Positions 1 to 64,000 of a stretch of DNA of 64,000 nucleotides are shown here, one piece after another; the stretch's first letter is position 1; every line of letters starts with the position of its first letter. The position numbers and the translations under genes are program-made. The notes below the pieces were generated by a model. It did not search any database, had not been told where the DNA came from, and was given only the letters and a program-made list of their open reading frames with translations. This DNA comes from Odiellus spinosus (taxonomy: Eukaryota > Arthropoda > Arachnida > Opiliones > Phalangiidae): the NCBI GenBank assembly GCA_963920705.1, contig OY987239.1:10693504-10757503 (forward strand), written 5' to 3'.

Positions 1-435
1 AATAGACCCAACCAAAGTTAAGTTATACATTTTTAAATGAAAGTGTTCACAAATAGAAGCGTGCGTTCAGATTTAGAAGGAAAATGGTGATTATAAAATA
101 TGTATTTTTACTGTCGAGGTAATTAGGGTCGTATCTTCTCCGCATCTTTTCCTAGAGTGTTGAAGCTGTGTTCCCCGAATAGCCCCATTCTTAATCTATA
201 AAATGAGCTCTTCCATCTTTAAATAGACCCAACCAAAGTTAAGTTATACATTTTTAAATGAAAGTGTTCACAAATAGAAGCGTGCGTTCAGATTTAGAAG
301 GAAAATGGAGATTATAAAATATGTATTTTTACAGTCGTTGTAATTTTGTTCTATGACATATGTATATATATTTTGAATCGTTTTTTAACGATCAACCCGA
401 AAATATCACTCAATTTCCATTTGGAGTTCATCACA
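1..435 (+). repeat. Dispersed repeat R1 with internal duplication
   Basis: The first ~120 bases recur nearly unchanged at about 223-345 (both start AATAGACCCAACCAAAGTTA). Material from 300 to 430 recurs at 43460-43590 on the same strand. Material from 1 to 250 recurs in reverse complement at about 62817-62995 inside a myosin intron. This is therefore a dispersed repeat with a partial tandem duplication. No terminal inverted repeats or coding capacity are visible and its class is unknown. Confidence 0.75.
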
Positions 436-557
436 GCCTCACTTTATAGCAAATAAACGAGCTTTCGGATGTACAGTCCACTTATACATTGTTTTTCTTA
501 ACCATGCAGCTAGTAGCAGTCTCGAAAATATATTTTAATAATATTCTAAAACCTTAC

Positions 558-3463
558 TTTTATTTATATGAAATTTTTCCTGTAGAACTGCACTAGCGAA
601 GCTTACCATTATGATTGAAAATAACACAACCCTGAGGAAAACAATAATTAGCATAATTACTAAGTACTATTCAAACCTTAATAGTATCTAAAAACGACGG
701 TATTTCGCCACCACTCGAACTAACAAACAAAAATATACCTAACGCCAGAAGCCGATGAAACCCTCCTTTGAAGTCTACTACTCTAATGTTCGATATAGCA
801 CTCATCTCTGTATGGGTAAAATTCACAATTTTACGAGATCGGAGGGGTCCTACTTCATCCCCCCTGTCTACGGAAAATTGGAAATTCTCTCTCTCCACAA
901 ACGACGACGTTTTTTTTGACGAACTCCGAGGCTGCTAGAGATATTCGCTCGACGAACTCCCGCTCCGAAAATATCTACCGTTAGGAGGCGTACGAATCGC
1001 GCTTTTTGAAACTAACCCATACAGAGAGGGGTAGACAAGACCCGGGAGTAATAGACTTCAAAGGAGGGTTTCATCGGCTTCTGATATAAAGAATTATATT
1101 CTTACATGATAACTATGTGATATTTTTCTAAAGATGGTTTTGATATTGAGTCACAAAGAGCTTTTCCGACAAGAAAATTTAGTTTTTCGGCAACTGCGTG
1201 TTAAAAATGTTCCAATATTTTATTAAGAGCCTATGTCGTGTTTTAAATATCATAATTATGCAAAACGTACTATTATTAGTGATAACCATGACGTCCATTT
1301 GCGTACAAGTAGAAGGAATGCAAATTCCCAGTAATTTATCCATGCTCATGTACTCCCAGCCAGCATGCTTCATGCTTGATAATAACTGTAATGAATTTCG
1401 TAAAATCAAAATATTACTTCTCTGAATAGTTACTAGTGACAAACCCAAGCTATTCTAAACAAACCCAAGCTATTCTAAACAAACCCAAGCTATTCTAAAC
1501 AAACCCAAGCTATTCTAAACAAACCCAAGCTATTCTAAACAAACCCAAGCTATTCTAAACAAACCCAAGCTATTCAAAACAAACCCAAGCTATTCTAAAC
1601 AAACCCAAGCTATTCTAAACAAACCCAAGCTATTCTAAACAAACCCAAGCTATTCTAAACAAACCCAAGCTATTCTAAACAAACCCAAGCTATTCTAAAC
1701 AAACCCAAGCTATTATAAACAAACCCAAGCTATTATAAACAAACCCAAGCTATTCTAAACAAACCCAAGCTATTCTAAACAAACCCAAGCTATTATAAAC
1801 AAACCCAAGCTATTCTAAACAAACACAAGCTATTCTAAACAAACCCAAGCTATTATAAACAAACCCAAGCTATTCTAAACAAACCCAAGCTATTCTAAAC
1901 AAACCCAAGCTATTATAAACAAACCCAAGCTATTCTAAACAAACCCAAGCTATTCTAAACAAACCCAAGCTATTATAAACAAACCCAAGCTATTCTAAAC
2001 AAACACAAGCTATTCTAAACAAACCCAAGCTATTCTAAACAAACCCAAGCTATTCTAAACAAACCCAAGCTATTCTAAACAAACCCAAGCTATTCTAAAC
2101 AAACCCAAGCTATTCTAAACAAACCCAAGCTATTCTAAACAAACCCAAGCTATTCTAAACAAACCCAAGCTATTCTAAACAAACCCAAGCTATTCTAAAC
2201 AAACACAAGCTATTCTAAACAAACCCAAGCTATTCTAAACAAACCCAAGCTATTCTAAAGAAACCCAAGCTATTCTAAACAAACCCAAGCTATTCTAAAC
2301 AAACCCAAGCTATTCTAAACAAACCCAAGCTATTCTAAACAAACCCAAGCTATTCTAAACAAACCCAAGCTATCATAACCAAACCCAAGCCATAGTTTTG
2401 ACAAACTCTAGAATATTTCTTCACACCTCTGATTTTGGAAAATATGTTTTTAGTTCATCAAGAACATCATTGTAGTATAAGACATTTTTTCTTGTCGGCA
2501 AATGTGGCTGAAGATGTAGAATACAGAAATCACCAGTTATTGAAGGATATCCGTTCCAAGGCTTACTATTGATATTGACACATTCTTCATAGTTGCCAAG
2601 AGATAAATGGTTGTCGAACAATTCTCCCCCACGATGAAATGGATTTGCATCCAAAACTGTATAGGAACAAGTTAAAAAAAAAAGGTTTCGTGGCATATCT
2701 GCCGTGAATAGAAAGGAGCTTGATTTACAAACTTGAGGGTACTATTTAGCCCGACAGTTGTAGTTACTACTAATACTACCAGAAGCCGATGAAACCCTCC
2801 TTTGAAGTTTATTACTCCCGGGTCTTGTCTACCCCTCTCTGTATGGGTTAGTTTCAAAAGGCGCGATTCGTACGCCTCCTAACGGTAGATATTTTCGTAG
2901 CTGGAGTTCGTCCAGCGAATATCTCTAGCAGCCTCGGAGTTCGTCAAAAAACGTCGTCGTTTGTGGAGAGAGAGAATTTCCAATTTTCCGTAGACAGGGG
3001 GGTATGAAGTAGGACCCCTCCGATCTCGTAAAATTGGGAATTTTACCCATACAGAGAGGAGCGCTATATCGAACATTAGAGTAGTAGACTTCAAAGGAAG
3101 GTTTCATCTACTACTGATAATATCTGATTAACATTCAATTAACAAAATTATAATATTTAAAATAATCTTACTTTCCAAGGCCCATGTTTTTAATTGTTTA
3201 GCATCCAAAAATACTTTACGAATGCCCACTTTGCAAATATCAGACACTGACGTGTTGTTGTTCGTTGAGACAGTATCATTAACGAAAATCCAAAGATAAT
3301 CCATTATATTATTTATAACGTCATGAAAATTGTTCTCCATTTTCTTCCAATTATTTAGTACGGTTTCTTCATTATCGTATATTTTATATGGAACATTAAG
3401 TAACATGCCTTTCTTAGCAAGAGTTGAGGTTAAAGTGCACAGTACGACGTATAATAATAACAT
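558..3463 (-). CDS. NRF-6-like protein, N-terminal part (nose resistant to fluoxetine domain), 5' exons
   Basis: Four minus-strand exons join in phase: 3172-3463 (ATG at 3463), 2427-2656, 1271-1385 and, less surely, 558-587. All are bounded by GT/AG. The product starts with a hydrophobic signal peptide (residues 1-16, ending TLA). It continues with hallmarks of the NRF N-terminal domain: SDICKVG, then WALE joined across intron 1 to ILDAN, then LGNYEECVNI, GDFCILHLQP and LLGICIPSTC, with the conserved cysteines spaced as in the family. NRF-6 proteins usually have this secreted-side domain followed by a multi-pass acyltransferase-3 domain. That part would lie beyond the left edge, so the gene is partial. 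In worms and flies, family members act in lipid and drug uptake and gut or respiratory function. The exact role here is not inferable. Introns 1 and 3 each contain a family A MITE, and intron 2 is almost wholly a 20-bp minisatellite. The 30-nt fourth exon is supported only by matching phase and splice sites. Confidence 0.8.
746..1083 (+). mobile_element. MITE family A, copy 1
   Basis: A 338-bp element with inverted ends CAGAAGCCGATGAAACCCTC / its complement, and subterminal inverted CTCTGTATGGGT. It lies in intron 3 of the NRF-like gene. Its flanks show no clear duplication, so it is either old or rearranged. Confidence 0.9.
1441..2392. repeat. 20-bp minisatellite in NRF-like intron 2
   Basis: About 47 head-to-tail copies of AAACCCAAGCTATTCTAAAC. 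Point variants (TATTATAAAC) recur every third unit between about 1720 and 2000, giving a 60-bp higher-order period. The array fills most of the 1041-bp intron between NRF exons 2 and 3. Confidence 0.97.
2780..3116 (-). mobile_element. MITE family A, copy 2
   Basis: Reverse-oriented copy in intron 1 of the NRF-like gene. The distal end has mutated (CATCTACTACTG instead of CATCGGCTTCTG). The flanks ATACTAC/ATAATAT look like a decayed 7-bp duplication. Confidence 0.9.
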
Positions 3464-3596
3464 GACTCTGATTTCTGTTTCGAGATAAAGTCAGAAAAAA
3501 AATATTATTTAATAATTCAATATTTAGGGAAGTAATTAAGTCTAAATATACACTGCACTTGAAACCCACAAAATTATCATTGGCCGTACATATTAT

Positions 3597-4017
3597 CAGA
3601 GGTATATAATAACCCCAATTCGGGGGGGAAGTATGAAAGCCCCTATACTACCAATGCTAAAAATCACGAACAACAAGAGCCCGCTGCTGACTATCTAGGC
3701 CACTAGCTCGCGCTGGACTTCTCAATGTCGCTACTCTAGTAAATGGTCTTTGTATAAACAAGACGGCTCGATTTGCGTTTAGAACTTCCTGTCTCGGGAG
3801 TCAGGCTGTCTGTTAAAATGGAGTCGAAGGTTGACTTCAGCTCGCGAGTTCCGGAAGTGCGGGTAGGGAAAATTTAGTGAGGTTCAAAATGGTGTAACTA
3901 TTTTTTTGGGAGTAAAGCGGTGTGTCGATCCGCCGCGATTTACGCCGGGCACTCGTTGTTCGTCGATTTTGCCTACCTTTCATACTTCCCCCCGAAGGGG
4001 GTTATTATATACCTCTG
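3597..4017 (+). mobile_element. MITE family C, copy 1
   Basis: A 421-bp element with ~40-bp inverted ends beginning CAGAGGTATATAATAACCCC and ending in the complement. It is flanked by the 7-bp direct repeat ATATTAT. There is no coding sequence. The interior is GC-richer than its surroundings and matches the copy at 6902-7317 in the opposite orientation. Confidence 0.92.
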
Positions 4018-4290
4018 ATATTATCAAGCGAACCACAAACGCAATCATTTTACTTAAATTTTAATTGAAATCTTCGTTAATTCATGACATAATTTTGATA
4101 ATTATAACGTCTGAGATTACACGCAAATACGAAGATATCGCCATAATATAGCCTATTATGCGACCTACAGCATGCCCACCCGCTTCCATGAGAGGAGGAA
4201 TAATGGGGAAAGGGTTAGATAGACTTGACAATAAATCATCCTTACACCCAAAAAAACTGAGACCCCTAATTAAGAAAATCAGTATCACCT
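4018..4290 (+). repeat. Dispersed repeat H, copy 1
   Basis: Matches the reverse complement of 10900-11448. Shared stretches include the part reading ATAACGTCTGAGATTA and a GCCCACCCGCTTCC block. The other copy carries an extra ~300 bp inside. Short open frames here are shared by both copies and are not taken as genes. Confidence 0.65.
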
Positions 4291-4917
4291 CGAAAATCAA
4301 TTTTAATGAAGCACTAATTATCTATGATTTAAAATTTTTATAATTTACTTACAGATATAACGAAATATGGTAGAATTAGATTATATTATTTAAATTTTCA
4401 AAACAATTAATTAGAATTATTTGGTGCAAAGAAACCGACTTAAGTTTATCACGAACGCTTTAACGGAGCAAATAAACCCTCTTCATATTCTAAACCACAC
4501 GTTTTAAACTGAGATTTGCAACGATCATTACCTTAAATAAATAATAGTTTTCAAACAAAGAGTCAACTATACTAGAATTCAAAGCGAGTTAGCACGTACT
4601 ACTTTATTCTACGTGGGTTTAACATTGCGTATCAATACGACTAAGGCTTAACAGTTACGCTAATTCGCCTTGAAGATATACTTAGTTATAATTTCATGAC
4701 AGATTTAGTAATAACCAAGGAAAACATAATAAAACTCTTCAAGGACATCCTTTTACCTCTTGGTCGGTTGTTTCCACCCTGACAGTAATTCCTACAACTT
4801 TAACACGAATTTTCAATAAGTAAATTCGAATTTTTCGAATTAATTACGTGATTCGACTTGTGATCCATTTTTAATTATTTTATTTTTTAATTTTGAAGTG
4901 AGCTTGTCATCATTTTC
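4291..4917. other. AT-rich intergenic sequence, nothing recognised
   Basis: No open frame with exon-like splice sites, RNA gene or repeat was recognised in this stretch. Confidence 0.5.
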
Positions 4918-5395
4918 TTAGCTTGGAATCTTCGGATAAATTCTTTGTAACTAAAACAATGAAATTTCCATATTCGTATAATTGTTAAATGGTTTACCCG
5001 AAGATAAGCCTTCGCCGCTTTATCTATCTACAAATTACTCGTTTTCAAACGTATAACGATGGATAAATTCGCGTTTCCAGCCAGAATTAGTCTAAAATAT
5101 AAGAAAAATATTTCAAATTGACTTTTAATTCGAAGAATATAAATAAAACGACGAAACTAAGATTTTAAATCATCTTTTTATTCGTTATTTTTCACGAAAT
5201 ATAAATTTTGAATGTTTTTTATCCGAACGTATAACGCATCGGATAATATTCTAAGATAAGTTGCCATTTTTGTTGGATAATAAAAACGGATATTGATTAC
5301 GTTTTTGTTACTTTATCTTGGAATAAGTTAACTCGAATAAAAAATAGTCTATTTTTAATCAAACAGATAATATACACCAGGATTATATAAGGTTG
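4918..5395 (+). repeat. Dispersed repeat D, copy 1
   Basis: A ~475-bp AT-rich unit containing CTTCGCCGCTTTATCTA, CCAGCCAGAATTAGTCTAAA and AATAAAACGACGAAACTAAG. Related copies lie at 5744-5985 (partial), 6826-7600 (reverse, interrupted), 8424-8950 and 36010-36480. No long inverted ends and no coding capacity were seen; the class is unknown. Confidence 0.8.
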
Positions 5396-5743
5396 ACATG
5401 TCCACTTTAAAAATCTTCGGACTGGTTGAACTTTTAACTAAAATTTCCTCGATTTGAGGAAACTCGAAAATTAACTTTAATCGCACTGTTCCCACACAAA
5501 ATGGTAAACATTATGTGATAATTCCAACCTATTTATGCGATTCGCTTGACAGCGTAATTTTAAAACAAAGGTTTTTTTTAATAATAATTAAGAAAATCTA
5601 ATATACGACAATTGTGAAAAATTCAACGGAATTTTTTATATTATAATTAAATACAAATATATTTGTTGATAAAATTATCACGTATGGATAATTCGTTACC
5701 CTCTACGATTGACGTCACAACTACGTCACATCCTACGCCTCGT
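5396..5743. other. AT-rich spacer between D copies, nothing recognised
   Basis: No gene or structured repeat is visible. It may be diverged D-related sequence. Confidence 0.4.
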
Positions 5744-5985
5744 GCTTAAAAATAAAACGACGAAACTAAGATTTTAAATCATCTTTTTATTCGTTATTTT
5801 TCACGAAAATAAATGAATTTTTTTTATCCGAACGTATAACGTCTATAATATTCTAAGATAAGTTGCCATTTTTGTTGGATAATAAAAACGGATATGGATT
5901 ATCTTGGAATAAGTTAACTCGAATGTTTTAATCAAACAGATAATATACATTTTATCCAATTAATAAATTCCGAGCTCTAGATTGG
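5744..5985 (+). repeat. Dispersed repeat D, copy 2 (3' part only)
   Basis: Starts inside the unit at AATAAAACGACGAAACTAAG and runs to its usual end near TTATCCAATTAATAAATTCC. The 5' half is missing. Confidence 0.75.
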
Positions 5986-6188
5986 ATTCTTCTTCATTTA
6001 AATAATATTTAACTTAAAAATAAATTATTTCAATAATTGAAATCAAATAATCAGGTTTAATCTGGTTATAATAATTAATATTTATTTTTTAAAACTCAAT
6101 GTCTTGATCCGAGGTTAATAGTTCGTTATCTAAAAGCAGTAGAAGAGTAAGCTAAAAAAGGGGGGGGGGGGGCAAACCTTCTAAAAGA

Positions 6189-6525
6189 CAGAAGCCGATG
6201 AAACCCTCCTTTGAAGTCTACTACTCTAATGTTCCATATATCGCTCCTCTCTGTATGGGTAAAATTCCCAATTTTACGAGATCGGAGGGGTCCTACTTCA
6301 TACCCCCTGTCTACGGAAAATTGGAAATTCTCTCTCTCCACAAACGACGACGTTTTTTTGACGAACTCCGAGGCTGCTAGAGATATTCGGTGGACGAACT
6401 CCCGCTCCGAAAATATCTACCGTTAGGAGGCGTACGAATCGCGCCTTTTGAGAATAACCCATACAGAGAGGGGTAGACAAGACCCGGGAGTAGTAGACTT
6501 CAAAGGAGGGTTTCATCGGCTTCTG
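6189..6525 (+). mobile_element. MITE family A, copy 3
   Basis: Full-length 337-bp copy with both inverted ends intact. It is preceded by a run of about 15 G. The flanking duplication is not clear. Confidence 0.92.
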
Positions 6526-6825
6526 ATTTAGATTAATTTCCTAGTCTCCGAAATTTTTCCAAGAACATTAATTGCCGTTTTTAATAAGGAGAAGTAAGAG
6601 AAAACACCGACTCCAACAGAAACGCAATCTTATTGCAATAACGCGTTAAATTAGAAAAAAATGCATTTAGTTAAGCTGTACCAGACGAGATTCTAGACGA
6701 CCAGGTCGTTAGAATCCAACGCGATGGTAATTAAGTGCCTGGAGGATTTAATTTTCCTGTCATTCTATTTTAAAGTGAAGGTGTCACCATTTTTTTTCGA
6801 AAGCATATGAATTATATTTTTAATT

Positions 6826-7600
6826 TTATCATTCAAAATTTATTTTCCGTGAAAAATAACGAATAAAAAGATGATTTAAAATCTTAGTTTCGTCGTTTTA
6901 TCAGAGGTATATAATAACCCCCTTGGGGGGAAGTATGAAAGGTAGGCAAAATCGACGAAGAACAAGTGCCCGGCGTAAATCGCGGCGGATCGACACACCG
7001 CTTTACTCCCAAAAAATAGTTAAACCATTTTGAACCTCACTAAATTTTCCCCACGCGCACTTCCGGAACTCGCGAGCTGAAGTCAACCTTCGACTCCATT
7101 TTAACAGACAGCCTGACTCCCGAGACAGGAAGTTCTAAACGCAAATCGAGCCGTCTTGTTCATACAAAGACCATTTACTAGAGTAGCGACATTGAGAAGT
7201 CCAGCTCGAGCTAGTGGCCTAGATAGTCAGCAGCGGGCTCTCGTTGTTCGTGATTTTTAGCATTGGTAGTATAGGGGCTTTCATACTTCCCCCTGAAGGG
7301 GTTATTATATACCTCTGGTTTTATTTATATTCTTCGAATTAAAAGTCAATTTTGAAATTTTTTCTTATATTTTAGACTAATTCTGGCTGGAAACGTGAAT
7401 TTCTTATCCATCGTTATACGTTTGAAAACGAGTAATTTGTAGATAGATAAAGCGGCGAAGGCTTATCTTCGCATAAACCATTTAACAATTATACGAATAT
7501 AGAAATTTAATTGTTTTAGTTACAATTTATCCGAAAATAAAATATATAAAAATATACGAATAACGGAAGATAATGGATCGATCCGATTCCGAGCATTACT
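6826..7600 (-). repeat. Dispersed repeat D, copy 3, split by a family C element
   Basis: Reverse-oriented D copy occupying about 6826-6901 and 7318-7600. The two halves join exactly at the target site of the inserted family C element. Confidence 0.85.
6902..7317 (-). mobile_element. MITE family C, copy 2, nested in repeat D
   Basis: A 416-bp copy, inverted relative to copy 1, with ends CAGAGGTATATAATAACCCC and flanking 7-bp duplication GTTTTAT on both sides. Uninterrupted D copies (for example near 5140) carry this 7-mer once, as ATAAAAC on the other strand. That proves the element's exact borders. Confidence 0.95.
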
Positions 7601-7799
7601 GATGTTGCATTCTCCCTTTAAGGTCCCTATAAGCTCCGAAAACCTCACGTGATAATATTTATTTTGGGAAAACGAGGAATTTGGTTGTTACTTAACTTTG
7701 TCACGGAAATGAGTCTTTTAATCCGACTAGCGCTTGTCCCCTAGGATTTACCCGATTAATAGTCATTAGAGGGTATTTTTACAAGATGTTGTTCTAACC

Positions 7800-8078
7800 A
7801 AGGAGGATCAGAGAAGGAGAGGAAATGTGGGGCTGCGTTGAGTTAGAGAGAGAAGAGCCAACCTCCCACTCGGGTGGAAAGGGAGGATAGGAAATTCTCG
7901 AGGTAAACTGTTGTCACGTGGTCGCTAGCTAGCGCGTCTCATAAAGGATTCGTTTTACCCACGCGACAACATTTTACCACGAAACGTCTCTACCCCCGTT
8001 CTCCCAGAGTGGGAGTTTAGGCCGACGCAGTAGGAACCGCGCCGTCCCCACATTTCCTCTCCTTCTCTGATCCTCCTT
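7800..8078 (+). mobile_element. MITE family B, copy 1 (Mutator-like)
   Basis: A 279-bp element with ~33-bp near-perfect inverted ends beginning AAGGAGGATCAGAGAAGGAG, flanked by a perfect 9-bp duplication GTTCTAACC (7791-7799 and 8079-8087). Nine-base duplications are typical of the MuDR/Mutator superfamily. It is non-coding; the interior has GCTAGCTAGC and CpG-rich stretches. Confidence 0.92.
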
Positions 8079-8423
8079 GTTCTAACCTCGTTTCCCCAAA
8101 CGCCGGGAATGAAATAGAGAACCAAGGGTTATCGAAACCATCGCTCGCTGATACCAGCCTAGTACACTTTTGGTTAAAACGAGGGACAGGTGGTGCCACC
8201 ATTAGCCTAATGATATTTCGTCAGCCATCTTATATGTTTAGCCTAGAAGAAAAATCCCTAGCGTTGGTTTAGTGGCCCAACCGCGATAAAATCTAAACTC
8301 CAAAAGGGACCACACTCAGGAAGAAGAGTGTGAACTGTATATTTCTCACTCGGGACAGCTGTTGTTAAAAAAAGGTCGCTTGAGAATGAAAACAAGACTA
8401 AAGCATGGAGTGATATCTTTTGA

Positions 8424-8950
8424 AATAAATTATCTTCTGTTATTCGTATATTTTCAGATATTTTATTTTCGGATAAATTGTTTGTAACTTAATCAATGAA
8501 ATTTCTATATTCGTATAATTGATAAAAGGTTTACCCGAAGATAAGCCTCCGCCGCTTTATCTAAATACAAATTACTCGTTTTCAAACGTATAACGATGGA
8601 TAAGAAATTCACGTTTCCAGCCAGAATTAGTCTAAAATATAAGAAAAAAATTTCAAAATTGACTTTTAATTCGAAGAATATAAATAAAACGATAAGATTT
8701 TAAATCATCTTTTTATTCGTTATTTTTCACGGAAAATAAATTTTGAATGTTTTTTATCCGAACGTATAACGCATCGGATAATATTCTAAGATAAGGCCAT
8801 TTTTGTTGGATAATTAAAACGGATATGGATTACGTTTTGTTACTTTATCTTCGAATAAGTTAACTCTATTTTTAATCAAACAGATAATATACATCAGAAT
8901 TTAGTAGATTTTATCCAATTAATAAAATTATACGAATTCCGAACCTATTC
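8424..8950 (+). repeat. Dispersed repeat D, copy 4
   Basis: The longest plus-strand copy, beginning at TTATCTTCTGTTATTCGTAT and ending near ATACGAATTCCGAA. It shows small indels relative to copies 1 and 5. Confidence 0.8.
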
Positions 8951-9659
8951 GTCCTTTGTTAAGGATGCAAAGCAGCATCTTTTTGAATAATTATAATTAA
9001 TTCTTAACTATCTCGTGGCAAAGGACTTGACCTTTTCTAAATTGTCCGTTACTTGGGCGCCCATGAAGTTAAATATATAAATGATTGTCCTGTTCCTCCC
9101 GGGGCTTGTTGCGCAACCTCATCAGACACTCTGCCTCTTTTTTTCACGCATCCAAAGCTTTTAATTGTTTTAAGAGTAAAGAGAATGAGATGAATATTTC
9201 AGGATTTCACGTAGAAAGAACTTTGGGAAAAATTATCCACTAAGGCGGGCGTAAAAAAAGTTGACAGAAAATTTAATTACGAGTTTACAGAATGTCACTT
9301 TTCTGTTTATGTTCGCAAAACGCTAGGTAACTTACAAGCCTTATTTTTGGTTCAATATAAGTTTGTGTTGTATCCGAAAACTCTGGCGTATTAACACTCA
9401 ATGTTGAAACACGCTAGGATAAAAATAGTTCAAATGAAATTGTGCTGAATAGGAAAATCGGAATTTCAAGCAACGCCAAATCAGAGTAAGGGCTGATTTT
9501 CACTGTTAGGAAAAAGTATATTTATCTAAACCAGATGAAGTTAAAGTTAAGGTTACAATTGCGCAGTTCCCTTTTGCGCAGTTTTGTGTATTTAAATTAA
9601 TTTTTAAAGTTTGATTAATTTTGAAATTTAAATATCTCGCGTTCTAATATCGGTAGAAC
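8951..9659. other. Intergenic, no gene recognised
   Basis: Unique-looking AT-rich DNA. Around 9555-9590 there are two TTGCGCAGTT words, the same core that is amplified at 12424-13236 and 42030-43310. No exon or RNA gene was seen. Confidence 0.45.
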
Positions 9660-9997
9660 CAGATGTAGATGAAACCCTCCTTTGAAGTCTACTACTCTAA
9701 CGTTCCATATAGCGCTCCTCTCTCTATGGGTAAAATTCACAATTTTACGAGATCGGAGGGGTCCTACTTCATACCCCCCTGTCTACAGAAAATTGGAAAT
9801 TCTCTCTCTCCATAAACGACGACGTTTTTTTGACGAACTCCGAGGCTGCAAGAGATATTCGCTGGACGAACTCCCGCTCCGAAAATATCTACCGTTAGGA
9901 GGCGTACGAATCGCGCTTTTTGAAACTAACCCATACAGAGAGGGGTAGACAAGACCAAGGAGTAATAGACTTCAAAGGAGGGTTTCATCGGCTTCTG
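9660..9997 (+). mobile_element. MITE family A, copy 4
   Basis: Full-length copy. The left end is diverged (CAGATGTAGATGAAACC) and the right end is canonical. Confidence 0.9.
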
Positions 9998-10434
9998 ATA
10001 TCATAATATCTAAAATTTTGTTTCAATGACGAACCAGTGAAAATTATCCATGAAAGAAGGGACCTCTAGGACTAATTTAGGGGGAAAAGGTCCGAACGAA
10101 GGAGCATTCTCTACACTTCAACACCTCCAGCTAATAAAAGAGAGAAATGTAACAGTAGGGAACTAGGAGACCTGAGCTTGTCAGGAATCTGACGTTAGAA
10201 TATGTAGAATGGCATTTTTCCCATACTGCTAAGAAACGGACTTTGGGCTGGGTAATGTTTAATACCTCTACTCCAATTTCGTGTTTGTCCGAGCTGAAAA
10301 AGCTAGAAACTCTCACGATTCGCTAAGTGGCTAATGAAGCTTTTATCCGTGGAAATAGACAAGGCACGTAGATTAAAAGTTTCCGCTGCTGGCGTCCCAA
10401 AAAGTTTGTTTAATTCAATCCTACTAAGTTTCAC

Positions 10435-10773
10435 CAGAAGCCGATGAAACCCTCCTTTGAAGTCTATTACTCCCTGATCTTGTCTACCCCTCTCTGTATG
10501 GGTTAGTTTCAAAAAGCGCGATTCGTACGCCTCCTAACGGTAGATATTTTCGGAGCGGGAGTTCGTCCACCGAATATCTCTAGCAGCCTCGGAGTTCGTC
10601 AAAAAAAACGTCGTCGTTTGTGGAGAGAGAGAATTTCCAATTTTCCGTAGACAGGGGGGTATGAAGTAGGACCCCTCCGATCTCGGAAAATTGTGAATTT
10701 TACCCATACAGAGAGGAGCGCTATATGGAACATTGGAGTAGTAGACTTCAAAGGAGGGTTTCATCGGCTTCTG
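10435..10773 (-). mobile_element. MITE family A, copy 5
   Basis: A 339-bp copy flanked by a perfect 7-bp direct repeat GTTTCAC on each side. Confidence 0.95.
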
Positions 10774-10899
10774 GTTTCACGTGTTTCGAGGCACATTTCT
10801 GCTATATTTGGAGAACCGTATGAGCGTTACGTTCTCTCTAAAACAAAAAACAAACTTAATTTGTTCTTGGAGGAATTATTACGAATGAATCAAAGAATC

Positions 10900-11448
10900 C
10901 TTCAGGATTTAGTAGTGCTTGGAATAAAAAGGGGTCTCAGGTTTTTCTGGGGGTTTACGAATGATTCATTTCACAGTCTACTGTACTCTTTCTTACCCCT
11001 TCTTCACGCGGAAGCGGGTGGGCACGCTGTAGGCCAGATTGTGACGGGTCTCGGATAATAATATTGCGGGGACTCTTAATCGTAATTAGAGATAAATTTA
11101 ACTTAAATTGATTAAATTAAACCACACGAACTACGTCCGACTTTTACCATTTCCGAGGGGTCCGACACTCTTGAATTCGCTGTACACCGGAGTTCACTGA
11201 GTTCAGCTTTGACAGTGCATTGAACTCCTATGAACTCTGAGTTCAGCTTTGATAGTGATAAGAGTTCTAAAATTTTGTACACCTGAGTTTGCGAGTGTCT
11301 GCCCCCTCGACCATTTCGTCGGAAGTAAAGTTATTTTCAAACAAGATTCGCTATAATCTCAGACGTTATAATTATCAAAATTACGTCATGAATTAACGAA
11401 GATTTCAATTAAAATTTCAGTAAACTAATTGCGTTTGTGGTTCGCGGA
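10900..11448 (-). repeat. Dispersed repeat H, copy 2
   Basis: Reverse complement of the repeat at 4018-4290, with an extra internal segment (about 11050-11360) that contains repeated GAGTTCAGCTTTGA words. It directly abuts family A copy 6, just as copy 1 abuts family C copy 1. Confidence 0.65.
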
Positions 11449-11786
11449 CAGAAGTAGATGAAACCCTCCTTTGAAGTCTACTACTCTAATGTTCGATATA
11501 GCGCTCCTCTCTGTATGGGTAAAATTCCCAATTTTACGAGATCGGAGGGGTCCTACTTCATACCCCCTGTCTACGGAAAATTGGAAATTCTCTCTCTCCA
11601 CAAACGACGACGTTTTTTTGACGAACTCCGAGGCTGCTAGAGATATTCGCTCGACGAACTCCCGCTCCGAAAATATCTACCGTTAGGAGGCGTACGAATC
11701 GCGCTTTTTGAAACTAACCCATACAGAGAGGGGTAGACAAGACCCAAGGAGTAATAGACTTCAAAGGAGGGTTTCATCGGCTTCTG
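11449..11786 (+). mobile_element. MITE family A, copy 6
   Basis: Full-length, with left end CAGAAGTAGATGAAACCCTC. The flanks TCGCGGA / GTACGGA are only partly alike. Confidence 0.9.
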
Positions 11787-12423
11787 GTACGGAAATTGAC
11801 CCTTTTTTGCTGAGTTACCTATTGACTACCCCCTTAACAAAAGTTAATTTGTTAATACTCGATGGTAAAAATCACCTGGTAGTGCGAACATAGATTGTTG
11901 AGTCGGGGGCTGAGATGAGGAAGGTATGTAGGGGGGTCTCGTTTTAATTAACAAGAAGCCAGATTTACGGTTTACTTATCAATATTCTAGGCTAGCAACT
12001 ATAACGCTTTGTTCTTAATTAAATACGCTCCTATAGAGAAACGGTTTGGAGAATAAGGGTATGGACAAGGTGCCTCGGGATGTTTCTGCTCCTTCTCTAG
12101 AGAAAATAAACTATAAGGCTTTTAACTTTCTTAGAAGTGTATGAAGCGAGTCAAAGAAGACGACGAAAAAATCATGTATAGAAAAAAAAAACGGATGTAA
12201 GGTGGCTAACAGATGGTGTTCATTAGTAGCGGCTTAAAGGAATAGACTCGTCTGAAAGTTAAGAGTTTAATCTAGGACAAGTGGTCGACCAGTACAGTGG
12301 TAACTAACACAAACCCCGTGTGTGTCGCCAGTGAATAGAAATTATCAAAAATCTGTCACTTAATTCCACTCGAACTAGTTCCTACACTCTTGTTATATTT
12401 TGAGTTATAAGGGCAAAATAGAA
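11787..12423. other. Intergenic, no gene recognised
   Basis: No convincing exon, RNA or repeat. It includes a run of 10 A near 12182. Confidence 0.4.
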
Positions 12424-13236
12424 AACTGCGCAAATGGCAACCGCGCAAATGGAAATGCGCAAGTGGGGAACCGCGCAAATGGGAACTGCGCAAGTGGGGA
12501 ACCGCGCAAATGGGAACTGCGCAAGTGGGGAACCGCGCAAATGGCAACTGCGCAAGTGGGGAACCGCGTAAATGGAAATGCGCAAGTGGGGAACCGCGCA
12601 AATGGGAACTGCGCAAGTGGGGAACCGCGCAAATGGCAACTGCGCAAGTGGGGAACCGCGTAAATGGAAATGCGCAAGTGGGGAACCGCGCAAATGGCAA
12701 CTGCGCAAGTGGGGAACCGCGCAAATGGCAACTGCGCAAGTGGGTAACCGCGCAAATGGCAACTGCGCAAGTGGGGAACCGCGCAAATGGCAACTGCGCA
12801 AGTGGGGAACCGCGCAAATGGCAACTGCGCAAGTGGGGAACCGCGCAAATGGCAACTGCGCAAGTGGGGAACCGCGCAAATGGCAACTGCGCAAGTGGGG
12901 AACCGCGCAAATGGCAACTGCGCAAGTGGGGAACCGCGCAAATGACAACTTCGCAAGTGGGTAACCGCGCAAATGGCAACTGTGCAAGTGGAGAACCGCG
13001 CAAATGGCAACTGCGCAAGTGGGGAACCGCGCAAATGGCAACTGCGCAAGTGGGGAACCGCGCAAATGGAAATGCGCGAGTGGGGAACCGCGCAAATGGA
13101 AATGCGCGAGTGGGGAACCGCGCAAATGGCAACTGCGCAAGTGGGGAACCGCGCAAATGGAAATGCGCAAGTGGGGAACCGCGCAAATGGAAATGCGCAA
13201 GTGGGGAACCGCGCAAATGGAAATGAGAAGTGATAG
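12424..13236. repeat. 31-bp GC-rich minisatellite (GCGCAAAT family)
   Basis: About 26 copies of a 31-bp unit made of two related halves, CCGCGCAAATGGCAAC and TGCGCAAGTGGGGAA. The unit contains no stop codon in several frames, so long open frames appear on both strands. They have no start context, no splice sites and frame-shifted identical repeats, and are not genes. Confidence 0.96.
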
Positions 13237-13360
13237 GGTGAAGTAGGTTTCCTTGCCTATATGGGTAGGCGTCACTTTTACGATTTTTCCCGCCTTAATT
13301 TCTTAGTTTTTGGCGGGAAACCTCGATGACTACGCAAAATCCTGAGACTTCCATTTTTAA
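13226..13360 (+). repeat. Fragment of family G element
   Basis: The stretch GGTTTCCTTGCCTATATGGG through CGCAAAATCCTGAGACT matches the left part of the ~1-kb element at 26685-27688 (GGTTTCCTTGTGTATTTGGG ... CGCAAATCCTGAGACT). Confidence 0.7.
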
Positions 13361-14095
13361 GTGAGAATAAACCACTGGCAGCCGGAATAATTACCCTCTC
13401 TTGACTCAAAATATCAAGGAAGAGTCGAAATCACACGAACCAGATAGGGGTGATGACTTTTTAGCTAAATATTTTCTATGACTTCACCTTTAAAGAAGAT
13501 GCGGGGGTGTTTTTGGTCCGCTCAAAAAAAAGGAAGAATTAGTTGCTATATCGACAAGAGTCTTTATATACTTTCTTACACTCTTTGAAAGATCATACGC
13601 GTAGGGATTTATATATACACTTGAAGTATAATTTAGGAGTTAATAAGGTTGTAAGATAATATAGTTTCTAGTGTAGTTAGGAGACAATTGAAGTTCGGTA
13701 TGGATATTTTCCCCGAGTCTCACTCCCACTCACTCTATTGTTCCGCTTTTACACCGAGTTAACAAAAGATCGAGTGACCGCCAGATGACCCGTTTACAAT
13801 TTCGTCTTGACTGCGACGCCATGGTTTTTTTTTCTCTCGCCTTCATTACAATGGATAAACTTTCACGGATTTAAAAATTACCAACGATGGCGTCGAGCCA
13901 AGATCGATTATATTTAAAAAAAAATAACGGATTTTCTTAATTAAGGTAACCTTTTCTTATTTTTTTTTGTCTATAGACAAAAATCAGCCTAAATTTTTAT
14001 TATTATTTGTTGCTGCTTTTTAAAGCAATAATGATCTAAATAGGGTGACAAAAACCACAAAAATTAACTTAAAGGTTCAGCGTCATAAAATATTT
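13361..14095. other. Intergenic, no gene recognised
   Basis: AT-rich with several poly-A and poly-T runs. No feature could be supported. Confidence 0.4.
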
Positions 14096-14560
14096 AATTT
14101 CAAACCTCAATTAAGCCTAATTTTAAACAATGATTAATTAAGCCTAATTTCAATTATGGACTAAGCCTAATTTCAATCATGGATTAAGATTATTTCAATC
14201 ATGGATTAAGCCTAATTTCAATCATGGATTAAGCCTAATTTCAAACGTGGATTAAGCCTAATTTCAAACGTGGATTAAGCCTAATTTCAAACGTCGATTA
14301 AGCCTAATTTCAAACGTCGATTAAGCCTAATTTCAAACGTCGATTAAGCCTAATTTCAAACGTCGATTAAGCCTAATTTCAAATGTCGATTAAGCCTAAT
14401 TTCAAACGTCGATTAAGCCTAATTTCAAACGTCGATTAAGCCTAATTTCAAACGTCGATTAAGCCTAATTTCAAACGTCGATTAAGCCTAATTTCAAGCG
14501 TCAATTAAGCCTAATTTCAAACGTCAATTAAGCCTAATTTCAAACGTCGAATAAGCCTAA
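14096..14560. repeat. 23-bp minisatellite
   Basis: About 19 copies of AAGCCTAATTTCAAACGTCG plus ATT. The complementary strand reads AATTAGGCTTAAT, a core shared with several other arrays in the window. Confidence 0.95.
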
Positions 14561-15151
14561 TCGATTTTGAATTTAATAGAGTTAAATCTCTACCGCGAAC
14601 CTAAACCTTAATTACTAACAGAATAATCATCCTTTTTTAATGATTGTCGCCTGCCTTTTCAAATTAATATAAACGTAATCTTAATACTAAATAATACCCG
14701 TTAAAATCTAATGGCAAAATTAATTTCAAAGCCTTATTGCACCCTATTCGTAATCGCTACTAATATTCTGCCCCAAAGCCACCTGTAAAAGGTAGACAGC
14801 CTTGAAATAATATAACCATTGCAGACATATTTACACCTGACATGTGCATGATTAACTTAACCTAGAATTTTCTGTAAATAATGACATGTGGCTAACAGCT
14901 GTATACATTAGAGATTAGCGTTGTATTAGGAATGAAATACATAATTGTCCTCTACTTCATCTTAATTGAATTCAAAAACATAACGTATAACTTATCATCA
15001 AAGTTGATAATAACAACACAAAAATGTATGTTTAAATTTCTACTTAATTTATTTTTCTCCCATATAATTATAAAACAAGTTGGGATTGTCGAATATATAA
15101 AAATTATTTACACGCATATCCAATATAGCTAATACTGTCCTGGAAAGAATA
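14561..15151. other. 3' flank of the minus-strand secreted gene
   Basis: No additional gene recognised. The sequence is AT-rich and would hold the 3' UTR of the 15152-16808 gene at its right end. Confidence 0.4.
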
Positions 15152-16808
15152 TTAGCTTTGGATTTCTTTATCATTTTGAGTTACATTTGCGCGATTGTCG
15201 TTATTATCCTCCAAGGTAAATGACACGACATCCTCATCAGATTTTGCAAAACTAAGGTTAGTTGAAGGATCAGACGTGATATTGGAGCGAGTTTCTACAA
15301 CTTGGGTCGGATCATATTCGGTTTGTTGGAAGTCGATGTCGTCTTGCACAAGTGACAAGAGTTCCAGAAGCGAAGGGCTTGTTTTTTGTTCGTCTACTGT
15401 TCCGGTTTCAGGACCTTTAAGAATGTGGTAGAAAATTAGAAACACGTATTACAGCTATAAGTTGTAAGACACTTCGTACCAGAAGGTATAGTCAACTTGT
15501 CAACCTTCCCGTCTTCATTCAATAAGAGTTCAACGATTTTGAACAATTCCTCGTCTCCAACTTTGGAAACTGGAAAAAAGTTTAATTCTCATTTAGGGTT
15601 CGAATGATGCGAACCAAGGCTCGAAAATTAACCCACCAACAGGCTTGTTTTTGCCCAAGAACATCTTAATTATTTCGTCGTATTTCTTGTCCTTTGGCTG
15701 TTTGTCAAAATCATCAACCTTCGACAATTGACACTTGTTTGACTTTAAGGTCGTGGTGCAATTCTTCACGACGGCAATCGTGATGTTGATGGCATTGTGA
15801 GTATTGGCCACGTTGTCAATTTGAGTAGAACCAGTTTTGTGCGGCAATGATAGTGATAGATGCTCGTTGGGTTTAACCAAGGCAAAGTTAATTCCAGATG
15901 ACTTGTGTCCGCTTGTTGATAGAGAAGGCCACTTCTGAAATAAGTTAAAGTTAACTGTGTTAACGAAGTATATTTGAACTAGTAGCCTTACTCCAACTGG
16001 TTGAGACTTCCAAGGAGCGTAGGTTTTAACCGGGGCAAAGGTTGGGTTGACCAACGGCATAAACTGGAAAGATTTAACTGGTAACGGCTTCAATGACGGG
16101 AAAACGAATGGCTTGAATGTCGGTACTGGCAAAGATTTCATTGGAGCGAAAGTAGGAAAAGGTTTCAATGTCGGAAGGACCAACGGCTTGAATTCCGGAA
16201 ACGGGATGGATTTAATTGATAATGGCTTCAGAGAAGGGAAGACGAATGGTTTGTATTGCGGCATCGGCTTCAATGGAGCGAAAGTAGGGAATACGTAGGG
16301 AACTGGTTTGAAAACGGGTAATGGTGCCATTGTTGGGTACTTATACACCGGATATTGATAGATGGGATACTGATAGATGTACTTAATCGGCTGAACGTAG
16401 ACAGGGATTGATTTCATTTGCATCTGGAATTAAGGTTTAACAATCATTAAGAACGATTTGAAGTAATGAGATATTTAAAATAAGGTGATAATGTACCGGG
16501 CCATATCCGCAAGGCCTTTGTCTAGGATTATGCTTTCCATAATTGTCGTAACACGGGAAGATCTCGTCGTAATGCTTTCCTTGTCGATTTTCTTCGTCAT
16601 TACGGTTGAATACAGTATTTATACGAATTACTTCATCAGTACCGTTCTGAAATACTTGTACTGCATCCGTCTCGTTGCCGCCTAAAAAAAGAACAAGAAT
16701 TGGAACAAATAATTCACTTTTTCCTTATAAATACTTACCTTCTGAACTGGTCACTGTCGCAATGATGACTCCATAGAATACGATGGTTGCTACGTTTAAA
16801 TAATTCAT
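15152..16808 (-). CDS. Secreted Pro/Lys/Phe-repeat protein, paralogue 2 (6 exons, 445 aa)
   Basis: Exons on the minus strand: 16739-16808, 16497-16681, 15992-16423, 15637-15934, 15480-15569 and 15152-15414. All have GT/AG borders and matching phases. The product begins MNYLNVATIVFYGVIIATV, a signal peptide. Exon 2 carries NGT and NET glycosylation sites and the pair CYDNYGK / RPCGYGP. Exon 3 encodes Tyr-Pro words, then three tandem repeats of about 22-25 residues built on P-x-F-K-P-(F/L)-V-(F/L)-P-x-L-K-P. Exon 4 has a two-Cys block (VVKNCTTTLKSNKCQL). The C-terminal exon is acidic and ends NDKEIQS. The family is not recognised. A secreted structural role (egg coat, cuticle, seminal or salivary) is only a guess from the signal peptide, repeats and TATA promoter. 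Its mirror image is the gene at 17115-18669. This copy keeps an extra exon boundary and segment that the partner has lost. Confidence 0.85.
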
Positions 16809-17114
16809 GATTTTGCTTCTGGTATCGCTCAAACTGTTCAAACTGGAAATGATGATGAATTTGGACGAATGCTGTGGTTTATATACCATTTTGAACTAAT
16901 ATGTTTTTAAATAATAGACCAAAAAATAATTATGGTTCTGATAAAGTAATATTTTTTATATTATCCAAAAAAATCGCTTTATCATAATCATATTTTTTTT
17001 AGCCTATTATTAAAAAAAAAACTTGTTAAAATTGGTATATATAAACCATAGCAGACGTCTAAAGTTATCATCATTTTGACTTGTAGCGTTTTCATCTACT
17101 AAGAGACTGATATC
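16809..17114. promoter_or_regulatory. Bidirectional mirrored promoter region of the secreted gene pair
   Basis: Only 306 bp separate the two start codons. TATATAAA boxes lie at 16878-16885 (minus) and 17036-17045 (plus), each about 70-80 bp upstream of its ATG. The sequence between them is itself roughly inverted: AATAATAGACC...TGATAAAG from the left resembles the complement of the right side, AATAATAGGCT...TGATAAAG. The promoter was thus duplicated along with the gene. Strong canonical TATA boxes suggest regulated, tissue-specific expression (inference). Confidence 0.8.
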
Positions 17115-18669
17115 ATGAATTATATTAACGTAGTACTGGCAGTGTTTTGTGGAGTCATTATAGCCTTAGTGACAAGTGCAGAAGGTAAGTACTGAAGGAA
17201 TCTTGTGATAAGTAATTTGTTTCAATTCAGAATGTTCTTATTCAGGCGGAAACGAGACGGATGTGGTACAAGTACTTCAAAACGGAACTGACGAAGGATT
17301 TCGTAGACTTGATGTCTTCAATCGAAATGAAGGAAACTCGGGAGGAAACCGACGTGTGAAACATTTCGACGAGATCAAACCGTGTTACGACAATTACGGA
17401 AAGCATATTCCTAGACAAAGACCATGTGGATATGGTCCGGTACATAATCACCTGGAATTACCATTTTTTTTATTTCTTTAAATCGTTCGTAATTGGTTTT
17501 AAAACCTTAATTCCAGATACAAATGAAATCAATCCCTGTCTACCAACCGATGAAGTACATCTATCAGTATCCCATCTATCATTATCCGACGTACAAGTAC
17601 CCAACAATGGCACCATTACCCATCTTCAAGCCGGTTCCCTACAAATTCCCAACTTTGGCTCCATTTAAATCTTTACCCATGCCGCAATTCAAACCATTCG
17701 TATTTCCATCTCTGAAGCCGTTGTCCATTAAATCCATCCCGTTTCCGGAATTCAAGCCGTTGGTCCTTCCGGCATTGAAACCTTTCCCTACTTTCGCTCC
17801 AATCAAATCTTTGCCTGTACCGACATTCAAGCCATTCGTTTTCCCGTCATTGAAGCCGTTACCAGTTAAATCTTTCCAGTTTATGCCGTTGGTCAACCCA
17901 ACCTTTGCCCCGGTTAAAACCTACGCTCCTTGGAAGTCTCAACCAGTTGCAGTAAGGCTATTGGTTCAAATATATTCGTTAACATACTGAACTGTAACTA
18001 ATTTCAGAAGTGGCCTTCTCTATCAACAAGCGGACACAAGTCATCTGGTATTAACTTTGGCTTGGTTAAACCCAACGAGTATCTATCACTATCATTGCCG
18101 CAAAGAACTGGTTCTACTCAAATTGACAACGTGGCCAATACTCACAATGCCATCAACATCACTATTGCCGTCGTGAAGAATTGCACCACGACCTTAAAGG
18201 AAAACAAGTGTAATTTGTCAAAGGTTGATGACTTTAGCAAACAGCCGAAGGACAAGAAATTCGACGAAATAATTAAGATGTTCTTGGGCAAAAACAAGCC
18301 TGTTGGTGGGTTAATTTTAGAACCTTAGTTCACATAATTAGAACTCTTAAATAGAACTTATTTCCAGTTTCCAAAGTTGGCGACAAGGAATTGTTCAACA
18401 TCGTCGAACTCTTATTGAAAGAAAAAGACGACATTGATTTCAAACAAATCGAATATGATCCGACCCAAGTCGAAGAAACTCGCTCCAATTTCAGTTCATA
18501 TCCTTCAACCAACCTAAGATTGGCCGAATCCGACGATGTCGTGTCACTTATAACCTTGGAGGATAATAACGACAACCGCACTGATTCAGAACATGACTCC
18601 AGGACACTGTATCTAACTCAAAATGATCCAAGAACTCCTAAGCTAATATTTTTTCCAGAACAGAATTAG
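17115..18669 (+). CDS. Secreted Pro/Lys/Phe-repeat protein, paralogue 1 (5 exons, 432 aa)
   Basis: Exons 17115-17184, 17246-17439, 17517-17951, 18008-18305 and 18368-18669, with GT/AG borders and continuous phases. ATG at 17115 opens the signal peptide MNYINVVLAVFCGVIIALV. Exon 2 has NET and NGT sites and CYDNYGK / RPCGYGP. Exon 3 has YPIYHYPTYKYP followed by three KPFVFPSLKP-type repeats. Exon 4 has VVKNCTTTLKENKCNL. The tail is acidic (LEDNNDNRTDSEHD). The donor after PVV (GTGGGT at 18306) is the only choice that keeps the downstream frame; retaining that intron would end the protein at VGGLILEP. Compared with its mirror paralogue, exon 5 runs straight from LLLKEKD to DIDFKQ. It lacks the paralogue's intron and about 35 codons around it. 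The function is unknown and expression is presumably shared with the partner through the common promoter. Confidence 0.85.
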
Positions 18670-18888
18670 CTCCGTTGGACAAAATTTATTTTTTTATATA
18701 TACGACAATTCCAGCTAAAATTTTATGTATTTACATGGGAGTAAAATATATTAATATTTAAACGAATGATTGTAATTTGGTTGTTATTAACGTTGATTAG
18801 ATATCTGTTTTTGATTCAAATGAATCAAGTCTAGGGAAAACAACATTGCCTACATTTACTACCATGTTCTCGGAACGTTTATTAAAGG

Positions 18889-19226
18889 CAGAAGCCGATG
18901 AAACCCTCCTTTGAAGTCTATTACTCCCGGGTCTTGTCTACCCCTCTCTGTATAGGTTAGTTTCAAAAAGCGCGATTCGTAGGTCTCCTAACGGTAGATA
19001 TTTTCGGAGCGGGAGTTCGTCGAACGAATATCTCTAGCAGCCTCGGAGTTCGTCCAAAAAAACGTCGTCGTTTGTGGAGAGAGAGAATTTCCAATTTTCC
19101 GTAGGCAGGGGGTATGAAGTAGGACCCCTCCGATCTCGTAAAATTGTGAATTTTACCCATACAGAGAGGAGCGCTATATGGAACATTAGAGTAGTAGACT
19201 TCAAAGGAGGGTTTCATCGGCTTCTG
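18889..19226 (-). mobile_element. MITE family A, copy 7
   Basis: Full-length copy just downstream of the plus-strand secreted gene. Both inverted ends are intact; the flanking duplication is unclear. Confidence 0.92.
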
Positions 19227-19955
19227 ATAAGATCTTTCCGAAGTCCTTGTTAACCTCAAGGTGTCAAATTTTCAATTTAGAGTTTTAATACAATTAAAAA
19301 TCTAAAAAAATTTCGAACCTGGACAGTAATCGCTAGTTATTACTTTTACAAACGCCATACTCAGGGAGGGCGACGTCGTATTTATTTTTGTTAAAAATAA
19401 ACGAAAGAATTGTGTTTTTTATGGTATTAAGTCTAAATAAGGTCCGACAATCCGTATATAGACCCTTTGGTCGTTTTATCCAATTGTAACTGTTTTCTGG
19501 CGGGCAGTAAAGTGCTTTTAAACGGGCGGACTCAATAAAGAGAGTGAGAGTGAGTGTAAGGCTACGATTGTGAGAAAAAAAATAGACAAAAGTATAAAGA
19601 AGAGAGTTATGTCTGAAAACTCGCCATATAACGCGCTATAAAGAAAATTACGGTTCTCGTTCTTTGCCGGTATAGTTCTAGCTAGGGCCGACCTATTACC
19701 GCTTTTTCAGCTATAAAGTCAGTTGGGCAATCAATTTTCTTCTCTCGTAGAACCCAAACTCTCGATTCGTTCGAACCCCTTTACCCGTCAAGGGATAGTC
19801 TCAGAGAAAATTAATTTAATTGGTCAAGATCTAAAATGAACTTACGGGAAAGTTAAGTACTTATAGAGATGGTAATGGATTCCAAATTACCAAAAGGAAA
19901 TCATTTTAAATCGGTAGTCAATGGGTAACTCAACAAAAAGGGTCATCTATCGTAC
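19227..19955. other. Intergenic, no gene recognised
   Basis: No exon or RNA gene seen. It contains a short GAGAGTGAGAGTGAGTG purine tract near 19540. Confidence 0.4.
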
Positions 19956-20256
19956 CAGAAGCCGATGAAACCCTCCAATGTTCCATATAGCGCTCCTCTC
20001 TGTATGGGTAAAATTCACGATTTTACGAGATCAGAGGGGTCTTACGGAAAATTGGAAATTCTCTTTCTCCACAAATGACGACGTTTTTTTGACGAACTCC
20101 AAGGCTGCTAGAGATATTCGCTCGACGAACTCCCACTCCGAAAATATCTACCGTTAGGAGGCGTACGAATCGCCCTTTTTGAAACTAACCCATACAGAGA
20201 GGGGTAGACAAGACCCGGGAGTAATAGACTTCAAAGGAGGATTTCATCGGCTTCTG
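19956..20256 (+). mobile_element. MITE family A, copy 8 (internally deleted)
   Basis: A 301-bp copy lacking about 20 bp of the left inverted end and part of the interior. The flanks ATCGTAC/ACCGTAC are a 7-bp duplication with one change. Confidence 0.9.
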
Positions 20257-20384
20257 ACCGTACCTATTATCAAAGGATTTGGCCTACAGCGTGCCCACTC
20301 GCCGCGAGAGAGTTCAGTAGACTGGGAAATAAGTCATTCCCATACCATCATTACCCCGAGAAAATTTTAGACGTCACTATTATA

Positions 20385-20847
20385 AGCGACGTTCGCACTA
20401 GCATTTAATCGATTTGAAACTCAAATCGATATTCAAATCGCCAGGTTGCATTCATACTAGGCCTTGAAATCGATTTAAACCGTTTCAAAACGTTTTGCTG
20501 GAGTCGTGTGAACGGGACATCGTCTTTTATCGAATCGATTTGATTCGATATTTCGAAACTGCTTCGGGAACCAGTTTCATAGCGATTCGATTTCAACAAC
20601 CGACAGATGAAGCTACAATAAATCGATTTATAATGTGACCGTATCTATTATCTTTATAAATCGATTTATTATAGATCTTTATCTATCGGTTGTTGAAACT
20701 TCCGAATCGGTATGAAACTGGTTCCCGAAGCAGTCTCGAGAAATCGAATCAAATCGATTGAGAAATGAAGGTTTCCTGTTCACACGAGTCTAACGAAACG
20801 TTTTGTAACGGCTTAAATCGATTCCAAGGTCTAGTATGAACGCGGCT
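20385..20847. mobile_element. Foldback element family E, copy 1
   Basis: Long imperfect palindrome. The left arm starts AGCGACGTTCGCACTAG and the right arm ends CTAGTATGAACGCGGCT. Both arms contain ATCGATTT words and the block GGGAACCAGTTTC or its complement. It is related to the tandem array at 39354-41275. Confidence 0.8.
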
Positions 20848-20875
20848 ATTGTTCCTTAGAACATTTTGTATGATC

Positions 20876-21165
20876 AAGAAGGATCAGATAAGGAGAGGAA
20901 AAGTGGGGCTGCGTTGAGTTAGAGAGAGAAGAGCCAACCTCCCACTCGGGTGGAAAGGGGGGATAGGAAATTCTCGAGGTAAACTGTTGTCACGTGGTCG
21001 CTAGCTAGCGGGTCTCATAAAGGATTCGTTTTACCCACGTGACAACAATTTACCACGAAGCATCTCTACCCCCGTCTGTCCCCCGTTCTCCCAGAGTGGG
21101 AGTTTAGGCCGACGCAGTAGGAGCCGCGCCGTCCCCACATTTCCTCTCCTTATCTGATCCTTCTT
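20876..21165 (+). mobile_element. MITE family B, copy 2 (Mutator-like)
   Basis: A 290-bp copy with ends AAGAAGGATCAGATAAGGAG. The 9-bp flanks TGTATGATC/GGTATGATG match at 7 of 9 positions. Confidence 0.88.
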
Positions 21166-21683
21166 GGTATGATGTTTCGTGAGATTTAACCTTTTAGACT
21201 TTTACCGTGAAAGGAGTCGTCCCTAGCTGCTCGACTAGATAGATATAAAAGAAGCGATGGAATAACAGGGGGCGTGAGGTAGAAAAAAAAAGGAAGAAAG
21301 ATAGATAGAAAACCAAAACAGATAAAGCCTTTTTATCTTTTAGGACCTCTATAAGACTGAACCGAAACGCTTTTCGAAGTGACCCTTTATAACCCTTTTT
21401 TCGACCATCTCTTAGCTTTCCTTCTTCTTATTGGCCTTTTTTTATGCTACGCTAAGCCTTTTCCGACACCCTTTCTACGACGACTTGTACATAACCCTCT
21501 TGAACTACAATTTGTCGAAAACGACGGATAATTAGGTAGATTCAATTTCTTTTTCTAAGAGAGCCCCATTTCCGGGTTAGTCGAGCGTGTTTTACACCGA
21601 ATGGCCAAAACAATAACAATATAAAAAAATTCTTGTTTTTCGTCTGTTTTGTAAAATCTAATTTCCAATTTAGTGAATTTAGT
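21166..21683. other. Intergenic, no gene recognised
   Basis: Pyrimidine- and purine-rich tracts only. No exon, RNA gene or structured repeat could be supported. Confidence 0.4.
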
Positions 21684-22022
21684 CAGAAGCCGATGAAACC
21701 CTCCTTTGAAGTCTATTACTCCCTGGTCTTGTCTAACCCCTCTCTGTATGGGTTAGTTACAAAAAGCGCGATTCGTACGCCTCCTAACGGTTGATATTTT
21801 CGGAGCGGGAGTTCGTCCACCGAATATCTCTAGCAGCCTCGGAGTTCGTCAAAAAAACGTCGTCGTTTGTGAAGAGAGAGAATTTCCAATTTTCCGTAGA
21901 CAGGGGGGTATGAAGTAGGACCCCTCCGATCTCGTAAAATTGTGAATTTTATCCATACAGAGAGGAGCGCTATATCGAACATTAGAGTAGTAGACTTCAA
22001 AGGAGGGTTTCATCGGCTTCTG
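21684..22022 (-). mobile_element. MITE family A, copy 9
   Basis: Full-length 339-bp copy with both ends canonical. The flanks are not clearly duplicated. Confidence 0.92.
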
Positions 22023-22471
22023 GTTTTATGAAAAGAATTAGATCAAGGAAAATATACGAAATAACTCCCAAAGCGCGAGTCTGAAAAAGGTTATAGCATT
22101 TTTGTTTTATGAGTCAGAATTTTGACGTCCGCGAGATATAGATGGCGTTGGAGGTAGGCGGAATAATTTTATTTCTCGAGTTTAACGATAGGGGGCGCAG
22201 AGCCAACGTCAAGGGGTGAAATTGAATATCAATAACGGAATACGTTTCAAAATTTTTATTTACACAAAGATTATTTAAATACAAAACAAGTGGTTTGAAA
22301 TAAATCAATTTAAATATTAAAATTAATGACTAAAACTAGTTTAGAAGTCTAAAAATTACCTTTTTGCTCACTAACGCGTGAGTTTGTTTTAGATTCAAAT
22401 AACATAACACGAGCATCACGCAGCTTGTTACTGAATTCTTTAGTCAACGACGATGCTTTTAGGTTTCATAC

Positions 22472-22925
22472 AGGGACTGGTCATTGTCCGATAAATTTTC
22501 CAAAATGTCCGATAACTTTTAATTTTTAAGAGGGGGTCACTGGACAAATGTCCGATAAAAAAAAAGATATTTTTTAATACAGGAAATGTAGCATTGTCCG
22601 GTAATTTTGTTAAATATCCGATAACGTTTGAATTTTTAAGGGGGGTTACTGGACATTTGTCCAATAAGAAAATTTTATTTCCGTCCCTGGTTTCATATGT
22701 TTAACATTAAGAGCATGAACAGAAATAAAATTTTCTTATTGGACAAATGTCCAGTAACCCCTTTAAAAATTCAAACGTACGGACATTTAACAAAATTACC
22801 GGACAATGCTACATTTCCTGTATTAAAACGTATTTTTTTTCTATCGGACATTTGTCCAATGACCCCCTCTTAAAAATAAAAAGTTATCGGACAATGACCA
22901 GTGACTTGTGCTTATTTCCGTCCCT
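22472..22925. mobile_element. Foldback element family F, copy 1
   Basis: Two ~215-bp arms in inverted orientation, meeting near 22700. Each arm has repeated TTATCGGACA / GGACAAATGTCC words and ends in TTATTTCCGTCCCT. It lies downstream of the 3' end of the STARD3-like gene. Related single arms occur at 30650-30710, 47912-48020 and 48126-48360. Confidence 0.85.
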
Positions 22926-23188
22926 AATTAATAGAATAGGAAGCTAGAAACGCCCCCTGGAGGTTTTTTTTTAGACTTCTGATAAAACTAACGTAACAAA
23001 AATTAATTTAATCATTGAAAGTTCGGCAACAAAAATTAACAATCGTAAAATTTGTTTTTGGGTAATTAATTTCACTGACTAATAAGTTATCAGACTTAGA
23101 TTCAAACAATCGCAAATTGTTTCGTACAATGTCATTATTATAAAAGTTTACGTAGTTACAAAGTATCAAATATATATTACACTTTTAA

Positions 23189-26100
23189 TCACGTTATTTG
23201 GTCCAATGTAGAGGTATAATTTCGTAACGCTAATACATAATCTAACATAACTTTAGCTATTGATTGGTCAATTAGATATTGCGGTATCCAGCCCTAAATA
23301 ATAAATATAATTAACTGGAAGAAGTAGATATTAAAATTATTAATTAACAACCTACCTTTAAATTCGTATTCAATAACCATTGCATTTGACATTGATTATG
23401 ATCATTGGACAAAGGAGTTAGTACGTAAGCGCTGGGACCTTGTTCTCCGCGAATATAAGTTTTTAGAGGTGGCATAGAATCGTGCGTAGTGCTAATCATC
23501 GCTAAAATATGAGTATCTTCCCTTTTTTGACATAATCTCACATTAACAAAATCCCTACGATGATAAAATTCTTTGTTACACTCTTTTTTGAAACCTTTTT
23601 AACGCGATAATGAAGCGGTTTAGACTCTAACCAGTGTTTAATCAAAACCAATGGAGTTTGACGCAAAACCAATGGAGTTTGACGCAAAACCAATGGAGTT
23701 TGACGCAAAACCAATGGAGTTTGACGCAAAACCAATGGAGTTTGACGCAAAACCAATGGAGTTTGACGCAAAACCAATGGAGTTTGACGCAAAACCAATG
23801 GAGTTTGACGCAAAACCAATGGAGTTTGACGCAAAACCAATGGAGTTTGACGCAAAACCAATGGAGTTTGACGCAAAACCAATGGAGTTTGACGCAAAAC
23901 CAATGGAGTTTGACGCAAAACCAATGGAGTTTGACGCAAAACCAATGGAGTTTGACGCAAAACCAATGGAGTTTGACGCAAAACCAAACGGCGTTTGACG
24001 CAAAACCAAACGGCGTTTGACGCAAAACCAATGGGGTTTGACACAAACCATTGGAGTTTGACCCAAATCCAATGGAATTTGACGCAAACCATTTGAGTTT
24101 GACCCAAAACCAAAGGAATTTGACGCAAACCAAACAGCGTTTGTCCCAAAACCAAACGGCATTTGACCCAAAACCAAACGGCGTTTGACGCAAACCAATG
24201 GGGTTTGACCCAAACCAATGGAATTTGAAGCAAAACAAACAGCGTTTGACGCAAAACCAAACGGCGTTTGACGCAAACCAATGTCGTTGAACCCAAAATC
24301 AATGGGGTTTGACGCAAACCATTGGGGTTTGACGCAAAACCATTGGAATTTGACGCAAAACCAAACGGCGTTTGACGCAAACCAATGTCGTTGAACCCAA
24401 AATCAATGGGGTTTGACGCAAACCATTGGGGTTTGACGCAAAACCATTGGAATTTGACGCAAAACCAAACGGCGTTTGACGCAAACCAATGTCGTTGAAC
24501 CCAAAATCAATGGGGTTTGACGCAAACCATTGGGGTTTGACGCAAAAACATTGGAATTTGACGCAAAACCAAACGGCGTTTGACGCAAACCAATGTCGTT
24601 GAACCCAAAATCAATGGGGTTTGACGCAAACCATTGGGGTTTGACGCAAAACCATTGGAATTTGACGCAAAACCAAACGGCGTTTGACGCAAACCAATGT
24701 CGTTGAACCCAAAATCAATGGGGTTTGACGCAAACCATTGGGGTTTGACGCAAAACCATTGGAATTTGACGCAAAACCAAACGGCGTTTGACGCAAACCA
24801 ATGTCGTTGAACCCAAAATCAATGGGGTTTGACGCAAACCATTGGGGTTTGACGCAAAACCATTGGAATTTGACGCAAAACCAAACGGCGTTTGACGCAA
24901 ACCAATGTCGTTGAACCCAAAATCAATGGGGTTTGACGCAAACCATTGGGGTTTGACGCAAACCATTGGGGTTTGACGCAAAACCATTGGAATTTGACGC
25001 AAAACCAATGGCGTTTGACGCATGCCAAACAAGTCGCATTTGACGTCCACAAAATTGATTACAAAATGGTTGTCAAATTACTTCATCATCTCTTTAAAAT
25101 ATTTTTCTAAAAAACCAACCTGCTTTTAACTATTCCACCTCCTCCTTCCGCAGCCAATACATACATTACATCAGTGTTGTTATCAATTTGTTGAAGTAAC
25201 TACGATATATTTTATAAAAAGTGTTAATGGTAGAAGGAAAGCTGAACAACAAGTGATTTTCTTTCGATTACCTTCATCGCTTTTACGGTGGGGTTCCAAC
25301 TCAAATTGTGATAGTTGTTAAATAATTCTTCCATTAATGCGCAGCACCTAAAATTAATAATGCCCTGAAAAGTATTTAATTTATTGTTGAAACTTTAATG
25401 AATGGATTAGGGCCGTGTGGTCACGAATATTTAGGGCTTTAGCTTCAAATTTTAGGCCTAAATAGCTTCCAGAAGAAGCTCCAAATATTGGGCAACAGTC
25501 ATTACTATTTAGGGAAAAATTTAGGCCTAAATAGCCTAAAAAAAGGCTTTTAAAGGCTATTTTGTTCTAAATATTAGGCTTAAATAGGAATGACCGTGCT
25601 ATTACGACTATTTAGGCCTAGAAAGCCTCCAGAAGGCTTTTAAAGGCTATTTAGTTTTAAATTTTTAGCTTGAACAGCAACGACCATGTGGTCATGACTT
25701 TTTAGGCCCAATTTTTAGGCCTAAATAGCCGCCAGAAGACTTAGCTTCAAATATTCGGCAACAGTTACGACTATTTAGGGCCAAATTTAGGCCTAAATAG
25801 CCTTTAAAAGCTTTTAAAGGCTATTTTGTTCTAAATATTGAGCTTGAATAGCAGTCACGACTATTTAGGCCCAAATTTTAGGCTTAAAAAACTCCAAAAA
25901 GGCTTTAAACGCTATTTAGTTTCAAATTTTGAGCTCAAATAGAAATGACCGCGAAGTTGAGACTAGTTAGGCCCAAATTTTGGTACAGAATAAACAGCTT
26001 TCAGAAAAACCTCGATATCACTAACCAATACCGATATATTGGTTTAAACCCATCGTTACTTTGTTCAACCATTATAAATTAAGACAAGAAATCATAAGGA

Positions 26101-29100
26101 ACTTACGACAAATTTGAAAACTTTCCCGTAACTAGGAATAACTTTGCTTTGAACTATATCTCCTCCAGAGACTTTTTCCGTCCTCCAGTTATCGGAGGCG
26201 AGAATTTTGAGCGCATTTTCTAAAGCAAACTCTCCTTGATGCTTAAACGCTAACTCCTACGTGATTTTGTTTAGTTTAATTGGTATTTAAAACCTTAATC
26301 AAATCAAACTATACCTCATTAGTTAATCGTAAAGGCGAAGGAGGTCTTTGAGTATAATCCTCATCTTCGCTTTCGTCTTCCGAACCTTATATATATATTT
26401 TATAAAACTTTAAAGAAAACATTCTTACGAAATGATAGCGAAACTTTTACTTTATTTTAATAAAAACTTAAAAATTAAATACCTTGGGGTGAATAAAAGC
26501 ATTCTTCCTCGTTAGGTTCAGGAGTCGTCCCGGACGCGTTGGGTATAAGTGGAGTACGTTCGTTTACTTGCCTAGCTGAAATAAATAGGTTACTGTGGGT
26601 CGAAGTTTTATTGTTTAAATAACATATCGTCTTCACTATTTATTTAAAAGTTTAACCGCAATATCTGATAAAATTAGGTGCTGTCAGAAGTAAATAGGAG
26701 GAAATAGGTTTCCTTGTGTATTTGGGGAGGCGTCACTTCACGATATATTCCCACTTTTTTTGTAGTTTTGCCAAGAAATCGTAGATGAATACGCAAATCC
26801 TGAGACTGATGTAACTATTTTTTCTTATAAAAGTAGTTATATTTATCCATCATTCCTAAATTCTAACCTTTTTAATACTAACGTGGCCAAGGCCTAACAA
26901 TCCCTCGTGCTGGACACAATGTCAACTTGAATTCCTTGATTTTTATACCCTTAAAGTTTGAAACACAATCTCAATAAGTTCCGTTACATTGGGCAAACTA
27001 GTTATATTTATCTATAGTTTGAGATTTAAGATATTAACATGGCCAAGGCTTAACGATCACTCGTGCTGGACACAATATTAACTTGAATTCCTTTGTTTTT
27101 ATACCGTTAAAATTCGTTTAAAACTGTTTATAACTTGTTTCAATCTCGATAAGTTCCGTTACATTGGGCAAACTAGTTATATTTATCTATAGTTTGAGAT
27201 ATAGGATACTAATATGGCCAAGGCTTAACGATCACTCGTTCTGGGCACTATATTAACTTGAATTCCTTTGTTTTTATACCGTTAAAATTCGTTTAAAATT
27301 GTTTATCACTCGTTTCAATCTCGATAAGTTATGTTAAGTTGCTAAAAGTTAAACGCAAAAGCTGAATTCCAGAAAATCTGTTTATAATTCAGATTACTGC
27401 CGTGGGGTGGCGCACCTCAGAAAATTAGTATCACAATAGCTACCTCTCTCTAATTGGCTAAATTAAAAGTTTTGGGGCACGAGCTCGTTTTTAGGTTCAA
27501 GGGACGTATCTGCTTTTAACTCCGCTCCTTTAAAATTCTATTCAATTACGCACGCAGCCTAGCTTTGATTGTACAATTAGATATGGTCTACGTCGTCTGC
27601 TAAGCTAGAAATGATGGCGACTTTAAAGGGGCTTTAAAAAAAATCTGATTTTAAAGGGGGCTTACCGACTTCTTCCTATTTACTTCTGATAATACCTGCT
27701 AAAATTTGGTGGTTTAATATTACTTATTTGTACTTTAACCGAACCATCCATTAGACATATTTTTAACCCTAACTCGTAAAAATACTTATATTTACGACAT
27801 AAATAATAAAATTACTATACTATAATCAATTACTAAGATCTTTCTCTTTGCTCTTTTGACTTTTTTAGTTTAACGCGCGCGATAACTGATAAAATAGCTC
27901 CTTCTTCATTATTAATATTAGATAATAAAGTGTAGCTGCGGTATATGACCTTGCATTATCTATAATTTTACTTTACGCAAACTTATCGTATTAATTTCTT
28001 TGGTAATAAATCTAAGCGCGTTAATTATATCTATTATCTAATAATTTGAGATATATACAAGAATGTATATGAAATTATAAAGAAAGTACGTTACCTAAGA
28101 GTAAAGAAGCTTTATCTTCGTAAGGCACAACTCGAAAGTCTAGGAACCAAGCTTCACCCCATGATATAACAAATGAACATATGAATAGAACGATAGACAC
28201 GTATTGATTGGCGTGTAACCACTAAAAATAGAAAAACCCAACTACTAATTAATCTATTTACGCTAATTTATCCTTTCTATCATCTAAAGTTTAGAAATTG
28301 GTGTAAACCTTTAAAATTCAACTAATTTGCAAGTTTAAGCTTGGATTGAAATTTGAAAAAAAAAAAAAAAAATGACCAAGGCTTAGGAAAAAAAATGACC
28401 AAGGCTTAGGAAAGAAAATGACCAAGGCTTAGGAAAAAAAATGACCAAGGCTTAGGGGAAAAAAGAAATGACCAAGGCTTAGGGGAAAAAAGAAATGACC
28501 AAGGCTTAGGGGGGAAAAAAGAAATGACCAAGGCTTAGGGGGGAAAAAAGAAATGACCAAGGCTTAGGGGAAAAAAAGAAATGACCAAGGCTTAGGGGAA
28601 AAAAAGAAATGACCAAGGCTTAGGGGAAAAAAAGAAATGACCAAGGCTTAGGGGAAAAAAAGAAATGACCACGGCTTAGGGGAAAAAAAGAAATTACCAA
28701 GGCTTAGGGAAAAAAAAACTTAATTTTTAATATTATTATTACTTTTATTAACTTAATTAACTACAGGGATTCGCCACTGCCATAGAATATTACATTTTTA
28801 GCAAAAATATACTCTCAAGCGGTAAAAATCTACCAAAAATGGAACCCTAACCGAAAAAAAGGTAGTCTGATCTGAAGAGGTCCTCAAGAACGCTACAAAA
28901 GTCTTGGGAAAGTCTTTAAGACTTCTTAAGACACCCGAAAGACTTCTAAAAGACCTCTTCAGACTAACTTTTTTTGGGAAGGGAAAGCGCAAGAGCGAAA
29001 AATGTAACGAATTGTTAGTGACAGAGATCTTACAATGCTGTGATATAGTGATATGCATCTTCCCATACCCTCTATGTAGTCGGTAAACCGTAACTTAAAT

Positions 29101-30110
29101 CGTAGCGCCATCTATGAGTGGTTTTCACAGCACCTCCCCAGTTTCACCAAACCTAGAGAATGGAGATCACGTGTGTGATTATCCACGTGTCTCACAGATG
29201 GCGCCACTTTTAAGAGGCAAATCATTATAGCGCAGCTTTGTAAGATCTCTTTGATACACTTTTCGCGTTATCAGCGCGTAATCCTTGCAATAAATTTGGC
29301 ACTTTACGATATCTTTTTTGCCTCACATCAACAAATCTCTTGATGAAATAAGAAAACTACAAAATTACTAGCAAAATCCCGCTAAATATTTCTAAATCCT
29401 GTCTGATCCCTCTAATAAGTTAATGTCACCCAAATAACAACGGATAAATATCAAATCATAAAAATATTTTAACTTACGTCAAAGAAAAAGACTTTAGTTA
29501 TAATGAAAGCACCAGTTCCCGCTGTTGTTAACTAAACGAATGACATTTTTAGGACGCAATCTCAAGCAGAATGTTTATATTGTACTTACAGCGACAACCC
29601 ACCAATGAGCGATGCGAAAGAGAGCATAAGCTAAAATATGGAATGTAAATCTAGCGGTAGAGATCATCTGTATAATTAAACAAAACATACATAAATCATA
29701 TTGAAATTAATATAAAAAGACCCTTACTTACCACGATATCAAATAATGACCGTTCGATAGTATAAAACATGACTTCGTTTCGAAACGCGGCTCTAGCAGA
29801 CTCATTCGTGAGCTGAAAATTTAGTTTTCGGGGATAAATTTACATTTAAAGTTTATTTTTAACGTACCATTGTTGCCATAAACCAAATGAGGAGAGTAAA
29901 ACAAAGATCGAAAGTTGATAGAAGACAAAAAAAACGCCTAACAGCTGACATTTTCCCTCCTAACGAAGTCCCGACAATCAAGGCTTCGTACGAAGGTGCA
30001 TCAAGTTCGTGTCCGTGATTTCCATTTATGGAACCATAGTTAAATGTTACAACTACTGGCTCGTACCGTGGTTGGGAGCTATGATCATTTTTGGCCTGAG
30101 CGATACCCAT
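23189..30110 (-). CDS. Stard3: STARD3/MLN64-like (Start1) MENTAL + START lipid-transfer protein, complete, 12 exons, 457 aa
   Basis: Exons, 5' to 3' on the minus strand: 29868-30110, 29732-29812, 29590-29667, 29478-29531, 28095-28221, 26483-26575, 26315-26385, 26107-26256, 25272-25364, 25120-25199, 23356-23554 and 23189-23293 (stop at 23189-23191). Every junction is GT/AG and in phase. The ATG at 30110 follows a TTCAG acceptor, so a 5' UTR exon lies upstream. Residues ~54-185 are a MENTAL domain: MSAVRRFFCLLSTFDLCF starts the first of about four membrane segments, and EAWFLDFRVVPYE closes it. Residues 217-226 (EEECFYSPQG) match the phospho-FFAT motif that binds VAP proteins at ER contacts, followed by an acidic stretch. 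Residues ~250-457 form a START domain, with WNPTVKAMK, SRDFVNVR, YIRGEQGP, WLLNTNLKG and WIPQYLIDQS. Vertebrate STARD3 (445 aa) sits in late endosomes and moves cholesterol at ER contacts. The same role is inferred here. The length agrees, without the large insertion of Drosophila Start1. Introns carry minisatellites and a ~1-kb element. Confidence 0.93.
23640..25040. repeat. 21-bp minisatellite evolving into a 104-bp higher-order repeat (Stard3 intron 10)
   Basis: From 23643 to about 23990 there are ~17 near-identical copies of a 21-bp unit (CAAAACCAATGGAGTTTGAC + G). Diverged units follow. From about 24272 to 24970 the units are organised in an exact 104-bp period repeated six to seven times. 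The array lies wholly in the intron between START-domain exons 10 and 11. The long minus-strand open frames through it are by-products of unit length and lack of stops. Confidence 0.96.
25425..25990. repeat. Degenerate ~110-bp repeat rich in TTAGGCCTAAATAGCC (Stard3 intron 8)
   Basis: Four to five diverged units containing TTTAGGCCTAAATAGCC, AAGGCTTTTAAAGGCTATTT and GACCGTGTGGTCA-like words. Many are locally palindromic. They lie between exons 8 and 9. Confidence 0.8.
26685..27688 (+). mobile_element. Putative ~1.0-kb element, family G (Stard3 intron 5)
   Basis: The inverted ends CAGAAGTAAATAGGAGGAAA and the complement of CTTCTTCCTATTTACTTCTG bound 1004 bp. No open frame and no clear target duplication were found. 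Inside, ~165-bp units reading TGGCCAAGGCTTAACGATCA repeat three times (26870-27340). A fragment of its left part occurs at 13226-13360. The CAGA end resembles families A and C. Confidence 0.65.
28352..28715. repeat. ~28-bp minisatellite (Stard3 intron 4)
   Basis: About 13 copies of GAAATGACCAAGGCTTAGGG followed by an A-rich run of variable length. The CCAAGGCTTA core is identical to that of the 53690-54545 array. Confidence 0.95.
28854..28975. repeat. Inverted repeat (hairpin) in Stard3 intron 4
   Basis: The left arm contains TAGTCTGATCTGAAGAGGTC and the right arm its near complement GACCTCTTCAGACTA, with further AAGACTT/AAGTCTT pairing inside. It could form a stem of ~50 bp. Its function is unknown. 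Confidence 0.6.
29105..29215. promoter_or_regulatory. Inverted pair of CTCF-like motifs (Stard3 intron 4)
   Basis: GCGCCATCTATGAGTGG at 29105-29121 and its inverted partner CTCACAGATGGCGCC at 29201-29215 flank a CACGTGTGTGATTATCCACGTG-type segment. The core GCGCCATCTA resembles the CTCF consensus (GCGCC-MYCTA-GYGG). Assignment is by eye only. Confidence 0.35.
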
Positions 30111-31559
30111 CTGAATGATAAACAGAGTTAAGATATTGGACCAGGAGATAAAATCAGGGAATTACCTTTAAATTTGATAAAAAACAAAATATTCATCAGA
30201 AACGACACGTTTAATTATAGAATTTGTTCCGTCATTCATTTAATTTGAGACTAAATTAAGGCACAACCTTCAGTCAGTCTCTAACGAGTCTAATCTCTCT
30301 ATTCGAGGGATCATGAAGATAGGCATATCAACAAAGAGATTACAATTAGGCATAGGGATATATCAAAATTAGTAATAAACGTTACGTTGCTCACTGCAAT
30401 CAATGTAGAGAATTGTCTTTTGAACTAAAAAAGTTGTAAACTAAAAAATTATATACATTCTTCTTTGTAATTTCAATTAGTTAAGTCAAGAAGTTCTATT
30501 TAGCTTAAATAATTTAGGGGTTACTTTTTTATTGACTACTTGTACTTGGTTAAGAGTTAAGCCTAATTTCTCATCTGATTTATTTATTTTGATGGTTGAT
30601 GCAGACGACGATATTTGAGTGGGTGGATAGAACAGGAACGGAAATAAGTGAAAATGTTATCAGACATTTGTCTGTTTTATTTCATATTGTCCAATAGGGA
30701 CTACAATAATTAGAGGTCCTACATGAATTTTAAAAGTTTAGTCTGCTAATTGAAGTAATTGTCTGTTAGCGAAGCGAACCGACAAGGATCAACAACTTAG
30801 CAGACGACAAAAAAATCAGCATCGCAGCGCCATCTAGACTCGTTTCGGTCGCGTTCGCTTGATTTAAACCAATTTTGTTTAATTTATATCTACTTTTTGA
30901 TACCTGGTTAAAAACTTGTTTAGGCCTAAATGTTGCTATAGTACTTATACGAAGAAAGTTTCATTGTTAAAGATCATTAATTATATTTCTGACACGGCGT
31001 TGAATTTTCCGAAAAACGTGATTGTAATCTCTCAAAGCTTATGTATTAGAGTTTTTGCAGACGAAACTTCTAGAATGTATGCCTGGAGGCCCATTTCTAA
31101 CGATATTAATTTAACATACTTATTACGAGAGTAATTAAAAATTCAGAGAGCACGCGTGAAAGGGAACTGACCTCCCTCCCATTTTCCCGCTCAAAACAAA
31201 TCCGTTAAGCAATAAATAGGTTCATAAATGAAGTCAGCGTGTTAAAAGAATCAGTTTTTTCGCGGAATGCCTCGCGATAATTAGTCCTTGGCAGTGCGGC
31301 GGCAATCAGCCAGGAAATAGGTAAAAGGTTCCATTTGAATTGAAATCCCCCCTCCCTTCCCGTGGTATGGCTGCGAGATATCAACTTTACTAGCCCACCC
31401 ATCCACCCCCTTTCATTATAGGAGTTTACACATTGAAAATTACGATACGAAATCAACCAACCGTATCGGTTCGACGAGGCAAATAAAAACATTTCTTTCA
31501 AAACCCCTTTTTGGTGACTCGAAAGAGCCGACGGCGGAGCTTGGCGCGGAAACTAACAA
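30111..31559. other. Upstream region of Stard3, no further coding exon recognised
   Basis: Contains a TTCAG acceptor immediately before the Stard3 ATG. A family F half-arm lies near 30650-30720, another GCGCCATCTAGACT motif at 30827-30840, and GC-richer DNA from about 31140. A 5' UTR exon of Stard3 is expected here or just beyond but could not be pinned down. Confidence 0.45.
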
Positions 31560-31690
31560 CTTTGCAAAGTGCGCCCGTGGGCCTAAAAGTTTGAACAAGA
31601 GGTCATCGGCACCCCTAGCGGTGGAAAGACGCGATCTTGGCGTTCATTTCAAAATACACATTCGTGTTAGAGTCGTCGTGTAAGTTCCCG
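31560..31690 (+). promoter_or_regulatory. GC-rich candidate promoter / first untranslated exon
   Basis: An island richer in G+C than its surroundings (GAAAGACGCGATCTTGGCG and similar) ends at a strong plus-strand donor, GTCGT|GTAAGT near 31680. It could be a noncoding first exon of a plus-strand transcript, or the divergent side of the Stard3 promoter. No coding frame is supported. Confidence 0.3.
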
Positions 31691-32693
31691 TTCCAAAAAA
31701 AGTCTCTAAAAATGCAACTTTTCGCTTCGCTCGGATTGATATCTAATAGCTAAACGTTCCAGTTTCGTAGTTTTCTTTTATTACCGATATTTTCGAAGCG
31801 AAGAGAAGTTTATTTCCCCCCCTAATAACGGTATATTTGGAATTTTTCGTCTAATCCTTTAAGAATTCCGTTACTTAAGTTTATTCGCGCGATCAGTAAT
31901 CTCTCCAATGTTCGTTTATACCTTTGAACTAATCCAATAACTATCTCGGGTTAATTTTAAGTTTGTGATTTAATCTCGGTATCCTTGGATTAAAAACGTG
32001 AATCGGGGACTTGGAATATTTAAGTCAACAACGGATATTCATTATGATTTCTATGAGTCAACAAAATAATGACATCAGAGTTTCCTATCCTGGAATATTC
32101 GCTAAAAGGTATTGACAATTGTCAAGTTTTTCATTATTTAATTCTTATATTAGAATCGTTCGTTCACCTTGTGTACGATTTTTGATTAGAATGTTATTTA
32201 TCTCCAAGGGATAGTGATACAATTAATTAGGGTAGTTTAATGACAAGGCTTATGTTCCTTCACTCGTAGCAAGGTTTAGCCTTAATTGTTGTTCGTGAAA
32301 TTATAACCACAACACTAAATTGAGTAATGGGTCTCGCAGAATGTTAAAATATATTTGAAAACATTTCTATTGAAGATAAAACACTTCAACGTGTATTAAG
32401 ATTATACTAATTAACATACTAAATCCATTTTTCTAACATTTTAACAGGCGTGGTGATTAAAACACCTGGTACCGGTGTTAAAGAGAGATTTAAAGAGGGA
32501 ATGAATGGTTTTTGTTATTAAGTTTTTAAAACATTAAGAAAGTGGTGCATAAATTAGGAAACTTTCTGATTGTGTCATTCAATTAAAATAAGGACCAGCT
32601 AAGCCTATTTATATCTAGTTTTGTAAATTTTTTAACGACGTCAAACATGAGATTAATGACAGACAGTATAGGGAGACGGCATACAGCCAAGGG
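31691..32693. other. Intergenic, no gene recognised
   Basis: Nothing beyond AT-rich unique-looking sequence could be supported. Confidence 0.4.
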
Positions 32694-33031
32694 CAGAAGC
32701 CGATGAAACCCTCCTTTGAAGTCTACTACTCTAATGTTCGATATAGCGCTCCTCTCTGTATGGGTAAAATTCACAATTTTCCGATATCGGAGGGGTCCTA
32801 CTTCATACCCCCCTGTCTACGGAAAATTGGAAATTCTCTCTCTCCACAAACGACGACGTTTTTGTTGACGAACTCCGAGGCTGCTAGAGATATTCGCTCG
32901 ACGAACTCCCGCTCCGAAAATATCTACCGTTAGGAGGCGTACGAATCGCGCTTTTTGAAACTAACCCATACAGAGAGGGGTAGACAGACCCGGGAGTAAT
33001 AGACTTCAAAGGAGGGTTTCATCAGCTTCTG
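32694..33031 (+). mobile_element. MITE family A, copy 10
   Basis: Full-length copy. The flanks GCCAAGGG/GCTAAGGG suggest an 8-bp duplication with one change, unlike the 7-bp ones elsewhere. The distal end has ATCAGCTTCTG. Confidence 0.92.
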
Positions 33032-33349
33032 GCTAAGGGGGAAAGGAAGCCAGACGTCATGTAACCCCCTTACTAAGGGCTTGTTTGTAAGCAAGAATAC
33101 TGTAACTCCCTCACTAAGGGGGATGACACTGAGGTGAGAGATAGATGCCTATGACGTTTCAATATCTTCCTTGCCGACTCCCTATTGTCTTGAGAATTAG
33201 GCAGGTGTTCTTATTATATAAAATTAAAGATTAAAAATATAATTTCGCGTACAATGAAAAATATAAAAATCCATTTCATTTTCTATCATTTTTAACGATT
33301 TTTCGAGTACATTATATCCAAGGTTAACTTGTTTTTGACCGCTTAGTAC

Positions 33350-33687
33350 CAGAAGCCGATGAAACCCTTCTTTGAAGTCTATTACTCCCGGGTCTTGTCT
33401 ACCCCTCTCTGTATGGGTTATTCTCAAAAGGCGCGATTCGTACGCCTCCTAACGGTAGATATTTTCGGAGCTGGAGTTCGTCCACCGAATATCTCTAGCA
33501 GCCTTGGAGTTCGTCCAAAAAACGTCGTCGTTTGTGGAGAGAGAGAATTTCCAATTTTCCGTAGACAGGGGGGATGAAGTAGGACCCCCTCCGATCTCGT
33601 AAAATTGGGAATTTTACCCATACAGAGAGGAGCGCTATATGGAACATTGGAGTACTAGACTTCTAAGGAGGGTTTCATCGGCTTCTG
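33350..33687 (-). mobile_element. MITE family A, copy 11
   Basis: Full-length, only 318 bp from copy 10 and in the opposite orientation. The flanks TTAGTAC/GTAGAAC are a decayed 7-bp duplication. Confidence 0.92.
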
Positions 33688-34049
33688 GTAGAACTAAAGA
33701 AAGATCAAGTTCGAGTCTCTTTATATCTCTCAACCCTACGTTTTATCTCTATTAACTAATTTTCATTTTTATTTTATTTTCATACCACATCTGCTTCGTC
33801 TAAATATTTATAAAATGAGACCACAAAAATAAGGTTTTCAATGATAGTGGTTTGAGGACAAAATCGTCGTTAACATAAAGATAGCGTCGAGACTTAAGAT
33901 TAACGAAAATAAAATAGATTTGGGAGTCTTATACAAACTTAAAGGGGAACTAACATAATCTCTTTTAAATAAATATTGGGTTTAAATCATTTTCATCTTG
34001 GTTATTAGAGACTTGGAATGATAGTTTTCTAGACATGGGAGAGCTAGTA
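33688..34049. other. Intergenic, nothing recognised
   Basis: AT-rich spacer between family A copy 11 and the 45-bp array. No feature supported. Confidence 0.4.
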
Positions 34050-34640
34050 CTCATTTGTATCGAGTAATTTTATCAATTATCGATACGAGTACTCATTTAG
34101 ATCGAGTAAATTTATCAATTATCGATACGAGTACTCATTTAGATCATGTAACTTTATCAATTATCGATACGAGTACTCATTTAGATCATGTAACTTTATC
34201 AATTATCGATACGAGTACTCATTTAGATCGAATAACTTTATCAATTATCGATACGAGTACTCATTTCGATCATGTAACTTTATCTGTTATCGAAACGAGT
34301 ACTTATTTATATCTAATAATTTTATCAATTATCGATACGAGTACTCATTTAGATCTAATAATTTTATCAATTATCGATACGAGTACTCATTTAGATCTAA
34401 TAATTTTATCAATTATCGATACGAGTACTCATTTAGATCATGTAACTTTATCTGTTATCGAAACGAGTACTTATTTATATCTAATAATTTTATCAATTAT
34501 CGATACGAGTACTCATTTAAAAATAGTAACTTTATCTATTATCGATACGAGTACTCATTTAGATCGAGTAACTTTATCAATTATCGATACGAGTACTCAT
34601 TTAGAAATAGTTAATTTATCAATTATCGATACGAGTAGTT
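34050..34640. repeat. 45-bp minisatellite with TATCGATA sites
   Basis: About 13 copies of a 45-bp unit containing TTATCGATACGAGTACTCAT. Most units hold the 8-mer TATCGATA. A two-unit variant block (CTGTTATCGAAACGAGTACT) recurs, indicating segmental duplication inside the array. The unit is a multiple of three, so one 197-codon frame stays open. It lacks any gene-like context. Confidence 0.95.
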
Positions 34641-34945
34641 TTTTGTAGATTTGATAAATACTCGATGTCTTTTGACAAGCACTCGATATTTTTTGATAAA
34701 TACTCGATAATATTTGGACAAATACTCGAAATATTTTGACAAATACTCGATATATTTTGACAAATACTCGATATATTTTGACAAATACTCGATATTTTTG
34801 GACAATACTCGATATTTTTGGACAAATACTTGATATTTTTGGACAAATACTCGATATTTTTGATAAATACTCGATATGTTTTGACAGATACTCGATATAT
34901 TTTGACAGATACTCGATATATTTTTACAAATACTCGATAATTACT
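34641..34945. repeat. ~26-bp minisatellite with AATACTCGATA core
   Basis: About 11 units of ACAAATACTCGATATTTTTG type, abutting the 45-bp array. Its TACTCGAT word is the complement of part of the neighbouring unit. It also resembles the 61495-62025 array (CTCGATAAATACTCG). Confidence 0.9.
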
Positions 34946-35139
34946 ATCCATTTTTAATAAAATTATATGAAACTCGCCCTTTATCGTACCCAGTAACTTA
35001 TGGCTGCTGAAGATCACTCGGTTTGACCTAAATGCAATGATTATAATCACACGATAAACAGTATTATCAATTTTTGGTCGGTTATAGCAAGAACTCGTTT
35101 ATGCACCAATAAAACATATAAGCAAAGATATTCTAAATC

Positions 35140-35432
35140 AAGAAGGATCAGATAAGGAGAGGAAAAGTGGGGACGGCGCGGTTCCTACTGCGTCGGCCTA
35201 AACTCCCACTCTGGGAGAACGGGGGGGTAGAGACGTTTCGTGGTAAAATGTTGTCACGTGGGTAAAACGGATCCTTTATCAGATTCATAGTAGCCAACGA
35301 CGCTAGTGACCACGTGACAACAGTTTACCTCGAGAATTTCCTATACCCCCCTTTCCACCCGAGTGGGAGGTTGGCTCTTCTCTCTCTAACTCAACGCAGC
35401 CCCACTTTTCCTCTCCTTATCTGATCCTTCTT
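35140..35432 (-). mobile_element. MITE family B, copy 3 (Mutator-like)
   Basis: A 293-bp copy, reverse orientation, ends AAGAAGGATCAGATAAGGAG. The 9-bp flanks TTCTAAATC/GTCTAAATC match at 8 of 9 positions. Confidence 0.9.
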
Positions 35433-36009
35433 GTCTAAATCTAACCTCGCGAAAATAAGCCACTCCCCTTTTCTGAAAATTCAAATTTCTCTCTCTCAAA
35501 AACAAAAACAAAAAAAAAATTAAAACTGGTATTTCAAATCCTTTTTACGAGAAAACTGTTGAATATTTTTGAGTGAAATTTTGTGTAGGCACTTATTAGA
35601 ACATACTACTCCCATTTCAATAGAAATTAATTTAGCTGCAAGTCACTCTTTGAGGTTAAACTCATATCTAAGATATGTTTGTTACTTCTAAATTTTATCT
35701 ACTTCTGATAATGATTTTATTTATTTATTACCAACAATGAATCTTTATACCCAATTTCAATGTCGTTTTTTATTCTTCTTCCCCATATCGGTACCTCATC
35801 TCTATATTTCTAATTAAGGAAACTAAACCAAAGATATAAATCTCAGAAAAAAATATATACCCCCTAGGTTTAGACTTCAACCACAAAATCAGCGAAAATA
35901 TCCCAATGATGAGCAGATAGATAAGGAGGTGTTGTGATGCTTAAACCTTAAGCCCTATAGCTCCATCCCCAGACGATTGAAGTAGCTTTCACACAGTCTA
36001 CTACAGATA
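35433..36009. other. Intergenic, nothing recognised
   Basis: No exon, RNA gene or repeat supported. Confidence 0.4.
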
Positions 36010-36480
36010 TCCATTATCTTCTGTTATTCGTATATTTTCAGATATTTTATTTTCGGATAAATTGTAACTAAAACAATGAAATTTCTATATTCTTATAATT
36101 GTTAAAAGGTTTACCCGAAGATAAGCCTTCGCCGCTTTATCTACCTACAAATTACTCGTTTTTAAACGTATAACGATGGATAATTCGCGTTTCCAGCCAG
36201 AATTAGTCTAAAATTATAAGAAAAAATTTCAAATTAACTTTTAATTCGAAGAATATAAATAAAACGACGAAACTAAGATTTTAAATCATCTTTTTATTCG
36301 TTATTTTTCACGAAAATAAATTTTTAATGTTTTTTTATCCGAACGTATAACGCGGATAATATTCTATGATAAGGCCATTTTTGGATAAAAACGGATATGG
36401 ATAGGCTATTTTTAATCAAACAGATAATATAAATTTTATCCAATTAATAAAAATTATACGAATTCCGAGCTCTAGAAATA
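36010..36480 (+). repeat. Dispersed repeat D, copy 5
   Basis: Runs from ATCCATTATCTTCTGTTATT to ACGAATTCCGAGCTCTAGA. It has several short deletions compared with copies 1 and 4. A diverged end-like fragment follows at about 36780-36880 (ATCCGAAGTTATTCATTATC). Confidence 0.8.
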
Positions 36481-37537
36481 TTTATTTCAAATCAATTTTC
36501 TATTTGAAACTCGAGTTTCTTCCCCGATTTTAACCCAAAATTGAGATCTCGAAGCTAGAATTATTTAGTCGCTGTTCCTTTCAATTTAGATGAAAAAATA
36601 TAATTATTATATTTCATTCTACACGGATTTCGAGAAACAAGATATTTGTTATCTTTAATTAACATTATCCGTTCGAATAAACGCGTAATTTGTTTATTAA
36701 TTAAAGTTTTATCTCCGGGTCTAATTCGTATCCAGCATTTGATACGCGTCTATATAATTTGTGGTTTTATATTAATTATATTAATTTATCCGAGATTAAA
36801 ATATCCGAAAAAAGCCTAGTTATTAATGGATATCCGAAGTTATTCATTATCCAATTCCTAGCTCTAAATATTTTCCGTAATAAATAATTTATTGATAATG
36901 TAAAACCCTGTAAGTATAATAGAATAGGTATAGGTGACCTAATTATTATCATAAGTTAAAATTAATAAACGTTAAAAGTGTGAAAGGGTCTTAAAGAGGC
37001 CTCGAAATAGAAAGGAATGAAAAAATTATTAGAGACAGTCGAGAGAGAAATTATGGGAATAGATGAAGTAACATAGCTCGGAGGAGGCTAGTGATGGATT
37101 ATGGGAGGTCACCAGGGGTCAACACTCGTCTGCAGCAGAGGGCCTCTTTGGAAAGATTGAAACATCCTCATAATGGAAAAAATACAGTCTTAGTTTGCTT
37201 AGCTTGTTTAATTAGCAAATGCACTCCTTATCTTATACGTTATGGTATTTCTCGCGATTGAAATCTAAACTCGAGTTCTCATATGACAAGGAATGAGAAT
37301 CTTTGACGCGAGATTTACGTCTCGTCAAAATGAAAGTGATATAGTCACCAAAAACACAAATGAAATTTCGGAAAGAGCAATAAAAATATGCCATAAATAA
37401 TTAAGACGACTATATAAGTATGACAATTAAAAATCTTTTCACGTGTGTTCGTCATAATCGAGATATACAGATATGGAGATTGGCATGTTGGCTCCGAAAT
37501 TAGCTCTATTTAAAATGCTCCACCATCTCACTTTAAT
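36481..37537. other. Intergenic, no gene recognised
   Basis: Apart from a D-like fragment near 36780-36880, nothing could be supported. Confidence 0.4.
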
Positions 37538-37875
37538 CAGAAGTAGATGAAACCCTCCTTTGAAGTCTACTACTCTAATGTTCCATATAGCGCTCCTCTC
37601 TGTAAGGGTAAAATTCCCAATTTTACGAGATCGGAAGGGTCCTACTTCATACCCCCCTGTCTACGGAATATTGGAAATTCTCTCTCTCCACAAACGACGA
37701 CGTTTTTTTGACGAACTCCGAGGCTGCTAGAGATATTCGCTCGACGAACTCCCGCTCCGAAAATATCTACCGTTAGGAGGCGTACGAATCGCGCCTTTTG
37801 AGAATAACCCATACAGAGAGGGGTAGACAAGACCCGGGAGTAATAGACTTCAAAGGAGGGTTTCATCGGCTTCTG
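37538..37875 (+). mobile_element. MITE family A, copy 12
   Basis: A 338-bp copy with perfect 7-bp flanking duplication CTTTAAT. Confidence 0.95.
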
Positions 37876-38154
37876 CTTTAATTTAAACAAGGAGGTTCTT
37901 GGATTTCATTAATTAATTGCTCAGATATGTAGCTCGCTACCCCTATCTTCGGCCACCCACATTTTCGCAATTATTATAATTATATTTATATTATTTGTAT
38001 TGGCCAAACAAACACTCGCATCACTGTTGTTGTCTTCACCGTGACCTTTATCCAGCTTAAAGAGTTATGTGATAAAATTAAAACCAAAACTAAATTTTAA
38101 TTATTTGAATACTGGCAGATAAAAAACTTGTCTGACTCAGAACATTTATTTACT

Positions 38155-38645
38155 ATAGGCTTAGCGCGCCCCTCTAAAGTAATTTTTTATTGTAATTAGG
38201 CTTAGCGCAACCCTCTAAAGTAATTTTATCGTAATTAGGCTTAGCGCTCCCCTCTAAAGTCATTTTATTGTAATTAGGCTTAGTGCGCCCCTCTAAAGTC
38301 ATTTTTTATTGTAATTAGGCTTAGCGCGTCCCTCTAAAGTCATTTTTTATTGAAATTAGGCTTAGCGCGTCCCTCAAGTCATTTTTTATCGTAATTAGGC
38401 TTAACGCGCCCCTCTAAAGTCGTTTTTTATTCAAATTAGGCTTAGCGCGTCCCTCTAAAGTCATTTTTTATTGTAATTAGACTTAGCGCGTCCCTCTAAA
38501 GTCATTTTTTATTGAAATTAGGCTTAGCGAGCGCTACTAAACTCGTTTTAAATTACAATTAGGCTTAGCGCGCGCCACTAAAGTCGTTTTTGTTTTAATT
38601 AGGCTTAGCGCGCGCCACTACGGTCGTTTTTAAATGATAATTAAG
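38155..38645. repeat. 41-bp minisatellite with AATTAGGCTTAGCGCGCC core
   Basis: About 12 units of the type AATTAGGCTTAGCGCG, then CCCCTCTAAAGTCATTTT and a T-rich tail. Variation clusters at the CpG-containing part. Confidence 0.95.
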
Positions 38646-38971
38646 CTTTTGTTTCCCAGAATATATAGAATACTAACAAAAAAAATCAGGGTTATCTCTG
38701 TGCCCATTTTTAGACTGTGTGATACTCATAATTTTTTTTTCATTTCCATAAATCGTAAAAATGAAATAAAAATATAGAACTAATATTATACACCCAAAAC
38801 ATGTGATAAAATAAGACCAATTGAATATATTACCATTCTAAAAAAAATGTAATGATGAGATGGTTTCGTAAAATCACCATTTCCCTATTTTTCCCCCTTC
38901 CTGATATCCGCTTACTGAAGTATAAGTTTTAAAGAGAGTATGAAATGATTTTAAGCCAATTTTGTTACTAT
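38646..38971. other. AT-rich spacer, nothing recognised
   Basis: No feature supported between the 41-bp array and the next MITE. Confidence 0.4.
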
Positions 38972-39308
38972 CAGAAGCCGATGAAACCCTCCTTTGAAGT
39001 CTACTACTCCAATGTTCCATATAGCGCTCCTCTCTGTATGGGTAAAATTCACAATTTTACGAGCTAGAAGGGGTCCTACTTCATCCCCCCTGTCTACGGA
39101 AAATTGGAAATTCTCTCTCTGCACAAACGACGACGTTTTTTTGACGAACTCCGAGGCTGCTAGAGATATTCGGTGGACGAACTCCCGCTCCGAAAACATC
39201 TACCGTTAGGAGGCGTACGAATCGCGCTTTTTGAAACTAACCCATACAGAGAGGGGTAGACAAGACCCGGGAGTAATAGACTTAAAAGGAGGGTTTCATC
39301 GGCTTCTG
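38972..39308 (+). mobile_element. MITE family A, copy 13
   Basis: A 337-bp copy with perfect 7-bp flanking duplication TTACTAT. It abuts the family E satellite within 50 bp. Confidence 0.95.
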
Positions 39309-39353
39309 TTACTATTTAAGTGACCCTGTCATATATTTCTCATCAAAAACTAA

Positions 39354-41275
39354 AGCCGCGTTCACACAAGGCCTTGGAACCGATTTAAACCGTTTCAAAA
39401 CGTTTCTCTAGAGTCGTGTGAACGGGAAACCGTCTTTTCTCGAATCGATTTGATTCGATTCCTCGAAACTGCTTCGGGAACCAGTTTCGTACCGATTCGG
39501 TTTCACCAAAGCCGCGTTCATACTAGGCCTTGTAATCGATTTAAATCGTTTCAAAACGTTTCGCTTTAGCCGTGTGAACGGGAAACCGTCTTTTCTTGAA
39601 TCGATTTGATGAGATTTCTCGAAACTGCTTCGGGAACCAGTTTCATACCGATTCGGTTTCACCAAAGCCGCGTTCATACTAGGCCTTGTAATCGATTTAA
39701 AGCGTTTCAAAACGTTTCGCTAGAGTCGTGTGAACGGGAAACCGTCTTTTCTCGAATCGATTTGATTAGATTTTTTGAAACTGCTTCGGGAACCAGTTTC
39801 ACCAAAGCCGCGTTCATACTAGGCCTTGTAATCGATTTAAAGCGTTTCAAAACGTTTCGCTTTAGCCGTGTGAACGGGAAACCGTCTTTTCTTGAATCGA
39901 TTTGATGAGATTTCTCGAAACTGCTTCGGGAACCAGTTTCATACCGATTCGGTTTCACCAAAGCCGCGTTCATACTAGGCCTTGTAATCGATTTAAAGCG
40001 TTTCAAAACGTTTCGCTAGAGTCGTGTGAACGGGAAACCGTCTTTTCTCGAATCGATTTGATTAGATTTTTTGAAACTGCTTCGGGAACCAGTTTCACCA
40101 AAGCCGCGTTCATACTAGGCCTTGTAATCGATTTAAAGCGTTTCAAAACGTTTCGCTTTAGCCGTGTGAACGGGAAACCGTCTTTTCTTGAATCGATTTG
40201 ATGAGATTTCTCGAAACTGCTTCGGGAACCAGTTTCATACCGATTCGGTTTCACCAAAGCCGCGTTCATACTAGGCCTTGTAATCGATTTAAAGCGTTTC
40301 AAAACGTTTCGCTTTAGCCGTGTGAACGGGAAACCGTCTTTTCTTGAATCGATTTGATGAGATTTCTCGAAACTGCTTCGGGAACCAGTTTCATACCGAT
40401 TCGGTTTCACCAAAGCCGCGTTCATACTAGGCCTTGTAATCGATTTAAATCGTTTCAAAACGTTTCGCTTTAGCCGTGTGAACGGGAAACCGTCTTTTCT
40501 TGAATCGATTTGATGAGATTTCTCGAAACTGCTTCGGGAACCAGTTTCATACCGATTCGGTTTCACCAAAGCCGCGTTCATACTAGGCCTTGTAATCGAT
40601 TTAAAGCGTTTCAAAACGTTTCGCTAGAGTCGTGTGAACGGGAAACCGTCTTTTCTCGAATCGATTTGATTAGATTTTTTGAAACTGCTTCGGGAACCAG
40701 TTTCACCAAAGCCGCGTTCATACTAGGCCTTGTAATCGATTTAAAGCGTTTCAAAACGTTTCGCTTTAGCCGTGTGAACGGGAAACCGTCTTTTCTTGAA
40801 TCGATTTGATGAGATTTCTCGAAACTGCTTCGGGAACCAGTTTAGTACCCGATTCTATTTCAATTTCAAACGTCACGTGTTCGCGCATTATCTTTATAAA
40901 TCGATTTATTGTAGCTTCATCTATCGGTTGTTGAAACTGAATCGGTATGAAACTGGTTCCCGAAGCAGCTTCGAGAAATCGAATCAAATCGATGCCAGAA
41001 AAAAAGGGTTTCCCGTTCATACGACTCTAGTGAAACGTTTTGAAACGGTTTAAATCGATTCCAAGGCCTAGTATGAACGCGGCTTAAACTGCTTCGGGAA
41101 CCAGTTTCGTACCGATTCGAATTCAAACAATCGATAGATGAAGCTACGATAAATCGATTTATAAAGATAATGCGTGAACACTTGACGTTTAACACGATTG
41201 CTGGCGATTCGAATATCGGTCTGATTTTACCGTTTCAAATCGATTAAGAAGTGCTAGTGTGACCTTAGCTAAAGT
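39354..41275. repeat. Satellite derived from foldback family E
   Basis: Tandem copies of a ~140-156-bp unit beginning AGCCGCGTTCATACTAGGCC and containing ATCGATTTAAA, CGTTTCAAAACGTTTCGCT and CTTCGGGAACCAGTTTC. Long and short unit types alternate, giving a 296-bp dimer period over 39606-40201, with near-identical sequence. The right part (from ~40860 to 41275) is the inverted, diverged arm of the ordinary foldback element, so the satellite appears to have grown from one arm. Confidence 0.92.
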
Positions 41276-41284
41276 CTATTCTAT

Positions 41285-41467
41285 AGCTACGTTCACTCTT
41301 GACAATTTGGAACCGTTTTCAAACCGTTTCGAATGTTGAAATCGACTTTTTAAGATATTAATTTTGTTTCTTGATCAAAGGTCTACACGGTTGATCCCAA
41401 AATCTTATACTTTGACCTTTCCAAAACGATTAAAAACGATTTCAAAGTCTGTAGTGTGAACGCGGCT
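41285..41467. mobile_element. Foldback element family E, small copy
   Basis: A 183-bp palindromic element, AGCTACGTTCACTCTTGACA ... TAGTGTGAACGCGGCT. Arms contain CCGTTTTCAAACCG-type words. The same arrangement occurs at 50868-51038. Confidence 0.75.
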
Positions 41468-42029
41468 TATAATAAGAGGAAATAGAATTAAATTCATTTG
41501 ATTATCCCTTTAAAATGAACCGTGACAATGTATAACATTATGATTTTATGACCGCGTCGCTGGGGAAATGTGGGTGGATATTTTAAATCTCTCATTTTTG
41601 AAAGGTAATATAATTCTCTCCCGGAATCTACGAGTTACCGGTGTATTTGAAATCTGTAGCGAACGTACGAAGCACCTGACTCTCTTCATTGTTATTATCA
41701 TTATCGTCGGTTGCCTTTTGCCGTAAACGGAAGTTACGGATGCCTAAACATGCAGAGGGAAATAGCAAAAAAAAAAAAATATGAAAAAGGCTTAAGTTAT
41801 TATAAATACGCGCCTTTACCCAAATTAGATACGGTGAGCTGAGTTTAGTTAGGGATGCTTTTATACTTCTATATGTAGATGCATATACTGTATTTCTATG
41901 TATATTTTTATCCCAATATTTGAAGTCATAAGTACAATAATTTATATTAAGTATGCTAATTCGTACGATGCTGTGTACTAGGGTCCTTACTAAACTTCAA
42001 AATGAAAATGACAAAATATATAGGAAAGG
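41468..42029. other. Intergenic, no gene recognised
   Basis: Nothing supported, apart from a run of about 13 A near 41768. Confidence 0.4.
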
Positions 42030-43310
42030 TTCCAATTGCGCAGTTCCTACAAGCGCATTTCCTTTTGCGCAGTTTTTCATTTGCGCAGATTTCCATTTGC
42101 GCTTTTTTCATTTGCGGAGTGTTCATTTGCAGGTTATGTTAGGTTAGGTTAGTTAATCACTCGAACTAGCTCGAATGGCTAACCGCGCAAAATGGAAAAC
42201 AGCGCAAATTGTAAACCGCGCAAAGGAAATGCGCAAATGGGAACCGCGCAAATGGGAAACCGCGCAAATGACTACTGCGCAAAATGGAAAACAGCGCAAA
42301 TTGTAAACCGCGCAAAGGAAATGCGCAAATGGGAAACCGCGCAAATGACTACTGCGCAAAATAGAAAACAGCGCAAATTGTAAACCGCGCAAAGGAAATG
42401 CGCAAATGGGAACCGCGCAAATGGGAAACCGCGCAAATGACTACTGCGCAAAATGGAAAACAGCGCAAATTGTAAACCGCGCAAAGGAAATGCGCAAATG
42501 GGAACCGCTCAAATGGGAAACCGCGCAAATGACTACTGCGCAAAATGGAAAACAGCGCAAATTGTAAACCGCGCAAAGGAAATGCGCAAATGGGAACCGC
42601 GCAAATGACTACTGCGCAAAATGGAAAACAGCGCAAATTGTAAACCGCGCAAAGGAAATGCGCAAATGGGAACCGCGCAAATGGGAAACCGCGCAAATGA
42701 CTACTGCGCAAAATGGAAAACAGCGCAAATTGTAAACCGCGCAAAGGAAATGCGCAAATGGGAAACCGCGCAAATGACTACTGCGCAAAATGGAAAACAG
42801 CGCAAATTGTAAACCGCGCAAAGAAAATGCGCAAATGGGAACCGCGCAAATGGGAAATCGCGCAAATGACTACTGCGCAAAATGGAAATCAGCGCAAATT
42901 GTAAACCGCGCAAAGGAAATGCGCAAATGGGAACCGCTCAAATGGGAAACCGCGCAAATGACTACTGCGCAAAATGGAAAACAGCGCAAATTGTAAACCG
43001 CGCAAAGGAAATGCGCAAATGGGAACCGCTCAAATGGGAACCGCGCAAATGACTACTGCGCAAAATGGAAAACCGCGCAAATGGAAAACCGCGCAAAATG
43101 GAAAACAGCGCAAATTGTAAACCGCGCAAAGGAAATGCGCAAATGGGAACCGCTCAAATGGGAAACCGCGCAAATGACTACTGCGCAAAATGGAAAACAG
43201 CGCAAATTGTAAACCGCGCAAAGGAAATGCGGAAATGGGAAACCGCGCAAATGACTACTGCGCAAATGAAAATGCGCAAGTAGGAAACTGCGCAAGCGGA
43301 TGCAAACCCA
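42030..43310. repeat. ~92-bp satellite built from GCGCAAAT words, with an inverted leader
   Basis: From 42180 a ~92-bp unit repeats about 12 times. Each unit contains five or six CGCGCAAA/TGCGCAAA words (for example CCGCGCAAATGACTACTGCG). Just before it (42030-42140) the same words occur on the opposite strand (TTTCCATTTGCGC), so the locus is an inverted pair. It is related to the 31-bp array at 12424-13236. Confidence 0.95.
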
Positions 43311-43459
43311 TATATAGATCATTTTTATTCCAATATATGACGCAATTAATTTTAATTTTCATACGAAAGATAGTTGACTAGATCTGAATTAGGTCCGACA
43401 ATCAACTAAATGTAATGTAATGACGTAAATTGCGGGGAATTTTTATTTTTAAAATTTCG

Positions 43460-43590
43460 AAAATGGGTGATTATAAAAAATGTATTTTTACCATCGCGGT
43501 AATTTTGTTCTATGACATATGTATATATATTTTGAATCGTTTTTTAACGATCAACCCGAAAATATCACTCAATTTCAATTTGGAGTTCAC
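43460..43590 (+). repeat. Dispersed repeat R1, partial copy
   Basis: Matches 300-430 almost base for base, including TATGACATATGTATATATAT and CGATCAACCCGAAAATATCA. Confidence 0.85.
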
Positions 43591-44530
43591 TTGTAAGTTG
43601 TATAGTTACCTCAAAACATAGTGGTGTCTTGTTCCTTTAAAAATTGACCAAAAAAATGGTTAGATTTTGTCTTTCTTAGCGTATACCTTAATCTATCTTG
43701 GTGCCAAATAATAATATACCGGGCCGATTAATATAAATATAACCCAATTTTTTCTCTCCTTTTTTTATTTTATTTTCAAGTTTGCACCCTCAACTATTTA
43801 AAAAAACATTTTTTTTTAATTGAAGGCTTTATTTCTAGATCACTAACAACTTAAGCGACTCAAGCGGGTCCTAATTTTATTTCTAATTGAATAAGGAAAG
43901 CTAAATTAACAGAGCAGGACCATTTGAAACGTATCATGAGGGAGACCACTCATAAATTTTAAAGTTGTAATTTCACTCGGAATTTGTATAATTTTTATTA
44001 AAAGGGGATAAAATCTACTAAATTCTAACGTGAAATTATACCTTTAATATTTTTTTATGTGTTAATAGTGTTATTGGGTGTGGTAGCCAGCTGGTTAACA
44101 CCTGAATGCCGAGCACGTATTCGAAAATTCTTTTGATAAACGCGAAGAACCGTGCGATATCTTTCGCACACCATTAAACACGGGGGATATTTAACTGTAT
44201 TGTCAAAATCAGTTTGAATTTTCATTACGTACAGAGCTACGTGGAAAAGATAGATATCTTACGAAGTAACGTTTGAAAAACATGGTCGAGGTCTCAGCTG
44301 ATTTGTTTGATAGACCCCAATGTCTAAATAGGACGATTTCCCTCTTAAAATTTCTTAAGCGCGTAAAAATCTATTTTTTTTTTATTTATTTGAGAAACAT
44401 TTGAACGTTTTAAACGGATGTAGATGATGATTTGAATGTTAAGCTCACTGTGACGTTGTTAAATTAACTTTTTAAGTGATAATGAAGCCTTGGTTCTTGT
44501 TTAATATATTGTAACAAAAAACTATCAATA
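43591..44530. other. Intergenic, no gene recognised
   Basis: AT-rich unique-looking DNA without any supported feature. Confidence 0.4.
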
Positions 44531-44768
44531 GCTTATAGACTTTTTGCCGAGCCTTATGAAGGGGGCTACCATTTTGCCCGTTCCTCATACTTCCGCCCCC
44601 CAATCCGCCATTTTTGTCACCAAGAATCGAGGAGGTAGTGGCTCTGCCTACCAAAAAAACTATCATCTCGTTCCTTGGTGACCAAAATGGTGGATTGGGG
44701 GATCGGAACTAAGGGGAACGGAAAAAATGGTAGCCCCCTTCATAAGGCGCGGCAAAAAGTCTATAAGC
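44531..44768. mobile_element. Foldback MITE, 238 bp
   Basis: Inverted ends GCTTATAGACTTTTTGCCG (19 bp) continue imperfectly inward (CCTTATGAAGGGGGCTACCA). A central CCACCATTTTGGTCACC-like pairing gives almost full-length foldback. No second copy was seen in the window. Confidence 0.8.
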
Positions 44769-44909
44769 CTAGGATTACTTTTGCCTGCTACCCTGGAAAC
44801 AAACTCACCCTCCAGGCTTTCTTTTGCCTTGCTACCCAAAGAGGAAGCTCAGAAGGTGAGCCCACTTCCAGTGAAACAGGCAGAAGAGATCCTAGGCTTT
44901 TAATAATAT

Positions 44910-45246
44910 CAGAAGCCGATGAAACCCTCCTTTGAAGTCTATTACTCCCGGGTCTTGTCTACCCCTCTCTGTATGGGTTATTCTCAAAAGGCGCGATTCG
45001 TACGCCTCCTAACGGTAGATATTTTCGGAGCGGGAGTTCGTCCACCGAATATCTCTAGCAGCCTTGGAGTTCGTCCAAAAAACGTCGTCGTTTGTGGAGA
45101 AAGAGAATTTCCAATTTTCCGTAGACAGTGAGGAAGAAGTAGGACCCCTTCTAACTCGTAAAACTGGGAATTTTACCCATACAGAGAGGAGCGCTATATC
45201 GAACATTGGAGTAGTAGACTTCAAAGGAGGGTTTCATCGGCTTCTG
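44910..45246 (-). mobile_element. MITE family A, copy 14
   Basis: A 337-bp copy with perfect 7-bp flanking duplication ATAATAT. Confidence 0.95.
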
Positions 45247-46188
45247 ATAATATCAGCAAAGATCCACTTAAAATTAAACAAAAAAGTCATCACCCCTATC
45301 ATGCTGTAGTGGTTTGGACTCTTCCTCGATTTTTGAGTCGGGAGAGTGGAACGGAATTTTACAGTGTCTCGGACCTTTGCTTTACCATCGTCTTCTGTGT
45401 AATCCACGATTAATTTATTTACAATTGAATGGTTGCACCGTGATTATAAAACTATATTAAAAAAGCTTCCGACAAGGAATTCCCTAGTAGATCAAAATTT
45501 TGTTGTAACTACACATACATACGTTTTGTTTACGTGTAAGGAAAAGTAAGGCGGAAATATGGTAAACTATAAAATAATCAACACGCAAGATTATTTAACC
45601 CTTAATGTTAAATTTATATATGATTTCGAGTACGTTGTTTTTATTTTAGGAGGAAATAAATTATTCCAACTCTACAAAAATCATGAACTTCAAATTGAAG
45701 GAAGAAATAAGTGTAAAATATATGATAAAATAGGAAAATAATTAAAAGTAGGAAGCGTCACAACTCTCGCCACCGGTTTAAACACGGTATTAATATCCAA
45801 TTGCTTAAATAGTATGGAATTTTACAGACTATTTTAACTGGAAAATGTACAGTTAAGCTAAAATAATCTTATCCAGCCACGGCTGACAGTATGATTTAGA
45901 ACTTTACCCTTAACTAGAGATTTTGAGTAGAAATATAGGAGATTATAGGAATTGACATTAAATTATAGGAGAAAATAGGAAGGAGGTGGAAATATAGGAA
46001 AAAATAGGAAATATAGGAAAAGTGGTCACCCTGTAGGTTGCATTATCCCTTTAAGAAAAATCAAATTGATACGGTTCAACCCAATTATATTTTTTAAATA
46101 TATTGTAGTATGAATTAGTTCTTGAAACCACATATACCACTGGGAACGAAAGGGAACAATCACGATGTAAAGTAACAAAACATTTTAA
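45247..46188. other. Intergenic, with a short ATATAGGA-rich tract
   Basis: Between about 45910 and 46020 the words ATATAGGA/AAATAGGA recur six or more times, ending GTGGTCACCCTG. That could be one end of an unrecognised element. No gene is supported. Confidence 0.4.
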
Positions 46189-46523
46189 CAGAAGCCGATG
46201 AAACCCTCCTTTGAAGTCTATTACTCCCGGGTCTTGTCTACCCCTCTCTGTATGGGATAGTTTCAAAAATCGCGATTCGTACGCCTCCTAACGGTAGATA
46301 TTTTCGGAGCGGGAGTTCGTCGAGCGAATATCTCTAGCAGCCTCGGAGTTCGTCCAAAAAACGTCGTCGTTTGTGGAGAGACAGAATTTCCAATTTTCTG
46401 TAGACAGGGGGGATGAGTAGGACCCCTTCCAGCTCGTAAAATTGTGAATTTTACTCATACAGAGAGGAGCGCTATATGGAACATTGGAGTAGTAGACTTC
46501 AAAGGAGGGTTCATCGGCTTCTG
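46189..46523 (-). mobile_element. MITE family A, copy 15
   Basis: A 335-bp copy with perfect 7-bp flanking duplication ATTTTAA. One base is missing in the right inverted end (GGGTTCATCGG). Confidence 0.95.
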
Positions 46524-46839
46524 ATTTTAACCAAATCTAATCGTTATTAGACCCTTCGACTAAGGAAATATGTGTACCAATCTCTTATCTATATCCTTTT
46601 TATTTTATTTCCCATTTTAATAGACAATAAGAAAGTTTTTTTTTTTATATTTTAAATTGCCTTTCTCTTTTGTTTTTCTTCGGCTCATATAATTCTTTCC
46701 GCAGTTAGACCTCCACCCATTTCCATTATGTAAAACCTTTCCACACGATTCCTTTAGCCATTTAGTGTTGGCTCTAACTCGTGATACGAGCTTGAAATAT
46801 TTTTTTTTCACCCTGAACACGTGACGTGCTCCTTACGTC

Positions 46840-47100
46840 ATTAGTATTATTGTTATGGCCGATAGAGGCGGTACTAGTACGTTTCGGTGGTGCCCCCTCT
46901 TCCTTGTTACCATCGCTACCCCTATCGCGTCTGCGCAGCTACGATAATTGGTTTGATGACCGCTAGAGGCGCCACCAAGATCCCTAACTAATAACTGTTT
47001 AAAAAAATCTGGTAAATTACAGTGGAAGGCAGTCGCGTGTTCAGGGGAACGAAACGTTGCCGTTACTGCGCATGAGCTCATGCGCAGAGACTGCGATGTT
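46840..47100. promoter_or_regulatory. GC-rich segment with 22-bp palindrome and CTCF-like motif
   Basis: At 47066-47087 there is a perfect 22-bp palindrome whose half is CTGCGCATGAG. At 46960-46977 CCGCTAGAGGCGCCACCA resembles a CTCF site. CpG and GCGC words are dense compared with the flanks. It could be a promoter or insulator; no transcript evidence is visible. Confidence 0.35.
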
Positions 47101-47402
47101 TCGTACCCCTTTGCCTAACCCCTTTTTAGGCGGTTTACGTGTGGATCTTACTTAAAACAGCGTGAAGAAAGCGATTTGATTCATTTTTTTTATTTTTTTT
47201 TAATTTCTTTTTATCTAAAACTACACGCATTTCGCTGTTTAATTCGTCTTGATGGTCAGTTATAATTAGGAGAAATTATTCAAATCTACACTAGTGGGCC
47301 TTTCCTGGATATATTTCAAACTGTAAAGTATTTAGGCTTTATTATTACTGAAACAATGAAGTTAAAAACATGGAGGTTGTAAAGATACGCCATTGTAAAA
47401 TC

Positions 47403-47680
47403 AAGGAGGATTGGACAAGGAGAAGAAATGTGGGGACGGCGCGGTTCCTACTGCGTCGGCCTAAACTCCCACTCTGGGAGAACGGGGGTAGAGAGTTTCG
47501 TGGTAAAATGTTGTCGCGTGGGTAAAACGAATCCTTTATGAGACGCACTAGCTAGCGACCACGTGACAACAGTTTACCTCGAGAATTTCCTATCCCCCCT
47601 TTCCACCCGAGTGGGAGGTTGGCTCTTCTCTCTCTAACTCAACGCAGCCCCACATTTCCTCTCCTTGTCTAATCCTCCTT
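47403..47680 (-). mobile_element. MITE family B, copy 4 (Mutator-like)
   Basis: A 278-bp reverse copy with ends AAGGAGGATTGGACAAGGAG. The 9-bp flanks TGTAAAATC/GGTAAAATA match at 7 of 9 positions. Confidence 0.9.
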
Positions 47681-47911
47681 GGTAAAATATACCTTTACAT
47701 TACATTATAACTCTCCTAAATTTCAAGGGCATTTTTTCTTCAATCTTTTTAATAGAATATACGTGAGAAATTACTCCGGAAATTCTTTGAAGGCCGACTC
47801 TTAAAATTTAATTTAATTTAAGCTAAATTACGAGAAAAAAAATGGAACAGCTTTTGAATTTGTTATTTCCAGATAAATATAAGAATATTTTTACATATTT
47901 TAAGTCCCAAT

Positions 47912-48360
47912 CAGGGGGGGAAATCGGACAAGTGTCCAGTGACCCCCTCTCAAAAATAAATATAAGATATTTGGATAATTTTTCGGACAATGTCCAGTGA
48001 CTGAAGTTTATTTCCATCCCTTATCCAAATATTCTTGGGTCAATAAATGGGTTCCTTCTGGTCCTATCATAATTATTCGTTGCCTACGTTGTAAAAGAGT
48101 AGGCAGGCATAGAATATTATCTAACCCGGTGTTATCAGACGACGCATATTCCATAATTAGGACGGAAATAAGCACCGGCCATCGAAACGTCCGATAAAAT
48201 AAAAAACATTTCCGGTTATGTTTTTCATTTATGGGGGAAATCACTTGATACTGCTCAATAAGTAAAGTTCATTACTTTCATATGAGTCAGGACACTGGGC
48301 AATGTCATGATTATTTTCAAAATATCCGATAACAGTGCAGGGATTACTGGACAATTTGAA
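47912..48360. repeat. Family F fragments
   Basis: Single arms with GTGTCCAGTGACCCCCTCTC, TCGGACAATGTCCAGTGAC and TTATTTCCATCCC (47912-48020), and further diverged pieces to 48360 (ACGGAAATAAGCACCGG, TCCGATAA). The arrangement resembles a degenerate foldback. Confidence 0.6.
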
Positions 48361-48599
48361 ACAGAGTAATCGCGAGGCTGATTATTACTCAAGAATAATA
48401 TTTCCTTCATACTTCATTATGGATCATCATCCTTATCTTATTGAAGTAATTACCCATAGCATACGTGGATATGTCACTTACGCTGATAGTGATAACTCCA
48501 AGCGTGGTTAAAGTGACTCCTAATTAAATCCAGTTCCGAAAGTGGGTGTGAAGGCGTGTTATTTCTATCCCCCGTTTGCGAGCCCTTCTTTGTTTCCCT

Positions 48600-48692
48600 C
48601 TTATCTCTGGTCGCCCCCTAACTTCCTCTCCAAACTTGCCACGCATGCGCTTATTTGCAAATACCATTCCGATTAAATACACGAAGGCCGTG
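48600..48692 (+). promoter_or_regulatory. Candidate promoter / untranslated first exon of the myosin IX gene
   Basis: CpG-richer DNA holds ACGCATGCGC (48641-48650, similar to NRF-1/EWG sites) next to the palindrome ATTTGCAAAT (48653-48662). A donor-like CCGT|GTAAGG follows at 48692. The acceptor TTTCAG at 49121-49126 would close the intron. This is inference from motifs and position only. Confidence 0.35.
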
Positions 48693-49135
48693 TAAGGTGG
48701 CTTGGAATAGTAATATCAAAACTCAGGATTTAATTATTAAAGTTTTTCCGAGATTAATAAAATCTAAACAACGGGAAATATTAAAAATTAAGCTATTTTG
48801 TAACTCTTTTAAATGAAGTGTTTCGATTTACGGCTTTATGTACGTAAGTAAATTTTCATTGAACTGTTTCGAATAGGCCTAGTCCTATATGTGTCATGGA
48901 GGGTTTTTTGGCTTTTTAAGGCTAAAAAGTGGGTTGGGCTTTTTTTTGGCAAAGAAATGGTGTAACCCGGGTCTGTATAATTTTGTTGCTTGATTAATTA
49001 AAGTTATTTATGTGTACTCTTAACGTAGATCAATTTAGATACTAGCGGAAACGATTGTTTAATAATGTTGATGACATGTCAAAGCGGAGATAACATATTT
49101 TTTTTTTTTTTTGGGTTTTGTTTCAGGCTCACACT

Positions 49136-49210
49136 ATGAAAGCCCTCAAAGGCCCAAAGATCTCATTACTCGGGAGTATTAAACCGCCGCTCCCGCTTTG
49201 TTTGGTGTGA
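49136..49210 (+). CDS. Upstream open reading frame in myosin IX 5' leader (24 codons)
   Basis: An ATG right after the 49126 acceptor opens a 24-codon frame (MKALKGPKISLLGS...). It stops at TGA 49208-49210, five bases before the main ATG at 49216. It is in a different frame. If included in the mRNA it should lower initiation at the main start or act through reinitiation. Confidence 0.45.
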   Translation: MKALKGPKISLLGSIKPPLPLCLV

Positions 49211-49215
49211 CTGGA

Positions 49216-50052
49216 ATGGCCTGTGGACGATATGTTTTACAAGTGCACGTTGGTGCCTTCAGCACCCTTTACGAAGCGTTATCGATCGAAGCGAGCAAGG
49301 AAACATCGGCGCTTGAAATAGTTTCTTGCGTGGTTGATAAGCTACAATTAGACCAACCGCACAATTACGAGCTAGCCGAAGTTATAGGAGATTCGAGCGG
49401 TCAAGATTGCAAGGAGAGAAGAATCGGGCCTCACGAATATCCCGCAGCCTTGCAACTTCTTTGGCCCAGACACGTCACGGTGCCTAATAGCAAAACTGGT
49501 GAAGTATTTCAAGCGCCACAATACAGGTTTTGCTTAAGAGATAAACAAGGAGAAACTGCCAATAAAGGACAACCATGGCCGGAAAACGCGGACCCCCAAT
49601 TAATACGGGATTACTTTTTACGATTTTTGTATCAACCGCGGGAGAAAGAATACACGGATTTATGCCAACTTCCGGATCTTACGGAACAAACTCTGTTAGA
49701 GAACTTGAAATCCAGGTTCGAAAAGGGTCACATATACACGTACGTCGGGTCCATCTTAATCGCGGTAAATCCTTTTCGATTCTACCCCATTTACAACCCA
49801 AAATACGTCAAGCTGTACCAGAACCGGCGGTTAGGAGAGTTGCCCCCTCATATCTTTGCCATAGCCGACGCCGCGTATCAAGCCATGTTACGAGAAAAGA
49901 AAAATCAGTGCATCGTGATATCGGGAGAAAGTGGTTCGGGTAAAACGGAAAGCACAAATCTTTTACTTCATCATTTGACCGCTCTTAGTCATAAAGGCGC
50001 TCATGGAAGTGGAGTCGAACAAACTATTCTTAGTGCTGGACCTGTTCTAGAG
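49216..50052 (+). CDS. Myo9: Myo9 exon 1: RA domain and start of motor
   Basis: 279 codons. Residues ~1-95 form an RA/ubiquitin-like domain ([20 protein letters not shown]). From ~150 the motor begins ([20 protein letters not shown]), with [14 protein letters not shown] and YNPKYVKLY. The P-loop GESGSGKT is at residues 237-244, followed by [14 protein letters not shown], all typical of class IX. The donor GTAGGT follows GPVLE at 50052. Confidence 0.95.
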
Positions 50053-53000
50053 GTAGGTTATTCATTTATCCTATTTCTCTTAAAAGTACGGATGAAATAT
50101 GGCCTTTTATATTAAATTAATATTTGATTAAGACCCTTATTTTGGTTTTCAAGCGAATATCCGATATTTGGTATTAAAACTATATGGTTTGAAAAATACA
50201 ATTTGTTTCAATATTTGGTTTGAAAACTGCTTTTCGTTTCAAAATTTGGTTTAAAAACTTTCTTGCTATATCAGTTTTGAAAACTGTTTCGAAATTTAGC
50301 AAGCCATATCTTTAGTAAACTACTATATGTTTATTTTTGATACTTTGTTAGCAATACATAGTTTTCACTAAAGGGGGTAAGTGCCGTTCCCCCCATGTTG
50401 CCAACCACTTGTGAGTGCAGAGGGAAAGGCTAGAGTTCAGTTTTGAAACTAATCTGTTCTGAACTGCACTCACAAGCTCCTGGCAACCTGGGAATGAAAG
50501 CAAAGCTGGGTAAGAGGGGTGGAATTATCTTTTGCCCCTTTACTGAAAACTATGTATTAAACTCAGTCACCCGATTCAGGCCATGACAAATTTATCTCGC
50601 GTCAAAGCTAATGAATTTAACACTCAGAAATTTAAAAATTTAAATCAAATTTGATCTAAAATAATCCAAATTGGAAAATTCCAACAAAATTCTACCAAAT
50701 GTCAACAAAAGTCAAGTCATTTAAAATTTTGGTACTCTTTTGTTGAATTTGGATTATTTTATTTGGTCTATTTGGTTGAATTCTGTCGGTATTTACCAAT
50801 TTGGACCATTTTTGACCAAAATAGAACATTTTTCCTCGTTAGAAAACCCAATTTCTATGAGAGTGAAAGCCGCGTTCACAGTAGAGACTTTGAAACTGAT
50901 TTGAACCGGTTTGAAAAGGTCAAATAATAGAATATCGTGGTCTCCCGTGTAGATCTTTGACCAAGAAATAGAAGTAATTTCTTGAATAGTCGATTTGATC
51001 CTTGAAAACGGTTTCAAAGTGTCAAGTGTGAACGTAGTAAAACAGCCTCAGGAATTGGCGCAAGATAAATTTGACAAGGTTCAACACGAGTCTACTTTTA
51101 AAAGTTAAGTCTGTAAATTATCATAATTATTTTAGGCTTTCGGTAATGCCAAAACTAAACACAACAACAACTCTAGTAGATTTGGTAAATTTATTCAAGT
51201 AAACTACAAGGAAAATGGCGTTGTACACGGGTAATTATTTTGTTAAACTAAATAATAATCTAAATTTCCTTTAATCGATGGTCGCACGCTTTTAATTTCA
51301 GCGCTATTGTCCAGAATTATTTGTTGGAAAAGTCTCGTATTGTGTGCCAAGCTCGTAACGAGCGCAATTATCACGTGTTTTACTATCTATTGGCTGGAGC
51401 TTCGGAAACTGAACAATCCCAGCTTCATTTATCAAAACCCGAAGCGTATTATTACCTTAATCAGGTATTTCTTTGCGTATATATTAAATTGAAGTCACGG
51501 GTTGGTTAATATGAATTTTTCTAACGCAATCTTCTTTATATTAATAAACAGAGCCAATGTTACGTTCTCGATGGTGTTGACGAAGTTTACGAATACTCTA
51601 GGCTTAAACAATCGATGGAAATGGTTGGATTTAGTACTGATAAGCAAATGAAGTATGTTTACGCGATAATATTGATAAGAGTAACGCTAATATTTTCGTT
51701 TTTTTCTTCCTTCAAGGCTCTTGAGTATTTTATCAGCCGTTTTGCATCTGGGAAATGTAGAGTTTAGCAAAGTAAGCTATTTTTTTTTAACTAAAGTTCA
51801 AAACTAATGATTGTCTTGAATGGGTAAACGATATTGAGGTTATCGACTTTATGTATTTAAAAACTGATCTTTCCTGATACTGATATAATTTCTGAGAGGA
51901 GATAGATGGCGTTTGAAACGCTTATTTCAAATTGACCTTGATATGGGTGTCAATTTGACCTTGATATCGGTGTTAATTTGTCCTTGATATCGGTGTCAAT
52001 TTGACCTTGATATCGGTGTCAATTTGACCTTGATATTGGTGTCAATTTAACCTTGATATTGGTGTCAATTTAACCTTGATATTGGTGTCAATTTAACCTT
52101 GATATTGGTGTCAATTTTACCTCGATATCGGTATCAATTTGACCTCAATATCTGTATCAATTTGACCTCAATATCGGTATCAATTTGACCTCAATATCGG
52201 TGTCAATTTGACCTTAATATCGGTGTCAATTTGACCTCAATATCGGTGTCAATTTGACCTTGATATCGGTGTCAATTTGACCTTGATATCGGTGTCAATT
52301 TGACCTTGATATTGGTGTCAATTTGACCTTGATATTGGTGTCAATTTTCCCTCGATATTGGTGTCAATTTGACCTCAAAATTGGTATCAATTTGACCTCA
52401 ATATTGGTATCAATTTGACCTCAATATTGGTATCAATTTGACCTCAATATTGGTATCAATTTGACCTCAATATTGGTATCAATTTGACCTTGATATCAGT
52501 GTTAATTTGACCTCAATATCGGTGTCAATTTGACCTCAATATCGGTGTCAATTTGACCTCAATATCGGTGTCAATTTGACCTCAATATCGGTGTCAATTT
52601 GACCTCAATATCTGTGTCAATTTGACCTCAATATCTGTGTCAATTTGATCCCAATATCGGTGTCAATTTGATCCCAATATCGGTGTCAATTTGATCCCAA
52701 TATCGGTGTCAATTTGATCCCAATATCGGTGTCAATTTGATCCCAATATCGGTATCAATATGACCTCAATATCTGTATCAATTTAACTTTGATATCTGGG
52801 TCAATATGACCTTTATATCTATATCAATATAACCTCATTATCAGTCAATTTCCTCTTGATATCGGTGTCAATTTGATACAACCCGATATCACTCTACACT
52901 ATATTTCGAATTTTGATCTCCCTGTGGTAACAGAAATCAACGCATCACTCTGACGAAGCTGTAACTGTTAAAAATCCTGAAGTAGTTTCGCTTATATCGA

Positions 53001-56000
53001 ATCTACTGGGTGTTAAAGAAGAAACTCTTAGCACCGCTTTAACGTGCAAGAGAGCGAAAGCCAGGGGAGAAACGTTGGTGATTAATTACAAAATGCCGGA
53101 AGCGGTCGCTACCAGAGACGCTTTGGCCAAAGGACTTTACGGGGCTTTGTTCGATTGGATCGTAACTCAAGTTAATCGAGCTTTACTCTTTAAAAGAGAC
53201 TCTAAAGAACACAAAGGAAATAGTATCGGTGTCCTCGATATATTTGGATTCGAAGACTTCGGAGATCACAATAGTTTCGAACAGTTTTGTATTAATATCG
53301 CCAACGAACGGCTTCACTATTACTTTAACCAACACGTCTTCAAGTACGAACAGGAAGAGTATCAACGAGAAGGTATTCAATGGAAAAACGTTGAGTTCAT
53401 CGATAACACCGCTTGTTTAGAACTTATCGAAGGCCGGCCGTACGGTTTACTTTGTTTGCTCGACGATCAGTGTAGTTTTCCAGGCGCTTCGAACGCTACG
53501 CTTCTTCACAAATTTGAGCAACATCAAAAAGCTAACGACTATTACGAGATGCCGCATAAAAGGGAAAATGCTTTCTTGGTTAAACATTACGCGGGAATCG
53601 TCAAGTATCAAATCAAGGTATGACACCTTTTTATATTTATTTAAAAGGAGCCACAAATGATCAATTTGTACAAATCTAATTTCGAATTTTTGATAATCTT
53701 GACTAAGGCTTAGTCCAATTTCAAAAAAACTTCATCTAGGCTTAGTCGAATTTCCAAAAACTTGACCAATGCTTAAAATTAGAAAACCTCAACCAAGGCT
53801 TAAACTAATTTCGTAAACCCTGACCAAGGCTTAAACCAGTGGTGAACGATTCGCGAGTGACTGTACAACCAAGCCTGATCATTCGCGGATTTTCCCACCT
53901 CTAGCTTAAACTAATTTCGAAAACTTGACCAAGGCTTAAACCAAATTCAAAAATCTTAACCAAGGCTTAAACCAAAATTCAAAAATCTTCACCAAGGCTT
54001 AAACCAAATTCAAAAATCATGACCAAGGCTTAAACCAAATTCAAAAATCATGACCAAGGCTTAAACCAAATTCAAAAATCATGACCAAGGCTTAAACCAA
54101 ATTCAAAAATCATGACCAAGGCTTAAACCAAATTCAAAAATCATGACCAAGGCTTAAACCAAATTCAAAAATCATGACCAAGGCTTAAACCAAATTCAAA
54201 AATCATGACCAAGGCTTAAACCAAATTCAAAAATCATGACCAAGGCTTAAACCAAATTCAAAAATCATGACCAAGGCTTAAACCAAATTCAAAAATCATG
54301 ACCAAGGCTTAAACCAAATTCAAAAATCATGACCAAGGCTTAAACCAAATTCAAAAATCATGACCAAGGCTTAAACCAAATTCAAAAATCATGACCAAGG
54401 CTTAAACCAAATTCAAAAATCTTGACCAAGACTTAAACCAAATTCAAAAATCTTGACCAAGACTTAAACCAAATTCAAAAATCATGACCAAGGCTTAATC
54501 TAGTTTGGAAAAACTCAACCAAGGCTTAGTCTAATTTCAAAAAACTCTTATTGATCCCAATACAAAAAATATTCATGGATCCTTAAGCGGTGAAGGTAAA
54601 AATTGATTCTAATCAAGAAATCTAACCTTGATTTGATTTGTAAGGGTCTGGACCATACCTTACATTCAATTCTATCGCGTAAGAGTTATTGGTTTACTTT
54701 AATTGTAGGATTTTCGAGAAAAGAATGTAGATCTAATGAGACCTGACATAGTTACGTTGCTTAAGAGTAGCAGTCTCGCTCTTGTTCGGGAGCTGGTTGG
54801 AGGGGACCCAGTGGCCCTCTTTAGGTGGGCAACCCTTAGAGCGTTCTTCAGAGCATTCCACGTTTTTGTCAAAATTGGTAGAAACCATAAAATTTCCGAA
54901 GGAAAGAAAGAATCAAGTCGAAAACTTCCGCAAAGAAGAAAGTCTTCGGAAAATGTTTCATGGTTGGTAGTAATACGATGAAAGTTTAAATTAATTAAGA
55001 AAATTATCTTAATTAGTTTTAATTTATAGCAAAATGTGTAAAGTGTCTTGCGCGAGATGTATTCAAAATCGCAAACCGTTATCTTCGGTTCAAGGGAAAG
55101 GGAAACAAGCGAGTAAGGCAAATTGCGTTATCGGATGCGGTCATTGTTGTCCCATTCATAATAACATTCTTAACGACGGCGATGCTAAAGTTATGGAGAG
55201 GGCCAATGAAATTCTTCTGTAAGATTTTAATTTTAAGCTCTAGGTTTTGTTCGAAGGATTAACGTTTTTAAAATTAGTAAAAGGAAACCTTCGAAACCAC
55301 CGAAGAACAAGAAAATTATCAAAGAGCTTCAATTTGTCAAAACTATGATTGGGCGAACTTATTCCGTACCTCAAAGGGCAACGAGAAAGCAACCTTCTAC
55401 AGTTAGTGCGCAGTTTCAATCATCACTTAATCAATTGATGGAAGCCTTGAATCATGCGAATCCCTTTTTTGTTCGATGCATCAAGTCTAATTCAGAAAAG
55501 GTTCGTAATACATAATTTTCAAATATTGCATGGGCCAAGATTGTGATTCAGTCAAATCACACAAAAATTACATTAAAATCAGTGAAATCGTACTGAAATC
55601 ACTAAAATTGTGCTTGAATCGCTAAAAAATTGCTTTAATTGCTTAGATTATAATTGAAACATTAAAATTATGCTTGAATCATTAAAATTATGCTTGAATC
55701 ATTAAAATTATGCTTGAATCATTAAAATTATGCTTGAATCATTAAAATTATGCTTGAATCATTAAAATTATGCTTGTATCATTAAAATTATGCTGGATTG
55801 CTTAAAATTAGGCTCGTATCCTTAAAATTAGGCTCGAATCCTTAAAATTAGGCTCGAATCCCTTAAATTAGGCTGGAATCCTTTAAATTAGGCTGGAATC
55901 CTTAAAATTAGGCTCGAATCCTTAAAATTAGGCTCGAATCCTTAAAATTAGGCTCGAATCCTTAAAATTAGGCTCGAATCCTTAAAATTAGGCTCGAATC

Positions 56001-59000
56001 CTTAAAATTAGCCTCGAATCCTTAAAATTAGCCTCGAATTCCTTAAAATTAGGCTCGAATTCTTTAAAATTAGGCTCGAATTCTTTAAAATTAGGCTCGA
56101 ATTCTTAAAATTAGGCTCGAATTCTTAAAATTAGGCTCGAATCCTTAAAATTAGGCTCGAATTCTTAAAATTAGGCTCGAATTCTTAAAATTAGGCTCGA
56201 ATCCTTAAAATTAGGCTCGAATTCTTAAAATTAGGCTCGAATTCTTAAAATTAGGCTCGAATCCTTAAAATTAGGCTCGAATTCTTAAACTTAGGCTCGA
56301 ATTCTTAAACTTAGGCTCGAATTCTTAAACTTAGGCTCGAATTCTTAAACTTAGGCTCGAATTCTTAAACTTAGGCTCGAATTCTTAAACTTAGGCTCGA
56401 ATTCTTAAACTTAGGCTCGAATTCTTAAACTTAGGCTCGAATTCTTAAACTTAGGCTCGAATTCTTAAACTTAGGCTCGAATTCTTAAACTTAGGCTCGA
56501 ATTCTTAAACTTAGGCTCGAATTCTTAAACTTAGGCTCGAATTCTTAAACTTAGGCTCGAATTCTTAAACTTAGGCTCGAATTCTTAAACTTAGGCTCGA
56601 ATTCTTAAACTTAGGCTCGAATTCTTAAACTTAGGCTCGAATTCTTAAACTTAGGCTCGAATTCTTAAACTTAGGCTCGAATTCTTAAACTTAGGCTCGA
56701 ATTCTTAAACTTAGGCTCGAATTCTTAAACTTAGGCTCGAATTCTTAAACTTAGGCTCGAATTCTTAAACTTAGGCTCGAATTCTTAAACTTAGGCTCGA
56801 ATTCTTAAACTTAGGCTCGAATTCTTAAACTTAGGCTCGAATTCTTAAACTTAGCCTCCAATCCTTAAACTTAGGCTCGAATCCTTAAAATTTAGGCTCG
56901 AATCCTTAAAATTTAGGCTCGAATCCTTAAAATTTAGGCTCGAATCCTTAAAATTTAGGCTCGAATCCTTAAAATTTAGGCTCGAATCCTTAAAATTTTG
57001 GCTCGAATCCTTAAAATTTTGGCTCGAATCCTTAAAATTTTGGCTCGAATCCTTAAAATTTTGGCTCGAATCCTATAAATTAGACTCGAATACTTGAAAA
57101 TAGGCTGTAAATCTCATAACGACTCATTCGTTGCACCCTTAAAATGTAGTTTAACAACCTTTTCCTAATTTTCCCTCCAGGTTCCTAATTTCTTCGACGA
57201 GAAAATAGTCCTTCAGCAGCTACGATATACGGGAATGCTCGAAACGGTTCGAATTCGTCAATCGGGCTACAGCGTGAGATTAACGTTCGAGGAATTTATC
57301 CAACAATATCGAATCCTTTTACCGAAAGGATTGTTAAGCTCTCAAGTAGACATTTGTCATTTCCTGACCAAAATGAATCTAAACCTGAATAATTATCAAA
57401 TGGGAAAATCAAAAGTGTTCCTTCGCGAGTGCGAAAAATTACGCTTAGACGAATTTCTTCATCAAACTATCATGCGACATATCGTTACGTTGCAACGATG
57501 GATTCGAACCTGGCTGGCCAGGAGACATTACAATAGGATGAAGGAAGCCGTACTCGTTATTCAACACCGCGTTAGGATTTTTCTACAAAAAAAACGGGCC
57601 AGTCGCAAAATGTCACCCGAAACAGCGGCCATTTGTATTCAAAGTCACTGGAAAGGTTACCGGACGAGGAAATGGTCGGAAAAACTCAAATCAAGTTGCG
57701 TTAATTTCCAAAACTGCTGCCGAGGTTATTTGGCTCGACAAAGGTTAGTTCACTATTTTTTTAGTTATCGAGATAAGAGTCTGTAATTTACCATACTTAT
57801 TTTTCCAAATATGATGGTAATTACTCAAATACAGTATTTTACTGACTGTAAATTACTAAATACTATGTTAATTACTTACTGATGTTCAAATACTGACTGT
57901 AATTTACCAAATACGATGGTAATTACTTACTCAGGGTTGCCACAGACCTGGAAAACCTGGCAAAGTCAGGGAATTTCATATTTGGTCTAAAAAGTCAGGG
58001 AATTTTAAAATTGTTCAAAGGTCAGGGAAAAGTCTGGGAATTTTCATATCATCATTGAAATTGCGTATTACTACTAATTTAAACCTTTAAATTGGTCAGG
58101 GAAAACCTGGGAAAGTCAGGGAATATTGTTATGAAAAATCTGTGGCAACCCTGTAATACTGATTTTCAAATACTGTATTTAGTTAATTTACCAAATCATA
58201 TGGTAATTTATTGATTGTAATTTACCAAATACAATGGTAATCACTGAATTTCAAATACCGTATTTTACTGACTGTAATTATTGAAATACTATGGTAACTT
58301 ACTGATTTTTAAGTACCGTATTTTAGTGACTGTAAATTACCAAATTATATGGTAATTAATTGATTTTAAAATACTGAATTTTACAGACTGTAATTTATAA
58401 ATTATATAGTAATTTATTGATTTTCAAATACTGTATTTTAGTTACTGTAATTTACCAAATTATACGGTAATTTATTGATTTTCAAATACTGTATTTTAAT
58501 TTCTGTAATTTACCAAATTATATGGTAATTTATTGATTTTCAAATACCGTATTTTACTGACTGTAATTTACCAAATACTATGGTAATTACTGAATTTAAA
58601 ATACTGTATTTTTTCTAATTTATTAAAATACAATGTTAGCTTATTGATTTCTAAATACTGAATTTTTCTGACTGTAATTTACCAAATATGATGGTAACTT
58701 CCTAATTTTCAAATACCGTAATTTACTTGATAAATGTACGATATGTTTCAGATTTCAAGGAATGTGGGTTCGATACAGACGCGAGAAAGTCACCACGCTA
58801 CAACAAGAGCAAACTTTAAAGCATTTCCAAGATCTCTTACATGGAAAGGGATTTTTAGCTGGAACAACATTCCCTAGAGATTTTTCCGCTAATAACCATT
58901 CCGAGGATGACCTTTCTTATCGAGATAGAGAAAGGTTTGTACTCTTTTTTTTCCTTCTTCTTAATTTACGTAACACCAGCTAAGTCATTTAAAACAAATG

Positions 59001-62000
59001 TCTAAATATATGTTATTTCGAAATATCAATACTTATGACCCAAATCTTGATAAAAAAATCTCAAAACCATTAAAATTTCAAAGCAATTCAATAACCAATC
59101 ACAATTAAGATAGTCTGAAGCCAATTAACGAGATGTTCGCTCGTGAAAAAACCAAAATTCTTTACTTTAACGGATTTAGGCCCGAATTAGGCTTAGCGTA
59201 AAATCATGCAGAAAGGTCCTTACAGAGTGCAAAAGTGAATTTTTTTATCGGTAAAATCTAGAAAAATTTAATTTAAAGTCAATTATAATTAAGTTGTTGT
59301 TGATTTATCGAGTTTTTAACTTAAGTCAAAAAACCGTGCTTCCAAAATTCATTACTTTTAAACAAAATTAGGCCCGAATTAGGCTTAGTGTAAAGTCATC
59401 CAGAAAGAGTTTTTGAGTGAAAAATATCGTTTTTTGTTACCGTAAATCAATTATATTGTTAATTTCTAATTAGTTATCTAGTTTTTAACTGGTTTAAGTT
59501 GACTTTTGATAACGCGACTAACCGTGTTCCGTGATTTGTTATTAAATTTCGTTTCTAAACCACAAAAACCCTTTTTTTTTACGTATTTGCAGTGGAATCT
59601 GTGATGATTCTGAAATCGAAAGCTTACCTTCTGAAACAGGGTCGTTGTCGATGAGTCCCGCCTTATCTCCTTTGATTAAGCCTGGAAAATCCACGAAATT
59701 TGTATATAATCGACAAGTTTCTAGCGGATCTATTAAAGACATTCCTAAAATGGATGGAGTTGGAGATTTTGGATTGAGAGACGTTTCTTACATGAAAGAG
59801 AAAAAAATAACGAGAGGAAAGAGTCGAAAACACTTTACACCCTTTATTAGTGGCAAAAAAGATAAAACAGGCTCGTTGGTCATTGACGATAGTGAAGATT
59901 CCGCCGCTGAAGAAGGATTACTTTCAACGTCGGGAGAAAATGGTTTCGATGAAAGAAGTGAGTTGTAAATTATTATAATACCTATTATTTACTCAATGAT
60001 AGTTTCCTTCTATTTAAATCCAAATAATTACGCGTTTTAGGCCTATTTAGCGCTGGTTATTATAGTTAAGCCTAGTTACAATGAAATATTTCTTGGAACG
60101 AAAGTTTTCAAAGCTAGTTCCTATCAAAAGGTCCTAAAAAATTATGAATCTTCAATTATTAGGATATTTCTCATTGAAACCCATGTAAAGAAGATTCGAT
60201 GCATGCCTTCACAATTTTGGGCAGAACATAATTCTGGATAGACTGATTTATGGATAACTTTTAACACGCGTACTCTAAATAGTGAGGAATGACGTCATAT
60301 GATTAGTTTTAACCAGAAGTAGTTACATCAAAAATTATGAATCTTCAATTATTAGGATATTTCTCATTGAAACCCATGTAAAGAAGATTCGACGCTTGCC
60401 TTCACAATTTTGGGCAGAACATAATTCTGGATAGACTGATTTATGGATAACTTTTAACACGCGTACTCTAAATAGTGAGGAATGACGTCATATGATTAGT
60501 TTTAACCAGAAGTAGTTACATCAAAAATTAGGAATCTTCAATTATTAGGCTATTTCTCATTGAAACCCATGTAAAGAAGATTCGACGCATGCCTTCACAA
60601 TTTTGGACAGAGCATAATTCTGGATAGACTGATTTATTGATAACTTTTAACACGCGTACTATAAATAGTGAGGAATAACGTCATATGATTATTTTTAACC
60701 AGAAGTAGTTACATCAAAAATTAGGAATCTTCAATTATTAGGATATTTTTCATTGAAACCCATGATCATTTCCCCACATAGTTTTGTTATAACGAGCTTT
60801 AACTGTATAATTATTTTTGATACTAAGTAGATAATATTTTAGATTTATCATCATTACGAGATTCCGTTCTCGGAGATTGCCATTCATTGCCTTTCGAATC
60901 TAGTCATCACAAACTTAAGTCTATTAGTAAGTTTCATAAAAGCGAACTATGCGCTGTTTGTGAGAAAAATATGGTTCTCTTTACGCAAGGCTTTAAATGT
61001 TCAGGTAAGAATATAACCGTAACAAAAAAAGGCTGACTTAAAAGTCTAATTTGTCTCGTAACTTAATACCCATTAGGCTGTAAATTATTATTTCATGCCA
61101 AATGTGCCGAAGAATCTCACCGCTTACCTTGCCAAAATATTAACCTAAATCGAGCCCAGAAAGGTCATAATAGCCACGGAGGGGTTGGGCAAAGTATCAA
61201 GAATAGGAAACCTAATAAAGCCGCCAGTGCTGACGTACAAATTAAACCAAGCACTTGGAATTTAACTCGAACGACGGAATTTAGGGATCCGAAAGATATA
61301 ATCATCACCGATGTGGCTGAACTCCAGAAAATGGACGAATTCATGAGTAGAAAGGTAAAATATGTTTGAAATAGGCAAATAAGTTTCCGAAGATGGAGAG
61401 TATGATTGAATACTGAGACACAAATAACCATCTTGATGTTAGTTTAACGTCATTTTTGACTTTTGGTTGGGAAACGAATATCAATTATTGACTTATCGGC
61501 TATTTCTCGATAAATACTCGGCTATTTCTCGATAAATACTCGGCGATTGTTCGATAAATACTCGGCGATTGCTCGATAAATACTAGGCGATTGCTCGATA
61601 AATACTCGGCGATTGCTCGATAAATACTCGGCGATTGCTCGATAAATACTCGGCGATTGCTCGATAAATACTCGGCGATTGCTCGATAAATACTCGGCGA
61701 TTGCTCGATAAATACTCGGCGATTGCTCGATAAATACTCGGCGATTGCTCGATAAATACTCGGCGATTGCTCGATAAATACTCGGCGATTGCTCGATAAA
61801 TACTCGGCGATTGCTCGATAAATACTCGGCGATTGCTCGATAAATACTCGGCGATTGCTCGATAAATACTCGGCGATTGCTCGATAAATACTCGGCGATT
61901 GCTCGATAAATACTCGGCGATTGCTCGATAAATACTCGGCGATTGCTCGATAAATACTCGGCGATAGCTCGATAAATACTTGACGATTACTCGATAAATA

Positions 62001-64000
62001 CTCGGCGATTTCTCGATTAGGCCTTTTAACAAATTTCTTTATGCTTTATTATCTGATATTCGTTTTGAACAAATCTATTCGGTAACTCGAAAATATATCA
62101 TCATACACCCATTCCTAATTGGTTCCTAACATTTACGACCAATCAAACTCGTAAATTTCAGATATATCAGATCTCGCACACTAGTAAAAATAAAAGGAAA
62201 AAAGATTCCTTGCCCGATTACGTTTTTCAAAAAGCCGTTCAAGATTTTAAAACTACGCTGATTAGCACTTATTCGGTAGCGGCTCAAGATGGCCAATTGT
62301 GCCTTTATTACAAAGACCTCATCGATCATTTTGAAGTTGTCATGCATAGCGTTTGTCGACAAGAAAAGACTAGTCAAGCCTTTCCTTTTACTATGGGGAT
62401 TAACGCATTCAGAGGGTTTCTCGACGAATTTCGCAATCAATACCGAAGCCACGAGAAACCTCATAAACCCAAAGTGAAAGGAAAGAAAAGGAAACGAAAG
62501 AAACAAGAACAATTCGTCGTAAGTATATTAACGCTTAACCGAATCTCGCAGTCAACATTTTATGCAATTTTGTTTTTTTAAACAGGAATTTAACGGACAC
62601 AAATTTACCGCTATTGTGGTAAATATTCCTACAGCTTGCGAGCTCTGTTCGTCATTTATGTGGATGATGGAGAAAAGCTTAGTGTGCCAAGGTTGTAAGT
62701 TAACTTGCCATAGGAAGTGTTACGCTAAAGCCGTCACAATTTGTAAAGATTCCATACGCAATGCTGTAAGTTTAATCTATTTATATTTAATTATTGGTTT
62801 AGATGGTAGGGTCGCCTAATTCTGAACGCTTCTAATTCTGAACACTTTCATTTAAAAATGTATAACTTAACTTTGGTTGGGTCTATTTAAAGATGGAAGG
62901 GCTCATTTTGTAGATTAATAATGGGGCTATTCGCGGAACACAGCTTCAACACTCTAGGAAAAAACCCGAAGAAGATACGACACTAATTAGCCAACCGTGA
63001 TAATTAGCCTAATTAATTAGATCATTTTTAAGGTAATGTTTCCCTTTAGGGTCCGGGAAATAAGGTTTTAAGAGCTTTGGAAAAATCCCAGGCTTACGAG
63101 CTCGATTTTGTCTTAAAGTTTGGGTTTCCCGCTAGAAAATAAACTTCTCAAACCCGGAATTTGGTTACAAACTCTTCGTGAAAACCTAATTTCAAAATAT
63201 GTCTAAAAACCTCTAATTCTGAACGGTGCTTTAAAATATACGAAAAACTCCCAAAAATTGCAAAAGGAACCACTTCCGCGCCTCGAAACGAGAAACTAGT
63301 CTCACCAATGGATCCTTTGGCCTCTTTAACTTAATTTTTCTTTCGTTCTTTTCTTCAACAGGGTCACAGGGTGCTTTTCGGTGCTCCTTTAGAGAAATTA
63401 GTCAGTGAAGAATCGCATATTCCTGCCGTGATTGAAAAATTGATAACCGCTATAGAATTGAGAGGACTCTACACTGAAGGGATTTATAGAAAATCCGGAA
63501 TTGCCTCCAAAGTTAAAGAATTGAAATTACTTCTTGAGGAATGTAAGTAATTGATTTAATTCCTAGTTTTAACCGCTTTAAGCCGGTTTTAACCACTTTA
63601 AGCCAGTTTTAACCGCTTTATGCCAGTTTTAACCGCTTTAAGCCGGTTTTAACCACTTTTAACCGCATATCTCGTACAAAAACTAGTTACAGCCAGCTTT
63701 TTGTCAACCCTAGATGCTTTTTATCATTTGAAAATTCACAACTTCATAGAATTTAATTTAATTCCTTACAGCACCAGCTACGGTAGACTTGGACGCGTAC
63801 GCCGTTCACGTATTAACAACGGTTTTCAAATCCTTTTTTCGCGAAATGCCCGAACCTCTTATGACTTTCGAAATGTACGACGACTTTTTAAGGATATCGG
63901 AGATTAGCGATTATCAAGAAAGGCTTCAATCGGTTTATTCGCACATCAACAAACTACCGAGAGCGAATTACGACCTTTTGGAACGATTAGTTTTTCATTT
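49216..64000 (+). CDS. Myo9: Class IX unconventional myosin (RA-motor-IQ-C1-RhoGAP), runs off the right edge
   Basis: Eighteen plus-strand coding exons: 49216-50052, 51136-51230, 51302-51464, 51552-51652, 51717-51771, 52934-53617, 54709-~54966, ~55030-55218, 55278-55500, 57181-57743, 58752-58934, 59593-59957, 60843-61004, 61077-61354, 62162-62518, 62586-62765, 63362-63542 and 63772-64000 onward. All junctions are GT/AG and in phase except exon 7/8. About 1,700 residues are present. Domain order is Ras-association domain, motor, IQ motifs, linker, two C1 zinc domains and RhoGAP, the class IX signature. Class IX myosins are single-headed actin motors that carry a RhoGAP, so they inactivate Rho at actin sites. 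The ATG at 49216 is the first in frame after a stop at 49180. Introns hold large minisatellites. The 3' end of RhoGAP and the tail lie outside the window. Confidence 0.95.
50353..50558. mobile_element. Foldback MITE in Myo9 intron 1
   Basis: A 206-bp element with inverted ends AATACATAGTTTTCA(C/G)TAAAGGGG. Inner GAGTGCAG/CTGCACTC and GTTGCCA/TGGCAAC also pair. One copy seen. Confidence 0.8.
50868..51038. mobile_element. Foldback element family E in Myo9 intron 1
   Basis: A 171-bp palindrome, AGCCGCGTTCACAGTAGAGA ... TCAAGTGTGAACGTAGT, similar to 41285-41467. Confidence 0.75.
51136..53617 (+). CDS. Myo9: Myo9 exons 2-6: motor core
   Basis: Exon 2 holds switch I (NNNSSRFGK, residues 289-297). 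Exon 3 reads [12 protein letters not shown] and [16 protein letters not shown]. Exons 4 and 5 cover SMEMVGFS and [10 protein letters not shown]. Exon 6 (228 codons) holds [14 protein letters not shown], switch II DIFGFE (residues 519-524), [20 protein letters not shown] and HYAGIVKYQ. All nucleotide-binding residues are intact, so an active ATPase is expected. A 1.16-kb intron between exons 5 and 6 is almost all minisatellite. Confidence 0.95.
51935..52875. repeat. 23-bp minisatellite in Myo9 intron 5
   Basis: About 40 units of GGTGTCAATTTGACCTCAAT plus ATC. Blocks of sub-variants (TTGATATC, CTCAATATC, ATCCCAATATC) succeed each other, showing successive local amplifications. Confidence 0.96.
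53690..54545. repeat. 31-bp minisatellite in Myo9 intron 6
   Basis: About 26 units around CCAAGGCTTAAACCAAATTC plus AAAAATCATGA. The central copies (54000-54420) are almost identical. It shares CCAAGGCTTA with 28352-28715. A non-repeat insert near 53835-53905 contains ATTCGCG/CGCGAAT-like inverted words. Confidence 0.96.
54709..55500 (+). CDS. Myo9: Myo9 exons 7-9: loop 2 and actin-binding region
   Basis: Exon 7 begins [18 protein letters not shown] and has [13 protein letters not shown], then a basic stretch. Exon 8 (~55030-55218) carries two Cys clusters, CKVSCARC and CVIGCGHCC. Exon 9 opens with a Lys-rich run ([12 protein letters not shown]), then [19 protein letters not shown] and FFVRCIKSN. 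This is the class-specific loop 2 insertion, which in other class IX myosins provides extra actin binding. The exon 7/8 junction is unresolved. The best donor (GTAGTA at 54967) and acceptor (TTTATAG at 55029) are out of frame with each other and would read into a stop. Confidence 0.85.
55545..57115. repeat. 20-bp minisatellite in Myo9 intron 9
   Basis: About 75 units of TTAGGCTCGAATTCTTAAAC type. From 56281 to about 56840 the copies are identical, so this block amplified recently. The left end grades into ATTATGCTTGAATCATTAAA and the right end into 21-bp variants. Confidence 0.97.
57181..58934 (+). CDS. Myo9: Myo9 exons 10-11: end of motor and IQ motifs
   Basis: Exon 10 contains [20 protein letters not shown] and [10 protein letters not shown] (end of motor, converter). 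About four IQ-type light-chain sites follow ([54 protein letters not shown]). The last one runs into exon 11. Exon 11 continues with MWVRYRREK and a helical, polar stretch. Calmodulin is the expected light chain from family knowledge. Confidence 0.93.
57785..58745. repeat. Degenerate ~60-bp AT-rich repeat in Myo9 intron 10
   Basis: Units read roughly GACTGTAATTTACCAAATAC then TATGGTAATTACTGATTTTC. They are strongly diverged, so the array is old. A foldback MITE sits inside it. Confidence 0.85.
57932..58153. mobile_element. MITE with CAGGGTTGCCACAGA ends in Myo9 intron 10
   Basis: A 222-bp element with 15-bp inverted ends CAGGGTTGCCACAGA, and repeated AAAGTCAGGGAA inside. CAGGGTTGCC ends are frequent in hAT-type MITEs. 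The flanks TACTTACT/TAATACTG are not a clean 8-bp duplication. Confidence 0.75.
59593..59957 (+). CDS. Myo9: Myo9 exon 12: low-complexity tail linker
   Basis: Ser-, Lys- and acid-rich sequence without a recognised fold ([30 protein letters not shown]). Both borders are in phase (2 to 1). Probable disordered, phosphorylatable linker between IQ region and C1 domains; this is inference. Confidence 0.85.
60133..60762. repeat. 192-bp tandem triplication in Myo9 intron 12
   Basis: Three complete units and a partial fourth, each containing AATCTTCAATTATTAGG, CATGCCTTCACAATTTTGG, AACACGCGTACTCTAAATAG and GACGTCATATGATTAG. The units are nearly identical. Confidence 0.93.
60843..62765 (+). CDS. Myo9: Myo9 exons 13-16: two C1 zinc domains
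   Basis: The first C1-like domain is split over exons 13 and 14 ([22 protein letters not shown] then [18 protein letters not shown]). Exon 15 is a helical/basic linker ([19 protein letters not shown], ending in a [10 protein letters not shown] run). Exon 16 has a canonical second C1: [33 protein letters not shown] and ITICK. Two C1 copies bring the RhoGAP near membranes in family members. Confidence 0.93.
61495..62025. repeat. 22-bp minisatellite in Myo9 intron 14
   Basis: About 24 near-perfect units of CTCGATAAATACTCGGCGAT plus TG. Minus-strand open frames (149 codons) through it are periodic artefacts. Confidence 0.96.
62817..62995 (-). repeat. Dispersed repeat R1 copy in Myo9 intron 16
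   Basis: Reverse complement of the 1-250 region. Shared words include AAAAATGTATAACTTAACTT and CACAGCTTCAACACTCTAGG. Confidence 0.85.
63362..64000 (+). CDS. Myo9: Myo9 exons 17-18: RhoGAP domain (partial)
   Basis: Exon 17 reads [27 protein letters not shown] and [12 protein letters not shown]; the Arg of YRKSG is the expected catalytic arginine finger. Exon 18 continues with [36 protein letters not shown] and [12 protein letters not shown] to the window's edge. The residues kept suggest an active GAP for Rho-type GTPases. Confidence 0.95.
63560..63665. repeat. Short ~24-bp tandem repeat in Myo9 intron 17
   Basis: Four to five units of TTTTAACCGCTTTAAGCCGG type. Small and slightly diverged. 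Confidence 0.85.

Follow-up and report, generated by a model that had tools for sequence, protein, structure and literature searches.

Results

Two genes of one family, here called A and B, stand head to head as mirror images of each other in the window, by which we mean the whole stretch of 64,000 nucleotides of Odiellus spinosus DNA analysed here (C17:10693504-10757503). This arrangement is real and far beyond chance. We consider it quite probable that it goes back to an old inverted duplication with two copies of the promoter typical of the family, and that the middle of the genes was afterwards subject to gene conversion between the inverted arms. The duplication would have set two complete gene copies back to back, each bringing along a TATA promoter of the family type; the promoter, exons 1-2, exons 5-6 and the 3' flank would have diverged since then, and exon 3, intron 3 and exon 4 would have been homogenized by conversion. 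Both gene conversion as the agent, for which paralogues within one genome were compared, and inverted duplication, in preference to tandem duplication followed by inversion, are what we infer from these data.

The two genes and their products

Gene models were derived from splice sites and the conserved reading frame. Gene A (15152-16808, minus strand) has 6 coding exons (16808-16739, 16681-16497, 16423-15992, 15934-15637, 15569-15480, 15414-15152), which a GT-AG splice model joins into an open frame of 1338 nt encoding 445 amino acids. Gene B (17115-18669, plus strand) has 5 coding exons (17115-17184, 17246-17439, 17517-17951, 18008-18305, 18368-18669), likewise with a GT-AG splice model and an open frame, for a coding sequence of 1299 nt and a protein of 432 amino acids. 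The two proteins can be aligned over their full length, with the exception of one main block that has no counterpart in B and of small indels.

The protein features listed in a preliminary description of this DNA are recognizable in both products. Exons 1-2 encode a hydrophobic N-terminus, judged by eye to be a putative signal peptide, and the N-terminal pair of cysteines; exon 3 encodes the proline/lysine-rich repeats, exon 4 the C-terminal cysteine domain and exons 5-6 the acidic tail. The cysteines of A are at 67/81 and 288/297; B has the matching four and one more in the signal peptide. There are three KP[FL]V[FL]P.LKP repeats in A and three in B, in a region with 24% Pro and 11-12% Lys, and each protein has seven N-x-S/T sites. 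The tail contains 26 D/E versus 9 K/R across the last 116 residues in A, and 22 D/E versus 11 K/R across the last 99 residues in B. On the strength of the signal-like N-terminus, the Pro/Lys-rich repeats, the N-x-S/T sites and the variation in repeat number among the relatives described below, the proteins may be an extracellular or glandular proline-rich product.

The statement that the family, described as lineage-specific, matches nothing recognizable holds as far as Pfam and PDB are concerned: the gene A protein (query of 443 amino acids, spliced by hand) found no Pfam family at E≤10, the protein of the pair that was tested found no PDB chain at E≤1, and no paper matching the motif strings of the family was found in the literature. 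It does not extend to the genome of the animal itself, in which relatives are present. An AlphaFold2 model of exon 4, built from two sequences, has a mean pLDDT of 36.9.

The mirror arrangement

The preliminary description had proposed a mirror-image, head-to-head pair, and had named a similarity ending with the coding exons, promoter excluded, as one outcome that would speak against it. When arm A is aligned with the reverse complement of arm B (blastn), homology passes beyond the coding exons: position 16956 downward pairs with position 16967 upward, and the alignment continues outward through both promoters, the exons and the introns. A first piece (E = 0.0) has 84% identity over 1472 columns and a second 70% over 454 columns, ending near 14949 and 18835, such that about 170-200 bp of 3' flank are still alignable (14949-15151 on the minus strand for arm A, 18670-18835 on the plus strand for arm B). 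Only about 10 bp at the centre of symmetry (16957-16966) are without arm-to-arm alignment. The midpoint is 16960.5 for the TATA boxes and 16961.5 for the ATGs, which puts the mirror centre at 16960-16962. A and B are thus linked paralogues in inverted orientation, and both genes are intact.

Several other features of the surroundings were observed. Beyond gene B, pieces of 38-173 bp with GAAGCCGATGAAACCCTCC at their ends recur several times in the region 18886-22000, in inverted as well as direct orientation, and look like a mobile element or its remnants. On the outer side of gene A there are minisatellites at 12360-13225 and 14100-14628, with units of 30-31 nt and 23 nt. An open reading frame with a signal-peptide-like start (3128-3490, minus strand) has no Pfam match at E≤0.01, and at 49183-57786 (plus strand) there are exons that encode the RA, motor and IQ domains of an unconventional myosin, probably myosin IX. 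The contig that harbours the window starts with a 22-nt satellite (L041, C17:1-1500) and ends with TTAGG, as a telocentric chromosome would; TTAGG telomere repeats, of a kind known from insects, were present at the far end of all three contigs examined and at the near end of none.

Relatives in the genome and the probable loss of intron 5

DNA and protein searches of the genome (443 Mb, 286 contigs) recovered at least seven close members of the family (A, B and five on contig C2) and at least one distant single gene; these counts are lower bounds, as 150 of 592 candidates were scored in one protein search, and all 13 and all 16 in two others. The five C2 copies (c1 to c5) lie on one strand at 2.190-2.206 Mb (C2:2190000-2206000; L010, L011), head to tail, with ATGs 3.4-3.6 kb apart and a long satellite downstream of the array; exons 1-4 were modelled for c1-c4 and exons 1-3 for c5. 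The number of repeats in exon 3 varies: relative to c1, there is one additional 21-residue block in c2 and c4, and there are two in c3 and c5. Pairs of C2 copies have long stretches of 100% identity adjoining less similar ones.

The distant gene, on contig C5 (L037 5393-3799, minus strand), is a single copy with three exons and an open frame. Its parts follow the same order as in the A/B family: a signal-like N-terminus, a Cys pair, a tyrosine-proline stretch, then KP-rich repeats, and finally a C-terminal stretch in which NVGNT, NVT, KNC and a second Cys occur. The repeats match with E = 3.7e-7 genome-wide; taken by itself, the C-terminal part gives no significant match across the genome (E = 1.14), though it does so within the 9-kb locus (E = 2e-5 and 5e-6). 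Homology therefore rests on the order of parts and the repeat match together, and within this genome the gene may represent the family's oldest branch. Two pieces of it gave no Pfam match above the cut-off (HNF-1_N was sub-threshold, E = 0.056). An end similar to that of the GAAGCCGATGAAACCCTCC pieces also occurs upstream of this gene. Protein-search matches examined on C6 and C13 were rejected as relatives, being simple tandem repeats of the FPNLKNL type; other matches, on C1, C2, C5, C6, C7, C11 and C13, had E values of about 0.001 to 0.6.

The relatives also bear on the exon layout, which had been described as mirrored. The pair is inverted and homologous, but the mirror is not complete, because B is without intron 5 of A and the coding sequence adjoining it. 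The stretch involved runs in A from the last part of exon 5 through intron 5 into the beginning of exon 6 (15345-15515, minus strand). AAGACG starts in A both at 15515 (exon 5) and at 15345 (exon 6), and a single AAGACG marks the deletion junction in B (18425-18430, plus strand). The deletion was in frame, with a net loss in B of 34 codons (by protein alignment) and of the 65-nt intron. Copies c1, c2 and c3 retain a start like that of exon 6 of A, with a GTACG donor before it, so that by parsimony the loss would be the derived state in B. These three copies have CG instead of AG at the position of the acceptor of A; an AG 12 nt downstream is a candidate acceptor, in frame and followed by an A-like peptide (ESTDVPEDIPSPMKLLSLVELTDDIDF). 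The later DDIDF part is retained in c4; in c5 neither this part nor the exon-6-like start was found.

Promoters

The preliminary description had the pair driven from one duplicated promoter. What we find instead is two outward-facing core promoters, of a type common to all five C2 relatives. The TATA elements are GGTATATAAACC for gene A (16876-16887, minus strand) and, with one extra TA, GGTATATATAAACC for gene B (17034-17047, plus strand). Each is preceded by an upstream element (TTTTTTGGTCTATTATT, 16910-16926, minus strand, for A; TTTTTTAGCCTATTATT, 16995-17011, plus strand, for B) of the form TTTTTT(G/A)G(T/C)CTATTATT, with the TATA element 22 nt further on; both upstream elements have close counterparts in the C2 copies, and near-identical promoter elements are present in all five of them. 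The pattern CTATTAT-N18-48-GGTATATAAAC occurs 9 times in the 443-Mb genome, and 6 of these occurrences precede genes of the family (the five C2 copies and A); the reversed control has 0 genome-wide, and gene B escapes the exact pattern on account of its extra TA. The three matches elsewhere are at C2:12803450, C2:19060001 and C15:7168411.

Identity in the aligned upstream block is 68% between A and B, 60-66% between A and the C2 copies, and 61-66% between B and the C2 copies. As the promoters of A and B are barely closer to each other than to those on C2, and the same module precedes five C2 relatives, the TATA promoter is most likely a property of the family that predates the pair. For this reason the mirrored promoter, which would be expected from any duplication of the whole gene, says little about how the duplication occurred. 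The earlier proposal that an inverted duplication copied gene and promoter together is therefore sustained in so far as the inverted arms are homologous, promoter included; the similarity of the promoters was discarded as proof of it (68% versus 60-66% to the C2 promoters).

With the promoters set aside, it is possible, if on balance unlikely, that the copies arose as a tandem duplicate of which one was inverted later, with the same gene conversion thereafter; the five C2 relatives are all head to tail, so that the rest of the family appears to have multiplied by tandem duplication. Against this order of events, the shared sequence of A and B extends nearly as far as the centre: only in the segment 16927-16956, just outside the family-wide element, are they clearly closer to each other (79% identical over 28 sites) than either is to the C2 copies (43-61%), a pattern that weakly favours the junction of a one-step inverted duplication.

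The region between the genes might also be seen as one shared bidirectional promoter, a regulatory unit for A and B that would have selected for the arrangement. Bidirectional promoters are attributed to head-to-head genes with start sites less than 1 kb apart, and A and B fall within this distance going by their ATGs, 306 bp apart; their TATA boxes face outward at 146 bp from each other, and the upstream elements are kept in both. We nevertheless think this explanation unlikely, as each gene has a complete core promoter of the family type, and the same module is present singly in the C2 copies, so that sharing is not needed. The two TATA promoters would be likely to be active in the same cells.

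Uneven divergence between the arms

Synonymous and nonsynonymous divergence were calculated by the Nei-Gojobori method for each exon region. Between A and B, dS falls from 0.71 in exons 1-2 to 0.19 in exon 3 and 0.08 in exon 4, and rises again to 0.59 in exons 5-6; dN is 0.17 in exons 1-2 and 5-6, and 0.04-0.05 in exons 3-4, with dN/dS below 1 in all four regions. Pooled, the proportion of silent differences (pS) is 0.13 in exons 3-4 versus 0.44 in exons 1-2 plus 5-6, and a value as low for the middle occurred in none of 20000 permutations of codon order. Given silent divergence of 0.6-0.7 at the ends of the genes, a recent duplication was rejected.

The same unevenness is not found with respect to outgroups. 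From A and B to c1, c2 and c3, dS is 0.76-1.22 and even over exons 1-2, 3 and 4; this comparison covers exons 1-4, exons 5-6 having been left out because exon 5 is expanded on C2. When A or B was compared with c1 or c2, silent divergence in exons 1-2 exceeded that of the middle in none of the four comparisons. The dS of 0.76-0.96 that separates A and B from the C2 copies in exons 1-2 is little above the value between A and B themselves, silent sites being near saturation; dN there is 0.17 between A and B versus 0.36-0.39 to c1, c2 and c3, so that A and B are sisters outside the homogenized tract too.

This tract consists of exon 3, intron 3 and exon 4 (15637-16423 on the minus strand in arm A, 17517-18305 on the plus strand in arm B), with A-B identities of 93, 88 and 95%, respectively. 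Since A and B are 88% identical in intron 3, versus 61% between A and c1 and 66% between B and c1 (the latter over 29 aligned sites only), coding constraint alone is not the cause of the similarity. The longest identical run is 133 nt, whereas 2000 permutations of the 1864 ungapped columns, a test that does not allow for coding constraint, yielded no run longer than 65. Identity in the other introns is 69% for intron 1 (58% in the whole-arm alignment), 77% for intron 2 and 81-82% for intron 4; given this lack of a sharp edge, several conversion events are likely. A part of the genes is thus far more alike at silent sites while divergence from the outgroup, over exons 1-4, is even, and the similarity of the middle is best read as the result of later gene conversion between the arms, not as a date for the duplication.

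The higher dN in exons 1-2 and 5-6 might instead suggest that the inverted duplication is young and that its ends are evolving exceptionally fast, by mutation or diversifying selection and with no gene conversion. The excess, however, concerns silent sites as well (0.71 and 0.59 versus 0.19 and 0.08), and in exons 1-4 no such unevenness is seen between A or B and the C2 copies; we regard a young duplication of this kind as very improbable. To an assembly artefact or a haplotype copy joined inversely we give almost no credence: such artefacts occur, and the C2 array does have stretches of 100% identity, but A and B differ by an end dS of 0.6-0.7, by indels and by an intron, and both frames are intact.

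Discussion

These results can be viewed in the light of gene pairs already described. In Drosophila, the Hsp70 and amylase pairs are in palindromic orientation and undergo conversion, confined to the coding sequence in the case of amylase, according to a review of gene conversion in Drosophila (PMC3924832). On sequence grounds, the A/B pair appears clearly to add a new case to this known type, in which palindromic duplicates undergo ectopic gene conversion. The likeness to Amy-p/Amy-d lies in the palindromic orientation of linked paralogues; those, however, are enzyme genes, whereas in A/B the homogenized part is internal, includes an intron and excludes the first and last exons. Hsp70Aa/Hsp70Ab and Hsp70Ba/Hsp70Bb are also mirror-image linked pairs with ectopic gene conversion (PMC3924832), but they encode conserved heat-shock proteins, in contrast to the putatively secreted, Pfam-unmatched family of A and B. 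Among secreted proteins, the salivary glue genes of Drosophila have experienced duplication, local inversion and conversion, as set out in a study of that family (PMC10835880). Sgs3, Sgs7 and Sgs8 can be likened to A and B by the behaviour of the genes only and not by sequence, and any resemblance in the function of the proteins is only an analogy.

The homogenized tract lies between two divergent, exchangeable halves of the genes, and A and B agree in splice phase at its edges. It is conceivable, though we think it rather improbable, that the locus inverts itself: beside conversion, crossovers within the near-identical exon 3-4 stretches would flip the central 1.1-2.7 kb. On the same slender odds, the flipped segment would carry, besides the two promoters and exons 1-2, a portion of exons 3-4. 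If this were true, self-inversion would swap promoter, signal peptide and N-terminal domain between two different C-terminal halves, and the central segment might be segregating in the population in either orientation.

Whichever way the arms were first joined, the near-identity of mirrored genes need not mean a recent duplication, and caution is advisable when such pairs are dated. Old inverted duplication followed by conversion of the middle would make this family a natural experiment, in which inverted arms have undergone conversion on one contig, tandem copies have been duplicated head to tail on another, and one promoter module is common to the two. With the A/B pair it thereby becomes possible to study which segments of a secreted repeat protein have to remain matched and which are free to diverge.
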